This document shows positions 1 to 64,000 of a stretch of DNA of 64,000 nt, piece after piece (position 1 is the first letter of the stretch; every line of letters begins with the position of its first letter). This DNA comes from Afipia sp. (GTDB lineage Bacteria; Pseudomonadota; Alphaproteobacteria; Rhizobiales; Xanthobacteraceae). The stretch lies in the NCBI GenBank assembly GCA_017474385.1, contig JAFVHU010000152.1, positions 1 to 64,000 on the forward strand, given 5' to 3'. Made by a program: the position numbers and the translations under genes. The notes under the pieces are model-generated. The model saw only the letters and a program-made list of their open reading frames with translations, did no database searches and had not been told where the DNA came from.

Positions 1-249
1 GAATTCGAAACCGAGCGCGATCAGCAGCGCGACAAACAGCAGGATATAGGGAAGATAGGTCGTGACCTTGGTGCCGGTGGCGTCGATGTCGACGTAAATG
101 CTGTAGGCAACGAATATTGCACCCGCGGCGAGGATGCCAAAAAACAGGATCATTGTTAGCGGGTTGAAACCCTTATCGAGATTAGGCCGTGAGGCCGGCT
201 CGATGGTTTGCCCGTCGGCAATCCCTGAATTCAATGTAATGTCGCTCAT
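1..249 (-). CDS. PiT-family inorganic phosphate transporter, N-terminal part (cut by window edge)
   Basis: Only the first 83 codons lie in the window. The protein starts MSDITLNSG, has a hydrophilic stretch of about 35 residues, a membrane segment (TMILFFGILAAGAIFVAYSI region), and a second membrane segment that ends at the window edge in the sequence IALGFEF. This is where PiT (PHO4) transporters normally continue into the VNGFHDTAN signature, which is outside the window. The family imports phosphate with H+ or Na+ through the inner membrane. The start is supported by AAGGGG a few bases upstream of the ATG. That Shine-Dalgarno lies inside a hairpin listed separately. The family call rests on recall of this N-terminal pattern; the signature itself cannot be seen. 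Confidence 0.7.
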   Translation of the reverse strand, partial: MSDITLNSGIADGQTIEPASRPNLDKGFNPLTMILFFGILAAGAIFVAYSIYVDIDATGTKVTTYLPYILLFVALLIALGFEF

Positions 250-254
250 CTCAT

Positions 255-276
255 ACCCCTTATGAAACTCAGGGGT
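255..276 (-). promoter_or_regulatory. Leader hairpin that covers the ribosome binding site of the PiT gene
   Basis: The arms ACCCCT (255-260) and AGGGGT (271-276) are perfect inverted repeats with a 10-base loop. Read on the minus strand the downstream arm contains the AAGGGG Shine-Dalgarno of the phosphate transporter gene, five to ten bases before its ATG. The folded transcript would hide the site. On the plus strand the same hairpin is followed by TCTTTTT, so it could also act as a terminator in that direction, but no plus-strand gene ends here. Confidence 0.4.
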
Positions 277-448
277 TCTTTTTGACCGGTTAACTTGAAG
301 GTCGGATGACACCTTTCATATCGGCACACGACGAACTGCGATTCCGGTGGAACTGTGCCCGATGACACCCATGCCATTCCGCGGTTTTTGAAGCCTGCTG
401 ACGGGATGCCGCGCGAAAGTCCTGTAGTTGTTCGGAAAATGCAGTGAA

Positions 449-1828
449 CTAACGCAATGCGTCCATTCGCTTTTGCTCGTCCATCAATTCAAGTAGCCAG
501 GCCAGGCTGATGCCCAGACCGAGACCGAGCAACACGCTGATGAGCAGAACCCCGACGGGGAATGTGCGGCCGGACTCCAGCGGCACCGTTGCGCGGCTCA
601 ATATTCGGGCGCTCGCGTTGTCCGGCCGCTGTTGCTGAGATCGGGCCAGGATAACCTGATACGCGGCACGGCTTGCCTCGACGTCGTGCTCCAGTTCCTT
701 GAGGCGGGCGGTCGCTTCGTTCGTTTTGATGAGGTCTTGTTTCGATGCTTCGAGGCGGCTCTTGAGTTGAGTCACCACTCCGCGGCTGCGTTCCAGTTCG
801 GCTGTAACGGACTGAGTCACATCCTGAATTGACTGCTCAAGCAGCCGCTTGGCTTCGGCTGCCCGCATCCTTGCAATCACACGGTCGGGGTGACGCGGCC
901 CCAGCGTTTCAGACAGATCAATTTCCAGTTGCCTTGCGGCGGCATAGCGGGTTCTGAACGTCCCGATTGTTCCTCCCCGGATCGCGTCCGGTATTCCGCC
1001 GCTATCCAGGGTTCTTCTGGCGCGCTGGATCTGATTCAGCGTCGAACGCAAACCGCTGGCCTTGGTCTCGGCGGCGGCGATCTGATCCGAAATTTCGCTC
1101 ACATGTTTCTCGGCGCCGGGTTCGACACCAGCCATCAGCGCTCGGCTATCGCTGCGATATTTTTCATAACGCTGTTCGGCTTCTCGCAGGCGCGTCCGGA
1201 GTGTTTCCAGCCGAGCGGTGAGAGGTGCCATAGCGCCTGGTGCTGCCTCCGCGCCAGCGCGACCCTGTTCCTCTACATAGCTATCCATCACCGCGTTGGC
1301 GACGCGCGCCGACGTTTCGCGATCCGGCGTGACGACGTCGACGTTCACCGTGTTAGAGTCAGGATTGCGAGCGATGCTGATCGCGCGGTTCAACTGGCGC
1401 AATGCCACGGCGTGCGGCTCGGTTACAGGGACAAGCCCGACACCAGCAAGAAGCGTGAAGAGAATCCCCTTCGATTTTCCGCCAAAGAGCGGATCGGTGT
1501 CGAGTTTCTCTCTTGCGATAACCTTGTCGAGAACGCTGCGCAACGTCAGGGCGCTGATCTGGTTGTCGATACCAGCCGCGCTGGCTTCCGGTTTACCGGC
1601 ATCGGCTGTGACTTGAGCAGGCAGATCAAGCAGAATTTGACCGGATGCGACATACTTGGGAGCCGACAGCAATATCCAGACGAGGCTGAGAGCGGCGCAG
1701 AGCGCGGTTACCGCAGCGATAAACGCCGCCCGGCGGAGCAACACCGCTGCGACACCTTCCACATCCAGGGCAGGTACTTGAATCCGGGACAGGTACGCAT
1801 CGCGCCTGTCGTTGTCGGAAATCGCCAT
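449..1828 (-). CDS. Wzz/GumC-type polysaccharide co-polymerase (chain length determinant)
   Basis: This 459-residue protein has the family layout: a cytoplasmic N-terminus, a first membrane segment at about residues 33-53 (AAFIAAVTALCAALSLVWIL), a long periplasmic part with coiled-coil regions (about 195-270 and 305-390), and a second membrane segment near 425-447, ending MDEQKRMDALR. Such proteins sit in the inner membrane and set the chain length of exported polysaccharide or couple synthesis to export. No fused kinase domain is present. AGGGA lies upstream of the start codon. No other polysaccharide genes are visible nearby, so the polymer cannot be named. The next gene on this strand (ferredoxin-NADP reductase) starts a separate unit about 100 bases upstream. 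Confidence 0.75.
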   Translation of the reverse strand: MAISDNDRRDAYLSRIQVPALDVEGVAAVLLRRAAFIAAVTALCAALSLVWILLSAPKYVASGQILLDLPAQVTADAGKPEASAAGIDNQISALTLRSVLDKVIAREKLDTDPLFGGKSKGILFTLLAGVGLVPVTEPHAVALRQLNRAISIARNPDSNTVNVDVVTPDRETSARVANAVMDSYVEEQGRAGAEAAPGAMAPLTARLETLRTRLREAEQRYEKYRSDSRALMAGVEPGAEKHVSEISDQIAAAETKASGLRSTLNQIQRARRTLDSGGIPDAIRGGTIGTFRTRYAAARQLEIDLSETLGPRHPDRVIARMRAAEAKRLLEQSIQDVTQSVTAELERSRGVVTQLKSRLEASKQDLIKTNEATARLKELEHDVEASRAAYQVILARSQQQRPDNASARILSRATVPLESGRTFPVGVLLISVLLGLGLGISLAWLLELMDEQKRMDALR

Positions 1829-1931
1829 GCCAACGTCCCTACGCTACGCGTCTTGGGACCAGATAATCCGACAAATCGGCACCCGTGGCGAGGCCAATGC
1901 CCGCCTAAACGGCGCAAAAAATGGTCACCTG

Positions 1932-2705
1932 CTAGCGTTCGACGAACGCCTTTTCGACGACAAACTCGCCGGGCTCGCCGTGGTTGCCTTCGGTGAACCC
2001 CTTGTCGAGCAGCAGCGCGCGCGTATCCAGAAGCAACGCCGGGCTGCCGCAGATCATGACGCGGTCGCGCGCGGCCTCCAGCGGAGCGAGGCCCGCGTCT
2101 ACGAACAACTTTCCTGACGTCATCAGGTCGGTGATCCGGCCGCGATTGCGGAACGGATCGCGCGTCACGGTGGGATAATAGATCAACTGGTTGCGGACCA
2201 GTTCGCCGATCAGATCGTCTTTCGGCAGCCGTTCGGTGATCATCTCGCCATAAGCAAGCTCGGCGACACGGCGGCAGCCGTGCAGCAGTACCACCCTCTC
2301 GAAGCGGTCATAGGTTTCCGGGTCCTTGATGACGCTGAGGAATGGCGCAAGTCCGGTCCCGGTGCCGATCAGATAGAGATTCCGGCCATTCTTCAGATTG
2401 TCGATGACCAGAGTGCCGGTGGCCTTGCGCCCCACGATGATCTCATCGCCTTCCTTCAAATGCTGAAGCCGCGAGGTCAATGGACCGTCCGGCACCTTGA
2501 TCGAGAAGAATTCCAGCCGGTCTTCGTAATTGGCGCTCGCCACGCTGTAGGCACGCAGCAGCGGCTTCTCACCGACCTTCAGGCCGATCATTGTGAATTC
2601 GCCGTTGCGGAAGCGGAATGACGGATCGCGCGTCGTCGTGAAACTGAACAGCGTATCGGTCCAGTGATGAACGCTGAGGACGCTTTCCTGATTGAAATTG
2701 CTCAT
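1932..2705 (-). CDS. fpr: Ferredoxin--NADP+ reductase, bacterial type
   Basis: The 257-residue protein moves electrons between NADPH and ferredoxin or flavodoxin in the cytoplasm. Residues 51-54 (RAYS) are the FAD-binding motif, 114-122 (GTGTGLAPF) the NADP-binding loop, and CGSPALL lies near residue 220. The C-terminus VEKAFVER is typical of the bacterial subclass. I chose the ATG at 2705 (MSNFNQESV) because GAGCGAG precedes it and homologues start there; an alternative start nine codons upstream has no good ribosome site. It is divergent from the enamidase gene, and the shared gap holds a clear inverted repeat. The E. barkeri 6-hydroxynicotinate reductase is ferredoxin dependent, so this reductase could feed the hnr product here, but that is inference; fpr is also a common housekeeping gene. 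Confidence 0.9.
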   Translation of the reverse strand: MSNFNQESVLSVHHWTDTLFSFTTTRDPSFRFRNGEFTMIGLKVGEKPLLRAYSVASANYEDRLEFFSIKVPDGPLTSRLQHLKEGDEIIVGRKATGTLVIDNLKNGRNLYLIGTGTGLAPFLSVIKDPETYDRFERVVLLHGCRRVAELAYGEMITERLPKDDLIGELVRNQLIYYPTVTRDPFRNRGRITDLMTSGKLFVDAGLAPLEAARDRVMICGSPALLLDTRALLLDKGFTEGNHGEPGEFVVEKAFVER

Positions 2706-2764
2706 CTCGCTCGATCCGGTGTGCAGGGCCAACGACGGGGCAAAATCAGAAACGCGGAGACAGA

Positions 2765-2797
2765 TTGCCTCGCCAATTCATTTGTGTACTAATGAAT
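2765..2797 (+). promoter_or_regulatory. Promoter and operator candidate of the enamidase gene
   Basis: TTGCCT (2765-2770) and ACTAAT (2788-2793) are spaced by 17 bases and read as -35 and -10 boxes toward the enamidase gene. A perfect inverted repeat ATTCATT-N8-AATGAAT (2776-2797) covers the spacer and the -10 box, the usual place for a repressor site. The length and spacing suit a MarR-type dimer, and a MarR gene lies just beyond the enamidase gene. The site also lies in the divergent gap shared with the ferredoxin-NADP reductase gene. Confidence 0.5.
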
Positions 2798-2878
2798 AAT
2801 CCAGCTTGATACCACCGTCAACCCGCGCTCAAGTTGGAGCCGACCCGCTGAAAAGGCATTGCACGGAAGGAAAAATCC

Positions 2879-4078
2879 ATGGCCAACGATACGCCCCAGG
2901 GAACCACCGGCCCGACCAAGCTGGTGATCCGGAATATCGGTCTGATCCTGAGCGGGGCCATGGAGAAGCCGATCCTGGACGCCGACACCATCGTCGCGGA
3001 GAACGGCAAGATCACCGCCATCGGGCGGGCCAAGGATATCGATGCTGAGGGCGCGACCACGGTCATCGATGCCAACGGAACGACGGTCACCCCCGGCCTG
3101 ATCGACAGCCACGTCCATCCTGTCGCCGGCGACTGGACCCCGCGGCAGAACCAGATCGGCTGGATCGACAGCTTCCTGAACGGTGGCGTCACCACCATGA
3201 TTTCAGCGGGCGAGGTCCACATGCCCGGCCGTCCGCGCGACGTGGTCGGGGTCAAGGCGATGGCGATTTTTGCTCAGCGCGCGTTCGACAATCTGCGCCC
3301 CGGCGGCGTCAAGGTTCATGCCGGCGCGCCGGTGATCGAACCAGGGATGACGGAAGAGGATTTCAAGGAGCTTGCGGCAGCAGGCGTCAGGCTGCTCGGC
3401 GAAGTCGGTCTCGGCGGCGTCAAGGACGGCCCGACCGCGCGCAAGATGGTCGCGTGGGCGCGCAAATACGGCATCCAGAGCACGATCCACACCGGCGGCC
3501 CATCGATTCCCGGATCCGGCCTGATTGATGCGGACGTGGTGCTGGAAGCCGACACCGATGTTGTCGGTCACATCAACGGCGGCCACACCGCCCTCCCCGA
3601 TGGACAGATCCGATGTATCTGCGAAGGCTGCAAGCGGGGCTTGGAGCTGGTTCACAACGGTAATGAACGCTCGGCACTTTACACATTGCGCATAGCCCGC
3701 GAGATGAAAGAGCTGAACCGCGTCATTCTCGGCACCGACGCGCCAGCAGGTTCAGGCGTGCAGCCACTCGGCATCCTGCGGATGGTGTCTCTGCTGTCGG
3801 CGCTCGGCGATGTGCCGGCGGAAATCGCATTCTGCTTTGCCACCGGCAACACCGCGCGGATGCGTGCGCTTGACTGCGGCATTATCGAAGTCGGACGCGC
3901 GGCGGACTTCGTCATCATGGACAAGGCGCAGCACTCAGCCGGAAAAAACATTCTGGAGAGCGTTCAACTCGGCGATCTGCCCGGCATCGGCATGACGATC
4001 ATTGACGGCATCGTCCGCACGCATCGCAGCCGCAATACTCCGCCCGCAACCAAGGTGCCGGAGATCGTCGCGCAATAA
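2879..4078 (+). CDS. ena: Enamidase (1,4,5,6-tetrahydro-6-oxonicotinate amidohydrolase)
   Basis: The 399-residue protein belongs to the amidohydrolase superfamily and closely follows Eubacterium barkeri enamidase, which hydrolyses the reduced ring of 6-oxo-tetrahydronicotinate to 2-formylglutarate and ammonia. Visible family marks are DSHVHP (metal ligands H78 and H80), GGVTTMISAG, MPGRPRD, GEVGLGGVKDG, HTGGPSIPGS, HINGGHTA, GTDAPAGSG (D287), and the C-terminal RNTPPA, which is shared with the E. barkeri enzyme. The ATG follows GGAAGGAAAAATCC. No signal peptide is seen, so it acts in the cytoplasm. It converges on the MarR gene with a 10-base gap. Together with the hnr gene 8 kb away it places an anaerobic-type ring cleavage route in this genome. 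Another cyclic amidase role is possible but less likely given the neighbours. Confidence 0.88.
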   Translation: MANDTPQGTTGPTKLVIRNIGLILSGAMEKPILDADTIVAENGKITAIGRAKDIDAEGATTVIDANGTTVTPGLIDSHVHPVAGDWTPRQNQIGWIDSFLNGGVTTMISAGEVHMPGRPRDVVGVKAMAIFAQRAFDNLRPGGVKVHAGAPVIEPGMTEEDFKELAAAGVRLLGEVGLGGVKDGPTARKMVAWARKYGIQSTIHTGGPSIPGSGLIDADVVLEADTDVVGHINGGHTALPDGQIRCICEGCKRGLELVHNGNERSALYTLRIAREMKELNRVILGTDAPAGSGVQPLGILRMVSLLSALGDVPAEIAFCFATGNTARMRALDCGIIEVGRAADFVIMDKAQHSAGKNILESVQLGDLPGIGMTIIDGIVRTHRSRNTPPATKVPEIVAQ

Positions 4079-4088
4079 TCGCGATACA

Positions 4089-4571
4089 TCAGCGCAGCTT
4101 GTTCAGGAGCGCGACGAAGGTCTCGCGCTCCTTTGCATCGAGTGGCGCTAGCGTCTCTTTCGAGATCGCCAGCGCGTTTGGGGCAGCTTTCTCCGCCATC
4201 GCCTGCCCCGCGCGAGTCAGGCTGACAAGAAGCCGGCGACCGTCCTGCGGATCCGAACTGGTTTCCGTCAGTCCGCGTGCTGTCAACCGGTCGATCACGC
4301 CCTTGATGGTTGCAACGTCCATCGCGGTGAGACGCCCGAGCTGGTTCTGCGAACACGGCCCGGTCTCGGTCAACTTCGCCAGTGCCGCCCACTGCGTCGG
4401 CGTGAGGTTGATCCCGATTTCCCTTGCAAAAATCGCTGCATGGCGCTGCCAGACCTGGCGCAACACGAAACCGATTTGGTCCTCAAGCACATAGGGCTGC
4501 TTTTTCGGACTTCTCTTCGGAGGAATACCCTTGGTTAGTGCGGCGACCTTGTTCTGAGCGGCCTTGGCCAT
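4089..4571 (-). CDS. MarR-family transcriptional regulator
   Basis: This 160-residue DNA-binding protein has a lysine-rich N-terminus, then a winged helix with CSQNQLGRLTAMDVATIKGVIDRLTARGL as the recognition region and DPQDGRRLLVSLT as the wing, which are MarR hallmarks. I chose the ATG at 4571 (MAKAAQNK) because GGGGAACGGGA precedes it; a start 13 codons upstream is possible. It is the last gene after the livF-like gene (60-base gap) in the long operon that begins with hnr, so it would be made together with the pathway. Aromatic-acid catabolic clusters often use MarR repressors that sense the substrate. The inverted repeat before the enamidase gene is its most likely target, which is inference. 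Confidence 0.85.
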   Translation of the reverse strand: MAKAAQNKVAALTKGIPPKRSPKKQPYVLEDQIGFVLRQVWQRHAAIFAREIGINLTPTQWAALAKLTETGPCSQNQLGRLTAMDVATIKGVIDRLTARGLTETSSDPQDGRRLLVSLTRAGQAMAEKAAPNALAISKETLAPLDAKERETFVALLNKLR

Positions 4572-4631
4572 TCCCGTTCCCCTAACATCTTGTCTTCGTC
4601 CTGCGGACATCGTGCGGACAGTAGCGATTGA

Positions 4632-5336
4632 TCACACCGCCAGATGGGCGTCGCGAATGTCCGGACGCGCCTCAAGTTCGCTCATGGTGCCACTGAAGCA
4701 GATACGGCCGCGCTCAATGATATAGGCGCGGTCTGAAATGAGATTCGCGAAGTGAAGATTCTGCTCGGACACAACAATGCTGACGCCTTCCTTCTTCATG
4801 GCGAGGATGGCACCTACCATCTGCTCGACAATCTTCGGCGACAGTCCTTCTGAGGGTTCGTCTAGCAGCACCAGCGACGGATTGCCCATCAAGGTCCGGG
4901 CAATGGTCAGCATCTGCTGTTCTCCGCCACTCATGCGCCCGCCCATCCGGCCGCGCATTTCGCCGAGGTTCGGAAACAGCGTGAACAGTTTTTCGCGGGT
5001 CCACAGCGGAGCGTTCCGGCGCGGCGGCTGACGGCCGACTTCCAGATTTTCCTCCACCGTGAGATCTGTAAAGATGCGGCGCTCCTCCGGCACATAACCG
5101 AGCCCGCCGCGCACGATGGCATGCGTTGGCTGAGTGGAAACGTCATTGCCCTCGAACACGATCTGGCCTTCGCGTTGTTCGACCAGACCGACGATCGATC
5201 GGAACGTCGTCGACTTTCCTGCTCCGTTGCGGCCCAGCAGCGCAACAACTTCGCCATCTCCGACCTCGAGCGCAACATCGAACAAGATGTGAGCCGGACC
5301 GTAGTAGCTGTTGAGTCCTTGAACCGAGAGCTTCAT
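4632..5336 (-). CDS. Branched-chain-type ABC importer, LivF-like ATPase (system 1)
   Basis: The 234-residue ATPase has Walker A GRNGAGKS, the signature MSGGEQQ, Walker B LVLLDEP, and the short LivF pattern EERRIFTDLTVEENL. It powers an inner-membrane importer of the hydrophobic amino-acid type (HAAT). Its ATG overlaps the livG-like stop codon (ATGA), so the two ATPases are translated together. The full system (two ATPases, fused permease, binding protein) lies between the hnr block and the MarR gene on one strand. The likely cargo is therefore nicotinate or a related ring acid rather than leucine, but this is context only. Confidence 0.9.
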   Translation of the reverse strand: MKLSVQGLNSYYGPAHILFDVALEVGDGEVVALLGRNGAGKSTTFRSIVGLVEQREGQIVFEGNDVSTQPTHAIVRGGLGYVPEERRIFTDLTVEENLEVGRQPPRRNAPLWTREKLFTLFPNLGEMRGRMGGRMSGGEQQMLTIARTLMGNPSLVLLDEPSEGLSPKIVEQMVGAILAMKKEGVSIVVSEQNLHFANLISDRAYIIERGRICFSGTMSELEARPDIRDAHLAV

Positions 5337-6124
5337 GCGGATGCTCCCTCCCGGTGGCGCGCGTCATAGACCAAACCTTCGCCGAGGTAGATCGCGCGGA
5401 CCTGCGGATTCCGCCGGACCTCCTCGGGTGTCCCCTCCGCGATCAGCGTGCCGCGATTGAGCACAAGAATGCGGTCGGCATGCTCGAACACCACGTCCAT
5501 GTCGTGTTCGGTGAAAAGAACACCGATCGATTTCTCCCTCGCGATGCGCGCGGTCAGGCGCATCAGTTCGACACGCTCGCGCGGCGCCATGCCGGCCGTC
5601 GGCTCATCCATCAAAAGCAATTTTGGCTGATTTGCGAGCGCGATTGCAAGTTCGAGGCGTTTGAGATCACCATAGGCAAGCTCGCCGCACGGACGTTCCG
5701 CATAGCCGCTCATGCCGACCAGATCGAGCAGCCGGTTCGCTTCGTCGCGCTCAAAGCCCGGCGTCGAGCGCCACATGTTGAAGAGCTGCGCATTGTAGGA
5801 GATCAGAGGAACCTGCACGTTCTCGCGCACAGTCATGGTGGGAAACGTCGCAGTGATCTGGAATGTGCGCCCGACGCCGAGCCGCCAGATCGCACGCGGC
5901 TTCTTTCCGGCAGTGTCCTTGCCTAACAGATTGATGCGGCCGCTGTCCGGGACATTCTGGCCGTTGAGCATGTCGAAACATGTGCTTTTGCCGGCTCCGT
6001 TGGGTCCGATAAGTGCGAGAATTTCACCCGCCACAAGGGAAAACGACACGCCGCGCACCGCATGGACGCCGCCATAGGATTTGGTCAGGCCTTCGACTGA
6101 AAGAAGTGTAGGTGCAGCACTCAT
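5333..6124 (-). CDS. Branched-chain-type ABC importer, LivG-like ATPase (system 1)
   Basis: The 263-residue ATPase contains Walker A GPNGAGKST, the LivG-typical GRTFQITATFPTMTVREN, the signature region CGELAYGDLKRLELA and Walker B LLLMDEPTAGM. The signature motif is degenerate (LAYGD in place of LSGGQ), as is usual for LivG proteins. It pairs with the LivF-like subunit on the cytoplasmic face of the permease. Both ends overlap neighbours by four bases (ATGA), which points to strict co-translation with the fused permease upstream and the LivF-like gene downstream. Confidence 0.9.
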   Translation of the reverse strand: MSAAPTLLSVEGLTKSYGGVHAVRGVSFSLVAGEILALIGPNGAGKSTCFDMLNGQNVPDSGRINLLGKDTAGKKPRAIWRLGVGRTFQITATFPTMTVRENVQVPLISYNAQLFNMWRSTPGFERDEANRLLDLVGMSGYAERPCGELAYGDLKRLELAIALANQPKLLLMDEPTAGMAPRERVELMRLTARIAREKSIGVLFTEHDMDVVFEHADRILVLNRGTLIAEGTPEEVRRNPQVRAIYLGEGLVYDARHREGASA

Positions 6125-8007
6125 TCCGCGCTCTCGATCCGTGATGCCAGAATGGCAGACTTCGACGATTGCGATTGGCGCCGTGTGCGGATCGTTTCGA
6201 TCATCCCGACGATGCCCTTCGGGAAGGCAACCACGATCAGCACGATAATCGCGCCAAGCACCAGTTTCGACAAGTCGGTCTGACTCACCAGCCAGATGTT
6301 AAGCGCCTTGAAGACGATCGCACCAACCACAGCGCCTGATACCGTCTCGACACCGCCCAGCAGCACCATCACAAGTGCGTCGACAGAGAGTGAAATGCCA
6401 AGGCTGTCGGGAAACACACTGCCCTTGAGATATGCAAACAGCGCTCCGGCCACACCCGCAACGGTGCCCGCGATCACAAACGCGGTCCACTGAATCCGCT
6501 TGCCGTCGATTCCGATGGCCTCGCTGCGCAATCCGGAATCCCGAGTCGCGCGCAGCGCGTAACCGAACGGCGAAAACACGATGACGCGAAGCAATACCGC
6601 TGCGATCGTCGCGATGCCGAGCGACAGCCAGTAAAAATGAACCGGGCCCGCCGCCCAGGCGTCAGGCCAGACGCCCAGAATTCCGTTGTCACCACCCGTC
6701 ACCCCAACCCACTGGAATGCGACCGACCAGACGATCTGGGCGAAAGCCAGTGTCAGCATCGCGAAGTACACGCCTGAAAGCTGAACCGCGAAGAATCCAA
6801 AGATTGCAGCGCCGACCAATCCAAGCAGCGGCCCAAGCAACAGACACGCGATCATCGGCAGGCCTGCGGCCTTCGCAAAAAACGCGACACCGTAGGCACC
6901 GAGGCCGAAATAGGCCGCATGCCCGAACGATGCGAGCCCGCCAACGGACATCAGGAAGTGCAGGCTCGCCGCGAAGATCACGAAGATCGCTATCTCCGCA
7001 CCGACCGTGAGCGCGTAGTTCCCACCGAACAGCGGCAAGGCTGCCGCAACGATAAGCACAGCCAGCACCGCGAAACGTTCGTTCATGGTCAGCGGCCGCC
7101 ACGGGCGTACTGTGAGGCCCGGCGTCTTGCGCGCAACAGCCTCCGGCTTTCCGAACAGCCCCCACGGCCGAACGATCAGCACGGCGGCCATCACGAGGAA
7201 CACGAGAATGATCGAAATCTTCGGAAATATCAGAATGCCGAATGCGTTCAGTTCAGAGACCAGAACCGCCGCAACGAACGCACCGGTGATGCTGCCGAGA
7301 CCACCGATCACGACCACGACGAAGACGTCGACGATGATGCGCAGATCCATCGCATGATGGACGGCATCGCGCGGAATTTGCAGCGCGCCGCCGAGCGCGG
7401 CGAGAAACACGCCAACCGCGAATACACTGGTGAACAGCCATTTCTGGTTGACGCCCAGCGCCGCCACCATGTCGCGATCCTGCGTCGCCGCACGAACCAG
7501 AATGCCCCAGCGCGTGCGCCGGAACAGCAGCCACAACGCACCCAGCACCACAGGGCTGAGCACAATCAGAAAGAGATCATAGGTGGGAATGCTCTGGCCG
7601 AAGAAATCGACCGCGCCGCGGAATCCTGGGGCACGGCGGCCCACCAGATCGTCCGGCCCCCAGATCAGCACCACGAGATCCTCGACCATTAGCGTCAGAC
7701 CGAAGGTGGCAAGAAGCTGAAACAGTTCCGGCGACTTATAGATCCGCCGCAGCAATACCATTTCGACCAGCACGCCAAGCACGGCAACAACAAGCGCCGC
7801 AACGACAATGCCGCCCCAGAAACCCAGCGTGCCGGACAGCCGCTCAGTCAGCGTGAATGCGACGTAGGCGCCCAGCATGTAGAATGCGCCATGCGCAAAA
7901 TTCACAATCCGCGTGACGCCGAAGATAATCGACAGACCCGAGGCAACCAGAAACAGCGATGCCGCGCTCGCAAGACCGGTCAGAAATTGAACAAAGTAGA
8001 AGCTCAT
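6121..8007 (-). CDS. Fused LivH-LivM permease of branched-chain-type ABC importer (system 1)
   Basis: At 628 residues this is about twice the length of one permease. The first half (to about 290) is LivH-like, with GVTRIVNFAHGAFYMLGAY, many membrane helices and ATQDRDMVAALGVN before the cytoplasmic coupling loop. The second half (about 310-615) is LivM-like, with SVGGLASFGHAAYFGLGAYG and RATRDSGLRSEAIGID. A short linker carrying RPWGLFGKPEAVARKT joins them. Such fusions replace the usual two-gene permease and form the whole membrane channel as one chain. The other two Liv systems in this window keep separate genes, so this system has a different history. It is preceded by a strong hairpin between it and the binding-protein gene. 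Confidence 0.92.
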   Translation of the reverse strand: MSFYFVQFLTGLASAASLFLVASGLSIIFGVTRIVNFAHGAFYMLGAYVAFTLTERLSGTLGFWGGIVVAALVVAVLGVLVEMVLLRRIYKSPELFQLLATFGLTLMVEDLVVLIWGPDDLVGRRAPGFRGAVDFFGQSIPTYDLFLIVLSPVVLGALWLLFRRTRWGILVRAATQDRDMVAALGVNQKWLFTSVFAVGVFLAALGGALQIPRDAVHHAMDLRIIVDVFVVVVIGGLGSITGAFVAAVLVSELNAFGILIFPKISIILVFLVMAAVLIVRPWGLFGKPEAVARKTPGLTVRPWRPLTMNERFAVLAVLIVAAALPLFGGNYALTVGAEIAIFVIFAASLHFLMSVGGLASFGHAAYFGLGAYGVAFFAKAAGLPMIACLLLGPLLGLVGAAIFGFFAVQLSGVYFAMLTLAFAQIVWSVAFQWVGVTGGDNGILGVWPDAWAAGPVHFYWLSLGIATIAAVLLRVIVFSPFGYALRATRDSGLRSEAIGIDGKRIQWTAFVIAGTVAGVAGALFAYLKGSVFPDSLGISLSVDALVMVLLGGVETVSGAVVGAIVFKALNIWLVSQTDLSKLVLGAIIVLIVVAFPKGIVGMIETIRTRRQSQSSKSAILASRIESAE

Positions 8008-8030
8008 ATGCGATCCACGGCTGGTGAATG

Positions 8031-8055
8031 CCGCGGGCGCATCGTGCGCCCGCGG
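8031..8055 (-). promoter_or_regulatory. Intercistronic hairpin between binding protein and permease genes (system 1)
   Basis: CCGCGGGCGC and GCGCCCGCGG form a perfect 10-bp stem with a 5-base loop. It lies in the 57-base gap after the binding-protein stop codon and before the fused permease start. There is no run of T on the minus strand, so a partial terminator is less likely than an RNA end-protecting stem. Such structures often let binding protein be made in excess of the permease. Confidence 0.55.
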
Positions 8056-8064
8056 TCGCCAAAC

Positions 8065-9297
8065 TCAGTCTTTCGGACGTAACTTCTCGACTTCCGCATC
8101 GCTCGGCAGGAAATCCTCCCCCTTGCGATAGACGGAATCGACCATCACGCCCTTGCCGTCCTTGAGCGCGGTCTTGCCCACGAACGCGCCGAGCGTTGAT
8201 TGATGATCGATCTTGCGGAAGGTGATCTGACCGAACGGCGACGGCATCGACAGGCCCTCAGCCGCAACAATCATCTTTTCCGGATCGGTCGAATTGGCCT
8301 TGATGAGAATAGCAGCCGCCGCCTTGATCGTCTGATAGCCAACGATGGAGCCCAGTCTCGGATAATCATTGAACTTGCCCTGATAGGCTTTCAGGAACGC
8401 ATCGTGCTCCGGTGTCTTGATGCTGTACCAAGGATAACCGGTGACGATCCAGCCCGATCGCGTTTCCTCCTTCAGCGGGTCGAGATATTCCGGCTCGCCG
8501 GTGAGGAAGCTTACCACCGCACGATCCTTGAACAGACCACGCGTGTTGCCCTCGCGGACGAATTTCACGAGATCCGCTCCGAAGGTCACATTCAGGATGG
8601 CTTCCGGATTGGAGTTCGCAAGCGCCTGCACGATCGGGCCTGCATCGATTTTGCCCTGAGGCGGCCACTGTTCATCGACCCACTGGATGTCCGGCCGTTT
8701 CTCGGACAGCAGCTTCTTGAAAACCGCGACCGCGGACTGACCGTACTCATAATTCGGTGCGATGGTCGCCCAGCGCTTGGCGGGCAGCTTTGCAGCTTCT
8801 TCCACCAGCATCGCCGCCTGCATGTAGTTCGACGGACGCAGACGGAACGTGTAGCGATTGCCCTTCGACCAGGTGATCGCGTCGGTTAGAGGCTCCGCCG
8901 CAAGGAAAAATACTTTCTTCTGCTTCGCGAAGTCGCTCACCGCAAGACCGATGTTCGACAGGAACGTGCCGGTCAGCATCACCACGTTTTCATTCGAAAC
9001 CAGTTCGTTGGCAGCGGTTTGCGCATCGGCGGGCTTTCCGCTGTCGTCCTTGGACACGACGACGAGCTTTTTGCCATTGATGCCGCCCGCGGCGTTGACC
9101 TCTTCAACCGCGAGCTGCCAACCCTTGCGATAAGGCTCGGTGAAGGCTGGCAACAGCGAGTAGCTGTTGATTTCGCCGATCTTGATTTCGCCGCTCTGCG
9201 CCATGGCCGTTGTCGCCAGGGCCGTGCCAGCCAGACTAAAGCCCGCGGCAAGCGCAAGCCCGCACAGACTGCCGAAAAGACGTTTTCTTCGTTGCAT
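8065..9297 (-). CDS. Periplasmic substrate-binding protein of branched-chain-type ABC importer (system 1)
   Basis: The 410-residue precursor starts MQRRKRLFG, has a Sec signal peptide of about 34 residues (cleavage after TTAMA, before QSGEIKIG), and a type 1 periplasmic binding fold (GEIKIGEINSYS, VNAAGGINGKKL, NELVSNENVVMLTGTF). I chose the ATG at 9297 because GGAGG lies just upstream; the ATG four codons earlier lacks one. It captures substrate in the periplasm and hands it to the fused permease. It sits 108 bases after the AA_synth gene within the hnr operon, which suggests an N-heteroaromatic acid or a pathway intermediate as ligand. Confidence 0.9.
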   Translation of the reverse strand: MQRRKRLFGSLCGLALAAGFSLAGTALATTAMAQSGEIKIGEINSYSLLPAFTEPYRKGWQLAVEEVNAAGGINGKKLVVVSKDDSGKPADAQTAANELVSNENVVMLTGTFLSNIGLAVSDFAKQKKVFFLAAEPLTDAITWSKGNRYTFRLRPSNYMQAAMLVEEAAKLPAKRWATIAPNYEYGQSAVAVFKKLLSEKRPDIQWVDEQWPPQGKIDAGPIVQALANSNPEAILNVTFGADLVKFVREGNTRGLFKDRAVVSFLTGEPEYLDPLKEETRSGWIVTGYPWYSIKTPEHDAFLKAYQGKFNDYPRLGSIVGYQTIKAAAAILIKANSTDPEKMIVAAEGLSMPSPFGQITFRKIDHQSTLGAFVGKTALKDGKGVMVDSVYRKGEDFLPSDAEVEKLRPKD

Positions 9298-9405
9298 CCC
9301 AACCTCCATTTGTTACCGGGGACCTATGTCCCGTTCACTTCCCGTCCGTTGCTTATCCCGGTGGAACGGTTCGGCTTTTCTCTCGCATCAAACGCAAATA
9401 GACCG

Positions 9406-9990
9406 CTAGCGCAATCCGTCCTCACCTTTGATCTCGCCAACTGTCAAACCGCCGACACGCGGCAACGGCCGCCCGCTGTCGGTGACGGCAACCGCCACCA
9501 TGATTTCGTTCGCACGCGGTGCATCGTTAATCTGCACTTCCATCCCGTCGAAATGACTCCGTACGAATGCCGCATCCTTGTGACCAAGCGGAATATCGAG
9601 CACTGTTCCCAGTCCGCCGCGCTTTTTGGAAGACGGGATCAGCGCCGCGCCCTTGCTCAACACCTTACGTACCGGCGCTCCCATCTTCGGATGCAAGATT
9701 GCTGCCGCGTGCTCCAGTTCGCCATTCTCACCGACCGCCGCCGCCTTGCCGTAGCTCTGCGCCTTGCTGCCTTCGATACCGAGTGCCGCAACCGCCTTCG
9801 AAGCGAGCAGTTCGCCAAGTTCCTCGCCAATTGCGATCAATGGCGACAGGTCATCGACGAACTTGCCGGCAAACGGATTGTCGATCACCGCGATAGCTGC
9901 CGCGCGGCGGGTCGGCGGCGAAACATTCCGCCCGCCCTCCATGAGCGTCTCCTCGACCACCGTGACGATCTTGCGAATGACAGCGCTCAT
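9406..9990 (-). CDS. AA_synth (DUF1185, PF06684) family protein, paralogue A
   Basis: The 194-residue protein belongs to a small family of unknown reaction whose first structures were described as a variant of the chorismate mutase fold, with a suggested role in amino-acid metabolism. Family marks are NPFAGKFVDDL, GENGELEHAAAILHP, AFVRSHFDGMEVQINDAPRA and the C-terminus GEIKGEDGLR. Its ATG overlaps the stop of paralogue B (ATGA). The two copies share their C-terminal nine residues exactly and align along the whole length, so they arose by duplication and may form a heteromer. They are the third and fourth genes behind hnr, which links them to nicotinate ring breakdown. What they catalyse cannot be read from the sequence. 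Confidence 0.85.
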   Translation of the reverse strand: MSAVIRKIVTVVEETLMEGGRNVSPPTRRAAAIAVIDNPFAGKFVDDLSPLIAIGEELGELLASKAVAALGIEGSKAQSYGKAAAVGENGELEHAAAILHPKMGAPVRKVLSKGAALIPSSKKRGGLGTVLDIPLGHKDAAFVRSHFDGMEVQINDAPRANEIMVAVAVTDSGRPLPRVGGLTVGEIKGEDGLR

Positions 9991-10571
9991 CGCAGCCCAT
10001 CCTCCCCCTTGATCTCGCTGGCTTTGAGGCCGCCTACCCGGGCGTGGATTCGCGAGCCCGTGGTCATGACAAGCGCAAGAAGCAATTCGTCTGCGCGCGG
10101 TGCGTCGGGAATACCGACTTCCATGGCGTCGAAGTGCGAACGCACATATGACGCGTTGATGTGAGTGACCGGAACATCAAGCCGCGCACCCGGACCGCCG
10201 ACCTTCTTGGCGGATGGCACAATTGCCTTGGCCTCGCCGAGAATTTCGCGCATCGCGTAGCCGCCGGGCACATGCCACAACGCGCCGTGCTCGAGTTCAC
10301 CGGATGCGCCAATCACGGCCCCCTTGCCATAACCCTGTATCGTTCTCGGGTCACCGCCAAGCACCTTCAGTAGCGCGCCCGCCATGGCAACCCCGAGCGG
10401 CGTCAGATCATCCATGAACCCCGCGATGTCTTCCACATAACGTCCGGCGAACGGATTGCGGATCGCACACAGAATCGCCCCGCGGCGTAGCGGCTGCGCC
10501 GCCGGTTTCCCGCCTTCGTGGAAAATCTCCTCGAGCAAGGTGACGCGCTTCCGGATAACGATCTCAGACAT
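9987..10571 (-). CDS. AA_synth (DUF1185, PF06684) family protein, paralogue B
   Basis: This is also 194 residues and parallels the downstream copy: NPFAGRYVEDI, GASGELEHGALWHVP, SYVRSHFDAMEVGIPDAPRA and SEIKGEDGLR. I chose the ATG at 10571 (MSEIVIRKRV), which aligns with the start of paralogue A and has GGAAAG upstream; the upstream extension of 21 codons lies inside the preceding gene. It overlaps the UPF0280 gene by 8 bases and paralogue A by 4, so all three are translationally coupled. Roles to consider are a second hydrolase or isomerase for ring-opened acids, or assembly of the reductase; neither is shown by the sequence. Confidence 0.85.
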   Translation of the reverse strand: MSEIVIRKRVTLLEEIFHEGGKPAAQPLRRGAILCAIRNPFAGRYVEDIAGFMDDLTPLGVAMAGALLKVLGGDPRTIQGYGKGAVIGASGELEHGALWHVPGGYAMREILGEAKAIVPSAKKVGGPGARLDVPVTHINASYVRSHFDAMEVGIPDAPRADELLLALVMTTGSRIHARVGGLKASEIKGEDGLR

Positions 10572-11484
10572 GCAATAAACTTTCCGCTCGGGTTTGGGCG
10601 GCTCCATGCGGCAAAGGCCGCCAGGCAATACCATCGCTGTTCTTCAGCGCGACAACGCGGGTTTCGCCTTGCAGATGTAGCGCTGCGCCATCGATCAATC
10701 CGGATCCGAGAAGCGAACGGGCGGCATCAGTTCCCGCATCGAGTGCTGTAGTAATGTCGTGCAATGACAGCTCACCGACACCGCGCGTGACCAGATGCGC
10801 TCCCAGATCGCTGTCCGGCTGAAGGTCATTCGCCGGGTAGCGGACGATAGCAGGATGTTCCGGCAGATCGACCGCGTTGGCGATAATGGTCGCCGCAGCA
10901 TCAGCTTGCGCGGCAGTTCGCGCCAGAACCGTCACTGCGTCGGCTATTCCAAGCGAAAAACTGCGGCCGCGCCATCCACTTGTCGCGATACCGCGGGTCG
11001 GATCCTTCGATTCAACGATAGTCTTTCCAATCAGGCCAGGCATATCGGGACGATCAATCAGGCCGACTGCAAAACATCCGCCGTCAGCAAGATGCAGCGC
11101 AATGTCGCCACCGTTGTTGACGTAAGCGCGATCGAGATCGGATGCCTGGACCATCGCGCCGAGAATTTCTTCAGCGACCGCGCCAGCAACGGCCGCCATC
11201 GGCGTGATAAAATGATCCGCGGCAAATGGAGCGACTGCATGGTACATCCGGCGCGCAACTCCTCCCTTTAGCGAGGAGGTCGCAGGCCGGGCCGGTTTAC
11301 GCAGTTCCGATAACTCGTCACAAAGCTCATCGAGAAGACCGGTGAAACGCACAACGGCAGCATCGTATGCTGCACGAACGTTCGCTCCGGTTCCACGCGC
11401 CTCCACAATCAGATCGATCGGACCGTCATGCAGGTGAATCCGCCTGCCGTCCGCGAGCCATCCGATCTGTGGGAGGCGTTTCAT
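10564..11484 (-). CDS. UPF0280 family, ApbE-like protein coupled to hnr (possible flavin transferase)
   Basis: The 306-residue protein falls in UPF0280, a family with an ApbE-like fold. Motifs that match ApbE flavin transferases are NNGGD (residues 123-127, compare the NxGGD motif), ATSG (167-170) and ADAAAT (194-199). ApbE enzymes attach FMN from FAD to Thr or Ser of target proteins. The start at 11484 (MKRLPQIGW) overlaps the hnr stop as ATGA; a longer reading frame of 85 extra codons lies wholly within hnr and is not real. No lipoprotein or Sec signal is seen, so it is cytoplasmic, unlike most ApbE proteins. Its coupling to hnr, whose E. barkeri relative has covalent flavin, suggests it modifies that enzyme. 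The family assignment is firm, the reaction is inference. Confidence 0.8.
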   Translation of the reverse strand: MKRLPQIGWLADGRRIHLHDGPIDLIVEARGTGANVRAAYDAAVVRFTGLLDELCDELSELRKPARPATSSLKGGVARRMYHAVAPFAADHFITPMAAVAGAVAEEILGAMVQASDLDRAYVNNGGDIALHLADGGCFAVGLIDRPDMPGLIGKTIVESKDPTRGIATSGWRGRSFSLGIADAVTVLARTAAQADAAATIIANAVDLPEHPAIVRYPANDLQPDSDLGAHLVTRGVGELSLHDITTALDAGTDAARSLLGSGLIDGAALHLQGETRVVALKNSDGIAWRPLPHGAAQTRAESLLHV

Positions 11485-12947
11485 TTGCGCGATCTCGGCT
11501 CGGAAAGTTGTTTCGGGAGCTGACGAACTTCCGTGTTGGTCTTCAATGACGCCAATGGCCGCACATGATCCATGTGGCCGCCAAGCGCCGCGTAATCCGA
11601 TAATCGCAGGGTGAACTCGATCGGCGCGACCAGCGCCGGTGTCGGCACATAGCCAAAAGCTCCTTCCGGCACCTGCGTCACATCGACCATGAAAGTGATA
11701 CCGCCACCCGGCCACACATAGACCGGCGCTCCACCGCAAGTCACCGACGTCAGTGCGTCCTTGACCGAGCGCGTCAGCCGCACTGGATTATCGGTGACAC
11801 CCGCTCGGAGCGATCCGCCCGCCCCGCCCATGAACAGCACGGTGCACAGGGCAGGCTCGCAATTTTCCTGAATGCGTTCGACGGACAGCTTGAGATCGGC
11901 CGGCATTTCCTTCTCGATCGGCTTCAGCGCCTCGTCGAGTTCGAAATAGGCAGCGTGTTCACCGGTCGTGCTGACCATCATCATCCGCAGACCGGGCCGC
12001 GCGATCTTGGGATCAAACGGACCGAGCACCGACAACGGATCGGAAATGTTCGTGCCGCCCCAACCGATACCGGGCTCGGCAACCTGGAAATAGCGCCCGG
12101 GGGTCGAGCGCCGGCCCTTCAGCTTGATTCCGGTATCGGGAACATCAAGCAATTTCCCGGCTTGATGCTCTGACAGAACGCCGGTGATGTGATCATCCAC
12201 CACCACGACCTCATCGACTTTGCCGTGCCACTGCTTCGCAAACATGCCGATAGTTGCCGAGCCGCAACCCACCCGCATCCGCTCTTCCGGCACGCCATTG
12301 ACGATCGGCGGATAACCGGCTTGCACCACAACAGTCGCACCGCCATCGATCGTCATCTCGACAGGCTTGCCGTTGGACAGATCCATCAGCGCGTCGCATG
12401 TGACACGGCCTTCCTTCTTGGAGCCGCCAGTCAGGTGATGCACGCCTCCAATCGACAGCATCTGCGAGCCGTACTCGCCGGTGGTGACATGGCCGATCGC
12501 TTCGCCCTGAACACGCACCGTCGCGGTTTCAGGACCGAGATAACGGTCGGTGTCGATTTTCACCTTGACGCCGCAATAGCTGAAGATGCCCTCGGTCACC
12601 ACCGTGACCATATCGACACCGTCGACCTCGGAAGAAACGATAAACGGCGCGGGCTTGTAGTCCGGATAGGTCGTGCCGGCGCCGATAGCGGTCACGAAGA
12701 CGCTCGGCTCGCGGACGATTTTGCCATCCCAATCGCCGCCGGCCTGAAACGGAACGAGCCGGCCGCCATGGGACACCGTGCGCTCCAGCACGACATGCGG
12801 ATCGACGCGGACAAGCTCACCATTGTTGTTGGCATAGCGATCGCAGGCGCCCGCGGCGCCCGGCTTGATGTAACACATCACCGGACATGCATCGCAGCGG
12901 ATCTTGTCTGAGCTGCCAGCAGTGGTGACATTTGTTTCAGTCAGCAT
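11481..12947 (-). CDS. hnr: 6-Hydroxynicotinate reductase (iron-sulfur flavoenzyme)
   Basis: The 488-residue protein reduces 6-hydroxynicotinate to 1,4,5,6-tetrahydro-6-oxonicotinate with ferredoxin as electron donor. The N-terminus has the family cysteine set C18, C21, C25 and C35 in CDACPVMCYIKPG...GACDRYA, followed by VRVDPHVVLER. More cysteines lie in FSYCGVKV, VTCDAL, VGCGSATIG, ENCEPALC and VTCGGAP, enough for several Fe-S clusters. E. barkeri Hnr is reported to hold covalent flavin, one [2Fe-2S] and two [4Fe-4S] clusters. A DGGAT stretch (D201-T205) resembles, imperfectly, the [ST]GA[ST] flavinylation motif. I chose the ATG at 12947 since the upstream 44 codons look like promoter DNA and hold the operator. 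It heads the minus-strand operon and is divergent from nicA. Confidence 0.87.
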   Translation of the reverse strand: MLTETNVTTAGSSDKIRCDACPVMCYIKPGAAGACDRYANNNGELVRVDPHVVLERTVSHGGRLVPFQAGGDWDGKIVREPSVFVTAIGAGTTYPDYKPAPFIVSSEVDGVDMVTVVTEGIFSYCGVKVKIDTDRYLGPETATVRVQGEAIGHVTTGEYGSQMLSIGGVHHLTGGSKKEGRVTCDALMDLSNGKPVEMTIDGGATVVVQAGYPPIVNGVPEERMRVGCGSATIGMFAKQWHGKVDEVVVVDDHITGVLSEHQAGKLLDVPDTGIKLKGRRSTPGRYFQVAEPGIGWGGTNISDPLSVLGPFDPKIARPGLRMMMVSTTGEHAAYFELDEALKPIEKEMPADLKLSVERIQENCEPALCTVLFMGGAGGSLRAGVTDNPVRLTRSVKDALTSVTCGGAPVYVWPGGGITFMVDVTQVPEGAFGYVPTPALVAPIEFTLRLSDYAALGGHMDHVRPLASLKTNTEVRQLPKQLSEPRSRK

Positions 12948-13036
12948 GACCAAACTCGAGTCCGAGCCAAACTGAACTGACGAGCGGCGCTGATGCCGCG
13001 AGGATAAAATTCCGTCCGTCCACATTCGGCACTTTG

Positions 13037-13079
13037 TTCGTATACGAATGATGTTGCGCGCGGACCTGAAAGCTGTCAA
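13037..13079 (-). promoter_or_regulatory. Promoter and palindromic operator of the hnr operon
   Basis: On the minus strand TTGACA (13079-13074) is a perfect -35 box, followed 17 bases later by CAACAT (13056-13051), a weak -10. The perfect 12-bp palindrome TTCGTATACGAA (13037-13048) lies just downstream, over the expected transcription start, where a bound repressor would block initiation. Its core GTATAC matches the second palindrome before nicA. The sequence type suits FCD-class GntR proteins. Confidence 0.5.
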
Positions 13080-13202
13080 GCGCCGCCGCGCACGAAATCC
13101 CGAACTGCCAAATAAAAACTCAATTGCCTACCGTTCGTGTTCACAAATCGTGCAATGCATCATGCCGCAGGGAGCGCAGCATTTTCCGTTCCATCGCTTC
13201 GC

Positions 13203-13230
13203 TTGCACGTTTGTATACAAACGGTATCGT
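13203..13230 (+). promoter_or_regulatory. Promoter and palindromic operator of nicAB
   Basis: TTGCAC (13203-13208) and TATCGT (13225-13230) have a 16-base spacer. The perfect 16-bp palindrome CGTTTGTATACAAACG (13208-13223) fills that spacer. It shares the core TTYGTATACRAA with the hnr-side site 170 bases away, so one regulator probably controls both directions. The GntR gene at 19001-19738 and the MarR gene at 4089-4571 are the local candidates; GTATAC-centred sites favour the GntR protein. Confidence 0.55.
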
Positions 13231-13279
13231 TGGGATAGGCGTTGCCGGAGTTTGCAGCGCAGCAGACCGGACCGTGACG

Positions 13280-13768
13280 ATGAGCATGATGCAAACAACG
13301 ATCCGTCTGACCGTCAACGGCAGAATTCACGATGTCGATGCCGCGCCAGACACCGCCCTTCTCTACGTACTGCGCAACGATCTCGAACTGAACGGCCCCA
13401 AATACGGCTGCGGTCTCGGGGAATGTGGCGCCTGCACCGTGATTATCGACGGTATAGCGGCGCGCTCATGCGTCATTCCTATTAGCGGCTGCGTGCAGCG
13501 AGACATCCTCACACTCGAAGGTCTTGGATCGCGCGATCATCTTGATCCGGTGCAGAAGGCCTTCATCGAAGAACAGGCAGCGCAGTGCGGCTACTGCCTC
13601 AATGGCATGATCATGACGACGAAGGCTCTGCTGATGCAGAACCCACACCCCTCCGAATCCGAAGTACTCAATACATTGCAATACAACCTGTGCCGGTGCG
13701 GTGCACATGTCGAAATCCTGCGTGCGGTGATGCGTGCTGCGGGCCATGTTGTTGTGGGACACAAGTAA
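13280..13768 (+). CDS. nicA: Nicotinate dehydrogenase small subunit, two [2Fe-2S] clusters
   Basis: The 162-residue subunit passes electrons from the molybdenum centre of NicB. It carries both cluster motifs of the xanthine dehydrogenase family: C-x4-C-x2-C...C in YGCGLGECGACTVIIDG and ARSC, and C-x2-C...C-x-C in QCGYCLNG and NLCRCG. With NicB it hydroxylates nicotinate at C6 in the aerobic pathway known from Pseudomonas putida. I chose the ATG at 13280 (MSMMQTTIRL); the upstream 52 codons overlap the promoter and palindrome. Starts at 13286 or 13289 are also possible and no strong ribosome site separates them. It overlaps nicB by one base (TAATG). Confidence 0.9.
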   Translation: MSMMQTTIRLTVNGRIHDVDAAPDTALLYVLRNDLELNGPKYGCGLGECGACTVIIDGIAARSCVIPISGCVQRDILTLEGLGSRDHLDPVQKAFIEEQAAQCGYCLNGMIMTTKALLMQNPHPSESEVLNTLQYNLCRCGAHVEILRAVMRAAGHVVVGHK

Positions 13769-16700
13769 TGGCGGCCGCTTCGCAGATGGACCATCAGCCA
13801 TCGCTTTCGGGATCGCTGTCCGTTGTTCACCCGGCATCTTCCAGCGGGAATGAACCAGCTTTCGAGACCTTTATCAAAATCGCGGCCAACGGGTCCGTTA
13901 CAGCATTCAATGGCCACGTCGATCTTGGAACCGGAATCCGCACTGCCCTTGGTCAAATCGTCGCGGAGGAACTCGACGTCTCGTTCGCGCGTGTGGTCGT
14001 TGTGCTGGGCGACACGTCGGTTGTGCCCAATCAGGGCGCCACCATCGCCAGCGAAACCATTCAGATCACCGCCATTCCGCTGCGCAAGGCGGCCGCGCAG
14101 GCACGTCATTTCCTGATGACGCGGGCTGCGAAGAAGCTCGATCTGCCGGTCAACGATTTGTCGGTGGAGGATGGCCTGATCCGTGGCCACGACAACCGCA
14201 GCGTCAGCTACGGCGAACTCATCGCAGGTGAAAGCATCCGGCTCGAACTCGCCGACGATGTCCCGGTCAAGGCGGTGGATGCCTACAGGATTGTCGGACA
14301 GTCAACACCGCGCGTTGACCTGCTGGCCAAGGCGACGGGAGAACTGGTCTATGTGCATGACGTACGCGTGCCGGGCATGCTGCATGGCCGCGTGGTCCGT
14401 CCGCCCTATGCCGGGGTCGATGCCGGAAATTTTGTCGGTACCAGCCTGATTGCCGTCGATGAATCATCAGTCCGCGACATTTCTGGAATTGTATCGGTGG
14501 TGCAGATTGGCGACTTCGTCGGGGTTGTCGCCGAGCGGGAAGAAAACGCGATCAAGGCGGCTTCTCAGCTAAAAGTCACCTGGAAGCCGACGCCAACACT
14601 GCCGTATCTCCAGGACATCGAAACCGCGCTCCGTGCCAATCCCAGCACACCGCGCACCTTGATCGACAAGGGCGACGTCGATGCAGCCATCGCGTCTGCC
14701 GACAAACCGATCAAGCGAACCTATGTCTGGCCGTATCAGATGCACGGATCGATTGGACCATCCTGCTCGGTCGCGGAGTTTCAGGATGACGTCGTACGGG
14801 TGTGGTCCGGCACGCAAAATCCTCACATCTTGCGGTCTGATCTTGCGCTGCTTCTTGCGCTACCGGAATCCCGAATTGATGTGATCCGCATGGAGGCCGC
14901 TGGCTGTTATGGCCGCAACTGTGCCGACGACGTGTCCGCAGACGCTGTGTTGCTGTCGCGCGCCGTGGGCCGCCCGGTGCGCGTGCAACTGACGCGTGAA
15001 CAGGAGCATGCGTGGGAGCCCAAAGGCACCGCGCAACTGATGGACGTTAACGGCGGCTTGCGTGCGGACGGCAGCGTCGCGGCTTACGACTTCACCACGC
15101 GCTATCCATCGAACGGCGCGCCGACGCTGGCGCTGCTGTTGACCGGAGCAGTTCCTCCGGTGCCGGCTGTCTTTGAAATGGGCGACCGGACCGCAATCCC
15201 GCCCTACGATTACGACGCGATGCGCGTGATCGCGCATGATATGCCGCCGATCGTGCGCGCGTCATGGTTTCGCGGCGTATCGGCATTGCCGAACACTTTC
15301 GCGCATGAATCCTACATTGACGAACTCGCCACCGAAGCCGGCGTCGATCCCATTGAGTATCGATTACGCTATCTGAAGGACCCACGCGCCGTCGATCTGG
15401 TCAACGCTGTTGCGGAACGCGCTGGCTGGACTCCCCGCCCGATCTGGAAAGAACCCGAGTCCGAAGGCGACGTTGTCCGCGGACGCGGCTTCGCTTACGC
15501 GCTTTATGTTCACAGCAAGTTCCCGGGCTACGGCGCGGCATGGTCGGCCTGGGTCGCTGATGTCGCAGTCAACAAATCGACCGGTGACGTCAGTGTGACG
15601 CGCGTGGTAGCAGGGCAGGATTCCGGGCTGATGATCAATCCGGACGGTGTGCGCCACCAGATCCACGGCAACGTCATCCAATCGACCAGCCGGGCGCTGA
15701 TGGAAGAAGTCTCGTTTGAGCGGGCTACGGTGGCGAGCCGTGAATGGGGCGCTTACCCGATCATAAAGTTTCCGGACGTCCCGAAGATCGACGTGCTGAT
15801 GCTGCCGCGTCAGGATCAGCCGCCTCTTGGTGTCGGCGAATCCGCCTCCGTCCCCAGCGCCGCAGCCATTGCCAACGCCATCTTCGACGCAACCGGTGTG
15901 CGGTTTCGCGAACTGCCGTTCACTCCGGATCGCATCCTCGCCGGATTGCGCGGCCAGAAACCATCGCAGGGCGCACTGCCTGAACCACGGCTCAAACAAC
16001 AAGAGCGGCCGACGCAGCCTCAAAGCGATCCATTTCTCAAACGCCGCAACGTGTTTGCTGGTGTCGTCGCAGCATGCGCCGCGGTTGTCGGTGTCGCCAC
16101 TGCGGTGCTGCCGTGGCGGTCAATCGCGCCAATTGCCCGGCCGGATGCATCGATCTATTCGGCGGCGACCATCGCCCGGGGTCAGCAACTCGCCGCGCTC
16201 GGTAACTGCGCGGCGTGCCACACCGAGGCCAATGGTGTCGTCAATGCCGGTGGCCGCGCGCTCGAGACGCCATTCGGCGTCATCTACAGCACCAACATCA
16301 CCCCCGACCCAGAAACCGGAATCGGCGCGTGGTCCTATCCGGCCTTCGAACGATCGATGCGCGAAGGCATCCATCGCGATGGCCGACAGCTCTATCCCGC
16401 GTTTCCCTACAATCACTTCGCCAAAACAACCGACGCCGACTTGCAGGCGCTCTACGCCTACTTGATGGCGCAGGAGCCGATGCGCGCAATCAATCGGGAG
16501 AACGCGCTGGCGTTTCCCTTTAATCTCCGCCCTCTGCTGGCGGGCTGGAATGCGCTGTTTCACAAGCCGGCCGTCTTCGAGCCGGATCCCGTCCAATCCC
16601 CAGTGTGGAATCGCGGAGCCTATCTGGTCGAAAGCCTGGGCCACTGCGGCGCCTGCCATACCCCGCGCAACGCATTGGGCGCAGAGAGAAACGCCAAAGC

Positions 16701-17337
16701 CTATCTGGCCGGCGGAGTTGCCGAGGGCTGGGAAGCGCCGCCGCTAACCTCTCTCTCGCATGCACCGATACGCTGGAGCGAAGACGAACTCTTTGCTTAT
16801 TTGCGAACTGGCATATCCCGTTTCCATGGCGTGGCCGCCGGACCGATGGCGCCGATCGTAAGAGACCTTGCATCCGTGCCCGACAGCGACATTCGCGCCA
16901 TGGCGGTCTATCTCGCCTCTTTCAACGACACGGCGGTTGCCCCATCGGTTCAAGAAGCCCTGGCAGCGCGGCTGGAAACGTCGACAAGCGTGAAAGCGAT
17001 TTCCGCATCCGCAGCGGGCGCGCGCATCTATGACGGCGCGTGCGCTGTATGTCATCAAGTGGGCGGGCCCGTGTTGTTTGGCAGCAGACCCTCGCTGGCA
17101 CTGAACACCAACCTGCACAGCGCCTCGCCTGACAATCTCATTCAGGTCATTCTGCATGGCATCGAACAGCCGGTTTCCAGCGATCTCGGCTACATGCCCG
17201 CGTTCAAAAACAGCCTGAATGACCAACAGATCATGGAGTTGGTCTCATACCTGAGGCAGCAGTTCGCCCCGGACAAGGCTCCCTGGACCGACGTCGCGGC
17301 GGCGATAGGCCGAGCTCGCCATGGAAGCAGGCCATAA
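13768..17337 (+). CDS. nicB: Nicotinate dehydrogenase large subunit, molybdopterin domain fused to three c-type haems
   Basis: The 1189-residue chain matches P. putida NicB in length and layout. Residues 1 to about 740 are the molybdenum cofactor domain, with the catalytic Glu in GVGESAS. A single membrane segment follows near residues 762-780 (VFAGVVAACAAVVGVATAVL). The C-terminal part has three haem-binding motifs: CAACH (C814), CGACH (C960) and CAVCH (C1092). Electrons thus leave through cytochrome c domains to the respiratory chain rather than to NAD. Water is the oxygen donor for 6-hydroxynicotinate formation. The membrane segment implies the haem part is periplasmic; how the molybdenum domain is placed is not evident. 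The start codon overlaps the nicA stop; a longer frame inside nicA is spurious. Confidence 0.93.
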   Translation: MAAASQMDHQPSLSGSLSVVHPASSSGNEPAFETFIKIAANGSVTAFNGHVDLGTGIRTALGQIVAEELDVSFARVVVVLGDTSVVPNQGATIASETIQITAIPLRKAAAQARHFLMTRAAKKLDLPVNDLSVEDGLIRGHDNRSVSYGELIAGESIRLELADDVPVKAVDAYRIVGQSTPRVDLLAKATGELVYVHDVRVPGMLHGRVVRPPYAGVDAGNFVGTSLIAVDESSVRDISGIVSVVQIGDFVGVVAEREENAIKAASQLKVTWKPTPTLPYLQDIETALRANPSTPRTLIDKGDVDAAIASADKPIKRTYVWPYQMHGSIGPSCSVAEFQDDVVRVWSGTQNPHILRSDLALLLALPESRIDVIRMEAAGCYGRNCADDVSADAVLLSRAVGRPVRVQLTREQEHAWEPKGTAQLMDVNGGLRADGSVAAYDFTTRYPSNGAPTLALLLTGAVPPVPAVFEMGDRTAIPPYDYDAMRVIAHDMPPIVRASWFRGVSALPNTFAHESYIDELATEAGVDPIEYRLRYLKDPRAVDLVNAVAERAGWTPRPIWKEPESEGDVVRGRGFAYALYVHSKFPGYGAAWSAWVADVAVNKSTGDVSVTRVVAGQDSGLMINPDGVRHQIHGNVIQSTSRALMEEVSFERATVASREWGAYPIIKFPDVPKIDVLMLPRQDQPPLGVGESASVPSAAAIANAIFDATGVRFRELPFTPDRILAGLRGQKPSQGALPEPRLKQQERPTQPQSDPFLKRRNVFAGVVAACAAVVGVATAVLPWRSIAPIARPDASIYSAATIARGQQLAALGNCAACHTEANGVVNAGGRALETPFGVIYSTNITPDPETGIGAWSYPAFERSMREGIHRDGRQLYPAFPYNHFAKTTDADLQALYAYLMAQEPMRAINRENALAFPFNLRPLLAGWNALFHKPAVFEPDPVQSPVWNRGAYLVESLGHCGACHTPRNALGAERNAKAYLAGGVAEGWEAPPLTSLSHAPIRWSEDELFAYLRTGISRFHGVAAGPMAPIVRDLASVPDSDIRAMAVYLASFNDTAVAPSVQEALAARLETSTSVKAISASAAGARIYDGACAVCHQVGGPVLFGSRPSLALNTNLHSASPDNLIQVILHGIEQPVSSDLGYMPAFKNSLNDQQIMELVSYLRQQFAPDKAPWTDVAAAIGRARHGSRP

Positions 17338-17388
17338 AATAGCGGCCGGTGGCTGGCTGCCCGCGAGGGAGCCGGATATGATCCCGGC

Positions 17389-18693
17389 ATGGCTATTACA
17401 GATATCGCTTCACGAACCTACAATCACGGCTGGCGGCTAGACCCGATCGTGCGCAGCCTGCTCGACACCGACTTCTACAAGCTCCTGATGCTTCAGATGA
17501 TCCGGGAGTTCTATCCGGACGAGCATGTGACGTTTTCGGTGATCAACCGTACCCACCATGTCCGCCTCGGCGAAGTGATCGACGAGGGAGAACTTCGCGC
17601 CCAACTCGACCATGCCCGTACAGTTCGCTTTGCCAAGAAAGAACTGATCTGGCTCGCTGGTAACACCTTCTACGGCAAGACCCAGATGTTCTCGCCGGAC
17701 TTCATCAACTGGCTCGCTGCCTTCCAGCTTCCGGAATATGAACTCCATACGGTCGACGGACAGTACGAGCTGCATTTCCACGGACCGTGGACACACACCA
17801 CGATGTGGGAAATTCCCGCACTCGCCATCATCAATGAATTGCGGTCGCGGCAAGCTATGAAGGGTCAAGGCCGCTTCGTTCTCGACGTGCTCTATGCGCG
17901 CGCCAAAGCGAAACTCTGGACCAAGGTTGAGCGGCTGCGCAAACTGGATGGCTTGCGGCTGTCGGATTTCGGAACGCGGCGGCGGCACGGCTTCCTTTGG
18001 CAGCGCTGGTGCGTCGAAGCCGTCAAGGAAGGATTGGGGCCGGCGTTCACCGGAACATCCAATGTGCTGCTGGCGATGGACAATGACCTCGAAGCTATCG
18101 GTACGAATGCACACGAACTGCCGATGGTGGCGGCGGCGCTGGCGAAGGACGACGACGAACTGCGATGGGCGCCTTATCTGATCCTGGATCAATGGCGCCA
18201 CACCTACGATGGAAATCTTCTGATCGCCCTGCCCGACGCATTTGGCACAAAAGCATTTCTCCGCGACGCTCCGGAATGGGTGGCGGACTGGACCGGCTTT
18301 CGTCCCGACAGCGCTCCACCGATCGCTGCGGGCGAAGAGATCATCAAATGGTGGAAGGAAAAGGGTCGCGACCCGAAAGAAAAGCTTCTCATCTTCTCCG
18401 ACGGGATGGATGTCGGATCGATCGAGGAAACGCATCGGTATTTTGCCGGGCGCGTCAGGACCAGCTTTGGCTGGGGCACAAACCTCACCAACGACTTCGT
18501 CGGATGCGCGCCGGACGGCACCGCCGATCTCGATCCAATCTCGCTGGTTTGCAAGGTGACGGCCGTCAACGGCCGGCCGGCGGTAAAGCTTTCAGACAAC
18601 CCGGAAAAGGCGACCGGCAATCCATCCGAGATCGCCCGCTATTTGCGCGTCTTCGGCAATGCGGGCCGCGTCCGCAGCGCGGTCCACGTCTAA
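17389..18693 (+). CDS. pncB: Nicotinate phosphoribosyltransferase
   Basis: The 434-residue enzyme converts nicotinate and phosphoribosyl pyrophosphate to nicotinate mononucleotide in NAD salvage. Family marks are [13 protein letters not shown] at the N-terminus, [25 protein letters not shown] and [12 protein letters not shown] near the phosphate site. It begins 51 bases after nicB on the same strand, so it is probably read through from the nicA promoter. That places the salvage enzyme with the enzymes that destroy the same substrate, so NAD supply may be kept up while nicotinate is used as food. The gene could also be a housekeeping copy that the cluster landed beside; both readings fit. Confidence 0.95.
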
Positions 18694-18745
18694 CGATTTT
18701 CTCCTGACATCCTCTTCACGCTATCCCGAGCATAGGAACGATTTG

Positions 18746-18979
18746 ATGAAATTCACCGTCAACGTTGATTGTACACCACAGGAAGCTCGCGAATTTCTTG
18801 GGCTCCCGAATGTTCAGCCTATGCAGGAAAAAGCGATGAAGAAATTCGAGGAGAAGTTGCTCTCGGGAATATCCGCAATGTCACCCGATGCAATCCTCAA
18901 AAACTGGATGTCCTTCAATCCTGAGCAGTTCGGCGAAATGTTTAAAATGTTTGGCGGCCTTGGAGGCTCCAAGAAGTAA
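18746..18979 (+). CDS. Small DUF6489-like protein
   Basis: This 77-residue protein starts MKFTVNVDCTPQEAREFLGLP and ends with a phenylalanine- and methionine-rich tail (GEMFKMFGGLGGSKK). The beginning matches the pattern of the small alphaproteobacterial DUF6489 family, whose function is unknown. It has no signal peptide and no membrane segment; the C-terminal half is an amphipathic helix that may touch membranes or a partner. AGGAACG lies upstream of the ATG. A longer frame that starts inside pncB is not used. It is probably a chromosomal core gene beside the island, since related proteins occur near unrelated genes. Confidence 0.6.
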   Translation: MKFTVNVDCTPQEAREFLGLPNVQPMQEKAMKKFEEKLLSGISAMSPDAILKNWMSFNPEQFGEMFKMFGGLGGSKK

Positions 18980-19000
18980 AACGCAACGAGGCCGCGCGAT

Positions 19001-19738
19001 TCATAGCGACACCGCGTAAACTTCGTATTCCTCGCGAACGGTCTCAATGTGATCGCGCATTGCGTTCGCCGCTCCCGCCTTATCGCCGCGCATGATGGCG
19101 ACGACGACCCTGTCGTGCTCGACATAGGATTTCGCAAGGCGGCCGAGATTGCGGAACTGCGCCCGCCTGAATGGCTGAACGCGAACCCGCGTCGCCAAAG
19201 TCATTTCGGCGACATACCCATTCTGGGAGCCTGCATAGATCGCGTTATGAAACGCCTCGTTCGCGTCATGAAACAACTGCGGATTGCCGTCATAACTCAA
19301 ATGCCGCAACCGCTCGTGCAGTGCTTCCAGTTCATTACGCTGAACGATCGGCATACGCTCGGCTGCTAGCCCGGCACACAGGGCTTCAAGTTCAGCCATC
19401 GCTTCGAACATGCTGTTGAGCTGCTCGATGGTCGGCCTCGCTACCACCGCGCCGCGGTGGGCGCGCGAATTGACCAGACCGCTGGCCACCAACTGCCGAA
19501 GCGCCTCGCGAACTGGTGTGCGCGAAACATTGAAGCGCCTCGCAATTTCGGATTCGTCAAGCGATGATCCCGGCTCCAGCGCCCCGCGTACGATGTCGTC
19601 GGCCAGTTGCAACCGCAGTTCTTCGGCGAGCGTGCGTTTTCCTGCGGTTGCCGCTGCGCGGGTGAAAAGCGAGCCCGATTCACCAACTCCCGGCGTTTCA
19701 CCGGTCGAACCTTGCGACATTGCCGGTTCAAAGATCAT
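19001..19738 (-). CDS. GntR-family regulator with FCD ligand domain
   Basis: The 245-residue protein has a winged helix at about residues 36-105 (LAEELRLQLADDIVRGALEPGSSLDESEIARRF and VSRTPVREALRQL) and an all-helical FCD domain (ELEALCAGLAAERM, LFHDANEAFHNAIYAGSQN, EHDRVVVAIMRGD), which binds a metal and an organic acid. It ends the Dpp-AtzGEH operon, and its ATG overlaps the AtzH-like stop (ATGA). FCD regulators often bind palindromes centred on GTATAC, so the twin sites between hnr and nicA, 6 kb away, are plausible targets. Control of its own operon is also likely. The family call is firm, the targets are inferred. Confidence 0.88.
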   Translation of the reverse strand: MIFEPAMSQGSTGETPGVGESGSLFTRAAATAGKRTLAEELRLQLADDIVRGALEPGSSLDESEIARRFNVSRTPVREALRQLVASGLVNSRAHRGAVVARPTIEQLNSMFEAMAELEALCAGLAAERMPIVQRNELEALHERLRHLSYDGNPQLFHDANEAFHNAIYAGSQNGYVAEMTLATRVRVQPFRRAQFRNLGRLAKSYVEHDRVVVAIMRGDKAGAANAMRDHIETVREEYEVYAVSL

Positions 19739-20136
19739 GGCTTCTCATCCGGCGTATCGATCAGGCTTACATGGGCAGCGACGATCCGCCAGCCTTCCGC
19801 GAAACGCACCCACGTCTGCATCTGCCGCCCGACCCTGCCCGGCGCGGACGCGCGATAAAACAGGGTTGAGGCGACCGCAGTGTCGCGGCCATAGGCCGTG
19901 ATCACGGTCTTTGACAGGTCACGCATCAGGCCCGCTGGATTTCGCGCGGCACGAAACGCCGCGATGGCCTCATAGCCGTAAAGGTTTTCGCCGATGCCGT
20001 AGCGAATGGTATTGGAATCCTTGCGGAACAGCGAGTCGAGCGTTGCAACGTCGTTGGACGTCAGCGCTTTCTCATAGCGCGCGAAAGCCTCTGTCACCTC
20101 GGCAACAACGTCCGATAAGTTGACTTCAATCGCCAT
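19735..20136 (-). CDS. AtzH-like protein (DUF3225, NTF2-like fold)
   Basis: The 133-residue protein fits the AtzH-like family, which has an NTF2-like cone fold: EAFARYEKALTSNDVATLDSLF at the N-terminus, then YGIGENLYGYEAIAAFRAAR, RQMQTWVRF and EGWRIVAAHVS. AtzH was found beside AtzE and AtzG in Pseudomonas sp. ADP; its role there is accessory to the carboxybiuret steps. The ATG at 20136 lies two bases after the AtzE-like stop, and a TTG two codons upstream is an alternative. It overlaps the GntR gene by four bases. The strict order G-E-H is kept here. Confidence 0.8.
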   Translation of the reverse strand: MAIEVNLSDVVAEVTEAFARYEKALTSNDVATLDSLFRKDSNTIRYGIGENLYGYEAIAAFRAARNPAGLMRDLSKTVITAYGRDTAVASTLFYRASAPGRVGRQMQTWVRFAEGWRIVAAHVSLIDTPDEKP

Positions 20137-20138
20137 TC

Positions 20139-21554
20139 TCAAAATTCCCCAGGACGTGGCGCCTGAACGACACCGGCCTGCTCGAGGGCATAAGCCACGC
20201 GCAGGGCAACATCCTCACGCCAGGGCGCTGCAATGATCTGAACACCGATCGGCATCGGCTCAAGCGGAACCGGCACAGCCGCGACCGGGAGACCGATGAA
20301 CGAAATCGGCTGGGTATGAATTCCGATGTTTGGCCGAACCGGCATTTCAACTCCATCCAGAACGAAGGTCGCCTGACCGATCTTCGGCGCGACGCAAGGT
20401 GTCGACGGCGCCAGAATCACATCGACAGTCTTGAACAATTCCACGACTTTCGCCCGGTACCAACGGCGAAATTTCTGCGCGCGATCCACGTATACTGAAG
20501 GGATCATAGCGCCCGCGAAAAGCCGGTCCCTCACCGCGGGATCGAAATCGCGCGGACGGCTCCGCAACCTGTCGAGATGCAACGACGCTCCCTCGGTTGT
20601 TGTGATCACGAAGGCCGCTGCGCGCGCCCGCGCGGCTTCCGGAATTTCGATCTCCCGCGTCACCGACAAAGCCTTTGCGACGCACGCCATTGCTTCCCGT
20701 GCTTCGGATGATAGAGAGGTCTTGAAATATCCCCCCGCAACGGCGATACGCAGATTGCCAATGCCCTGTGCCAACAACGGGGTCACCGGCTCGATCGGGC
20801 GGTCCACACACGCGGCATCGTCCGCATCAGGCCCCTGCATTGCATCGTAAGCGATCGCCAGATCTCTGGTCGTTCGCGCGAACGGGCCGAGATGATCGAA
20901 GCTCGCAACAAACGGAAATGATCGCGCGCGCGACAGTCTGCCGTAAGTCGGCTTTAAGCCAAAGATGCCGCAGAATGAAGATGGTACGCGGATCGATCCA
21001 TTGGTGTCGGAGCCAAGTGCCAGCGGTACGAGTCCGCCGCCAACCGCGCTGCCGGAGCCACCGGACGAACCACCGGCCATCCGCGTAAGATCATGCGGAT
21101 TGCGCGAAGGACCGTCGTGGACGTTCTCTCCGGTGAAATCGTAGGCATACTCGCCCATGTTGAGCGCGCCGACCAAAACCGCGCCCACAGCCTCCAGCCG
21201 TTCGATCAGCGTTGCATCGCGGCTAGAGGCCGCTCGGTCACGATTGATCTTCGATCCGGCGCGGGTCGGCAGGCCTTCGATATCGAAGAGGTTCTTCACC
21301 GCGAATGGTACGCCCGCGAGCGGGCCGACTTTGCCGCCGGCAGCGATCGTCGCGTCTACCCTTCCCGCGGTGGCTCGCGCGCGCGCGGAAATCACGTCGG
21401 TAAATGAATTCAGCCGAGAGTCGTGCGCTGCAATGCGCGACAGCGCTCCGTTGATGACATCGATGGCTGACATTCTGCGCGACGAAACCGCATCGGCAAT
21501 CTTCGATGCCGATGCCCAGTCCATATCAGGGATCAAAGCGGTGTCAGGTTTCAT
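20139..21554 (-). CDS. AtzE-like amidohydrolase (amidase signature family)
   Basis: The 471-residue enzyme is an amidase-signature hydrolase with the Ser-cisSer-Lys triad visible as K87 (FAVKNLF), S163 (GGSSGGSGS) and S187 (DTNGSIRVPS). The Asn in DTNGS, the GEYAYDFTGEN stretch and the C-terminal PIGVQIIAAP fit the AtzE branch. AtzE works with the small AtzG subunit as a GatCA-like complex and is a decarboxylating hydrolase of 1-carboxybiuret. The genes for cyanuric acid opening are not in the window, and the neighbours are a dipeptide-type importer, so the substrate here may be another N-carboxy or imide compound. The ATG at 21554 overlaps the AtzG-like gene; an ATG at 21578 is possible. Confidence 0.87.
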   Translation of the reverse strand: MKPDTALIPDMDWASASKIADAVSSRRMSAIDVINGALSRIAAHDSRLNSFTDVISARARATAGRVDATIAAGGKVGPLAGVPFAVKNLFDIEGLPTRAGSKINRDRAASSRDATLIERLEAVGAVLVGALNMGEYAYDFTGENVHDGPSRNPHDLTRMAGGSSGGSGSAVGGGLVPLALGSDTNGSIRVPSSFCGIFGLKPTYGRLSRARSFPFVASFDHLGPFARTTRDLAIAYDAMQGPDADDAACVDRPIEPVTPLLAQGIGNLRIAVAGGYFKTSLSSEAREAMACVAKALSVTREIEIPEAARARAAAFVITTTEGASLHLDRLRSRPRDFDPAVRDRLFAGAMIPSVYVDRAQKFRRWYRAKVVELFKTVDVILAPSTPCVAPKIGQATFVLDGVEMPVRPNIGIHTQPISFIGLPVAAVPVPLEPMPIGVQIIAAPWREDVALRVAYALEQAGVVQAPRPGEF

Positions 21555-21729
21555 AGATGCTTGCCGGCTCGATTTCATCGGGCAGCGGAAATTCCTGAAC
21601 CATGCGCGCCATCTTCAATGAGACGTCCAGATTCGCGCGAACAGCAGGCTTCCAGGCAAGGTCAATCGGCAGGCCAAGGACAGCAGCAGCAGCGTCAATG
21701 TAAGCGTCCAAGGGATCAGTCGATAGCAT
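21544..21729 (-). CDS. AtzG-like small subunit (DUF4089)
   Basis: This 61-residue protein matches AtzG: DPLDAYIDAAAAVLGLPI, then WKPAVRANLDVSLKMARMVQEFPLPDE and a short tail. AtzG resembles GatC and wraps around AtzE, stabilising it. The pattern of a first helix that starts with D-x-L-D-x-Y and a second helix that ends FPLPDE is diagnostic. I prefer the ATG at 21729, with AGATAGG upstream; a TTG at 21750 would overlap the ABC ATPase stop and add seven residues. The gene is easy to miss because of its size, but it confirms the AtzE branch for the amidase that follows. Confidence 0.82.
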   Translation of the reverse strand: MLSTDPLDAYIDAAAAVLGLPIDLAWKPAVRANLDVSLKMARMVQEFPLPDEIEPASIYET

Positions 21730-21746
21730 GCCTATCTCGGCGGTTT

Positions 21747-23462
21747 TCAATGCACGGGAAGCGGCGGATGCGGGATCGCCGACAACAATTCCCGCGTATA
21801 AGCATCCTGCGGTGCGTCAAGCACAGTATCGGTCGCTCCCTGTTCGACGATGCGCCCGCTTCGCATCACGATGACACGATCGCACAAGAGCCGTACTACG
21901 TTCAGATCGTGCGACACGAACAGATAGCTCATGCCCATCGACTGCTTGAGATCCTGCAACAGGTTCAACACCACCGCCTGCACCGATACATCGAGCGCAG
22001 CGGTTGGCTCGTCGAGTATGATCAGGTCAGGATTTAGAGCGATAGCGCGAGCGATGCCGACACGCGCTTTCTGGCCGCCAGACATCTGGTGCGGAAAACG
22101 ATCCAGTAGCGATAACGGTAAGCCGACCTGACGCGCCAGTTCCTCGCAACGTGCGCGTAACGCGGCGGCACCCTTGATATCGCCGAGTTGCACGATCGGA
22201 TCGGCAATGGCTCGCGCTGCCGTGAACCGCGGATTGAGGCTGTCGGTGGGATCCTGAAACACCATCTGGATCCGCTTGCGCAGCGGCAATCGCGCAAACG
22301 AATTGGGGAGAATGGCGCCGATGTCCTCGCCGTCGAACACGATGCGTCCTGACGTCTGGTCGAGCAGGCGCATCACCATCATCGACGTCGTGGACTTCCC
22401 GCAACCGGATTCGCCGACCAGACCGACGCTCTCACCGCGGTTGACGGAGAAGCTGATACCGTCCACGGCCCGAAACTGTTCCGGTTCGACCGGCGGCTTG
22501 CGCCCAAACAGTGAAGACAACGTCTTCGATACACCTTGACGCGGATATTCCTTGACGAGCTTTTCGACGACCAGAAGCGGCGCGATGGTCGTCTCCGCCG
22601 ACACCGTCATTGCTGCGGGAGCTGGCAATGCCGCCCTGTCCTCATCAGACAGCAAATCTCGCAGCGAGGCGCCAAGCCTCGGCGTCGCCCGCATCAGCTT
22701 GCGCGTATAAGGATGCTCAGGTTTGGCAAAAATATCCTTTGAGAGCGCTGTCTCAACGACGTTGCCCTTCTCCATCACCACAACGCGGTCGCAGTATGCC
22801 GCCGCAAGCCCGAGATCGTGCGTGATGAGGATAGTGGACATTCCGCGGCTCTTGGTCAGTTCCACGATCAGATCCATCACCGCCTTTTGGGTGGTGACAT
22901 CGAGGCCAGTCGTTGGTTCGTCCGCGATCAGAAGCTGAGGATTGCATGCCAACGCAAGAGCAATGACGACGCGCTGGCACATGCCGCCGGACAGTTCGAA
23001 CGGATAGGCATGGTAGCGTTCGCGCGGGCGAGCGATTTTCACCTGTTCCAACGCTTCAATCGCCTTCTCGCCACGATCGTTGGACGTCGATTGAACGTGC
23101 TGACGCAACACATCCTCGATCTGGTCACCGACCTTTCGGATCGGATTGAGTGCGGCCCGCGGGTTCTGGAAGATCATGGAGATCTCGCGGCCACGCAGAT
23201 CGCGCATTTCCGTCTCTGACGCGTTCTTGACGTCGATCCCGGAAAACATGATGGAGCCGTCGGCAATCTTGCCGGCGCGGTCGAGAATCCGCATCACGGC
23301 ATAAGACGTCACCGACTTGCCCGAACCGGATTCGCCGACAATACCGAGCGTCTCGCCCTTGGCTACACTGACATTGACATGCTGAATCGCCCGCACAATG
23401 CCGCGGCGGGTCGCAAACTCCACAGTGAGATCGTTGACGTCGAGCAGCGGGGTCGCAGTCAT
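21747..23462 (-). CDS. Dipeptide/nickel-type ABC importer, fused double ATPase
   Basis: The 571-residue protein joins two ATPase domains like GsiA or a DppD-DppF fusion. The first has Walker A GESGSGKS (43-50), signature LSGGMCQR and Walker [13 protein letters not shown]. The second has Walker A GESGCGKS (350-357), signature MSGGQKAR and [12 protein letters not shown]. Each ends with the oligopeptide-type C-terminal tail ([15 protein letters not shown]). It energises the permease pair encoded just upstream. The stop codon is followed at once by the AtzG-like gene, so uptake and hydrolysis genes form one transcript. Confidence 0.93.
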
Positions 23463-23465
23463 GCG

Positions 23466-24365
23466 TTATGTCCTCCGCTGCGGATCGACGATGTCGCGCA
23501 GTCCGTCGCCGAGCAGGTTGAAGCAGAACACCGCGATCATCAGCGCAAGCCCCGGAAAGAATGCGATCCACCATTCCCCCGAGACCATGAACGTCGCGCC
23601 TTCCGCGACCATGATCCCCCACTCCGCCGTCGGCGGCCTGACACCAAGACCGATGAAGGACAAACCAGCGGCGTTCAGGATCGCGTATCCCATGGTCAGC
23701 GACATCTGGACGATCATGATCGGCATGATGTTGGGCAGGATGTGCCCGAGCAGGATGCGGTACTCTCCATTGCCGGACAATCTGGCCGCCTGCACGAAAC
23801 CGGCGTCGCGGCGGACGTTGGCCTCGGCGCGCGCCACGCGAACGTAGAGCGGGAAATTCACGATGGCCGTGGCAATGATGATGTTCTGCACAGTGTTGCC
23901 AAGCGCAGCGACGATACCCATCGCCAGCACGAATAGCGGAAACGCCATGATGGTGTCGGCGATACGCCCCACGATGCGGTCGGTCCAGCCACTGAAGTAA
24001 CCGGCCGCAATACCGGCAATGCCTCCCATAAGGAACACCAGCACGACCGAGGCGGCTGCGATGAAAAAGTCCAGCCGGGTCGCGACGACCACCCGGCTCA
24101 GGATGTCACGCCCGAGCTGATCGGTGCCGAACCAATGAGCTGCCGAAGGCGGCTTTAGCGCCTGTGCCGTATTGCTGGCCAGCGGATCATAAGGCACGAT
24201 CCACGGCCCGAAGATTGCCAGAAAAATAATGAGGATCAGCAGCCCGAAGGCAAATGCCGTGACAAGGTTCTCACCCAGAATGTATCGCGCGTGCTGGAGC
24301 GTGGCTTTGAAGCCTGAAGCCTGGGTCGTTGATGCGATTTCCGCAACGGGTGCAACAGTGCTCAT
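23466..24365 (-). CDS. Dipeptide-type ABC importer permease, DppC-like
   Basis: The 299-residue inner-membrane protein has the DppC plan: a cytoplasmic N-terminus, a first helix near residues 34-53 (VTAFAFGLLILIIFLAIFG), an extracellular loop with HWFGTDQLGRDILSRV, and a cluster of helices with the EAA loop EANVRRDAGFVQAARLSGNG. The LGRD motif is typical of this subunit. Its ATG overlaps the DppB-like stop (ATGA). It forms a heterodimeric channel with the DppB-like protein. Confidence 0.92.
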   Translation of the reverse strand: MSTVAPVAEIASTTQASGFKATLQHARYILGENLVTAFAFGLLILIIFLAIFGPWIVPYDPLASNTAQALKPPSAAHWFGTDQLGRDILSRVVVATRLDFFIAAASVVLVFLMGGIAGIAAGYFSGWTDRIVGRIADTIMAFPLFVLAMGIVAALGNTVQNIIIATAIVNFPLYVRVARAEANVRRDAGFVQAARLSGNGEYRILLGHILPNIMPIMIVQMSLTMGYAILNAAGLSFIGLGVRPPTAEWGIMVAEGATFMVSGEWWIAFFPGLALMIAVFCFNLLGDGLRDIVDPQRRT

Positions 24366-25375
24366 CCTTCCAACCTCACACGCGGATCGATGACGCCATA
24401 AAGAATGTCGATGACCAGGTTAAGCAGCACGTACATGACCGCCATCGTCAGCACGAAGCCCTGCACGGGCGCGAAGTCAGACGAAATCAACGCTTCGACC
24501 GCATAGGAGCCGATACCGGGCCATGCGAAAACTTTTTCCACCAACACATTGGCGCCAAGCAGGAACGAGAAAACCATGCTCAGGGTGGTGATCACGGGCA
24601 GCATCGCGTTGCGAAACGCGTAAGTGACGATGACCTTGGACGGCGACAATCCGCTTGCGCGTGCTGTACGCACGAAGTCCGATGCCAGAACGGCCAGCAT
24701 CGACGCCCGGGTCATGCGCGCAATCGGTGCCAGTGAGAAGATCGCAAGCGTTGCCGCCGGCAGGATCAATTGGCTCAGCGCCGACCGGAATGTCTCAAAG
24801 TTTCGCGCGATCAAGCTATCGATCAGGTAGAACCCGGTGACAGCAGGCGGTGCGCTTGCAAATACATCCAGACGCCCGAGCGGCGCCGGCGACCAGCCAA
24901 CCTTGAAATAGAAGACGTAGACCAGCACGAGACCCGTAAAGAACACCGGCAACGATACCCCAGCGGTCGTCAGCACGCGGCAAAGATGATCGATCCATGA
25001 GCCCGGCCGCGTGGCGGCGAGAATACCCAGTGGAATCGCAATCGAGACAGCAATCAGCAGTCCGATGAGGGTCAGTTCGGCGGATGCCGGCAAACGATTG
25101 CGGATTTCCGTTGCGACCGGCTGACCGGTGGTAAGCGAGTTACCGAAATCGCCCTTCGACAAATCCACCGTGTAGCGCACGAACTGCTCGATCAGCGGTT
25201 TGTCGAGACCAAGTTTCTTGCGAATTTGCTCGATGGCTTCCTTGGTTGCAGCGGGTCCCGCGAAGTAAGCCGCCGGATCTCCCGGCAGCGCTCGGGTCAG
25301 AAGAAACGTGACAATCACGACCCCGATCAGACTCGGGATCGCAAACGCCAGCCTTTTTCCAATCATGCCGAGCAT
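24362..25375 (-). CDS. Dipeptide-type ABC importer permease, DppB-like
   Basis: The 337-residue protein starts with a membrane helix (MLGMIGKRLAFAIPSLIGVVIVTFLL), followed by RALPGDPA, and has the DppB EAA loop (VRTARASGLSPSKVIVTYAFRNAMLPVIT). The C-terminal VLINLVIDILYGVIDPRVR-like end is standard. It pairs with the DppC-like permease. A start at the fourth codon (MIGKRLAF) is an alternative. It follows the binding-protein gene after a gap of 22 bases, without a terminator. Confidence 0.92.
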   Translation of the reverse strand: MLGMIGKRLAFAIPSLIGVVIVTFLLTRALPGDPAAYFAGPAATKEAIEQIRKKLGLDKPLIEQFVRYTVDLSKGDFGNSLTTGQPVATEIRNRLPASAELTLIGLLIAVSIAIPLGILAATRPGSWIDHLCRVLTTAGVSLPVFFTGLVLVYVFYFKVGWSPAPLGRLDVFASAPPAVTGFYLIDSLIARNFETFRSALSQLILPAATLAIFSLAPIARMTRASMLAVLASDFVRTARASGLSPSKVIVTYAFRNAMLPVITTLSMVFSFLLGANVLVEKVFAWPGIGSYAVEALISSDFAPVQGFVLTMAVMYVLLNLVIDILYGVIDPRVRLEG

Positions 25376-25397
25376 TGAATGCCCCCGCCCCTGATCG

Positions 25398-27011
25398 TTA
25401 CGCCTTCACCAGTGCGCGATAGTCGAGACGGCGGTGGAACCAGTACTGATAACCCGAGACATTCTTCTGCATCGCGACGTTGACGTATGGCTGATACAGC
25501 GGGATGCGCGGAATGTCGGCATAAGCGAGATCGACGAAACCCTTCACGTCCTTGTCGTAAGTCGCCGTGTCGCCGATCGCGGCCGCATCGACTGCGCTGT
25601 TGATGTACTTATCCATCTCCGGCGACTTGTAGCTCATCGTGTTGAAGATCGAATTCTTGCCGCTGTAGCACCAGATGAAGAAGTACTCGGGATAATCGAG
25701 CCAGCCGGAAAACACGTTGGTGTAAAGCGGAAGCGTCTTCTTATTCAGTTCCGTGCGCCAGTTCGCGCCGGGGATCTTGTTGATGGTGGTCTTGATGCCA
25801 ATCTGGCCGAGGCTTTCCTGCACCAAAATGCACAGTGGCTCGTTGACGCCGGCAAACCCGAGATCGAACGACAGCGTGGTCTCAAAGCCATTGGGATAAC
25901 CTGCCTCTGCGAGAAGCGCCTTGGCTTTTGCGATGTCCGTGTTGAACTTGTGCGGCTGCGGCCAAGCCACCTCCGTTCCGCCGGTGCCGCCGAACATCGG
26001 CTTGGCGAGGCCGAACAGCACCGCATCCATGATTTTCTGGTAAGGCAACGCATAAGCGACGGCCTGGCGTACCTTCGGATTGTCGAACGGCGGCTGTGTG
26101 ACGTTCATGCCGATGTACTGGACGCCATTGGAATACGGCGTCGAGACAATGTTGAGCTTGCCGGAATCCTTCAGCTCGACGAAGTCCTTGTTGGGCAGAT
26201 CGTAGGAGATATCGGCATCGCCGCGTTCCAGCAGCGCCCGCCGGTTGCCGGACTGCGGCACCATGCGCCAGATGACGCGTTTGATCTTCGGCATGGGGCC
26301 GCCGGCCCAGTTCTCGTTCCGCTCCATCACCACTTCGGTGCCGGCGGTCCAGCTCTTCACCTGATAGGCGCCGGAGCCCGCGGTATTCTGCTTGGTGTAT
26401 TCGAGACCCCAAGGGTCCTTCTCGGTCGCGCTTTTCTTCACCAGTTCCGAATTCACGATACAGGGAACGATCACGGCGAGATCGGGAATCGTGAGACGAT
26501 CCTTCTTGGCGAAATCCACGCGTACGGTGTTGTCGTCAACGATGACGAATTGCTCCGGCTTGGTGAGCGAACCCGCGCTCATCTGGAAAGTCGGGAAGCC
26601 ACCGACGCTGACGGCACGGTCGAGCGACCATTTCACATCCTTCGCCGTCACCGGTGCGCCGTCGTGAAACGTCGCCTTCTTCTTCAGTTTGAATGTCACC
26701 GACATATCGCCGACATTCATGTCCTCGGCCAGTTCGGGCTTGAACTTGTCGCGGTCGTAATACGGAACGCCGTTGGCGCCGGTTTTCATTTCGTGGGTGA
26801 TGAGGCGGTCGTAGCAATTCCAGGACACCTCATATCCGGGCACGTTCGTGCCGACGCCATGAATATCCAGATTGTTGGGTCCACTTTCGGAAACGATCAG
26901 CAGCGTTTCAGACCGCGCGTCCGCCTTGGCAGCCGACCAGATCGCCGGCCCTGGTAGCGCCGCACCTGCCGCGGCCCCGGTGACCGTCTTCAGAAAATCG
27001 CGACGCTTCAT
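25398..27011 (-). CDS. Tat-exported substrate-binding protein, family 5 (dipeptide type)
   Basis: The 537-residue precursor starts MKRRDFLKTVTGAAAGAAL, a twin-arginine signal with the RRDFLK motif, so it is exported folded. The mature protein is an SBP_bac_5 fold: VPYYDRDKFKPELAEDMNVG, FKLKKKATFHDGAPVTAKDVKWSLDR, GTGAYQVKS-like region and DNPKVRQAVAYALP. The ATG at 27011 has GGAG eight bases upstream; the frame extends 15 codons further up but those codons lack a ribosome site. It heads the operon with the amidase, so the ligand is presumably an amide, ureide or similar small molecule that AtzE then splits. Confidence 0.92.
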   Translation of the reverse strand: MKRRDFLKTVTGAAAGAALPGPAIWSAAKADARSETLLIVSESGPNNLDIHGVGTNVPGYEVSWNCYDRLITHEMKTGANGVPYYDRDKFKPELAEDMNVGDMSVTFKLKKKATFHDGAPVTAKDVKWSLDRAVSVGGFPTFQMSAGSLTKPEQFVIVDDNTVRVDFAKKDRLTIPDLAVIVPCIVNSELVKKSATEKDPWGLEYTKQNTAGSGAYQVKSWTAGTEVVMERNENWAGGPMPKIKRVIWRMVPQSGNRRALLERGDADISYDLPNKDFVELKDSGKLNIVSTPYSNGVQYIGMNVTQPPFDNPKVRQAVAYALPYQKIMDAVLFGLAKPMFGGTGGTEVAWPQPHKFNTDIAKAKALLAEAGYPNGFETTLSFDLGFAGVNEPLCILVQESLGQIGIKTTINKIPGANWRTELNKKTLPLYTNVFSGWLDYPEYFFIWCYSGKNSIFNTMSYKSPEMDKYINSAVDAAAIGDTATYDKDVKGFVDLAYADIPRIPLYQPYVNVAMQKNVSGYQYWFHRRLDYRALVKA

Positions 27012-27096
27012 GATGTTCTCCAACGCGTTGAGATTTCGCTGGAGACGACTTCGCAAGCTTCATGCCAGATCTTAAGTAGGTATTAAAATGTGGCTA

Positions 27097-27135
27097 AGCT
27101 TCTGAACTAAAACTAGATTTTAAAATCGAGAAGCT
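27097..27135 (-). promoter_or_regulatory. AT-rich palindrome nested in a longer inverted repeat before the Dpp-Atz operon
   Basis: AGCTTCT (27097-27103) and AGAAGCT (27129-27135) are perfect arms around a 25-base loop that contains the 12-bp palindrome GATTTTAAAATC (27116-27127). It lies about 85 bases upstream of the binding-protein start and 115 bases after the HxlR stop. It may be an operator of the Dpp-Atz operon or the end structure of the HxlR transcript. No T tract follows, which favours the operator reading. Confidence 0.35.
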
Positions 27136-27249
27136 CAGCTGGCTATTTGCAACGCAATCGGATTGCATACAAAGATGGTGATATGCATCATTTTTGTGCT
27201 CATCTGCGCAATGCACAGATTTTGCCCGCGCTATCGACGCGGTGCGAAC

Positions 27250-27741
27250 CTAGCTGCGTAGATACGTCAAACGCCACCGGACAAGATCATCCGCGCCAGG
27301 GCCTGCTTGCGGCTCCAAGTCGTTCAACCGGACGGGTTCGCCCGTGTCCTGATCGACCATCGCAAGCTTCACGGCACCACCGGTCTTTCGATTGGTGAAC
27401 TTGAGCGGCGGTCCAGCCGTTCCAGACACCGCCCACTTGTCCCCCACCTGAACGAGCGCCTGCGTCAACAGGATCGTGTCCCTGCCCTTTCGAGTCAGAA
27501 CGTACTCGTAGCGTTCGGGATTCACCTGATAGCGCCGCCGCTCAATCAGCTCATTCTCTTCAAGATGCTTGAGCCGGTCGGACAGCGTCGCGTTGGTCAC
27601 GCCGGTCGAGCGGCGCAGATCTTCGTATTTGCTCAACCCAAATGACAGGTCCCGCAAGATCAGCACAGCCCATCGATCGCCGATCGCGGCCAATACGCCG
27701 GCGATCGAACACGCCATCCCCTCAAAGCCTTTTGACCGCAT
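27250..27741 (-). CDS. HxlR-family transcriptional regulator
   Basis: The 163-residue protein has the HxlR core: CSIAGVLAAIGDRWAVLILRDLSFG, then YEDLRRSTGVTNATLSDRLKHLEENELIERRRY and YVLTRKGRD, a winged helix with the single Cys near the N-terminus (C11) seen in many redox or electrophile sensors of this family. An extra 60-residue C-terminal part binds an unknown signal. AGGAGG lies upstream of the ATG. It is divergent from the uncharacterised gene at 27865, and an inverted repeat lies between them. Confidence 0.88.
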   Translation of the reverse strand: MRSKGFEGMACSIAGVLAAIGDRWAVLILRDLSFGLSKYEDLRRSTGVTNATLSDRLKHLEENELIERRRYQVNPERYEYVLTRKGRDTILLTQALVQVGDKWAVSGTAGPPLKFTNRKTGGAVKLAMVDQDTGEPVRLNDLEPQAGPGADDLVRWRLTYLRS

Positions 27742-27758
27742 AAAGTACTTGCCTCCTA

Positions 27759-27780
27759 TTAACTCTTATCACTAGAGTAA
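27759..27780. promoter_or_regulatory. Inverted repeat operator candidate of the HxlR gene
   Basis: TTAACTCT (27759-27766) and AGAGTAA (27774-27780) form an imperfect inverted repeat around TATCACT. It lies directly before the ribosome site of the HxlR gene and about 85 bases upstream of the divergent gene. HxlR regulators commonly bind such dyads of TTAC or TACT type, so self-control and control of the divergent gene are likely. Confidence 0.45.
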
Positions 27781-27864
27781 CTAGCCGTCCAGTCTTCTCA
27801 GGGCTGGAACGAAACGGCGCGAAATAACGACATCGCAAAAATCAGCGGTTTAGGGACGGTGAAC

Positions 27865-28584
27865 ATGAGCGACCTTCGCGATCTTGTGATCGATGCACAC
27901 GGAGGCATCGATCGCTGGAATAAAGTGAAAGCCATCGATGGCGATATGTCCATCACCGGCCTTCTTTGGGCAAGAAAGGGCTGGCCCGACGCCCTGAAGG
28001 ACGTCCACGTCACCGTCGACACAAAGGCTCAATCGACCAGCTATCGCCGTTTCACAGACCCGAACAAACGCAGCGTCTATCTGCCAAACCATACAATCGT
28101 TGAAACCCTTGACGGGCAAGTGCTGGAGGAACGACGCAATCCGCGTTCCGCATTCGAAAGCCACAAGCCGGAAACACCATGGGACGCACTCCATCTCGCG
28201 TACTTCAGCGGCTACGCAATGTGGAATTATCTCTGCACGCCCTTCATGTTCGCGTTGCCGGGGTTCAAGACCGAAGAAATCGAACCGTGGGACGAGCAGG
28301 GCGAATGCCGCCGCCGGCTCAAGGTGACTTTCCCCGACACTATCGCCACCCACTGCCCCGAACAGATCTTTCATATCAATGTTGATGGTCTGGTCTGCCG
28401 CCTGGACTACGGCGCAGTTGTCACAGGCAACATTCCCACAGCTCACTATGTCGAGGACTACAAGACGTTCGACGGCATCAAGATCGCAACCAAACGGCGC
28501 GCGCTTCGCCGCAATCCAGATGGCACCGCGGTGCCTGCACCCGTCGCCGTCAACATCGAGATAGCAAACATCAGCTTCTCCTGA
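27865..28584 (+). CDS. Uncharacterised protein of 239 residues upstream of the Cox-like operon
   Basis: I do not recognise a named family. The protein starts MSDLRDLVIDAHGGIDRWNKVKAI, has no signal peptide or membrane helix, and is rich in predicted beta strands with repeated charged turns (TSYRRFTDPNKRSVYLPNHTIVET, AHYVEDYKTFDGIKIATKRRAL). That alternation recalls the LolA/LppX-type half-barrel of soluble lipid- or hydrophobe-binding proteins, but this is a weak impression. I chose the ATG at 27865, with AGGGACGG upstream; a GTG two codons earlier is possible. It lies 66 bases before the [2Fe-2S] subunit gene on the same strand and probably shares its transcript. Confidence 0.7.
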   Translation: MSDLRDLVIDAHGGIDRWNKVKAIDGDMSITGLLWARKGWPDALKDVHVTVDTKAQSTSYRRFTDPNKRSVYLPNHTIVETLDGQVLEERRNPRSAFESHKPETPWDALHLAYFSGYAMWNYLCTPFMFALPGFKTEEIEPWDEQGECRRRLKVTFPDTIATHCPEQIFHINVDGLVCRLDYGAVVTGNIPTAHYVEDYKTFDGIKIATKRRALRRNPDGTAVPAPVAVNIEIANISFS

Positions 28585-28650
28585 GGCAGTTGTCGTATCC
28601 GCAAATCAAGCAGCCGTTGAAGACGGCAACAACGTATATCGGAGGAACAA

Positions 28651-29148
28651 GTGGTCGATACCGATGAAAAACGTCACGTGGTGACAGTGACCGTTAACGG
28701 CATACGCCAGACCGCTTCAGTGGAAGCGCGCAAGCTGCTGGTCCATTTGCTCCGGGACGATTTGAATCTGACCGGTACGCATGTCGGTTGCGATACCTCG
28801 CAGTGCGGCGCATGCACTGTCGATATCGACGGACAGGCGGTCAAATCCTGCACGGTGCTCGCTGTCATGGCCGATGGATCATCCATCACGACGATCGAGG
28901 GTCTAGCGCCGGCGGGCGGCGCGCTTCATCCAATTCAGGCAGCGTTCCACGAGCATCATGCTTTGCAGTGCGGTTTCTGCACGCCGGGAATGATCATGAG
29001 CGTCCGCCAGTTGCTCAAGCAGCATCCGAATCCCACCGAAGACGAAATCCGCCACAACCTCACCGGCAACATCTGCCGTTGCACCGGCTACCACAACATC
29101 GTGCGCGCGGTTGAATCGCTCGCAGCGAGGGCACATGGTCATGACTGA
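28651..29148 (+). CDS. Molybdenum hydroxylase small subunit, CoxS-like [2Fe-2S] protein
   Basis: The 165-residue subunit carries C-x4-C-x2-C...C ([19 protein letters not shown]) and C-x2-C...C-x-C ([23 protein letters not shown]), so it holds two [2Fe-2S] clusters. It starts at GTG with GGAGG seven bases upstream; no ATG is available at that end. It hands electrons from the large subunit to the FAD subunit. The stop codon lies inside the start region of the large-subunit gene, so the genes are coupled. The gene order S-L-M differs from the M-S-L order of the classical carbon monoxide dehydrogenase operon. Confidence 0.93.
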
Positions 29149-31513
29149 AGCAGCCACCATCAAGTATATGGGTCAACCGTTGCGGCGGCGCGAAGACTTC
29201 AAGTTCATCACAGGCAAGGGGCACTACACGGACGACATGAAATCGCCGGGCATGCTTCATATGGCGGTTCTGCGGTCGCCGCATGCCCACGCCATCATCA
29301 AGCACGTCGATCTGTCCGCGGCTCAGAGCGCGCCAGGCGTTCACCTTGCTTTGTCCGGTGCTGACTTCGTCGGCAAGATAGGTTCGATAGAACCCAACTG
29401 GGTCATCCCCGGAACCAAGGTCCCGGACCGACCGGTGGTGGCGGTGAATCGTGTCCGCTTCGTTGGCGAATGCGTTGCGGTCGTCGTCGCCGAGACGCAG
29501 GCTTTGGCTCACGATGCCATCGGACTAATCGAAGTCGATTACGAGACGCTGCCCGCCGTCGTCGATGAGGAGGCAGCAATCCGCGAAGGTGCGCCACAAC
29601 TTCACGACAATGTGCCGAAGAACATTACGACGCTCTACAAGATCGGTGGCGGCGACTACAAGAAGGCCGCCAGCGAAGCGGACCATGTCATCAAGCTTCG
29701 CGTCGTCAACAACCGGCTGATTCCGACCTGCATGGAGACGCGCTCCATCCTTGCCGAGCCGAATGTTGACGGCACACTGACCGTCAACATCCAGAGTCAG
29801 GTTCCTCACATGCATCGGCGCTGGATTGCCGAGACGGTCGGTATTCCCGAACACCAGCTCCGGATCGTCGCACCCGACATTGGCGGTGGATTTGGTGCAA
29901 AGATGCATCTTTATCCCGAGGAACTGCTCTGCCCTTATCTCGCCCGCCAGCTTGGCGTGCCGGTTAAATGGTGGGAATCCCGCTCGGAGAGCCATCAATC
30001 CACCAGCCATGGCCGGGCTCATACTGAGACCATCGAAGTTGCATTCCGCAACGATGGAAAGATTCTCGGAATGAGAGTTGAAACACTCGGCAACGTCGGG
30101 GCCTATCTGTCGAACATGGCGTCCGGCGGACCGACGGTGAACACCGTCAACTTCGGAACCGGGACCTACAAAATCGACAACTACGAGGCATTCTCAAGAG
30201 TAGTTGTAACCAACACCGTTCCGGTCGATGCCTACCGCGGATATGGCCGTCCCGAAGGCGGATACATCGCGGAGCGTGCCATCGACGCGGTCGCTCGCCA
30301 TCTCAAGCTCGATCAGGTCGAGGTGCGCCGGCGGAATTTCATTCAGCGTGCCGACTTCCCGCACCGCCCCTATAACGGTCCGGCAGTGATCTACGACAGT
30401 GGCAACTACGAAGGCTTGCTGGCAAAAGCTCTGGAGGCATTCAAATACGACGAACGGATCGCCGAACGCGATCAGTTACGCAGTCAAGGCCGTTACCGCG
30501 GCATCGGTGTCGCCGCCTATACCCATATGTGCGGCATGGCGCCATCTCGTCGTTTGTCGTTGATGGGATTCAATCGCGGAGGCTGGGAAAGCGCCCGAGT
30601 GAGCATCGACTCGAGCGGCCGCGCGACGATCTTTTCCGGCTCCATGAGCCAGGGGCACGGTCACAACACATCACTGGCCCAGATCGCGGCCGACGTTCTT
30701 CAGATCCCGATCGAGAACATCGACATCGTGCAGGGCGATACGCGGCAGGTTCAGGCCGGCCACGGCACTTTCAACTCACGCTCTATGGCAGTCGGCGGGT
30801 CGAGCGTTCACGTTACATCGCAACGGATCGTGGCGAAGGCCAAGAAGATCGCAGCAAGCATGCTGGAGGTGGACGAAAAGGACGTTTCATATCGGGCTGG
30901 ACAATTCAGCGTGCCTGGTACGGACATCGCACCATTGACCTTCGGCAAGGTCGCCCGTATGGCCTATGTCGGACATAAGCTACCCGACGGCATGGAGCCC
31001 GGTCTCGACGAAACGATGTTCTACGACCCGACGGGCATGGGTTCGCCTTCCGGCATCCATATGGCCTATATCGAAGTCGATCCTGAAACCGGCATTGTCG
31101 ATATTCTCGACTACGTGGCGGTGGACGATGTCGGCACGATCATCAATCCCCTGCTCGCCGCCGGACAAATTCATGGCGGCGTCGTGCAGGGCATCGCTCA
31201 GGCTCTTTATGAAGAGGTCAGCTACGATCCCGATACAGGGCAATTGATGACCGGCTCATTGCTGGACTACGCAGTTCCGCGCGCGGAGCATGTTCCCAAC
31301 ATACGATCGTCGTTTCAGGAGACGCCGTCTCCCACCAATCCGATCGGCGTCAAAGGTATTGGCGAAAGCGGATCTATCGCGGCTCCGCCCTGCATGGTTC
31401 ACGCTGTGCTCGACGCACTGTCGCCGTTCGGAATCCTGCATTTGGACATGCCGATGACGCCGCCGCGCGTTTGGTCCGCGGTTCAAAGCGTACGTGCAGG
31501 AGTAAGCCAATGA
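29135..31513 (+). CDS. Molybdenum hydroxylase large subunit, form II CoxL-like
   Basis: The 792-residue protein is a xanthine-dehydrogenase-family molybdopterin subunit. It begins [29 protein letters not shown]-like sequence and includes [14 protein letters not shown], the active-site loop AYRGYGR (366-372), GQGHNTS-like cofactor stretches and the catalytic Glu in GIGESGS (E744). True aerobic carbon monoxide dehydrogenase has AYxCSFR in this loop, which is absent here, so the substrate is probably an aldehyde or a ring compound. The start could be 29135 (GAGG nearby) or 29141; both lie in the CoxS-like gene. It overlaps the FAD subunit as ATGA. Confidence 0.9.
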
Positions 31514-32367
31514 TCCCGGCATCATTCGAGTACGTTCGGGCGACTTCGCTCTCCGAGGTAATCGGCCTGTTGCAGAAAGATCCCGACAACACCAAGCTCG
31601 TGGCCGGTGGCCATACGCTGATCCCGACATTAAAGCTGCGGCTGGCGTCGCCTGCGTTGCTAATCGATATCGGCGGCATAGGAGAACTGAAGGGGATCGA
31701 GATTGGCGACCGGATCAGGATCGGCGCGCTGACAAAGCATGCTGAACTCCTCGCGTCCAAGGAGCTACACGATATGCTGCCGATCTTCCATCAGGCCGCG
31801 GACATCATCGCCGATCCCCAGGTGCGCAATCGCGGCACCATCGGCGGCTCGCTGGCCAACGCGGATCCGGCGGCCGACTGGCCAGCCGTCATTATCGCGC
31901 TGAAGGCTGAACTGGAGATAGCAGGTCCCAGCGGCTCCCGGCGCATCGGGGCAACGGACTTCTTCGTTGATATTTTCACGACCGCGCTGGAAATCGACGA
32001 AGTCCTTGTCGCGATCCATATTCCCCGCCCTGATGCGGGGACTCAGTTCAGGTACCGCAAGATCCGGCACCCCGCGAGTGGCTATGCCGTTGTCGGCGTA
32101 GCTGTCGGGGCATCCATGAAGGATGGCGTCGTCTCGAATGTCACCATCGGGATCACAGGCGCCGCCGGTCATGCTTTTGCGGCCGACGCGGCAACCGATT
32201 ATCTGATCGGAAAATCCCTCGGCCGCGAGACCATCGAACGAGCCGCACGGCTCGCGAGCGAGCAAGCCCCATGCCTGTCCGATCACTATGCTTCTGCGGA
32301 ATATCGCCAACACCTCATCAGGACGGAGGTCGCGAGAGCGCTGGCGTCGCTGGTCGGGGCCACATGA
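31510..32367 (+). CDS. Molybdenum hydroxylase FAD-binding subunit, CoxM-like
   Basis: The 285-residue flavoprotein has the two FAD motifs of the family: AGGHT (residues 32-36) and TIGGSLANADPAAD (from 110). It takes electrons from the [2Fe-2S] subunit and passes them on, so this enzyme does not rely on fused haems as NicB does. The start overlaps the large-subunit stop (ATGA). It ends 42 bases before the convergent HxlR gene. With the preceding two genes it makes a complete three-subunit enzyme; no maturation genes (CoxD/E/F or XdhC types) are seen nearby. Confidence 0.93.
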   Translation: MIPASFEYVRATSLSEVIGLLQKDPDNTKLVAGGHTLIPTLKLRLASPALLIDIGGIGELKGIEIGDRIRIGALTKHAELLASKELHDMLPIFHQAADIIADPQVRNRGTIGGSLANADPAADWPAVIIALKAELEIAGPSGSRRIGATDFFVDIFTTALEIDEVLVAIHIPRPDAGTQFRYRKIRHPASGYAVVGVAVGASMKDGVVSNVTIGITGAAGHAFAADAATDYLIGKSLGRETIERAARLASEQAPCLSDHYASAEYRQHLIRTEVARALASLVGAT

Positions 32368-32408
32368 TCGCAGATGTGGGCGACCCGCAGCCCGATCGCA
32401 CGGGCGAT

Positions 32409-32963
32409 CTATTTGGTCTTCCGTCTCGAAGATAGGGCACGGGGCTTTGCGCCCGCCTTGTCCCGGCCAGCGTCGGACCCGCCAAATCTCTTCCGGTTAA
32501 ACGGGACGGCTCCAGCGCCGGCGACAATCTCGATATCTTCAAGACGGAGCGGTTTGCCGCGCGCGGTCAGCAATTTGGGATACAGGACCTCCTGCCCGCT
32601 GGACCGGTCATGGAAAACGACCTGCGGCCCGGCAGGCTCAGCCAGCCAGTCGTCACCCCACTTTTTGAGCGCCAGATACGTCGGGAAGAAATCCCGACCT
32701 TTTTCCGTCAATACATACTCATACCGGCCGGCATGTTCAGGCAGAGGAACACGGGTCATGATCCCTGCATCAACGAGTTTCTTCAGGCGGGTACTGAGAA
32801 TATTCGGGGCTATTCCGACGTAGTACTGGAATTCATCGAAGCGTTTGACGCCGTAATAGGCCTCGCGCAGCAGCAGGATCGACCACCTGTCCCCCACAGC
32901 TTCCATGGCGCGAGCCACCGAGCATTCCTTGTTGGCAATACGGCTTCGCTTCACATCGGCCAT
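32409..32963 (-). CDS. HxlR-family transcriptional regulator
   Basis: The 184-residue protein has the core CSVARAMEAVGDRWSILLLREAYYG, the recognition part APNILSTRLKKLVDAGIMTRV, and EYVLTEKGRDFFP, which define HxlR. C14 is the conserved N-terminal cysteine. The C-terminal 75 residues are a longer sensor part and end with a basic tail (ALSSRRKTK). It points away from the CoA-transferase gene block and converges on the CoxM-like gene. Two palindromes of ACTTGC type in the neighbouring catabolic block and one close to its own start are likely binding sites. Confidence 0.87.
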   Translation of the reverse strand: MADVKRSRIANKECSVARAMEAVGDRWSILLLREAYYGVKRFDEFQYYVGIAPNILSTRLKKLVDAGIMTRVPLPEHAGRYEYVLTEKGRDFFPTYLALKKWGDDWLAEPAGPQVVFHDRSSGQEVLYPKLLTARGKPLRLEDIEIVAGAGAVPFNRKRFGGSDAGRDKAGAKPRALSSRRKTK

Positions 32964-32971
32964 TGCAGTCT

Positions 32972-32984
32972 TTCAAACTTTGAA
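32972..32984 (-). promoter_or_regulatory. Palindrome next to the HxlR start codon
   Basis: TTCAAA-C-TTTGAA is a perfect 6-bp dyad with one central base. It begins nine bases upstream of the HxlR ATG, so a bound protein would cover the ribosome-site DNA and block transcription. Self-repression is the simple reading. Confidence 0.4.
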
Positions 32985-33054
32985 TCTTGCTGCCCACAAT
33001 ATCGGAGGCCGATGTTCGTCTGTCCAGCGCCCTTCCGCCCGCTTTTAGTAGGGT

Positions 33055-33085
33055 TTTTCAAACCTCCCTCGTCCTTTTCAAGCCT
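33055..33085. repeat. Direct repeat pair, 20-base spacing, upstream of HxlR gene
   Basis: TTTTCAAACCT (33055-33065) and TTTTCAAGCCT (33075-33085) match at 10 of 11 bases and start exactly 20 bases apart, close to two helical turns. The surrounding 269 bases between the HxlR gene and the CoA-transferase gene show no reading frame that I trust. The pair may be a binding site for an activator. Confidence 0.35.
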
Positions 33086-33232
33086 TCACTGTCCGTTCAA
33101 GGATCGGAGGCAGCATCTATAACCGTGCCGAATGGCTGCCACCGCTCGCATCTCGGCGTCCTCCGGACATAATTGTTCGTCTCAGCCGCGCGTGATGCGC
33201 CGCCGACGATCTCGACCCAGAAACGGGATTAA

Positions 33233-34495
33233 TCAGGCCGCCTGGCCAGATACCTTCGCTTTCACAGATGACTCCGCTTGCGACGCGCGAGGATGTGAAA
33301 CGAGCACACCGGCCTCTGCCAATCGTTTCAACTCTGCCTCGCTGACGCCGAGTTCGCTGAACACCGCATAGTTATGCTCGCCCTGGAAAGCAGGTGTTCC
33401 TATCGGCGTCAGTTCGTCACCGGAGAAGTGCCACGGCCGACCCGGTAGACGATATTCGCCGCCGCTACGATCCGACACATGCTGAACCGCACCCCAGTAT
33501 TCGCTCCACTCCGACTTGATGAGTTCCTTGGTCGAGCGAATCTCGCCCATCGCGATCTTGGCCTCATCGAACTGGGCGTCGAGCGTCGCCATGTCCGGGA
33601 ATGTCAGCATCCAGGACTGGATGATTTGATGCAGCGCGCCGAAATTCAGACGGCGAGCCGCTGCCGACGAGAAACGAGGATCGTCCATCAGATCTACACG
33701 GCGCATGGCGCGCAGCCATGACGGGAACGTGCGACTGCCAACAATGCTGGTCGCCACCGTAAAATGCTCGCCGTTCGGGCCGATGAAGAAGGAGCAGTCG
33801 GTAGCGCCGAGAATCGCCGGCTCCGCGCCGATGTCGTCATCGGACATATCGAGGTGGGCACGCTCGTTGATTGCCAGCAGCGTCGCTGCCATGGCCACAT
33901 CGATATACTGGCCCTTACCGTTCTTCTGACGGCTGTTGAGCGCGGCAAGAATGGCGATCACTGCTTGCAGGCCGGTATAGACGTCAGCATGCGACAGGCT
34001 ATCGGTGCGCGGCTCCGCGAGCACTTCGCCGTAATGGCGGACGCTGTTGTGCGTGAACCCCGCCTCGGCCTGCACCGTCGGCGCGTAGGCCATTCGGCTG
34101 CGCCACGGACCGCTCTGGCCGTATCCCGTGATGGACGCATAGATCAGCCGCGGATTGCGCTTGGACAACGTCTCATAATCGAGGCCGAAGAAGCCGAGCG
34201 TTCCCGCGCGGAAATTCTCCACCACGATGTCGGCCGTGTCGCACAGTTTCAGCGCCAGCTCGTAGGCGCCCGGTAGATTCAGATTGATGCTGACGTTGCG
34301 CTTGCCGGCATTCTGCTGCGCGTAATAGCCCGACATGCCGTCCGTCGATGGAAACGCGAAGCGCGACACATCCGGGCTCGGCGGTTCGATCTTGATGACC
34401 TCGGCCCCGAGGTCCTGCAATGTGCGCGCGCACAGCGGGCCTGCCAGTACGCGGGAAAAATCGACAATGCGAATTCCGCTGAGAGGACCGCTCAT
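33233..34495 (-). CDS. Class III CoA-transferase (CaiB/BaiF family)
   Basis: The 420-residue enzyme starts MSGPLSGIRIVDFSRVLAGPLCARTL and shows the family marks LGAEVIKIEPP, KRNVSINLN, ADIVVENFRAGTLGFFGLDYETL and the helical mid part with SHADVYTGLQAVIAIL. Such enzymes move CoA between carboxylic acids; the catalytic Asp is expected near the VNT/SHAD region. The ATG at 34495 lies one base after the enoyl-CoA hydratase stop. The long upstream extension in this frame lies inside the hydratase gene and is spurious. With that hydratase it would activate and process an organic acid, possibly glutarate from nicotinate breakdown, but nothing in the sequence fixes the acid. Confidence 0.9.
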   Translation of the reverse strand: MSGPLSGIRIVDFSRVLAGPLCARTLQDLGAEVIKIEPPSPDVSRFAFPSTDGMSGYYAQQNAGKRNVSINLNLPGAYELALKLCDTADIVVENFRAGTLGFFGLDYETLSKRNPRLIYASITGYGQSGPWRSRMAYAPTVQAEAGFTHNSVRHYGEVLAEPRTDSLSHADVYTGLQAVIAILAALNSRQKNGKGQYIDVAMAATLLAINERAHLDMSDDDIGAEPAILGATDCSFFIGPNGEHFTVATSIVGSRTFPSWLRAMRRVDLMDDPRFSSAAARRLNFGALHQIIQSWMLTFPDMATLDAQFDEAKIAMGEIRSTKELIKSEWSEYWGAVQHVSDRSGGEYRLPGRPWHFSGDELTPIGTPAFQGEHNYAVFSELGVSEAELKRLAEAGVLVSHPRASQAESSVKAKVSGQAA

Positions 34496-34496
34496 G

Positions 34497-35294
34497 TCAG
34501 CGCCCCGCGAATTTGGCAAGACCCGGGCCGTTCTTGCGGAACGATGCGAGACCGGTCTTGAGATCCTCGGATGACCAGATCGGCGCCTGAATACGGGCCA
34601 TGGCCTCATCAGCAGCGTCGACGCCTTCATTGACAGCAATATGCACAAGCTGCTTGGTAGCCGCGTGAGCCAGCGTCGGTCCTTGCGCAAACTCTTCCGC
34701 AACCGACATCGTCGCGCTCTCCAGTGACTCCTCAGGCACGGTGAGATTGATCAGGCCCCACTTTTCCAAGGTCGGCGCATCGTAGCGCCGCGCCAGCATG
34801 GACATTTCCTTGGCGCGCTGCGCGCCGATGCGCTGGACCTGGCGCTGGATGCCACCGAGCAGCGGATGAAGACCAAGCGTAGCTTCCACCGAACCGATCT
34901 TCGCCGACGACGCCGCAATGATGTAATCGCACGACAAAGCGAGCTCGAGGCCGCCGCCAAGGCAGACGCCGTGCACGCTGGCGATCAGTGGGATCGGCAG
35001 CAATTCCATGAAGCGAAGGAATTCAACGCCAGTGAGGCGACGGTTCTCGTTCGCCTGATCGCCACTGCCTTCCGAAACACGCTTGTCGAAGATATCGAGA
35101 TCGGCGCCAGCCGAGAAATGCCGCAAGCCGCTGCGGATCACGATCGCACGGCTGCCGTCCTTCTGCGCTTCTTCAACTTTCTCCACGATGGCATTGATCA
35201 GCTTCGGACCCAACAGATTGTAGGGCCGGTAAACCATGGTCAATATTGAGATATTGCCGCGCTGCTCGCGCGTAACCAATGCATCCTCGGACAA
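34497..35294 (-). CDS. Enoyl-CoA hydratase/isomerase family protein
   Basis: The 265-residue protein has the crotonase fold: HFSAGADLDIF for the first oxyanion hole strand, IASVHGVCLGGGLELALSCDYIIAA for the second, and a mid-part GLHPLLGGIQRQVQRIGAQRAKEM. It starts at TTG with GGGAGG six bases upstream; there is no ATG near the expected start. The protein acts on a CoA thioester in the cytoplasm. It is transcribed just ahead of the class III CoA-transferase with one base between them. The perfect dyad ACTTGCAATTTGCAAGT lies about 70 bases upstream. Confidence 0.9.
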   Translation of the reverse strand: MSEDALVTREQRGNISILTMVYRPYNLLGPKLINAIVEKVEEAQKDGSRAIVIRSGLRHFSAGADLDIFDKRVSEGSGDQANENRRLTGVEFLRFMELLPIPLIASVHGVCLGGGLELALSCDYIIAASSAKIGSVEATLGLHPLLGGIQRQVQRIGAQRAKEMSMLARRYDAPTLEKWGLINLTVPEESLESATMSVAEEFAQGPTLAHAATKQLVHIAVNEGVDAADEAMARIQAPIWSSEDLKTGLASFRKNGPGLAKFAGR

Positions 35295-35362
35295 GGTGCG
35301 CCTCCCGTTTGCAGGCGCACTGATCCGCGCCGATGTCTTTAAGGAATTAAGCCTAGCTCACG

Positions 35363-35379
35363 ACTTGCAATTTGCAAGT
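35363..35379 (-). promoter_or_regulatory. Perfect palindromic operator upstream of enoyl-CoA hydratase gene
   Basis: ACTTGCAA-T-TTGCAAGT is a perfect 8-bp dyad. A related site with 14 of 17 identical bases lies upstream of the FAH-family gene. The ACTT...AAGT ends suit HxlR-type regulators, and one is encoded 2.4 kb away. Confidence 0.5.
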
Positions 35380-35394
35380 TAAGTTTCACGCAGA

Positions 35395-36384
35395 TCAGCT
35401 ATCCTGCCGCTCGACGCGATTCTTCAGCACGCCGATCTTCTGGACTTCGAGTTCGATCTCGTCCCCGTGATCGAGAAACCATCCCAGCTCAAGGCCGCAG
35501 CCATTGCCGACCGTACCGGAACCGATGAATTCGCCCGGCATCAAGGTCTCGTCCTGCGTGACATGTTGGATGATCTCTTCAAACGAAAACAGCATACCGT
35601 CGCTCACACCTTTCGAGCGAACTTCGCCGTTGACGCGAACTTCCATGTTCAGCTTGTACGGATCGCCGATTTCGTCGGGTGTGACGATCCACGGTCCGAG
35701 TACATTGCCGCCATCGAAGCTTTTGCCCTTTGCAGGGCCGAGCCGGCCTTCCATTTCGATGCGCTGGGCATCGCGCGCCGAAAAGTCGTTGAAGATCGTA
35801 TAGCCAAAAATATGATCCCGCGCCTTCGCGGCCGAGATGTTCGCACCCTTGCCTTTGGTAACGACACCGAATTCAAGCTCATAGTCCATGACCTTGCTGT
35901 ACCGCGGCCATTTGACGGTCGTGTTGGTGCCCTTCACGCTGAAGCGATTGGTGATGTAGTAGATCGGCTGCTTGCGGTAAATTTCAGGAAGCTCGGGTAA
36001 CGGCTCAGCCTCAAGGCGCGCCAATTCGGCCTTATTGCCCTCCGTACGGGCCTTCAGTTTCAATTGGCCGCGAGGCGACTGGCGGATATGCAGTGGAAAC
36101 GACATACCGTCCCGCATCTGACGCGGTTCTGGAAGAGGCGCCAGGATTTCCGCACCTGAGACAGCCGCTGACAGATCCGCGTCGCGGCCATAGCGATCGA
36201 ACAGCGATCGAGCCTGATCGAGCGCAGCATCGTCGCCATCGATCAGCGCGATCATGGAACTGAATGCTGGATTGGCATTTCCTGCGCGCGAAGAAGCCGC
36301 AGCAAGATCAAACAAGCTCGTATCGCCATTATGGACGATCGCGACGCGCTCCTTGTCATTCAGACGGCATGTTGCAAGCTTCAC
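35395..36384 (-). CDS. Fumarylacetoacetate hydrolase (FAH) family protein
   Basis: The 329-residue protein has an N-terminal cap (VKLATCRLNDKERVAIVHNG) and the FAH catalytic domain from about residue 100: YYITNRFSVKGTNTTVKWP, VMDYELEFGVV with the E-x-E metal ligands, FGYTIFNDFSARDAQ, and MLFSFEEIIQHVTQDETLMPGE. Family members cut C-C bonds in ring-cleavage products or decarboxylate oxo acids, with Mg2+ or Mn2+. I chose GTG at 36384 with GGGAG seven bases upstream; the 30-codon extension contains a non-conserved region. The substrate is unknown. Its neighbours on the same strand include an alpha/beta hydrolase upstream. Confidence 0.88.
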   Translation of the reverse strand: MKLATCRLNDKERVAIVHNGDTSLFDLAAASSRAGNANPAFSSMIALIDGDDAALDQARSLFDRYGRDADLSAAVSGAEILAPLPEPRQMRDGMSFPLHIRQSPRGQLKLKARTEGNKAELARLEAEPLPELPEIYRKQPIYYITNRFSVKGTNTTVKWPRYSKVMDYELEFGVVTKGKGANISAAKARDHIFGYTIFNDFSARDAQRIEMEGRLGPAKGKSFDGGNVLGPWIVTPDEIGDPYKLNMEVRVNGEVRSKGVSDGMLFSFEEIIQHVTQDETLMPGEFIGSGTVGNGCGLELGWFLDHGDEIELEVQKIGVLKNRVERQDS

Positions 36385-36454
36385 CGATTTCTCCCTTTGT
36401 TTTTGATGCTTGGAGCCGGAATTTTCCACCCCACTTCTCGCAGGATAGATCATG

Positions 36455-36471
36455 ACTTTCATTTCGCAAGT
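36455..36471 (-). promoter_or_regulatory. Operator-like site upstream of FAH-family gene
   Basis: ACTTTCATTTCGCAAGT matches the perfect dyad at 35363-35379 at 14 of 17 positions, with one half-site kept intact. It lies about 70 bases before the GTG start, the same distance as the other copy from its gene. The shared spacing supports common control of the two genes. Confidence 0.4.
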
Positions 36472-36643
36472 CATTATACCTGCGAAGCATCGCCACAGAG
36501 GACCTCACCTCTCCCTAAAGCTAGAAATGCAATGGTCTTCCGCCGCGCATCTATTTGAGACCATTCGTAGTATCCGCAGCGAGATCGTTTGCAGAATCGT
36601 GCGGAAGAGCAGCTATGCGGAGTTCGGCGAAAGCCGTCGTGCG

Positions 36644-37588
36644 CTACCCCAAGGCCTTCAGCCAATTACCAATTTCGCGCAGCGCGTCATTCGCCTTGGG
36701 GAGCAGTTTGCCCATGGTGATAAAGCCGTGGAATTGACCGGGATAAGTCCGGTGCACGACCGGCACGCCTGCATCGCTGAGGCGCTTTGCGAATTCATCG
36801 CCTTCGTCGCGCAAAGGATCAGCCCCGGCCGTCAGGACAATCGCAGGCGGCAAACCTGAAAGCTGCTCCACTCGCGCCGGAGAAGCCCGCCAATCTTCGG
36901 CATCGGCCGCGCTGCTGAAATAGTGATCACGAAACCAGCGGATCACGGAATGCGTCAACAGGGCATCGGTCTCGGGTTCACTGTGCGAAGGATGGCGCAT
37001 TGAAAAATCGGTCGCAGGGTAGATCAGGACCTGACCGGAAATTTTCGGTCCCGCGGTCCGTGCATTGATGGATACGATTGCAGCGAGGTTTCCGCCGGCG
37101 CTGTCGCCTCCCACTGCCAGCCGGTCTTTATCTATCTTCAACTCACGAGCGTTCTTTGAAATCCAATCCGTCGCAGCGATGGCATCGTCGACTGCCGCGG
37201 GAAACTTGTGCTCTGGCGCAAGCCGATAATCGATCGAAATGACGATGAGCTGGCCTTCATCGGCAATCGTGCGGCAAACCACGTCGTGGGAATCGAGATT
37301 GCCGATGACCCAGCCTCCGCCGTGAAAAAAGACCAGACACGGCGATAGCCCCTCCGCCTGTCTTAAGGTCAATGGCCTATAGAGGCGGGCCGGGATCGAT
37401 CCGGCCGGCCCCGGTATCATCACCGATTCAGCTGACGCAATCCTGGGTGGTTCGGGATTCGATACAACGCGGCTGGCCAGATACATCTGGCGAGCCTCCG
37501 CGGGAGAGACCGTTTCATACGGCGGACGCCCAGCTTCACGGAAGGCATTGAGAACCGCAGCGGCATCGGGATCAAGAACAACTGGCAT
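36644..37588 (-). CDS. Alpha/beta hydrolase of the hormone-sensitive lipase group
   Basis: The 314-residue esterase has HGGGW in the oxyanion region (FFHGGGWVIGNLDSHD), the nucleophile motif GDSAGGN, an Asp in GADPLRDEG, and the C-terminal His in PGQFHGF. This is the full catalytic set of the HSL family. The ATG at 37588 (MPVVLDPDAA) has GGGGAG upstream. It would hydrolyse a small ester or lactone in the cytoplasm. It follows the semialdehyde dehydrogenase gene after a gap that contains two hairpins. Confidence 0.92.
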   Translation of the reverse strand: MPVVLDPDAAAVLNAFREAGRPPYETVSPAEARQMYLASRVVSNPEPPRIASAESVMIPGPAGSIPARLYRPLTLRQAEGLSPCLVFFHGGGWVIGNLDSHDVVCRTIADEGQLIVISIDYRLAPEHKFPAAVDDAIAATDWISKNARELKIDKDRLAVGGDSAGGNLAAIVSINARTAGPKISGQVLIYPATDFSMRHPSHSEPETDALLTHSVIRWFRDHYFSSAADAEDWRASPARVEQLSGLPPAIVLTAGADPLRDEGDEFAKRLSDAGVPVVHRTYPGQFHGFITMGKLLPKANDALREIGNWLKALG

Positions 37589-37684
37589 ACAACTCCCCAC
37601 GGCCCAAACAGGCCTCGTTATCTTTACTTATGGGAAATTGTTAACCTGCGGCATGGCTGCTGTCGACGCCGCCATGCAGGATGA

Positions 37685-37709
37685 CCAAGGCCGTACTCAG
37701 CGGCCTTGG
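37685..37709 (-). terminator. Strong hairpin after the semialdehyde dehydrogenase gene
   Basis: CCAAGGCCG and CGGCCTTGG form a perfect 9-bp stem with a 7-base loop, 27 bases after the stop codon. A second stem, GCATGGC and GCCATGC, lies about 10 bases further downstream. No T run follows either, so termination may be partial or the stem may protect the RNA end. Confidence 0.4.
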
Positions 37710-37735
37710 AAGCGTCTCGATTCGATGGGCGGCTC

Positions 37736-39199
37736 TTAGATTCCGCCCATACAGAGGTACTTAATCTCAAGATAGTCTTCGATGCCGTACTTTGAGCCCT
37801 CGCGGCCATTGCCGCTTTCCTTGACACCGCCGAACGGCGCGACCTCAGTTGAGATAATGCCCTCGTTGATGCCGACCATGCCGTACTCAAGCGCCTCGGC
37901 GACACGCCATACGCGGCCGATATCGCGGCCATAAAAATAGGCCGCGAGCCCGAATTCCGTGTCGTTGGCAAGGCGGATAGCCTCGTCTTCCGTCTTGAAC
38001 CTGAACACTGGTGCGACGGGACCAAACGTCTCCTCCCGGAAGATCAGCATGTCCGGCGTGGTGCCAGTCAGCACCGTCGGCTCGTAAAAGGTCCGGCCGA
38101 GGGCATGACGCTTGCCGCCTACCGCAATCTTGGCGCCCTTGCGGGTCGCGTCGGCGATATGCTCTTCGACTTTCTCGACCGCGGCCATGTTGATCAGCGG
38201 GCCGATGGTGACGCCCTCGCCGAAACCATCGCCAACCTTCAGGCCTCGCACTGCCTGTGACAACTTTTCGACAAACGCGTCGTAAATCTTGTCCTGCGCG
38301 AAGATGCGATTGACGCAGACGCAGGTCTGCCCGGCATTGCGGTACTTGGAGGCCATCGCACCCTTTACGGCAGCATCGATATCGGCGTCATCGAATACAA
38401 TGAACGGAGCATTTCCACCAAGCTCCATTGATGTCCGCTTCACCGTGGAAGCACTCTGCTCCATCAGTTTCTTGCCGATTTCGGTCGAGCCGGTGAACGT
38501 GACCTTGCGTACGATCGGATTGGACGTCATCTCACCACCGATCGCAGAGGCCGATCCCGTTACCACGGAGAACACGCCCTTCGGCACGCCAGCCCTTTCG
38601 GCCAACACAGCCAAAGCAAGTGCGGACAGCGGTGTCTGGCTGGCCGGCTTCACCACCATCGTGCAACCGGCGGCAAGCGCCGGTCCGACCTTGCGGGTAA
38701 TCATCGCGGCCGGGAAATTCCACGGCGTAATCGCAGCGCATACGCCGATGGGTTGCTTCAGAACCACGATGCGGCGGTCCGACGTGAACGGCGGAATCGT
38801 GTCCCCGTAGACGCGTTTGCCCTCCTCCGCAAACCATTCGATGAAGCTCGCCGCATACGCGATCTCACCCTTGCTCTCCGCGAGCGGCTTGCCTTGCTCT
38901 GCCGTCATGATGGCCGCGAGGTCATCCTGATTGGCGATCATCAGGTCGAACCACTTGCGCAGAATTGCAGAACGCTCCTTGGCGGTCTTCGCGCGCCAAG
39001 CTGGAAACGCGGCATTTGCAAGCTCGATCGCGCGCCTGGTTTCGCCGGCACCCATATTGGGTACGCTGCCGACCCGTTCACCGTTCGCCGGATTTTCGAC
39101 CTTGATCGTACCACCGCTGTCGGCAGCAACCCACTCCCCGCCGACAAAGCAGGCATTACGCAGAAGAGAAGGATCTTTCAGTGTCAGTTTCGAAGTCAT
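37736..39199 (-). CDS. gabD: NAD(P)-dependent semialdehyde dehydrogenase, GabD type
   Basis: The 487-residue aldehyde dehydrogenase has all catalytic residues: N161 (PWNFPAA), K184, E259 (MELGGNAP) and C293 (GQTCVCVNR), with the second Cys at 295 that is typical of succinate-semialdehyde dehydrogenases. C-terminal motifs [10 protein letters not shown] and [13 protein letters not shown] also fit GabD/DavD. It oxidises succinate or glutarate semialdehyde. Glutarate semialdehyde is a reported intermediate of nicotinate use in Azorhizobium, so it might serve the pathway at the left of the window, which is inference. The gene directly follows the remains of an acyl-CoA synthetase gene with two bases between them. 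Confidence 0.92.
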
Positions 39200-39201
39200 T
39201 G

Positions 39202-39354
39202 TTATGATGCCTTGTTAACTGGAGTAACCAGCGTTTCACGCAATTTGAACCGAATAATCTTACCCGATCCCGTGCGTGGAATCTCGTCCACGAAATGAAC
39301 CGAAAACGGAACCTTGTACGACGACAGATGCCCGCGGCAATGATCGAGGATGTC
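39202..39354 (-). pseudogene. C-terminal remnant of an AMP-binding acyl-CoA synthetase
   Basis: Reading the minus strand from 39354 gives about 50 codons ending in TAA: DILDHCRGHLSSYKVPF, then VDEIPRTGSGKIIRFKLRE. This is the conserved C-terminal subdomain of acyl-CoA synthetases, with the catalytic Lys in the GSGKI motif. The rest of the gene, more than 450 codons, is missing; the match stops at the edge of insertion-sequence DNA near 39355. The gene stood directly upstream of the semialdehyde dehydrogenase gene in the same direction, so the two once formed an operon. The remnant has no start. Confidence 0.85.
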
Positions 39355-39732
39355 TGTCCGTCGTCAGAGTTTTTGAGACAGATGGCGGGCTGATTTAGCG
39401 GAGGCTCTGGTCCATCTGGGTTGGCATTTTAGGCTGCGGCTTTGCGATGCTGCAAGGGCCGGTGTTCGATGGTCTTTCGTTTGATCCTTTCTCTCTGCAA
39501 CAGGATGGTTTGGCCGCGTCCGAAGTAGACGTCGGCGGGAGTGAGATTGTCGAGGCTCTCATGATAGCGCGACGATGGTTGTAGCGCTCGACGAAGGCGG
39601 CTACCTACCGTTCGAGATCATCCGGCAGGAAGTAGTTCTCGAGCAGGATGCGGTTCTTCAGCGTCTGATGCCAACGCTCGATTTTGCCCTGGGTCTGGGG
39701 GTGGTTCGGAGCACCGCGGGTATGATCCATGT
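39355..39732 (-). mobile_element. Decayed end of an IS3-family insertion sequence (transposase OrfB C-terminus)
   Basis: The minus strand encodes HTRGAPNHPQTQGKIERWHQ, TLKNRILLENYFLPDDLER, a TAG stop in place of the expected Gln codon, then VAAFVERYNHRR, and after a frameshift YHESLDNLTPADVYFGRG and QRERIKRKTIEHRPLQHRK. This is the C-terminal third of an IS3-group transposase with the DDE-domain glutamate. It holds one nonsense change and one 2-base insertion (GC repeated near 39565). Only one end of the element is present; the other end was lost with the adjacent part of the LysR gene. It cannot move by itself. Confidence 0.85.
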
Positions 39733-39922
39733 CGCGCTCCTGCCGCAGAACGCGACGATGCCCGAACTGGTCGCGGGCACGTTGGTTGCGATCCCGCTGC
39801 GCGACAAGCGACTCGAAGCAACGCAGGTGACGCTGGTGCAACTCGCAGCACGCAACACCACCCCATCCAGTCTCCGCGTCGCGGAGCTGCTTGTCGACAG
39901 AATGAAAGAGCAGACGGACTAG
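39733..39922 (+). pseudogene. C-terminal remnant of a LysR-family regulator
   Basis: The plus strand reads VALLPQNATMPELVAGTLVA, then IPLRDKRLEATQVTLVQLAA and a final SSLRVAELLVDRMKEQTD. The run ALLPxxxxxxELxxGxLVxxPL is typical of the last strand and helix of LysR effector domains. About 230 upstream codons, with the DNA-binding domain, are missing where the insertion-sequence DNA begins near 39732. The apparent ATG start of the open frame lies in that foreign DNA. The stop overlaps the convergent RND pump gene by four bases. It may have been the regulator of that pump. Confidence 0.7.
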
Positions 39923-42900
39923 CCTGGAACGCTTTCCGTGGTCCTCGGCTCCATTACAACACTGCCCGGGAACAGCCTGCGCACCAATATGTAGAATATT
40001 GGCGTGAAAACCAGACCGAACAACGTGACACCAAGCATGCCGAAGAACACGGCGACGCCGACCGCCTGACGCATTTCCGATCCCGATCCCGATGAAATCA
40101 CCAGCGGGAGGACACCGAGAATGAACGCGAACGAAGTCATCAGGATCGGCCGCAATCGCAGCCGGCACGCCTCGATAACGGCGTCGAGCTGATTGCGTCC
40201 CTCGCGCTCGATGTCGCGCGCAAACTCCACAATCAAAATGGCGTTCTTGGCCGCTAGACCTACCAACACAACGAAACCGATCTGGGTCAGGATGTTGATG
40301 TCCTGTCCCATGATGCGCACCCCGATGGTCGCGGCGAGCAAGCACATCGGCACAATCAGGATCACGGCAAATGGAAGGGTCCAACTGCCGTATTGCGCAG
40401 CAAGCACGAGATACACAAACAGCACGCAGATTGGAAATACGTAGAGACCTGTATTTCCACCCTTCACCTGCTGATAAGAAAGGTCCGTCCACTCAAACGC
40501 GAAACCACTCGGCAGCGTCTCTTTCGCAAGCTTCTGCATGACGTTGATCGCGGTCGTCGAACTCGTTCCCCGTACCGTATCACCCTGGAGTTCGGCCGCC
40601 GGATACAGATTGTAGCGCGCGACCCGATCAGGGCCGGCGGTATCCTTGAAGTTCACGACGCTTCCAAGCAGCACCATGTCGCCCGCCGAATTTCTTGTTT
40701 TCAGGCGGGCAAGATCGGACGTCTCCTTGCGGAATGGCAAATCCGCCTGTGCGGTGACGTGATAGGTCCGTCCAAGGATATTGAAGTCGTTCACGTAGGA
40801 CGAGCCGAAATAGACCTCAATCGCTTCCGTTACATTCTGGATAGGCACACCAAGCATCTGCGCCTTCTGACGGTCGATCTCGACGAAGACCTGCGGTGTG
40901 TTTGCGGTGAACGGTGAGAACACCGCCGTCAGCCCATGCTCCTTGCGTGCAGCTGCCACGAGTTCATCGGTTGCCGCCGCCAGCAATTCCGGTCCCCGCC
41001 CCTGAATATCCTGCACGCGCATGGCAAATCCGCCGCCGGTGCCAATGCCCGGAACGGCAGGCGGGGGAACGACGATGATAAAAGCGCTCTGAATACCGGA
41101 CAGCCGTTTGCGCAACTCAGCAGTGATGACGTCCGCCGTAAGTCCCTTCTTCAGCCGAATCTCGGGCTCTTCGAAAACGGGAAACAGCGCCGCAGCATTG
41201 CTCGATTGAGTTCGCGTCGCCCCTGACAGACCAGCGAGAGCCGGCACACGAACGACGCCGGGCGTATCGAGCGCGATTTTTTCAATCTGACGGACCACTT
41301 CTGTTGTGCGAGCCAATGAAGCGGCCCCCGGGAGTTGCACAGCGACAATCACGTAGCCACGATCCTGCGCCGGGATAAAACCTTGCGGTGTGCTGACAAG
41401 CAGCCATCCTGCCGAGGCAATCAAGGCAACATACACAAGCAGCATCACAACGGAATGCCGAATGACGAAGTCGGCAAGATGTCCGTAGCTGTGCGACAGC
41501 CGGTCGAATCCGCGATTAAATACGCCGATCGCGGCTCCCCAACCCCGTGCGACCAAATTCCAGGCGGCTGGTGGTTTCTTCTCGTGATGCGGTTGCAAGA
41601 TCAATGAAGCCAGCGCCGGCGACAGCGTCAATGAACAGAAGCATGAAATCGCAGTGGCGACCGCTATGGTGACAGCGAACTGCTGAAAGAACTGACCGGA
41701 GATACCGCCCAGGAAAGCGGTGGGCACGAACACCGCACACAACACCAGTGCGATCGACACCAGTGCCCCACCAACTTCTTGCATTGTGAGGAGCGAGGCC
41801 TCGCGCCTGCTCAAACCCGCAACCAGATGCCGTTCAACATTTTCAACCACAACGATCGCATCATCCACCACGATGCCGACCGCGAGCACGAACCCGAAGA
41901 GCGTGAGATTGTTGATCGAGAAGCCGAGCGCCGCCATCACCGCAAAGGTGCCGACCAGCGATATCGGAATCGCGATGATGGGGATGATCGCCGGACGCCA
42001 GCCTTGCAAGAATACAAGCACGACAATGACCACCAGCACCATGGCCTCGTAGATGGTCTTGATCAGTTCGTGAACCGACTCGGCAATGAACTCGGTCGGA
42101 TTATAACCGATGTTGTATTCCAGCCCTCTCGGAAACTCGGTTTTGAGCCGCGCCATCTCGTCAGAGATATTTTTCGCGGTAGCAAGTGCGTTCGAACCGG
42201 GACGCTGGAAAACCAGCATCGCGACAGCTGATTTCCGGAGCAAGAAACCGTTGGTCGTTGAGCTCAATGCACCAAGCTCAATCCGCGCGACGTCGCGCAG
42301 CCGGACGATGCGACCGTCAGCTCCAGCCTTGATCACAATATTCTCGAACTGCTGAGGATCTTTCAGGCGGCCGGTGAAAGTAAGATTCGGCTGAAAAGCG
42401 CGATCGGTAATGGGTGGTTCGGCGATCTGACCGCCCGCGATCTGCAGATTCTGCGCGCGAATGGCAGCAATCACATCGCCCGCCGTCATGCCCAGCGTAG
42501 AAATTTTGTCCGGGTCGAGCCACAACCGCATCGAATAGTCGCGCGCTCCAAAGATCTGGATGTCACCGATGCCGTCGAGCCGCAACAACTGGTCGCGCAC
42601 CTGCCGCAACGCATAGTTAGAGATATAGAGCTGGTCGTAAGTGTCGTCGGGCGACAACATGAACACGACCATCATGAGGTCGGGACTATTCTTACGAGTG
42701 ACGACACCGTTGCGCTGAACCTCTTCGGGCAAACGAGGCTGTGCTATCGCCACCCGATTCTGAACCAGCACCTGAGCCTTATCGAGATCGGTACCGAGCT
42801 TGAACGTGACGGTGATGTTCAACTGGCCGTTGGATGTCGCCTGACTGTAGAGATACTCCATGTCCTCGACGCCGTTGATCTCCTGCTCGATCGGCGTCGC

Positions 42901-43089
42901 AACTGTATCCGAAACGGTTTGCGCGGAGGCGCCCAGGTATTGCGTGGTGATGACGACCGTTGGCGGCGCCACCTGCGGATATTCAGCCACCGGCAAAGTC
43001 GTATATGCAATCACGCCGACGATAAGCAGCACGATCGACAAAACCATCGCTAAAATGGGCTGGTTGATGGAAAGACGCCCGAGATTCAT
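39919..43089 (-). CDS. RND multidrug efflux pump, inner-membrane transporter (HAE-1 family)
   Basis: The 1056-residue protein has full AcrB/MexF size and marks: the N-terminal helix (MNLGRLSINQPILAMVLSIV), VAEYPQVAPPTVVITTQYLGA, the proton relay pair D409-D410 in GIVVDDAIVVVENVERH, FFQQFAVTIAVATAIS, and ARDIEREGRNQLDAVIEACRLRLRPILMTS in the C-terminal half. It works as a trimer driven by protons and needs a periplasmic adaptor and an outer-membrane channel. The ATG overlaps the adaptor stop (ATGA). The adaptor gene has an internal stop, so the pump may be unpaired. No outer-membrane channel gene is adjacent. Confidence 0.95.
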   Translation of the reverse strand: MNLGRLSINQPILAMVLSIVLLIVGVIAYTTLPVAEYPQVAPPTVVITTQYLGASAQTVSDTVATPIEQEINGVEDMEYLYSQATSNGQLNITVTFKLGTDLDKAQVLVQNRVAIAQPRLPEEVQRNGVVTRKNSPDLMMVVFMLSPDDTYDQLYISNYALRQVRDQLLRLDGIGDIQIFGARDYSMRLWLDPDKISTLGMTAGDVIAAIRAQNLQIAGGQIAEPPITDRAFQPNLTFTGRLKDPQQFENIVIKAGADGRIVRLRDVARIELGALSSTTNGFLLRKSAVAMLVFQRPGSNALATAKNISDEMARLKTEFPRGLEYNIGYNPTEFIAESVHELIKTIYEAMVLVVIVVLVFLQGWRPAIIPIIAIPISLVGTFAVMAALGFSINNLTLFGFVLAVGIVVDDAIVVVENVERHLVAGLSRREASLLTMQEVGGALVSIALVLCAVFVPTAFLGGISGQFFQQFAVTIAVATAISCFCSLTLSPALASLILQPHHEKKPPAAWNLVARGWGAAIGVFNRGFDRLSHSYGHLADFVIRHSVVMLLVYVALIASAGWLLVSTPQGFIPAQDRGYVIVAVQLPGAASLARTTEVVRQIEKIALDTPGVVRVPALAGLSGATRTQSSNAAALFPVFEEPEIRLKKGLTADVITAELRKRLSGIQSAFIIVVPPPAVPGIGTGGGFAMRVQDIQGRGPELLAAATDELVAAARKEHGLTAVFSPFTANTPQVFVEIDRQKAQMLGVPIQNVTEAIEVYFGSSYVNDFNILGRTYHVTAQADLPFRKETSDLARLKTRNSAGDMVLLGSVVNFKDTAGPDRVARYNLYPAAELQGDTVRGTSSTTAINVMQKLAKETLPSGFAFEWTDLSYQQVKGGNTGLYVFPICVLFVYLVLAAQYGSWTLPFAVILIVPMCLLAATIGVRIMGQDINILTQIGFVVLVGLAAKNAILIVEFARDIEREGRNQLDAVIEACRLRLRPILMTSFAFILGVLPLVISSGSGSEMRQAVGVAVFFGMLGVTLFGLVFTPIFYILVRRLFPGSVVMEPRTTESVPG

Positions 43090-44276
43090 GGCTTAGCACC
43101 GCCGCTTGCAGCCGGCGAATGCGGCGTAACTTTTGCGCCGACCCGCGCACGCTGAAGACCGTCGACAATAACCCGATCGTCCGCTTTCAGCCCTTCACGG
43201 ATAACCCTCAGACCATCGTCGAGGGGACCGAGGACCACTGGTTTCGCCTCAACTGTATTATCGGCGTTGACGACAAAGACGATCTTGCGCGACTGGTCCG
43301 TTGCGATAGCGGTGTCAGGCAACAGCAACGCTTCATAAGGGGAGCTGCCCAGCACCCGAACACGCGCGAACTGGCCGGGAAGGATCGACAGATCCTGATT
43401 CTTGACCAGACCCCGGCCGCGCAATGTACCTGTACCGACGTCGAGCCGGTTGTCGAGGAAATCCACAGCGCCTTCGTGCGAGGGCTTGGTCTCGCCGGAG
43501 AGGAGCACCTCAACCGGGTTGGCTGTGTCGCGCGAACTCGGCCGTTTTCCCTCAAACCACAGCCTGCTGTTCTTGATGTAAATCGATTCATCCATGTCGA
43601 AATAGACGTGGATTGGATCAAGCGAGACAATGGAAGTCAGCAGCGTCGCACCGCTTTCGCTTCCCTGCACAAGATTGCCTACCGTCACCAGGTGACGGCT
43701 CACGCGGCCATCGATCGGGGCGACCACCCTGGTATATTCAACATCGAGAAGCGCGCGCTTCAGAGCACCCTCCGCCTGCATGATGGCGGCCTGCGCCGCA
43801 AACAGCGTCTGGCGCCGCTGATCGACAACGCTCTCGGAGACGGCTGAAGTCTTCACCAGCGTTTCAGCTCGCGTTAACTCGCGCTCGGCCAGGTCGACCT
43901 TGGCCTTGGCGTCCGCAAGCTGACCACGAGCCTGCTCCGCCGCAGCCTCGTACTACCGTGGATCGATGACATAAAGAAGATCTCCGGCCTTGACGATGGC
44001 GCCATCCTTGAAGTCGACGCTCATAACAAAGCCCGTCACGCGGGCGCGGACCTGAACCTGCTCGATCGCATCAAAGCGCCCGGTGAACTCGTCCCAGTCC
44101 GTTACCGTTCTTTTGGTTGGATTGGCGACCGTGACCGGGGGGGCGCTGGCAGCGGGCGCCTGAGCCGGCTTCTCGCAGCCAGCCAGCCCTACCCCCATTG
44201 CAGCCGCGACAATCGCCAGGAGTAACTTGTTGCGTCCGGAGCGCCAGAAACCATCAGCCAACACTTTCGATCTCAT
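43086..44276 (-). pseudogene. RND efflux periplasmic adaptor (membrane fusion lipoprotein) interrupted by one amber codon
   Basis: One reading frame runs from 44276 to 43086 (396 codons) and is broken only by TAG at 43953-43955. Before the stop are a lipoprotein signal (LLLAIVAAAMGVGLAGC), TVTDWDEFTGRFDAIEQVQV and VKAGDLLYVIDPR; after it YEAAAEQARGQLADAKAKVD, VDQRRQTLFAAQAAIMQAEG and VAPIDGRVSRHLVTVGNLV follow without frameshift. MexE/AcrA relatives have a sense codon here, often Gln or Pro, so CAG to TAG is the simple change. Start at 44276 is supported by GGGAG. It may be a young pseudogene, an amber read-through or a sequence error. Confidence 0.85.
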
Positions 44277-44669
44277 CGCAAAGCTCCCGACATCGTTGTC
44301 CAAGCATTCGATCAGTCTTTTCATTTCTGTCGAACGCGTACGTTACCGCGCATTTATGAAGATCGCCAGCACCACGCAAGCCTCGGGGATTTAGCCGCGA
44401 CCAGCCGTTTCGGTACAAGAAGAATTTTCCTGCCCTGCGCTATACGGGCCAAACGCATATCTGACCTGACGAGCTAATCGGTCTTTCCAAACCTGCGGAA
44501 AGCCGTCCGGCGGACGAACTTGTCGCCTCGCTCCGCCTTCAGATGCGCGACAGCATCGTGACGTGACGTCGTCCTCTTAAAAGACCCGTCCTATCCAACC
44601 TGAATACGAGTTCTTGTCATTGATATACTACGAATATATGCTTGGGCTGATCGGATCGGTTCATGCCGC
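44277..44669. other. 393-base intergenic region between adaptor pseudogene and GntR gene
   Basis: No convincing reading frame is found. The left side should hold the promoter of the efflux genes and the right side that of the GntR gene. Near the GntR start there is an AT-rich dyad, ATATA (44623-44627 area) and TATAT about seven bases later, in GATATACTACGAATATATGC, that could be a regulator site. I see no clear terminator and no RNA gene. Confidence 0.4.
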
Positions 44670-45368
44670 ATGGGGAGCGTATTGAAGTCTAGAAAGGTTA
44701 CAAAGCGCACGCCGCAAAATCCGGGAGCCGATGACGGAACGCTGACAGATCGTGCTTATCGAGAACTCGAAGAGATGATCGTCACCCTTCAGCTAACTCC
44801 CGGCACCATACTATCCGAACATACCCTTGCACTGAAACTGAAGATCGGCCGAACTCCGATTCGCGAAGCGCTGCAACGTCTCGCGCGCGACGGTCTCGTG
44901 GTGATCATGCCGAGGCGCGGCATCATGGTCTCGGAGATCAATCTCAGGCTGCAACTGCGGCTGCTCGAAGTGCGCCGCGAGCTTGAGCGGCTGATGGCGA
45001 GACTGGCAGCCGAACGCGCCACGCCTGAAGAACGTCAGGAATTCGCGGAAGTCGCTCGTGGAATGCTCAAGGCGGCAGCTCAGGCGGACGACATCGAATT
45101 CATGCGCCTCGATCAGAAATTCAATCTGCTGATCGCGACAACGGCTCGCAATGAATTTGCCAGGCGGTCGATGGGGCTGATGAACGCCCTCTCCCGCCGC
45201 TTCTGGTATCAGCACTATCAGGAAGTTGCAGATCTGCCGCTGGCTGCCAAGCTGCATGCGGCGGTCGCGGAAGCCGTCGCCGGGAGGAAGCCGAAAATGG
45301 CGGCTGCCGCGTCCGACAAGTTGATCGACTATATCGAGGATTTTGCTCGCAAGACGCTCGATACCTGA
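44670..45368 (+). CDS. GntR-family regulator with FCD domain
   Basis: The 232-residue protein has the winged helix AYRELEEMIVTLQLTPGTIL, IGRTPIREALQRLARDGLV and PRRGIMVSEI, followed by the FCD helices (LRLQLRLLEVRRELERLMARLA, FMRLDQKFNLLIATTARNEF). It converges on the zinc alcohol dehydrogenase gene with an eight-base gap. The nearest operon begins with that dehydrogenase's neighbours far to the right, so its targets are unclear; the AT-rich dyad before its own gene may be one. Confidence 0.88.
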   Translation: MGSVLKSRKVTKRTPQNPGADDGTLTDRAYRELEEMIVTLQLTPGTILSEHTLALKLKIGRTPIREALQRLARDGLVVIMPRRGIMVSEINLRLQLRLLEVRRELERLMARLAAERATPEERQEFAEVARGMLKAAAQADDIEFMRLDQKFNLLIATTARNEFARRSMGLMNALSRRFWYQHYQEVADLPLAAKLHAAVAEAVAGRKPKMAAAASDKLIDYIEDFARKTLDT

Positions 45369-45375
45369 TCCGGCC

Positions 45376-46488
45376 TCAATCAAACATCACAACGCTGCGA
45401 ATAGTTTCACCGCATTTCAGTGCGTCGAATCCCGCATTGATCTCATTGAGAGAGATACGGCGCGAAATCAGATCATCCAGCATTAACGATCCGTCAAGAT
45501 TGGCGCGTGCCAACATCGGAAAATCACGGCGCGGCCGCGCATTGCCGTAGCTGACGCGCCGGATGCGTTTTTCCTGCATCAATGAACCCCAGCGAAACGA
45601 TACGTCCTGCTGCACGTCGACCTTGCCAAGCCAGATCACATTACCGCCCGGGCGAACAGCCTCAGCGGTGACGCGGAACGCCGCGGGACTGCCGGCGGAC
45701 TCAATCACGGCATCGACACCGCGACCGCCGGTCTCGTTCTTTGCGGCCGCGACAGGATCGTCATTTGATGCATTGACGGCGTGGGTTGCGCCCATGGTTA
45801 GCGCCAATGCTAGCTTTGCGGGATCGAGATCCGCAGCAATGATCGCGCCCGCGCCTGCCAGCCGTGCACCCTGCACCGCCGCCAAACCCACAGCGCCACA
45901 GCCGATTACCATGACCGTGTCGCCATATTTGATTGCATCCAGATTCAGTGCAGCCCCGACGCCGGTCATCACGCCGCAGCCAATCAGGCAGGCACGGTCG
46001 AACGGGATCTCCTTGGGCACAGCAATCGCCTGCTGATCGGGCACGATGCAGTACTCACCAAACGATCCAAGAAACATCAGTTGCTGAAGGTCACGGCCAT
46101 CGGCAAGCTTCGCGCGGCTCTCGCCGTCGAACGACCGCGCCTTCGGACCTTCGCCGAGATATTCCTCGCAAAGGATCGGCAAGTCGCGATCGCAATAGAA
46201 GCAGTGGCCGCAATGCGGATTCCACGACAATACGACGTGATCGCCCTTCTTTACGCCGCGCGCGGCTGAGCCGACCTCCTCGACGATGCCTGCGGCTTCG
46301 TGGCCGAGCACAATCGGCATCGGAAAGCGCAACGATCCCTCAATCACTTCGAGATCGGTGTGACACAATCCGGCCGCACGAACCCGCACCAGAACGTCCG
46401 TGGGCTTCAATGCAGCTGCAGTGACAGTCTCGATAACCAGCGGTGTTTTCGCGGCGTGAAGCACTGCCGCGCGGTACTGAAGCGGCAT
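45376..46488 (-). CDS. Zinc-dependent alcohol dehydrogenase, NAD type (class III-like MDR)
   Basis: The 370-residue enzyme has catalytic zinc ligands C42 (AAGLCHTDLE), H63-E64 (LGHEAAG) and C171 (LIGCGVMTG), structural zinc cysteines C93, C96, C99 and C107, and the NAD loop GCGAVG (196-201). It follows the layout of benzyl-alcohol, formaldehyde or mycothiol-type dehydrogenases. It is followed upstream, in the same direction, by the DUF6166 gene with no gap and then the second Liv importer, so the importer may bring in the alcohol or its precursor. The substrate is not fixed by sequence. Confidence 0.9.
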   Translation of the reverse strand: MPLQYRAAVLHAAKTPLVIETVTAAALKPTDVLVRVRAAGLCHTDLEVIEGSLRFPMPIVLGHEAAGIVEEVGSAARGVKKGDHVVLSWNPHCGHCFYCDRDLPILCEEYLGEGPKARSFDGESRAKLADGRDLQQLMFLGSFGEYCIVPDQQAIAVPKEIPFDRACLIGCGVMTGVGAALNLDAIKYGDTVMVIGCGAVGLAAVQGARLAGAGAIIAADLDPAKLALALTMGATHAVNASNDDPVAAAKNETGGRGVDAVIESAGSPAAFRVTAEAVRPGGNVIWLGKVDVQQDVSFRWGSLMQEKRIRRVSYGNARPRRDFPMLARANLDGSLMLDDLISRRISLNEINAGFDALKCGETIRSVVMFD

Positions 46489-46803
46489 CTATGCGACTGC
46501 CTTACCAGACCCACCCAGCGCTTTGAGCGCCAGATCGATATCGGACGATGTCATTTCCCACTCGTTGCCGAAATTCGCCACCACGGCACGCATGAACGGA
46601 TCGACTGCCGCTTTCGCGGAAGCCGGATCGCCAAGATGGTCGGCAAGCAAGGCCAGCGCGAGCTGGCGCGGCTCCGGCCCCTCGTAGCTCCACTCGAAGC
46701 CGTTCTTGCTGTACTCCATCACCTCGGTCCGGGGATTCAACGGTGCACCGTCGACAGTCACTTTCACGCCATCGATCGTCCGGTCGCCAACATAATGCTT
46801 CAT
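46489..46803 (-). CDS. DUF6166 domain protein
   Basis: This 104-residue protein starts MKHYVGDRTIDGVKVTVDGA, continues with NGFEWSYEGPEPRQLALALL and ends EMTSSDIDLALKALGGSG. The YVG-R near the start and EWSYxGPEPxQLALALL fit the DUF6166 family, which is of unknown function and often small and cytoplasmic. GGAGAG lies just before the ATG at 46803; a GTG four codons upstream is less likely. Its stop abuts the alcohol dehydrogenase start, so the two are in one operon downstream of the second Liv importer. Confidence 0.75.
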   Translation of the reverse strand: MKHYVGDRTIDGVKVTVDGAPLNPRTEVMEYSKNGFEWSYEGPEPRQLALALLADHLGDPASAKAAVDPFMRAVVANFGNEWEMTSSDIDLALKALGGSGKAVA

Positions 46804-46841
46804 TTTTCTCTCCACTCACTCACGCCCCGGTCGGCATCAGG

Positions 46842-47561
46842 CTAGTGCGCCACTTCCACTTCGCCGGCGATCACGCGCATGACATCGCGATCGCAGTGCG
46901 CCTCTGCCAGTGATCCGGAAAACATCAGTTCGCCGCGCTCCAGCACATAAAGTCGATCGACATAATCGGGGATATGGTGGACATTCGATTCTGCCATCAG
47001 CACGCCTTTCCCCATCGCCCGGATCGAGGCTACGCCCTCTGCGATCAGCGGAATGATGGCTGGCGACAATCCCTCGAACGGCTCGTCGAGCAGCAGAAGT
47101 TTCGGGTCGAGGGTCAGCGCACGCGCAATGGACACCATCTTGCGTTCGCCGCCTGAAAGCTGCGCACCGCCGCGCGCAAGATACTGCCGCAGCTTCGGGA
47201 AGACTGCATAGGCTTCTTCGATACGCTCGTGAGCGGGCCGGCCGGTCGGCCGCGTCCATGTCGAAAGCTCGATGTTCTCGGCCACGGTAAGGTCGGCGTA
47301 AACCTCCGATTCTTCGGGCGAGAACCCGATGCCGCTCTGCGCGATCCGCCACGTCGGAAGCTTTGTCAGATCGGCACTGTCAAAGGTGATTTCCCCGGAC
47401 AGCGGACGGCGATAACCCATGATGCTGCGAAACGTCGTGGTCTTGCCGGCGCCGTTACGGCCGACGAGACAGACGAGTTCACCCGCTGCAACCGAGAGGC
47501 TGATGCCGTTGAGAATGCGGCTGCCCTGAATGTCGACTTTTACGTTGGAGAGTTCGAGCAT
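46842..47561 (-). CDS. Branched-chain-type ABC importer, LivF-like ATPase (system 2)
   Basis: The 239-residue ATPase has Walker A GRNGAGKT, GFSPEESEVYADLTVAENIE, signature LSGGERK and LLLLDEPFEGLSP. The EESEVYADLT stretch replaces the common EERRIFxxLT, a small family difference from system 1 and 3. The ATG overlaps the LivG-like stop by one base (TAATG). It is the last transporter gene before the DUF6166 and alcohol dehydrogenase genes. Confidence 0.9.
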   Translation of the reverse strand: MLELSNVKVDIQGSRILNGISLSVAAGELVCLVGRNGAGKTTTFRSIMGYRRPLSGEITFDSADLTKLPTWRIAQSGIGFSPEESEVYADLTVAENIELSTWTRPTGRPAHERIEEAYAVFPKLRQYLARGGAQLSGGERKMVSIARALTLDPKLLLLDEPFEGLSPAIIPLIAEGVASIRAMGKGVLMAESNVHHIPDYVDRLYVLERGELMFSGSLAEAHCDRDVMRVIAGEVEVAH

Positions 47562-48370
47562 TACGACGCCCTCCTCAAGGTCGGCGGCCGGGTTCCCACA
47601 ACGGCTGAGATCATCGCCGGATCGGCAAAGAACCGGTCGGGCGGCATGTCGGCCAATACCCGGCCCTCTTGCAGAGCGACAATCCGGTGCGAGTAGCGCG
47701 CGACAAGATCCATATCGTGCTCGACCTGAACGATGGCGCGCACGCCTGCCGCCTTCGCCGCCGACACAAGCACCTCCATGATGGAATGCTTGTCGCCCGT
47801 AGATACGCCGCTGGTCGGCTCGTCCAGCAGGATAACCGTCGGATTGAGAGCAAAAGCGCTGGCGATATCCAGTAGCTTCTTCTCTCCCTGCGAAAGGGTG
47901 GATGCCACCGTATCCAACTTGGCGCGAAGGCCGAGAACCTCTGCCACGCGCTCCACATCTATCTGAAGCTCGCTGTCTTTCGACAGCGAGCGGAATGGAT
48001 TGGCTACGCGCCGCAGCCGCGAAGCAACAGCAACCGCAAGGGTTTCGCGTACCGTCAGCGCGGGAAATACATTCACAAGCTGGAAAGCCCGCGACATTCC
48101 GCGCCTGGCCAGTTCAACAGGTCCTACCCCGGCAATGTCGTTGCCGAGAAAGCGAACCTCGCCAATGGTCGGCCGCAACAGGCCGGTGACAACATTGACA
48201 AGCGTGGTCTTGCCGGCGCCGTTTGGTCCGACGATCGAAACGAACTCGCCGTCGGCGACGTGGAAAGACACGTCCTGTAGCGCTCTGTAAGCCCCGTAAT
48301 GTTTGGAAACGCCGATGGTCTCGAACAGCGGCGCTCGGACGTCCGGCGATGTACTGGTCTGATGCATCAT
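47561..48370 (-). CDS. Branched-chain-type ABC importer, LivG-like ATPase (system 2)
   Basis: The 269-residue ATPase contains GPNGAGKTTLVNVVTG, MSRAFQLVNVFPALTVRETL, STLSQGEKKLLDIASA as the degenerate signature and VILLDEPTSGV. Its N-terminus has an extra 15 residues before the ATPase fold. It overlaps both neighbours. The partner ATPase, permeases and binding protein are all present, so system 2 is complete. Confidence 0.9.
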   Translation of the reverse strand: MMHQTSTSPDVRAPLFETIGVSKHYGAYRALQDVSFHVADGEFVSIVGPNGAGKTTLVNVVTGLLRPTIGEVRFLGNDIAGVGPVELARRGMSRAFQLVNVFPALTVRETLAVAVASRLRRVANPFRSLSKDSELQIDVERVAEVLGLRAKLDTVASTLSQGEKKLLDIASAFALNPTVILLDEPTSGVSTGDKHSIMEVLVSAAKAAGVRAIVQVEHDMDLVARYSHRIVALQEGRVLADMPPDRFFADPAMISAVVGTRPPTLRRAS

Positions 48371-49380
48371 CTGCCCCCCGTTTTGCGGGAGACGAGCATT
48401 TCGACCGCACCTGACAGACCTTGCGGCAGGAAGATGACGAGCAACACCAAGACGCTCCCCATCACAAAGCGCCAGTATTGCGTAATAGCCATCACGAAAT
48501 CCTGTAACAACACAAAGGCAAGCGCGCCGATGGCCGGGCCGACGAAGGTCCCGCTGCCGCCGAGGACCGCCATGAAGACGAGGTTGCCGGAGTGGGTCCA
48601 GTATGCGAGCTCCGGATCAGCTAGGCCCGTGGTGACCGCGAGGATTGTGCCACCTATGCCGCCGTAAACCGCGGAGATCACAAACGCCGCGAGCCGCATG
48701 CGGAAGATCTGCACGCCTACATAAGCCGCCTTGCCGGCATTTTCGCGGATTGCTTTCAGATGGAGGCCAAATGGCGATTGGGTGATGCGCCACATGATCG
48801 CTCCAAGCAAAGCCAGTAACACCAGCACATAGTAATAGAACGGCCCGGTGAGAAACGCAGTCTTTCCGCCGCCCCATTCCATACCGAACAGCAGCGGGCG
48901 CAGCACACGCATCCCCTGATCGCCGCCGGTGACGCTGTAGAATTTGAACAGGAAGGAATGGAACAGCATGCCGAAGGCAAGCGTCAGCATGCCGAAGAAA
49001 ATTCGGGTGTAACGCACGCAGAGCATGCCGATGACAAGCGCAACCAGCGCTGAAACCACCGCACTGGTCAAAACGATCAGCTCGAAACTCAGCACGCCGA
49101 ATTTGGAGGTGAGTGTCGAAGCGGTATACGCGCCGACACCAAGGAAAAGGGCGTGTCCGAACGACAGGAGCCCCGTGGTACCGAACAGAAGATTGAATCC
49201 GAACAGCGCAATGGCATAGGCAAAGAACGGGACCAACAGGAGAAGCGCATAGGGCGATGCCACGAACGGCAACAGAGCCATCACCGCGATCAGGGCGAAA
49301 AAGACCCAGAGGCCCTTGATACGGGGCAACGCGTGCCGCCGCGGCGTAGCCAGCGAGAGATCGATGGATTGTTCACTCAT
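48367..49380 (-). CDS. Branched-chain-type ABC importer, LivM-like permease (system 2)
   Basis: The 337-residue permease has about ten membrane helices, the motif GTTGLLSFGHALFLGVGAYT and the cytoplasmic coupling stretch KAIRENAGKAAYVGVQIFRMRL that contacts the ATPases. A charged N-terminus (LATPRRHALPRIKG) precedes the first helix. Start and stop overlap the adjacent livH- and livG-like genes by four bases each. Confidence 0.92.
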   Translation of the reverse strand: MSEQSIDLSLATPRRHALPRIKGLWVFFALIAVMALLPFVASPYALLLLVPFFAYAIALFGFNLLFGTTGLLSFGHALFLGVGAYTASTLTSKFGVLSFELIVLTSAVVSALVALVIGMLCVRYTRIFFGMLTLAFGMLFHSFLFKFYSVTGGDQGMRVLRPLLFGMEWGGGKTAFLTGPFYYYVLVLLALLGAIMWRITQSPFGLHLKAIRENAGKAAYVGVQIFRMRLAAFVISAVYGGIGGTILAVTTGLADPELAYWTHSGNLVFMAVLGGSGTFVGPAIGALAFVLLQDFVMAITQYWRFVMGSVLVLLVIFLPQGLSGAVEMLVSRKTGGR

Positions 49381-50258
49381 GCCGTCACCTTGCCAAACAA
49401 TCCCGCGGGTCTAAGAATAAGCGCCGCGACAACAACGAGATAGACTGACAGAAGCTCCATTTCCGGCATGATCGAGATCGCTGCCGCGCGCATCAGTCCA
49501 ACGATCAGCGCACCGACGAGCGCACCGCGCATGCTGCCCAGTCCACCGATGACAACGACGGCGAACGCCTCCACCACAAGCTCAACAGCCATATCGAGCG
49601 AAGCAGCACTGGATGGCACCACGAGTGCGCCGCCGACCGTGCCGAGCATGCAGCCCACAGTGAAGACCAGTGCAAAGATTTTCGAAGCGTTGACGCCGAG
49701 GCCTTCGGCCATATCGCGGTTTTCCGCCGTCGCCCGCACGATGCGCCCGGTTTTCGTGCGTTGCAGGAACAACCCAAGCGCGACGGCGATGCCGATACTC
49801 GCCGCGATCACCAGCAGATTATAGGTGGGCACCTGCACGCCCATGACGTGCGTCGTGCCATAGATCATGTAGGCGTTATCCATGGTGCGCGGCGTCGCGC
49901 CCCACGTGAAGCGAAAGACATCCTGGAACATCAGGAGCAAGCCGAATGTAAGCAACAACTGGTAGCTCTCATCCCGGCGATAGACCGTACGCAACACACG
50001 CTCGATCGGCAGCCCGACGAGACCGATCACAAGCCCCGCGAGAATGAGCACAGGGAAGAACATGAGCGGCGGCAGCCCGAATTTCATCGCGATGGCAACC
50101 GCCGTGATCCCGAAATAGGCCCCCAAGGCATAAAAGGAGCCGCAGGCGAGATTGACGATCTGCTGCACGCCGAACACAAGCTGAAGCCCCGCCGCCACTA
50201 GGAACAGGATGGCGGCGTGGAATGTCCCACCGAGAATGATATCGACGATCGCCGTCAT
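49377..50258 (-). CDS. Branched-chain-type ABC importer, LivH-like permease (system 2)
   Basis: The 293-residue permease carries the LivH motif FGVQQIVNLACGSFYALGAY (with ACGS where system 1 has AHGA) and the coupling stretch RATAENRDMAEGLGVN. It forms the channel with the LivM-like protein. It begins three bases after the binding-protein stop; there is no hairpin between them, unlike systems 1 and 3. Confidence 0.92.
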   Translation of the reverse strand: MTAIVDIILGGTFHAAILFLVAAGLQLVFGVQQIVNLACGSFYALGAYFGITAVAIAMKFGLPPLMFFPVLILAGLVIGLVGLPIERVLRTVYRRDESYQLLLTFGLLLMFQDVFRFTWGATPRTMDNAYMIYGTTHVMGVQVPTYNLLVIAASIGIAVALGLFLQRTKTGRIVRATAENRDMAEGLGVNASKIFALVFTVGCMLGTVGGALVVPSSAASLDMAVELVVEAFAVVVIGGLGSMRGALVGALIVGLMRAAAISIMPEMELLSVYLVVVAALILRPAGLFGKVTA

Positions 50259-50261
50259 GGC

Positions 50262-51536
50262 TCAGACAGGCATCTTGGCGGTCTTGATCCATTCCCAGAA
50301 ATCCGCACCCGGCGGCTTCTGTAACTGCTCGGCCTGGAATGTGTCGATCGAAGCCAGCGTCGGGAAGTCGTACTTGTTCGTGTTTGTCGACGGCCCCTGA
50401 TAGAACACCTGCTCAGCAATCTTGTCCTTGCGGAATCGGCCCTTGCCGCCGAGGCTTTCCACCTCGAGGCCGGGCATCGCTTCCGCGACCATATCCGGCG
50501 TCGGCCATTTCTTCGCGGCCTTCTGCGCGGCTTCGACGCCCGCCTTGTAACTCGCGAGTGCGAAGTATGCCCGATCCGCCTCCCAGTGCGGCGCCTCCTT
50601 GTAGCGGTCCATATAGTCCTGAACGAACGCCTTCTGCAGCGGCGACGCCTGCGGGTGATCGAAGTAAAGCGTGTTGTGTCCGAAGATCACGCCTTCCGGC
50701 ATGAACTCCTTCTTGAGCTGATTGAGTTGCCAACCCGCCGCCGGCAACACAACCTTCACGCCCTCGAACAGACCGGCTGCGGCACCCTGCTTCATGAACA
50801 CCGGCAGATCGGCAAACAGCATCGATGAGAAGATCAGATCCGGCTTGGCAGCCTTGAGTGCGGCAATATGCGAGGTCAGGTCCAGCGTGCCGACCTTTGG
50901 CCATTGCTCGGCAACAAACTCAGCTTCCACGCCATAGCGTGCGAGAATCTGCCGGAAGGCTTCCCAGTTGTTACGGCCGTAGGAGTAATCCGGATTGATG
51001 CCGGCTACACGCTTGAACTTGCCCTTGAAGTGCTTGACCGCGAGCAGCGACGCCATCACGGCCTCACATTCGTTGTCGGTCGAACGAAACACGTAACGCG
51101 ACTTCGGCATCACTTCCTTGACGCCGTCCTGCGTGGTGCCGTCCCACATCACCAGAAGCGACTGCTCCTCTTCCGCGACTGGAGCGACACCAAGGCTTAC
51201 GCCGGTCGAAATCAGCCCGTGAACGCTTTCGACCTTCTCCTGTAGCACCAGGCGCCGGAAACGCTCGATCGTGTCCTTGGGGTTGGTCTCTTCCTCAATG
51301 ACAAGCTCGAACTTGCGCCCGGCAATGCCACCCTCTTTGTTCATACGTTCCGCCGCCCATTGTACGGCGCGGATGCCGCATTCGCCGGCGGTGCCGGCTA
51401 CACCGGACCGCGGTGCAATGATGCCGATCTTGAATGGCTTGTCCTGCGCGATGGCTGGGGCAAATAGTTGCGGCGCCGCGGCGGCGGCAACGCCAGCACC
51501 TGCGAGTTTCGAAAAGGCGCGACGGGTGAGCGTCAT
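50262..51536 (-). CDS. Tat-exported substrate-binding protein (system 2)
   Basis: The 424-residue precursor begins MTLTRRAFSKLAGAGVAAAA, a twin-arginine signal with cleavage near FAPAIAQ. The mature part is a type 1 periplasmic binding fold: FKIGIIAPRSGVAGTAGECG, NKEGGIAGRKFELVIEEETN, GYSYGRN-like DYSYGRNNWEAF and EMEADRAYFALASYKAG-like stretches. GGGAGG lies before the ATG. The cargo is unknown; the linked alcohol dehydrogenase and the lack of amino-acid genes argue against a plain leucine importer. Confidence 0.92.
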   Translation of the reverse strand: MTLTRRAFSKLAGAGVAAAAAPQLFAPAIAQDKPFKIGIIAPRSGVAGTAGECGIRAVQWAAERMNKEGGIAGRKFELVIEEETNPKDTIERFRRLVLQEKVESVHGLISTGVSLGVAPVAEEEQSLLVMWDGTTQDGVKEVMPKSRYVFRSTDNECEAVMASLLAVKHFKGKFKRVAGINPDYSYGRNNWEAFRQILARYGVEAEFVAEQWPKVGTLDLTSHIAALKAAKPDLIFSSMLFADLPVFMKQGAAAGLFEGVKVVLPAAGWQLNQLKKEFMPEGVIFGHNTLYFDHPQASPLQKAFVQDYMDRYKEAPHWEADRAYFALASYKAGVEAAQKAAKKWPTPDMVAEAMPGLEVESLGGKGRFRKDKIAEQVFYQGPSTNTNKYDFPTLASIDTFQAEQLQKPPGADFWEWIKTAKMPV

Positions 51537-51736
51537 TGATATCCTCCCATGTGAACTACGCGCATCTGGCGTGCGCTATTGCCATATCATAAATATATCA
51601 GACAGATTTCAGCAAGCACTTTTTACGGGCAGCGGTGTCGCAGCGCCGGTTGCCGATCTAATAGATTGGTGATATGTCAGATGTGGAAAGGCTGGACGAC
51701 GTCGCCGGCCGCTCAGAAAATGATGGAGATTGCGCC

Positions 51737-52540
51737 ATGGAACTCACATCCAGCCCAATGACCGACCGGCAGCGGAAATACCGGGCCACCTACAGAGATC
51801 GCATCGCCGGCTGGTATAATGGCTGGCTCCACGCCTTCGTTATCTATGTGATCGGGTTCACCGCCCTCTCGGTCTACATCGCCAACATCGGCAATGTTCG
51901 CTGGTGGGAATGGTTGATCGTACCCATTACCTTCCTGGCGGCGAACTTCTTCGAATGGTGGATTCACCGTTTCGTCATGCACCGTCCGTCGCAGATCAAG
52001 GCCTTCCGCGCGATCTACAACCGGCACACCTTGATGCATCACCAGTTCTTCACCGAAGAGGAGATGCGCTTCGCGGACCATAACGACTGGCGCGTTACGT
52101 TCTTTCCGCCCTACGCCCTGGTCACCTTCACGCTGATGTCCATTCCGCCGGCATTGGTTCTGGGCTGGCTCGTGTCACCAAACGTCGGCTGGCTGCTGAT
52201 CTACACCACGACGTCGATGTATCTTATCTACGAATTCATGCACTTCTGCTGCCACGTCGAAGAAAACTGGTTTGTTCGCAACATGCCGTTCGTCAACACG
52301 ATCCGGCGTCATCATGCGGCCCATCACAATCAGTCAATCATGATGGAGCGGAACATGAACCTGACCTTTCCCGTGATGGACTGGTTGTTCGGCACGTCGG
52401 ATCTCGATCGCGGATTGATCGGCCACATCTTCAACGGCTACGACACCCGTTACATTCGCAAAAACATGCGTAAAACCTCGCGCACGCCGAAACCCGATAT
52501 CGCCGGCCAGCGCTCGGGCTTTGCCACACCTGCCGAATAG
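51737..52540 (+). CDS. Membrane fatty-acid hydroxylase / sterol-desaturase family protein
   Basis: The 267-residue protein has four to five membrane helices and the histidine clusters of the di-iron FA hydroxylase superfamily: HRFVMHR, HTLMHHQ, EFMHFCCHVEE and RRHHAAHHN. The clusters bind two irons on the cytoplasmic side and O2 is used to hydroxylate or desaturate a lipid chain. I chose the ATG at 51737 (MELTSSPMTD) with GGAG eight bases upstream; an ATG at 51674 gives 21 more residues without a ribosome site. Two small membrane-protein genes follow on the same strand. It is divergent from the system 2 importer. Confidence 0.85.
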   Translation: MELTSSPMTDRQRKYRATYRDRIAGWYNGWLHAFVIYVIGFTALSVYIANIGNVRWWEWLIVPITFLAANFFEWWIHRFVMHRPSQIKAFRAIYNRHTLMHHQFFTEEEMRFADHNDWRVTFFPPYALVTFTLMSIPPALVLGWLVSPNVGWLLIYTTTSMYLIYEFMHFCCHVEENWFVRNMPFVNTIRRHHAAHHNQSIMMERNMNLTFPVMDWLFGTSDLDRGLIGHIFNGYDTRYIRKNMRKTSRTPKPDIAGQRSGFATPAE

Positions 52541-52566
52541 CTCGGTTAAAAGCGCGGAGACTCGAC

Positions 52567-52965
52567 ATGAGCAATATCGAGCCGAACTGGTTGTCGCTGA
52601 TCTGGTTCGCGGGACTGGCAACCGTATGTGGCATTGCATTTCTCGTTGTCGCCGGGAAATTTCCGCTCGATACCCGGCCCGGCGCGGCAAGGTCGCTCCC
52701 CACGACCTTACTCGTCCTCGGGAACGTCGTACTGCTCGCGATGCTGTTGGCCGGCACCGGCCTCTATGGATATGTCGAGTTGCGGTGGAGCACGCTGATC
52801 GTCGTCAGCGGGCTTATTTTCCTGTTCACGCCATCACTGTTCGAGGAATGGCGATGGCCGCTGCGCAGCACGACAGTCGAGCTGTCCGTATTGGTGGGCA
52901 TTCAGATCCTGGCGCTGGTTGTCCTCGCCACGGTCGGCGGTTCAGCGCTCGCGATCCTGTCCTGA
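52567..52965 (+). CDS. Small membrane protein, four helices, unknown function
   Basis: The 132-residue protein has four predicted membrane segments (about residues 8-30, 45-65, 73-88 and 105-130) and few charges. GGAGACTCGAC precedes the ATG. It lies 26 bases after the hydroxylase-like gene and overlaps nothing, so it is probably the second gene of that operon. I do not recognise a named family; it may assist the hydroxylase in the membrane. Confidence 0.75.
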   Translation: MSNIEPNWLSLIWFAGLATVCGIAFLVVAGKFPLDTRPGAARSLPTTLLVLGNVVLLAMLLAGTGLYGYVELRWSTLIVVSGLIFLFTPSLFEEWRWPLRSTTVELSVLVGIQILALVVLATVGGSALAILS

Positions 52966-52996
52966 TTTTCTATCCATACAGCCAAAGGAGCTATCG

Positions 52997-53215
52997 ATGC
53001 CCGTAAAAATCAAACTGGCGCTGTCTTTGGTCGTTGTCATTGTCGCGGCTGTCGCGTTCTACATGCAACACGCGCTCGGCCATGATCGCGTTCAGTATCT
53101 TGTGGCGTTCCTCGGGTTCTTCATGGTGTTCGCGATGTGGCTGTTCCCGGAAGTGAAACGCGAGGAAACGGCCGGCGGCATTCACCGGGAACCGACCCAA
53201 AATCGCATCAGCTAA
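52997..53215 (+). CDS. Small membrane protein, two helices, unknown function
   Basis: The 72-residue protein begins MPVKIKLALSLVVVIVAAVA, has two membrane segments (about 5-23 and 33-50) and a charged C-terminal tail (EVKREETAGGIHREP). AAAGGAG lies nine bases before the ATG. An upstream frame start inside the previous gene is not used. It ends the three-gene hydroxylase-like operon and is followed by a clear terminator. Confidence 0.78.
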   Translation: MPVKIKLALSLVVVIVAAVAFYMQHALGHDRVQYLVAFLGFFMVFAMWLFPEVKREETAGGIHREPTQNRIS

Positions 53216-53235
53216 GACACCCGCTAAAGTTTTCG

Positions 53236-53264
53236 CCGCGCCTCAATGAAGGGGCGCGGGGTTT
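53236..53264 (+). terminator. Rho-independent terminator after the hydroxylase-like operon
   Basis: CCGCGCCTC (53236-53244) pairs with GGGGCGCGG (53251-53259) through nine base pairs, one of them G-U, with a six-base loop AATGAA. GGTTTTG follows. It lies between two convergent genes and serves the plus-strand transcript. Confidence 0.7.
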
Positions 53265-53309
53265 TGCTGTGCGCAGGGTGTCGGCGCAGACGGTTGCGCC
53301 GTCAGATCG

Positions 53310-54014
53310 TCAGCCGCCGAGATAAGCCTCGCGAATGTGCTTGTCGTCGATCAGTTCTTCTCCGCGACCCGACAGCACGATCGATCCGGCTTCCATCAGA
53401 TAAGCATAGTCGCACATGTCCAGCGCGGAGTAGGCATTCTGCTCGACCATCAGCACTGTCGTGCCAGACTTGCGGATTCCGTCGATGATCTCGAACACCT
53501 GCTCCACAATATTCGGTGCCAGTCCCAAAGACGGCTCGTCGAACATCATCAGTTTCGGCTTGGACATGATCGCGCGGCCGATCGCAAGCATCTGCTGCTC
53601 ACCGCCCGACAGTGTTCCTGCGACCTGACTACGGCGCTCTGCAAGCCGGGGAAACTGCGTGAGAACCCGATCGCGATCCTCGGCAACACCATCGGCATCG
53701 CGCCTCAGATACGCGCCCATGTCGAGATTCTCCTCGACCGTCATGTCCGGGAACACCCGGCGCCCCTCGGGGCAATGGGCGATACCTCGCGCCAGAATCT
53801 CCCGCGCCGAACACCGCGTAATGTCTTCTCCTTCGAAGATCATGCGGCCGGACGCGGAGGGCAAAATTCCGGAAATCGAGCGCAACGTCGTGCTCTTCCC
53901 GGCCCCGTTCGCGCCAATCAGCGCGACAAGCTGCCCCTGCTTGATCGAGAGAGAGATACCCTTGATCGCTTCAACCTTGCCGTAGCGGCAAACGAGATCG
54001 CTAATCTCTAGCAC
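53310..54014 (-). CDS. Branched-chain-type ABC importer, LivF-like ATPase (system 3)
   Basis: The 234-residue ATPase has Walker A GANGAGKS, CPEGRRVFPDMTVEENLDMG, signature LSGGEQQ and LMMFDEPSLGLAP. I chose GTG at 54014, read as VLEISDLVCRYGK, with GGAGC upstream; the 26-codon extension lies inside the LivG-like gene. It ends the third importer operon. Confidence 0.9.
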   Translation of the reverse strand: MLEISDLVCRYGKVEAIKGISLSIKQGQLVALIGANGAGKSTTLRSISGILPSASGRMIFEGEDITRCSAREILARGIAHCPEGRRVFPDMTVEENLDMGAYLRRDADGVAEDRDRVLTQFPRLAERRSQVAGTLSGGEQQMLAIGRAIMSKPKLMMFDEPSLGLAPNIVEQVFEIIDGIRKSGTTVLMVEQNAYSALDMCDYAYLMEAGSIVLSGRGEELIDDKHIREAYLGG

Positions 54015-54807
54015 GTTTCTTCGCTCCTTGCCCGAGATAAGCACGAATGACTTCAGGATTGCCCTGAATTTCCGACGGTGGGCCTTCGGCAATGATCCGG
54101 CCGTAGTTCAAAACGACAATACGATCCGACACGCCCATCACCATTGGCATGTCATGCTCCACGAGCAGGATCGTGACACCGAGACCGCGCAACTTATCCA
54201 GGAGTTGCATAAACCGCGCCGTCTCCGTCGCGTTCATGCCCGAGACCGGCTCGTCGAGCAGCAGCATCGAAGGGTCCGCAGCCAGCGCCAGCGCAACACC
54301 CAGAAGGCGCTGATCGCCATAGGCGAGTGAGCCTGCCATTTCGCGCGAGCGGCGTTCAATACCGACCAGTGCCAGGATTTCTGCGGCCCGTGTCCGCAGC
54401 TCCTTCTCGGACTCACGCTCCCGCGGCAGCGCCAGCAAGGTATCCCACAATCGCGAGCGGCCGCGGCGATGCAAGCCGATCATGACATTTTCGAACACGC
54501 CGACACTCTGGAACACGCTGGTTCGCTGGAAGGTCCGTACCAGACCCAACGCGGTAACCTCATGCGGCTTCAGGTTGTTCAACGACGTGCCGCGATAGAT
54601 AACTTCGCCCTTTGTCGGCCGCAGAAAACCCGTGATGACATTGAACGCCGTCGTCTTGCCTGCGCCATTCGGCCCGATCAGACTGACGACTTCGCCTTCG
54701 TTGACGACGAAGTTCATATCCGAGATCGCGACGAGGCCACCAAAGTGAACGGCAATATGTTCAATCGAGAGCGCTGGTAGCGTCTTAGCTGCTTGTGCGT
54801 GCATCAT
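54001..54807 (-). CDS. Branched-chain-type ABC importer, LivG-like ATPase (system 3)
   Basis: The 268-residue ATPase contains GPNGAGKTTAFNVITGFLRP, GLVRTFQRTSVFQSVGVFEN, the degenerate signature SLAYGDQRLLGVALALA and LLLDEPVSGMN. A basic tail (QGAKKRARD) overlaps the start of the LivF-like gene. The start overlaps the LivM-like stop, and a second ATG follows at once. It works as a heterodimer with the LivF-like ATPase. Confidence 0.9.
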   Translation of the reverse strand: MMHAQAAKTLPALSIEHIAVHFGGLVAISDMNFVVNEGEVVSLIGPNGAGKTTAFNVITGFLRPTKGEVIYRGTSLNNLKPHEVTALGLVRTFQRTSVFQSVGVFENVMIGLHRRGRSRLWDTLLALPRERESEKELRTRAAEILALVGIERRSREMAGSLAYGDQRLLGVALALAADPSMLLLDEPVSGMNATETARFMQLLDKLRGLGVTILLVEHDMPMVMGVSDRIVVLNYGRIIAEGPPSEIQGNPEVIRAYLGQGAKKRARD

Positions 54808-55838
54808 GGCGCATCCTGCATCTTGGCTTCCGGCGCAACGGCAGGAGCCCTTGCTTCATCGACCCCGAACCATTTCTCGATAGCCGGAACGATCCCCTGC
54901 GGGAGCACGAACACGATCAGGATCATGAACAGCCCATAGAGAATCCACTGGATTTCCGGAGCGGCGAACGAGCGTGCAACAACCGGGATGAAACCGAAAA
55001 TCAATCCGCCGACGAGCGGACCTGCCAGCGTTCCCTTGCCGCCGGTAATCACCATGATCACCATCGTAACGGTGTAGAGAAAGAGGAAGACGTCGGGATC
55101 GATAATCTTCAGATAATGCGCGTACAGGCTTCCCGCCGCGCCGGCGATGCCGGCAGATACAACGGCCGCCAGCACCAGATAGCGTGTCACGTCGATGCCG
55201 ACGGAAACTGCCAGCGATTCATTCTCCTTCAACGCCACCATCGCGCGCCCGACCCGCGAATTCACCAGGCGGCTGATGACGATGTAGGAAATGATCACGA
55301 CGCCGAGGACCAGATAGTAGTTCGACTGCTTGCTGAAGAAATCGAAATAGCCGAGCCCCGGAAGTCCGAGCGTCATGGGCGGAATAGCGGTCAGAGCCAG
55401 CGGACCTTGAGTGAGCTCCACCCAGTTTAGCGCCACCAACCGAACGACTTCCGCGAAGCTGATGGTAACAATGACGAAGTAGGCGCCGCGAACCCGGAAC
55501 GACAGCTTACCGACGATGTACCCGCAAAGGCCGGACACAAGGATGGCGATGATAAAGCCGAGCCAAACCGGCCATGGCTCATGAACGACGCGGATGCCGC
55601 CGATCAATTCCACGTCGAACCCGAGCGCCGTCAGCGCGCTGGTGTAAGCGCCGATTCCAAAAAAGGCGACGTGACCGAGACTCAACTGGCCAGTGTAGCC
55701 CAGCAGCAGATTGAGGCTCATCGCCGCGACGATGAAGATGCCCGTCGTAATAAAGGCGTTCAGGAGATAGGGATCCTTGAGCCACAACGGAACTGATGCG
55801 AATACGACAATCGCGATCCAGGGGAGAAGCCGTTTCAT
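54804..55838 (-). CDS. Branched-chain-type ABC importer, LivM-like permease (system 3)
   Basis: The 344-residue permease begins with a short charged start and a first helix (LLPWIAIVVFASVPLWL), has LGYTGQLSLGHVAFFGIGAYT and the coupling stretch MVALKENESLAVSVGIDVTRY. The C-terminal tail (VDEARAPAVAPEAKMQDAP) is longer than in system 2. Start and stop overlap neighbours by four bases. Confidence 0.92.
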   Translation of the reverse strand: MKRLLPWIAIVVFASVPLWLKDPYLLNAFITTGIFIVAAMSLNLLLGYTGQLSLGHVAFFGIGAYTSALTALGFDVELIGGIRVVHEPWPVWLGFIIAILVSGLCGYIVGKLSFRVRGAYFVIVTISFAEVVRLVALNWVELTQGPLALTAIPPMTLGLPGLGYFDFFSKQSNYYLVLGVVIISYIVISRLVNSRVGRAMVALKENESLAVSVGIDVTRYLVLAAVVSAGIAGAAGSLYAHYLKIIDPDVFLFLYTVTMVIMVITGGKGTLAGPLVGGLIFGFIPVVARSFAAPEIQWILYGLFMILIVFVLPQGIVPAIEKWFGVDEARAPAVAPEAKMQDAP

Positions 55839-56707
55839 CCAATTCGCTCCGATCGTGCAAAGAGGCCGGTCGGTTTGAACAGCAAGACCGCGATGATGAT
55901 TATAAAGCCCATAGCGTCGCGGTAACCCGACGAGATGTATCCCGCACCCATCTCCTCAGCGAACGCGAGGATGAAGCCACCGATGGTTGCGCCGCCGATG
56001 CTGCCAAGACCGCCGAGGATCACGATCGCAAACGCCTTGAGCGATGCGATGTTACCCATCTGCGGCGAGATCACATAGACCGGCCCGAGCAGCGCGCCTG
56101 CGGCGGCGGCCAGCGCAGAACCGATGGCAAACGTCGCCATGTAGATCGCCTGAATGTTGACGCCCATCAGGGATGCGGTATCGCGGTCCTGGAAGGTCGC
56201 GCGCATCGCTTTTCCAAGTTTGGTGCGGTTGATCAGGAAATACGAGATGGCAATCAACGCCAGAGCCGCGAAGAACACAAAAAGCCTCAACCAAGACACC
56301 GAGAACGGACCGATCGTCAACGGCGTCTCCGGGAACGGTGTATTTACCGCCTTCGCAACGCCGCCCCAGACATACTGCTCCGCGTTTTGCATCACGATCA
56401 TTGCGCCGATCATGATCAGCATCGTCGTGTCGATATCGGCACCACGCATCGGCCGCAGCAGTACAAATTCGATCAAGGCGCCGACAAGGCACCCGGCCAC
56501 GATTGCAAAGAGCAGCGCGAGAAAGAAATTGAACCCAAGCAGCACGGCGACGAAGTACACGAAGTACGCGCCAAATGCATAAAGCTCGCCGTGCGCGAAA
56601 TTCACCACACGCATGATGCCAAAGATCAAGGTCAGACCGATTCCGAGCAGCGCATAAGTGCTGCCGAGGATCAGCATGTTGATCATATGTTGCAGAAATT
56701 CAGTCAT
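55835..56707 (-). CDS. Branched-chain-type ABC importer, LivH-like permease (system 3)
   Basis: The 290-residue permease shows FGIMRVVNFAHGELYAFGAY and the coupling stretch MRATFQDRDTASLMGVNIQA. It lies 100 bases downstream of the binding-protein stop, with a strong hairpin in the gap. It forms the channel with the LivM-like protein. Confidence 0.92.
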   Translation of the reverse strand: MTEFLQHMINMLILGSTYALLGIGLTLIFGIMRVVNFAHGELYAFGAYFVYFVAVLLGFNFFLALLFAIVAGCLVGALIEFVLLRPMRGADIDTTMLIMIGAMIVMQNAEQYVWGGVAKAVNTPFPETPLTIGPFSVSWLRLFVFFAALALIAISYFLINRTKLGKAMRATFQDRDTASLMGVNIQAIYMATFAIGSALAAAAGALLGPVYVISPQMGNIASLKAFAIVILGGLGSIGGATIGGFILAFAEEMGAGYISSGYRDAMGFIIIIAVLLFKPTGLFARSERIG

Positions 56708-56767
56708 CGAGCCTTATCCAGGTCAAAACTCATCGTTCGGCGAGGGCCGCCGTGCCTTTGGAGTAGA

Positions 56768-56800
56768 AAGGCGCGGGCATCGAGTCGATGCTCGCGCCTT
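56768..56800 (-). promoter_or_regulatory. Long hairpin between binding protein and permease genes (system 3)
   Basis: AAGGCGCGGGCATCGA and TCGATGCTCGCGCCTT form a 16-bp stem with one G-U pair and a single central base (in practice a loop of about five). Its first base is only nine bases after the binding-protein stop. On the minus strand it is followed by TCTACTCC, so it is at best a weak terminator. It should raise binding protein over permease, as proposed for system 1. Confidence 0.6.
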
Positions 56801-56808
56801 CTCCACAC

Positions 56809-57963
56809 TTACAGCTTGGGAAGAAAGACCTTCGAGTTGTCGATCTTGATCAGGTAGACGTTAGGCATGCTCTGCCCGCTCTCCTTGCCGGATGGCCCCT
56901 GCTTCTCGAACTTGATCTTGCCGTTCAGGCCGAGCAACTCCGTCTGCCACAACGCAGCGGCAATCGCCTCCGGCTCCGCCTTGCCCGCCTTCTCGATTGC
57001 AGCCGCGATCGTGCGAATGCCGTCGTATCCGCGGAAGCTCTCGGTCGCACCGGCGAAGTTGAAGCCGCGCTTTTTCCACTCGCCAAGGAAGTACTTGGTT
57101 GCCGGCGGATTCGGCGTCTCGTCCGGGTACCACGGAGCGAACGTGGTCAGGTGGAACGTTCCGTTAGCAGCAACGCCAGCCTGATCGATCAACTGATCGG
57201 GATTTTGCGAGCCACCGGTCGTCACGATCTGCTTCTTGATGCCAAGCGCAGTTGCCTGCTTCAACACCAGGGTGAGCTGTTCGACAGCAGTCGTCACCAT
57301 GATCGTGTCGGAGTCAGTTGCCTTAATTTTCGACAGCTGAGCGCTCATATCTTGAGCGGACTGATCCATCGTTTCAACAAGGCCGACCTGAATGTTGTCG
57401 GCCTTCAGAACTTTTCTGAAATCTTCAGCGGCCCCGCGGCCCCAGTCATTGTTGATGACAAGGAAGTCCGCCTTCTTGATCGACAGCTTCGGAAGAATTG
57501 GCTTGAACGCCGCGGCTTCGACCGACGACGGCGGAGAGATGCGGAAGATGTAGGGATTGCCGGTCGTCGTGATCTTGCCCGATGAAGACGTCTCAACCAC
57601 CATCGGAACCTTGTATTCCATCAGCTTCGGCATCACAGCCAGCGTCAGGCTCGATCCCCAGGCGCCCATGATGACCGGCACTTTGTCCGCCGTAATCAGC
57701 TTCTCGGCGACAGCCGCAGCTTCGGTCGGGTTGCTCTTGTTGTCTTCGACGACAAGCTCGATCTTCTTGCCGAGAACGCCACCCTTGGCATTGATTTCAT
57801 CAGCGGCGATCTTGGCGCCGTTGACGACATAGGTGCCCGACGCGGCAAACGGCCCCGTCAGCGGTTCGTTGACTCCAATTTTGATCGTCTGGGCCGCAGC
57901 CTGTCCGGCAACGCCTGCCGATAGCAACGCGATTGTCGCAAGTAGTTTGGTATGTTTCGCCAT
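56809..57963 (-). CDS. Periplasmic substrate-binding protein (system 3)
   Basis: The 384-residue precursor has a Sec signal of about 24 residues (MAKHTKLLATIALLSAGVAG, cleavage near GQAAAQ) and the type 1 fold: TIKIGVNEPLTGPFAASGTY, NAKGGVLGKKIELVVEDNKS, VPVIMGAWGSSLTLAV and NDWGRGAAEDFRKV. GGAGG lies before the ATG. The cargo is unknown. The gene's upstream 158 bases are AT-rich near 58060-58095 and include two TACTAA direct repeats on the minus strand. Confidence 0.92.
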   Translation of the reverse strand: MAKHTKLLATIALLSAGVAGQAAAQTIKIGVNEPLTGPFAASGTYVVNGAKIAADEINAKGGVLGKKIELVVEDNKSNPTEAAAVAEKLITADKVPVIMGAWGSSLTLAVMPKLMEYKVPMVVETSSSGKITTTGNPYIFRISPPSSVEAAAFKPILPKLSIKKADFLVINNDWGRGAAEDFRKVLKADNIQVGLVETMDQSAQDMSAQLSKIKATDSDTIMVTTAVEQLTLVLKQATALGIKKQIVTTGGSQNPDQLIDQAGVAANGTFHLTTFAPWYPDETPNPPATKYFLGEWKKRGFNFAGATESFRGYDGIRTIAAAIEKAGKAEPEAIAAALWQTELLGLNGKIKFEKQGPSGKESGQSMPNVYLIKIDNSKVFLPKL

Positions 57964-58121
57964 CTTCCATTTCCTCCGTTTGAGTGCGGAAATCAGGTCT
58001 TTTCAAGCAAAGCTTGTGCCAGTTGTCCGCATGTTTTTATCTAACTGTCGTCCCTAACGCAGATAGTCCTATTTTTAGTATCTTAGTATCATGTGCAAAG
58101 GCCGCGCGCCGTCAAGTTTTT

Positions 58122-59489
58122 TCAGCAATCCGGCACACTGACCGCAAGCCCTCCGCGCGACGTTTCCTTGTATTTCGTCTGCATATCGGCCCCGGTATCC
58201 CGCATCGTACGGATAACCTGATCCAAAGTAACGTGATGCGACCCATCGCCGCTTAGCGCCAGCGACGCCGCATTAATGGCCTTAATCGCGCCAAATGCAT
58301 TGCGTTCGATGCAGGGAATTTGCACCAGCCCGCCGATCGGATCGCAGGTCATCCCGAGATGGTGCTCCATCCCGATCTCCGCGGCATTTTCAATCTGCCG
58401 GCTGCTGCCGCCCAGTGCCGCTGTCAGGCCGGCCGCGGCCATGGAGCATGCCACACCTACCTCCCCCTGACACCCGACTTCAGCGCCCGAGATCGAGGCG
58501 TTCATCTTGCAGAGCCCGCCAACCGCGGCACTGGTCAGGAGAAAAATCCTGACTCCGTCCTGGGAGGACCCATCGCAATGATCGGTGTAGTACCTCAGCA
58601 CGGCAGGAATGACGCCTGCGGCGCCGTTGGTCGGCGCAGTGACAACGCGTCCGCCTGCCGCATTTTCCTCGTTCACAGCGATCGCGTACAGGCTTGCATA
58701 ATCCATTGCTGCGATGGAATGCCGCACGTTGCGGCTTTCCGACGCTTGCAGCCGGGCATGCAGCGAGCGAGCGCGACGCTTGACCTTCAAGCCGCCCGGC
58801 AACTGGCCATCGGTTCGTATTCCGCGATCGATACAGTCGAACATCACCGCGACGAGACGATCGAGCCGATCGTAGACTGACGCTTCATCCGCAAATGCGG
58901 TTTCGTTCGCGAGCACCACCTGCGCGATCGAAAGACCGGAACGGTCGCACATCTCGATCAATTCAGCCGCACTGCGGTAGTCGAATGGAATCTCAGTTGA
59001 GGATTCCGCCGCAGAACTCGTCTCGCCTTCCCGCTGAACAAATCCGCCACCGAGCGAGTACCAGGTCTCCGCCCGTAACTCGTGGCCATCCTGATCGAGT
59101 GCCGCAAATCGGAGCGTATTCGGATGAACCGGTGTCGGTTCATCAAAATTGAAAACGATATCCTGCACTGGGTCGAAATGGATCGTCATTCTATCCTTCA
59201 GTACCAGTTCGGTTGCGGTCGCAATGACGCCGATCCGCCGCTCCGCATCGTCGGGATCAACAGTTTCCGGCGAGAAACCAGAAAGCCCGAGCATCACGGC
59301 CTTGTCCGTTCCATGACCACGCCCGGTCCACGCAAGTGATCCGAGCAACGTGACTTGCAATCGTCTCAGGCGTGAGCGCTGAGATTCGTCGAGAGCCAAC
59401 ATGAAGGCCGCCGCGGCCTTCATCGGACCAACCGTGTGAGAGGATGATGGCCCGATCCCGATCTTGAACAGATCAAAAGCACTGATCAT
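58122..59489 (-). CDS. sdaA: L-serine ammonia-lyase (serine dehydratase), iron-sulfur, type 2 single chain
   Basis: The 455-residue enzyme turns L-serine into pyruvate and ammonia with a [4Fe-4S] cluster. The N-terminal domain begins [20 protein letters not shown], with the SSSHTVGP substrate loop. Cluster ligands are expected at C340 (GAEVGCQGE), C382 (MTCDPIGG) and C393 (IPCIERN). The last residue is C455, as in the Legionella enzyme whose C-terminal Cys folds into the active site as a fourth ligand. It lies alone between the third importer and an LLM oxidoreductase. A role in using serine from the importer is possible but not shown. Confidence 0.95.
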
Positions 59490-59527
59490 GACAGGTGATC
59501 GGGCATCGCCCGCTCCAGTTTTGGTTG

Positions 59528-60484
59528 TTACTTCGCCCTCAGCCTTGGAATGATTTCCTTCGCGATCGTCTCAACCTGATCCATGCGATACTTGTAGGGC
59601 ACGAAGATGATCTTCTGGACGCCGACAGCCTGGTGAGCCTTCAACTGTTCAACGCACTCATCGACGTTGCCCATGATCGCGCTCTCGCGCGAGCAGTCGC
59701 TGTGCTCAGGGAAGTCCCATTCCTTGTTCAGCCAGTCATTCATTTCGTCCTGCACTGCGGCCTTGGACGGGCCGATCATGATCGGCAACTGCGAAGCGTT
59801 GAGTAGCTTGTCGGGATCCTTGCCGCCTTCCTTCGCAAAGTTGCGAAGCTTGGCCCACGATTTTGCGAACGCCTCTGGCGAATAGAAGTAGGTCAGCCAA
59901 CCGTCGCCGACAGTCGCTGCGCGCTGGAGAACCCTGTCGACGTAGCCGCCGATGAGGATCGGCAAGGTGGGCTGTTGGGCCGGCTTCGGGTACATGACCG
60001 CAGCCGAGATATCGTGCGCCAGATACTTTCCATCGACCATCGGCTCCGACCACAGACGGCGCATGATCTCCAGATTCTCGTCCATCAGCTTGCCGCGCTT
60101 TTCGAACGGGATGCCCATGGCATCGAACTCGCGCTTGTACCAGCCCGACGCCATGCCCATCAGCAGGCGGCCGCCGGAGAACTGATCCATGCTGGACAAC
60201 TGCTTGGCCAGCGCAACCGGGTTGCGCAGCGGCAGGACGAGGATACCCGTGCCGAGCTTGATCTTGCTGGTGCGCGCCGCAATCGCGGTCAGCGTCGTCA
60301 GAGAGTCCAGGATCGGGAAGTGCGGGTCCACGCCGAGAAGGATGTGATCCCAGACCCAGAGCGAATCATAGCCCAGTTCTTCAACGCGCACGCCGTAATC
60401 AACGAGCGCTTTCGCGTCCGGAACTTCGGGGTAGGCGGTAAAATTGCGTGCGGCGATACCGAACGTGTTCGACAGTACGGTCAT
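59528..60484 (-). CDS. LLM-class (luciferase-like) oxidoreductase, flavin or F420 dependent
   Basis: The 318-residue protein has the luciferase-like TIM barrel: YDSLWVWDHILLG, LTAIAARTSKIKLGTGILVLPLRNPVALAKQL, SGGRLLMGMASGWYKREFDAMGIPF and PILIGGYVDRVLQRAA. The TGILVLPLRNP and GxGSGWxxxEF-like motifs are shared by F420- and FMN-dependent members, so the cofactor cannot be read directly. A C-terminal fragment resembling FO synthase at the window edge makes F420 possible. It lies downstream of the CoA-transferase pair on the same strand. Confidence 0.88.
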   Translation of the reverse strand: MTVLSNTFGIAARNFTAYPEVPDAKALVDYGVRVEELGYDSLWVWDHILLGVDPHFPILDSLTTLTAIAARTSKIKLGTGILVLPLRNPVALAKQLSSMDQFSGGRLLMGMASGWYKREFDAMGIPFEKRGKLMDENLEIMRRLWSEPMVDGKYLAHDISAAVMYPKPAQQPTLPILIGGYVDRVLQRAATVGDGWLTYFYSPEAFAKSWAKLRNFAKEGGKDPDKLLNASQLPIMIGPSKAAVQDEMNDWLNKEWDFPEHSDCSRESAIMGNVDECVEQLKAHQAVGVQKIIFVPYKYRMDQVETIAKEIIPRLRAK

Positions 60485-60504
60485 GTTTGCTTCCTCGTTT
60501 TTTC

Positions 60505-61275
60505 TTATGCGATGAAGAGACGATCGGGATCGAGCATTCGCAAGGTGGTGAGTTCGTGCTCGGTGGGTGGCTCTGTGATGCTGATCTGATCGTCAAAGAT
60601 CAGATCGAAGCCGGTGTTATCCTGAACCTGCTCACGCGTGATGCCGGGGTTGAGGGCAAGTACCTTCATCCGGCGCGAGGTCTCGTCGAAACCGAATACC
60701 GCAAGCTCGGTGATCACGCGGAACATGCCGCCTTCCGGCAATCCGCTCTCGGCGCGGGACTTACCACCGCGAATGAAGCCAGGACTGGTGATGAAATCCA
60801 CCTGATCGACGAAGCGGCGCTTCTCGTGCTTCATCGCAACGATCATGTTGGTCAGGCTGGAAATGTCGTTGCCGCCGCCCGTGCCTGGAAGCCGCGTCTT
60901 CGGCTTCTCGGAATCGCCTATGAAGGACGAGTTCAGATTTCCGTACTTGTCGATCTGCGCGCCGCCCATGAAACCGACATCGACGTATCCGCGCTGCAAC
61001 AGCAGCAAAACTTCCGCGCTGCCCAGCACCATATTAGCGCGCTTGGTACAACGCTGGTCGTTGGTCGATGGCGGTAATTTGCCGGGCTCGACGAAAGCGC
61101 CGATCACGCCGCCCTCAAACAGGATTGTCAGGCCGGGGCAACGCAGACGTTGCGCAAGCGTCGCTGCCAGCAAGGGAACGCCGATGCCGGCGAACACAAC
61201 CTGACCTTCCTTAAGCTGGCGCGCGCTCAGGATCGCCAGCATCTCCGAAGCTGTATGACGATTCTGTTCAGTCAT
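60505..61275 (-). CDS. CoA-transferase subunit B (glutaconate CoA-transferase / IpdB type)
   Basis: The 256-residue subunit is a family I CoA-transferase beta chain. The motif LFEGGVIGA places a Glu at residue 54, the same number as the covalent catalytic Glu of Acidaminococcus glutaconate CoA-transferase beta subunit, so transferase activity seems kept. Other marks are VFAGIGVPLLAATLAQ, GFMGGAQIDKYGNLNSS and GGGNDISSLTNMIV. It overlaps subunit A by eight bases. In actinobacteria the related IpdAB opens steroid rings hydrolytically, so a ring-opening role is an alternative. Confidence 0.88.
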   Translation of the reverse strand: MTEQNRHTASEMLAILSARQLKEGQVVFAGIGVPLLAATLAQRLRCPGLTILFEGGVIGAFVEPGKLPPSTNDQRCTKRANMVLGSAEVLLLLQRGYVDVGFMGGAQIDKYGNLNSSFIGDSEKPKTRLPGTGGGNDISSLTNMIVAMKHEKRRFVDQVDFITSPGFIRGGKSRAESGLPEGGMFRVITELAVFGFDETSRRMKVLALNPGITREQVQDNTGFDLIFDDQISITEPPTEHELTTLRMLDPDRLFIA

Positions 61276-62235
61276 CGAAAATGCTCCTGCCTCTGCGGCT
61301 CGCTGTCACGATTTCGTCCATTCCGATCTTCGCAAGAAAATCGTTCCAGGTTTTCGGGCCGTAGACATACTCGTCTAGATACTTCTCCATCCCACCGACG
61401 GGATCACCATTCACCTGCGCCACGTAAGCGTTGAGATGATTCATCATCGGCTCGTAGACGCCGTAACATTCATGTGGGGCGGAGCCGTAAGGCACTTCGA
61501 CCACCGCATCGACACAGAAGAATGGAATCTTGGTCTGGTCGGGCGCGCGGCGGATCTGATCATTGGAAACGATCCGCTCTGTGGTCAGGATCACGCGGTT
61601 GGCCGCCATTGCCAGATCGATATCCATGAACTGCAAGCCATCGATCTGGGCGTTGCCGTAAGCGTCGCAGCGCTGCACGTGGATCACCGCAACATCGGGA
61701 TTCAATGCCGGGACGAGCAGCACCTTCTCGCCGGTGAAGGGACAATCGAACTCTTTGGCTTCCGGCCGGATTCGGGCCACATCGGAGCCAAGCATCGAAC
61801 GCATCGGCATGAAGGGAACACCCATGGCGCCGGCGCGGAAGCGCATGCCGACACCCATGTGGCTCCATTCGTCGTAACGCGCTGTTCCGCCCTCAACATG
61901 ATGGCGCATCACCTTCGAAAGGCCCCACAGGATGCCCTGGGCGAACCAACTCGAAATGATGTGACTGGCTGCACCCGACCCAAGCAGCAAGTCGCCGTCG
62001 GTCGAAATAATGCAGCGCGAGCACGAAAGTTCTTTCTTCCGCGCGCGGATCAATTGCCAGATCATGGCCATCGGCGTGCGCGATATTGTCGAACCGCCGA
62101 TGCCGACTGACGCGCCGTCGCTAACGAAGGACGCCGCTTCCTCGAGCGTCACCACTTTCTCGCGAAGACTGCGGTCGCGACGCGAGAGATTCTCCCGCAA
62201 CTTCTGATATGGCTGGACTGTATCGTGACCTACGC

Positions 62236-62239
<4 letters not shown>
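61268..62239 (-). CDS. CoA-transferase subunit A (glutaconate CoA-transferase / IpdA type)
   Basis: The 323-residue subunit has the alpha-chain pattern: VVTLEEAASFVSDGASVGIGG, RTPMAMIWQLIRARKKEL, GVPFMPMRSMLGSD and DVAVIHVQRCDAYGNAQIDG. It forms the CoA-binding half of the heteromer with subunit B. Its ATG overlaps the stop of the PLP-enzyme gene (ATGA), so three proteins are translated in series. The acid substrate is not known. Confidence 0.88.
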
Positions 62240-63753
<1,514 letters not shown>

Positions 63754-63790
63754 CGTCAAATTTCTCTCAGCTTCACGCCAATTTGAAAGA

Positions 63791-63804
63791 TACTAACGTT
63801 AGTA
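63791..63804 (-). promoter_or_regulatory. Perfect 14-bp palindrome upstream of PLP-enzyme operon
   Basis: TACTAACGTTAGTA is its own reverse complement. It lies between the stop of the partial upstream gene (63836) and the PLP-enzyme start (63753). Its length and form suit a TetR-type operator of a catabolic operon. No regulator gene is in view. Confidence 0.55.
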
Positions 63805-63835
63805 AAATAGGATGTCCAGACTGACGCGGTCCATC

Positions 63836-64000
63836 CTATGAAATACTTGCGGCATGCACGTTTTTGTCACTATTGCCCGCTATTGGCGCGGCGGCCGCGT
63901 CAAACGAACGCAACCGGACGTCCTCTTCCGCATTGCGATAAAGCGTCGTCCGCTGCCTCGGAATGCGCCCGGCCGAGAGGATGATCGCCTCCATGTCTTG
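63836..64000 (-). CDS. C-terminal end of a gene resembling FO synthase (F420 precursor synthesis), cut by window edge
   Basis: The last 54 codons of a minus-strand gene are present, ending TAG at 63836-63838. The visible part reads QDMEAIILSAGRIPRQRTTL followed by Y and a low-complexity tail. The run AGRxPxQRTTLY is what I recall at the C-terminus of CofH/FbiC radical SAM enzymes, which build the deazaflavin ring of F420. The short length limits confidence. It lies upstream of the PLP-enzyme operon in the same direction. Confidence 0.45.
   Translation of the reverse strand, partial: QDMEAIILSAGRIPRQRTTLYRNAEEDVRLRSFDAAAAPIAGNSDKNVHAASIS

Follow-up and report, generated by a model that had tools for sequence, protein, structure and literature searches.

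Gene organisation around hnr

The window, a stretch of 64,000 nucleotides from an Afipia genome of 4.48 Mb (162 contigs, 84% complete), carries on its minus strand a gene for a homologue of 6-hydroxynicotinate reductase (hnr, positions 11481..12947; product P0002, 488 aa). It is followed on the same strand by the gene of a UPF0280/COG2122 protein (10564..11484; P0001, 306 aa, NCBIfam NF003322), a putative flavin transferase for Hnr. As an earlier note on this DNA had read it, the stop of hnr and the start of the UPF0280 gene share the tetranucleotide ATGA (11481..11484, minus strand). An overlap of the two genes was seen in 85 of 109 locus pairs, with start codons chosen by script and repeated genomes kept in. 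Two genes for PF06684 'amino acid synthesis' proteins complete the series on the minus strand. The start of protein B (9987..10571) at 10571 was our choice, and with that start it overlaps the stop of the UPF0280 gene; the start of protein A (9406..9990) overlaps the stop of protein B.

The plus strand bears an amidohydrolase gene (2879..4078; Pfam Amidohydro_1/_3), likely to encode the enamidase of the next pathway step, and genes for a [2Fe-2S] subunit (13337..13768; Fer2_2) and for a molybdopterin large subunit with fused cytochrome c domains (13774..17337; MoCoBD_1, MoCoBD_2 and Cytochrom_C), both probably of nicotinate hydroxylase. A nicotinate phosphoribosyltransferase gene was also recognised near hnr by domain search, and the translations suggest ABC transporter genes there. 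Relatives of the window Hnr bear the name 6-hydroxynicotinate reductase in database records, the closest named one among the best 80 named loci being that of Afipia birgiae (94% identical). A comparable nicotinate cluster is known from Azorhizobium, Bradyrhizobium and the bradyrhizobial strain SG-6C, whose Hnr is 42% identical to that of E. barkeri; the accessible part of that report puts forward no function for the cluster's unknown genes (PMC3511419).

Pairing of hnr with the UPF0280 gene

Co-occurrence of the two genes across genomes, which the earlier note had named as a check on a role of UPF0280 in flavin attachment, proved near-perfect in the samples searched. NF003322 and Hnr were searched for in 190 genomes of the host class, the Alphaproteobacteria. 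P0001 itself scored 410.8 bits with NF003322, above the curated cut-off of 290. Matches to this model occurred in 32 of the 190 genomes, in 26 of them above the cut-off. We counted 28 as strong, including G064 and G087, where the match is split over contigs, and set aside the weak matches (below 30 bits) of G143, G099, G109 and G121, all without Hnr. Hnr was found in 28 genomes, and these were exactly the 28 with a strong NF003322 match. In other words, a strong match was present in 28/28 genomes with Hnr and in 0/162 without it, and in each of the 28 the printed coordinates place both genes side by side on one contig.

Other samples gave the same picture. A UPF0280 gene lay within 1.5 kb of hnr in 35/35 loci from whole genomes (33 distinct genomes), and in 77 of the 80 best named loci in GTDB genomes it was downstream of hnr on the same strand, at a spacing of 6-319 bp by profile matches. 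For the three exceptions (Acidisphaera sp. L21, Microvirga antarctica and a Bradyrhizobiaceae MAG) the NF003322 gene lies beyond the fetched stretch; that of Acidisphaera sp. L21 has a stop within the match. Seven of the 80 loci belong to MAGs titled as acidobacterial taxa, with an Hnr about 75-77% identical to that of the window, and may reflect recent transfer or wrong binning. When 277 Acidobacteriota genomes were searched, the sole full Hnr and the sole NF003322 protein above cut-off were both in G473, the known centre of that search; 14 of the 15 Hnr matches span the N-terminal Fe-S motif alone, as do three of 24 (G191, G248 and G415) in another genome search for Hnr. Among plasmid records, 26 contained Hnr and 27 UPF0280, and all 26 pairs adjoin, with a gap of up to about 0.6 kb by printed coordinates. 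The extra record is pBPS33-1 of Hydrogenophaga sp. BPS33, with UPF0280 in four places.

Several minor observations were made on these genes. Two of the UPF0280 places on pBPS33-1 (L168:4123-5055 and 14932-15864) are each preceded by a short sequence resembling, on inspection by eye, the terminal part of an hnr gene, and the second place comes directly after an annotated IS1071. In the one-contig genome G028 (C1:2969808-2971189) hnr is in two overlapping frames and the downstream UPF0280 match has no stop. The weak matches of G143 and G099 (L165:6982-7776 and L167:2852-3607) are proteins of weak UPF0280 likeness in which the motifs GGD and TSG are absent; their genes lie next to a methyltransferase-like gene in these Hnr-free genomes. 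The match of G109 falls within an open reading frame for what looks like a short-chain dehydrogenase.

The substrate cannot be read from linkage alone, since PF06684 genes are kept in the cluster about as often. A PF06684-type match was near hnr in 72/80 loci, against 77/80 for UPF0280, and where long flanks were available on both sides the count was 54/57 for each, although the two PF06684 queries may match one and the same gene. Genome-wide, PF06684 was present in 26/28 Hnr genomes and also in 12/162 without Hnr. A closer tie emerged from pairwise distances, which for Hnr and UPF0280 were correlated with r = 0.954 in the 61 of 74 loci taken into the test. Nine other gene pairs gave 0.642-0.821, and the other cluster genes compared with Hnr 0.755-0.821; the PF06684 and [2Fe-2S] sequences used here were tblastn segments, and their correlations may be lowered. 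It is very likely that UPF0280 is a dedicated partner of Hnr. One might suppose that it has no part in maturation and instead converts a small ring compound in nicotinate catabolism. This we consider most improbable, because UPF0280 tracks Hnr more closely than do the other cluster genes tested, and because in the fold comparison its ApbE matches stood well above the urate oxidase rows.

ApbE-like features of UPF0280 and candidate flavin sites of Hnr

Covalent flavin is reported for the Hnr of E. barkeri only (Alhapel, 2006), and by analogy the Hnr of the bacteria studied here would carry one as well. The motifs NNGGD, ATSG and ADAAAT of UPF0280 had been taken for those of the flavin transferase ApbE, a comparison that holds for the fold and for most active-site residues but not for the catalytic His. 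The fold predicted for the Hnr-linked UPF0280 protein is that of ApbE, the match spanning nearly the whole chain; the Pfam PF02424 score of UPF0280 is 17.5 bits, under the curated cut-off of 25.6. Conservation was judged from 114 UPF0280 and 119 Hnr rows, all distinct sequences, a few sharing a genome. In NNGGD (residues 123-127; 11104..11118, minus strand) N123, G125, G126 and D127 are present in 114/114 rows and N124 in 105/114. S169 of ATSG (residues 167-170; 10975..10986, minus strand), which hhalign places on the catalytic Ser of ApbE, is likewise found in 114/114. D195 and T199 of ADAAAT (residues 194-199; 10888..10905, minus strand) align with a conserved Asp and Thr of ApbE and are kept in 113/114 and 114/114 rows, respectively.

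The catalytic triad of ApbE is Ser-His-Asp, given as S241, H257 and D285 of Vc in the accessible part of PMC12052999. UPF0280 has kept the Ser and the Asp, but the loop of about 19 residues that bears the His, due after ATSG, is deleted in the hhalign alignment. That His is present in 19/19 aligned canonical ApbEs (from 31 fetched loci, those below 480 aa that could be picked by script). UPF0280 therefore differs from ApbE, Ftp and FmnB (PF02424) in having neither the catalytic His loop, nor an export signal, nor a Pfam score above cut-off. It might still act as an FAD pyrophosphatase which, like Ftp of Treponema, gives FMN to Hnr with no covalent bond. This seems very unlikely, as it would leave the covalent flavin attributed to the E. 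barkeri enzyme unexplained, and the supply of free FMN would need no single fixed partner.

Hnr, the putative target, differs from ApbE targets in lacking DxxSGA[S/T]; the flavinylation motif D-x-x-[S/T]-G-A-[S/T] was found in 0/119 Hnr rows. The site suggested in the earlier note, T205 within a DGGAT stretch (codon 12333..12335, minus strand), was rejected as a family-wide flavin site: position 205 is Thr in 73 of 117 rows, Ser in 21 and another residue in 23. Many Ser and Thr of Hnr are invariant, and two stretches stand out. The first candidate is T92-T93 in GAGTTYPDYKPAPFI (12669..12674, minus strand), both present in 119/119 rows; the whole run from T92 through I103 is invariant, and residues 63-100 form a low-confidence loop in the model (mostly pLDDT <50). 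The second is T155-T156 in HVTTGEYG (12480..12485, minus strand), kept in 116/119 and 119/119 rows. If either is the attachment site, the choice between them is a guess.

Near its N-terminus Hnr has an Fe-S-like motif, C18-C21-C25-C35. Together with C125, C184, C228 and C363 these make eight cysteines kept in 116-119 of 119 rows, and H153, H171, H253 and H261 are conserved in the same alignment. These histidines, with C184, C228 and C363, would be in keeping with a covalent flavin attached by Hnr itself, UPF0280 being a non-catalytic chaperone that has retained the ApbE fold. The deleted His loop and the want of an ApbE target motif fit this as well. A pure scaffold, however, would have no need of S169, D195 and T199, and we regard self-catalysis as unlikely.

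Weak similarities to other families were also noticed in Hnr. Residues 12-45 (12813-12914) are weakly like the start of AmmeMemoRadiSam radical SAM enzymes (TIGR04337, E 0.062, below cut-off), and weak matches to about this stretch occurred in other genomes too. Residues 126-161 (12465-12572) gave a weak match to the C-terminal barrel of the glycine cleavage T-protein in 14/14 scanned Hnr sequences, with a best E of 0.0002, P0002 itself being below cut-off.

Canonical ApbE (PF02424) was missing in 15/33 Hnr genomes, in 12/29 of those with at least 90% completeness and at most 5% contamination, and in 6/7 acidobacterial Hnr MAGs. The genome of the window has one, whose N-terminus was read as a twin-arginine export signal; no start of this type was seen in the window Hnr or UPF0280. 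Since ApbE is often missing or, in the genome of the window, apparently exported, an ApbE-type bond in Hnr would need a cytosolic enzyme.

Relatives in COG2122 and a possible role for UPF0280

A different function has been proposed for relatives of UPF0280. The accessible part of PMC5764234 reports that Desulfovibrio vulgaris Miyazaki cannot form homocysteine without its COG2122 protein, that the fitness for this protein is almost identical to that for the DUF39 protein, and that the homology of COG2122 to ApbE seems to fall short of the flavin-binding region. There and in the part of PMC12068725 available, homocysteine synthesis and the use of low sulfide depend on COG2122 relatives, and the role proposed for them, MA1715 included, is sulfur trafficking and not flavin. 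Transferred to the present locus, this would mean that UPF0280 assists in Fe-S cluster assembly of Hnr or delivers sulfur, in the way proposed for the methanogen protein MA1715, and moves no flavin. The eight conserved cysteines of Hnr would suit such a role. Against it, UPF0280 has no invariant Cys (the commonest Cys column reaches 79/114) and its predicted fold is that of ApbE. A search for HcyBio (PF01837) came back empty both for the genome of the window (84% complete) and for 299 Pseudomonadota genomes, which makes a homocysteine role of the Hnr-linked UPF0280 unlikely there. Taken together, we think sulfur delivery improbable, to much the same degree as self-catalysis.

The COG2122 partners of HcyBio are MA1715 and DvMF_0044 in the papers and, in our material, L197 and L199 (NF003324 above cut-off); DVU1097/2o34 is such a partner related to UPF0280 by fold. 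UPF0280 as studied here pairs with Hnr, not HcyBio, and has its own model, NF003322. Residue 174 is Arg in 113/114 UPF0280 rows, whereas the HcyBio-linked proteins have His (5/6) or Tyr (1/6).

An ApbE-type FMN transferase acting on Hnr is, in our judgement, slightly favoured overall and more likely than any single rival, and UPF0280 is the best candidate for how the flavin of Hnr gets attached. In favour of this, UPF0280 and Hnr were strictly paired in the samples searched, the fold predicted for UPF0280 is that of ApbE with most active-site residues kept, and many Hnr genomes have no canonical ApbE. UPF0280 would belong to the ApbE superfamily as a divergent, cytosolic enzyme in charge of Hnr maturation, its translation perhaps coupled to that of hnr. 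The conserved pocket shared with ApbE (GGD, ATS169G, D195 and T199) would hold FAD and Mg2+, and FMN would be passed to one of the invariant Thr or Ser residues of Hnr, T92/T93 in the first place and T155/T156 in the second. The attached flavin would then take electrons from the Fe-S clusters of Hnr, and 6-hydroxynicotinate would be reduced. The dedicated transferase of the earlier note is partly supported: co-occurrence, fold and most residues speak for it, while T205, the catalytic His and the target motif do not. If the idea is right, these three failures mean that UPF0280 must work by a chemistry, and on a target site, other than those of textbook ApbE.

In the literature searched, with subscription papers mostly outside it, UPF0280 was nowhere described as a flavin transferase, and no paper turned up in which '6-hydroxynicotinate reductase' and 'flavin' occur together; none of the matches listed contained the word UPF0280 or tied flavinylation to 6-hydroxynicotinate, and the main text of a 2025 ApbE review contains neither 'UPF0280' nor 'nicotinate'. 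The proposal, if true, would tell which enzyme equips the 6-hydroxynicotinate reductase of vitamin B3 breakdown with its flavin, and a protein family known by genetics in the literature found would gain a biochemical activity. It would also reveal protein flavinylation with an altered active site and a new target sequence, and suggest a concrete test for the unexplained part that COG2122 plays when methanogens and sulfate reducers make methionine.

A bolder and rather doubtful extension is that the whole UPF0280/COG2122 family represents a second, cytosolic branch of flavin transferases without the ApbE His or DxxSGA[S/T], one branch serving Hnr and another the homocysteine-forming HcyBio/COG1900 enzymes. 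The latter would then be covalent flavoproteins too, their flavin turning single ferredoxin electrons into a two-electron step, and the need for COG2122 in homocysteine synthesis would be explained. Hnr and HcyBio may be remote relatives: a faint likeness appeared in four of five settings of our own alignment (z 2.6-3.7; 0.5 in the fifth), with no signal from hhalign or Pfam.

In the Acidobacteriota, ten genomes beyond G473 matched NF003322 more weakly: one scored 24.5 bits and the other nine 62-104 bits. These nine were fetched, and the COG2122 gene was recognised by script in six; the other three, where the script picked no such gene, were not counted. All six fragments (6/6) carry an HcyBio-like gene, which directly adjoins the COG2122 gene in the same direction in five and faces it in one; Pfam confirms HcyBio in L197, the one scanned. 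On L195, L197, L201 and L202, COG2122 and HcyBio are accompanied by genes read by eye as aspartate semialdehyde dehydrogenase and aspartokinase, a set that suggests the pathway by which methanogens and sulfate reducers form homocysteine.
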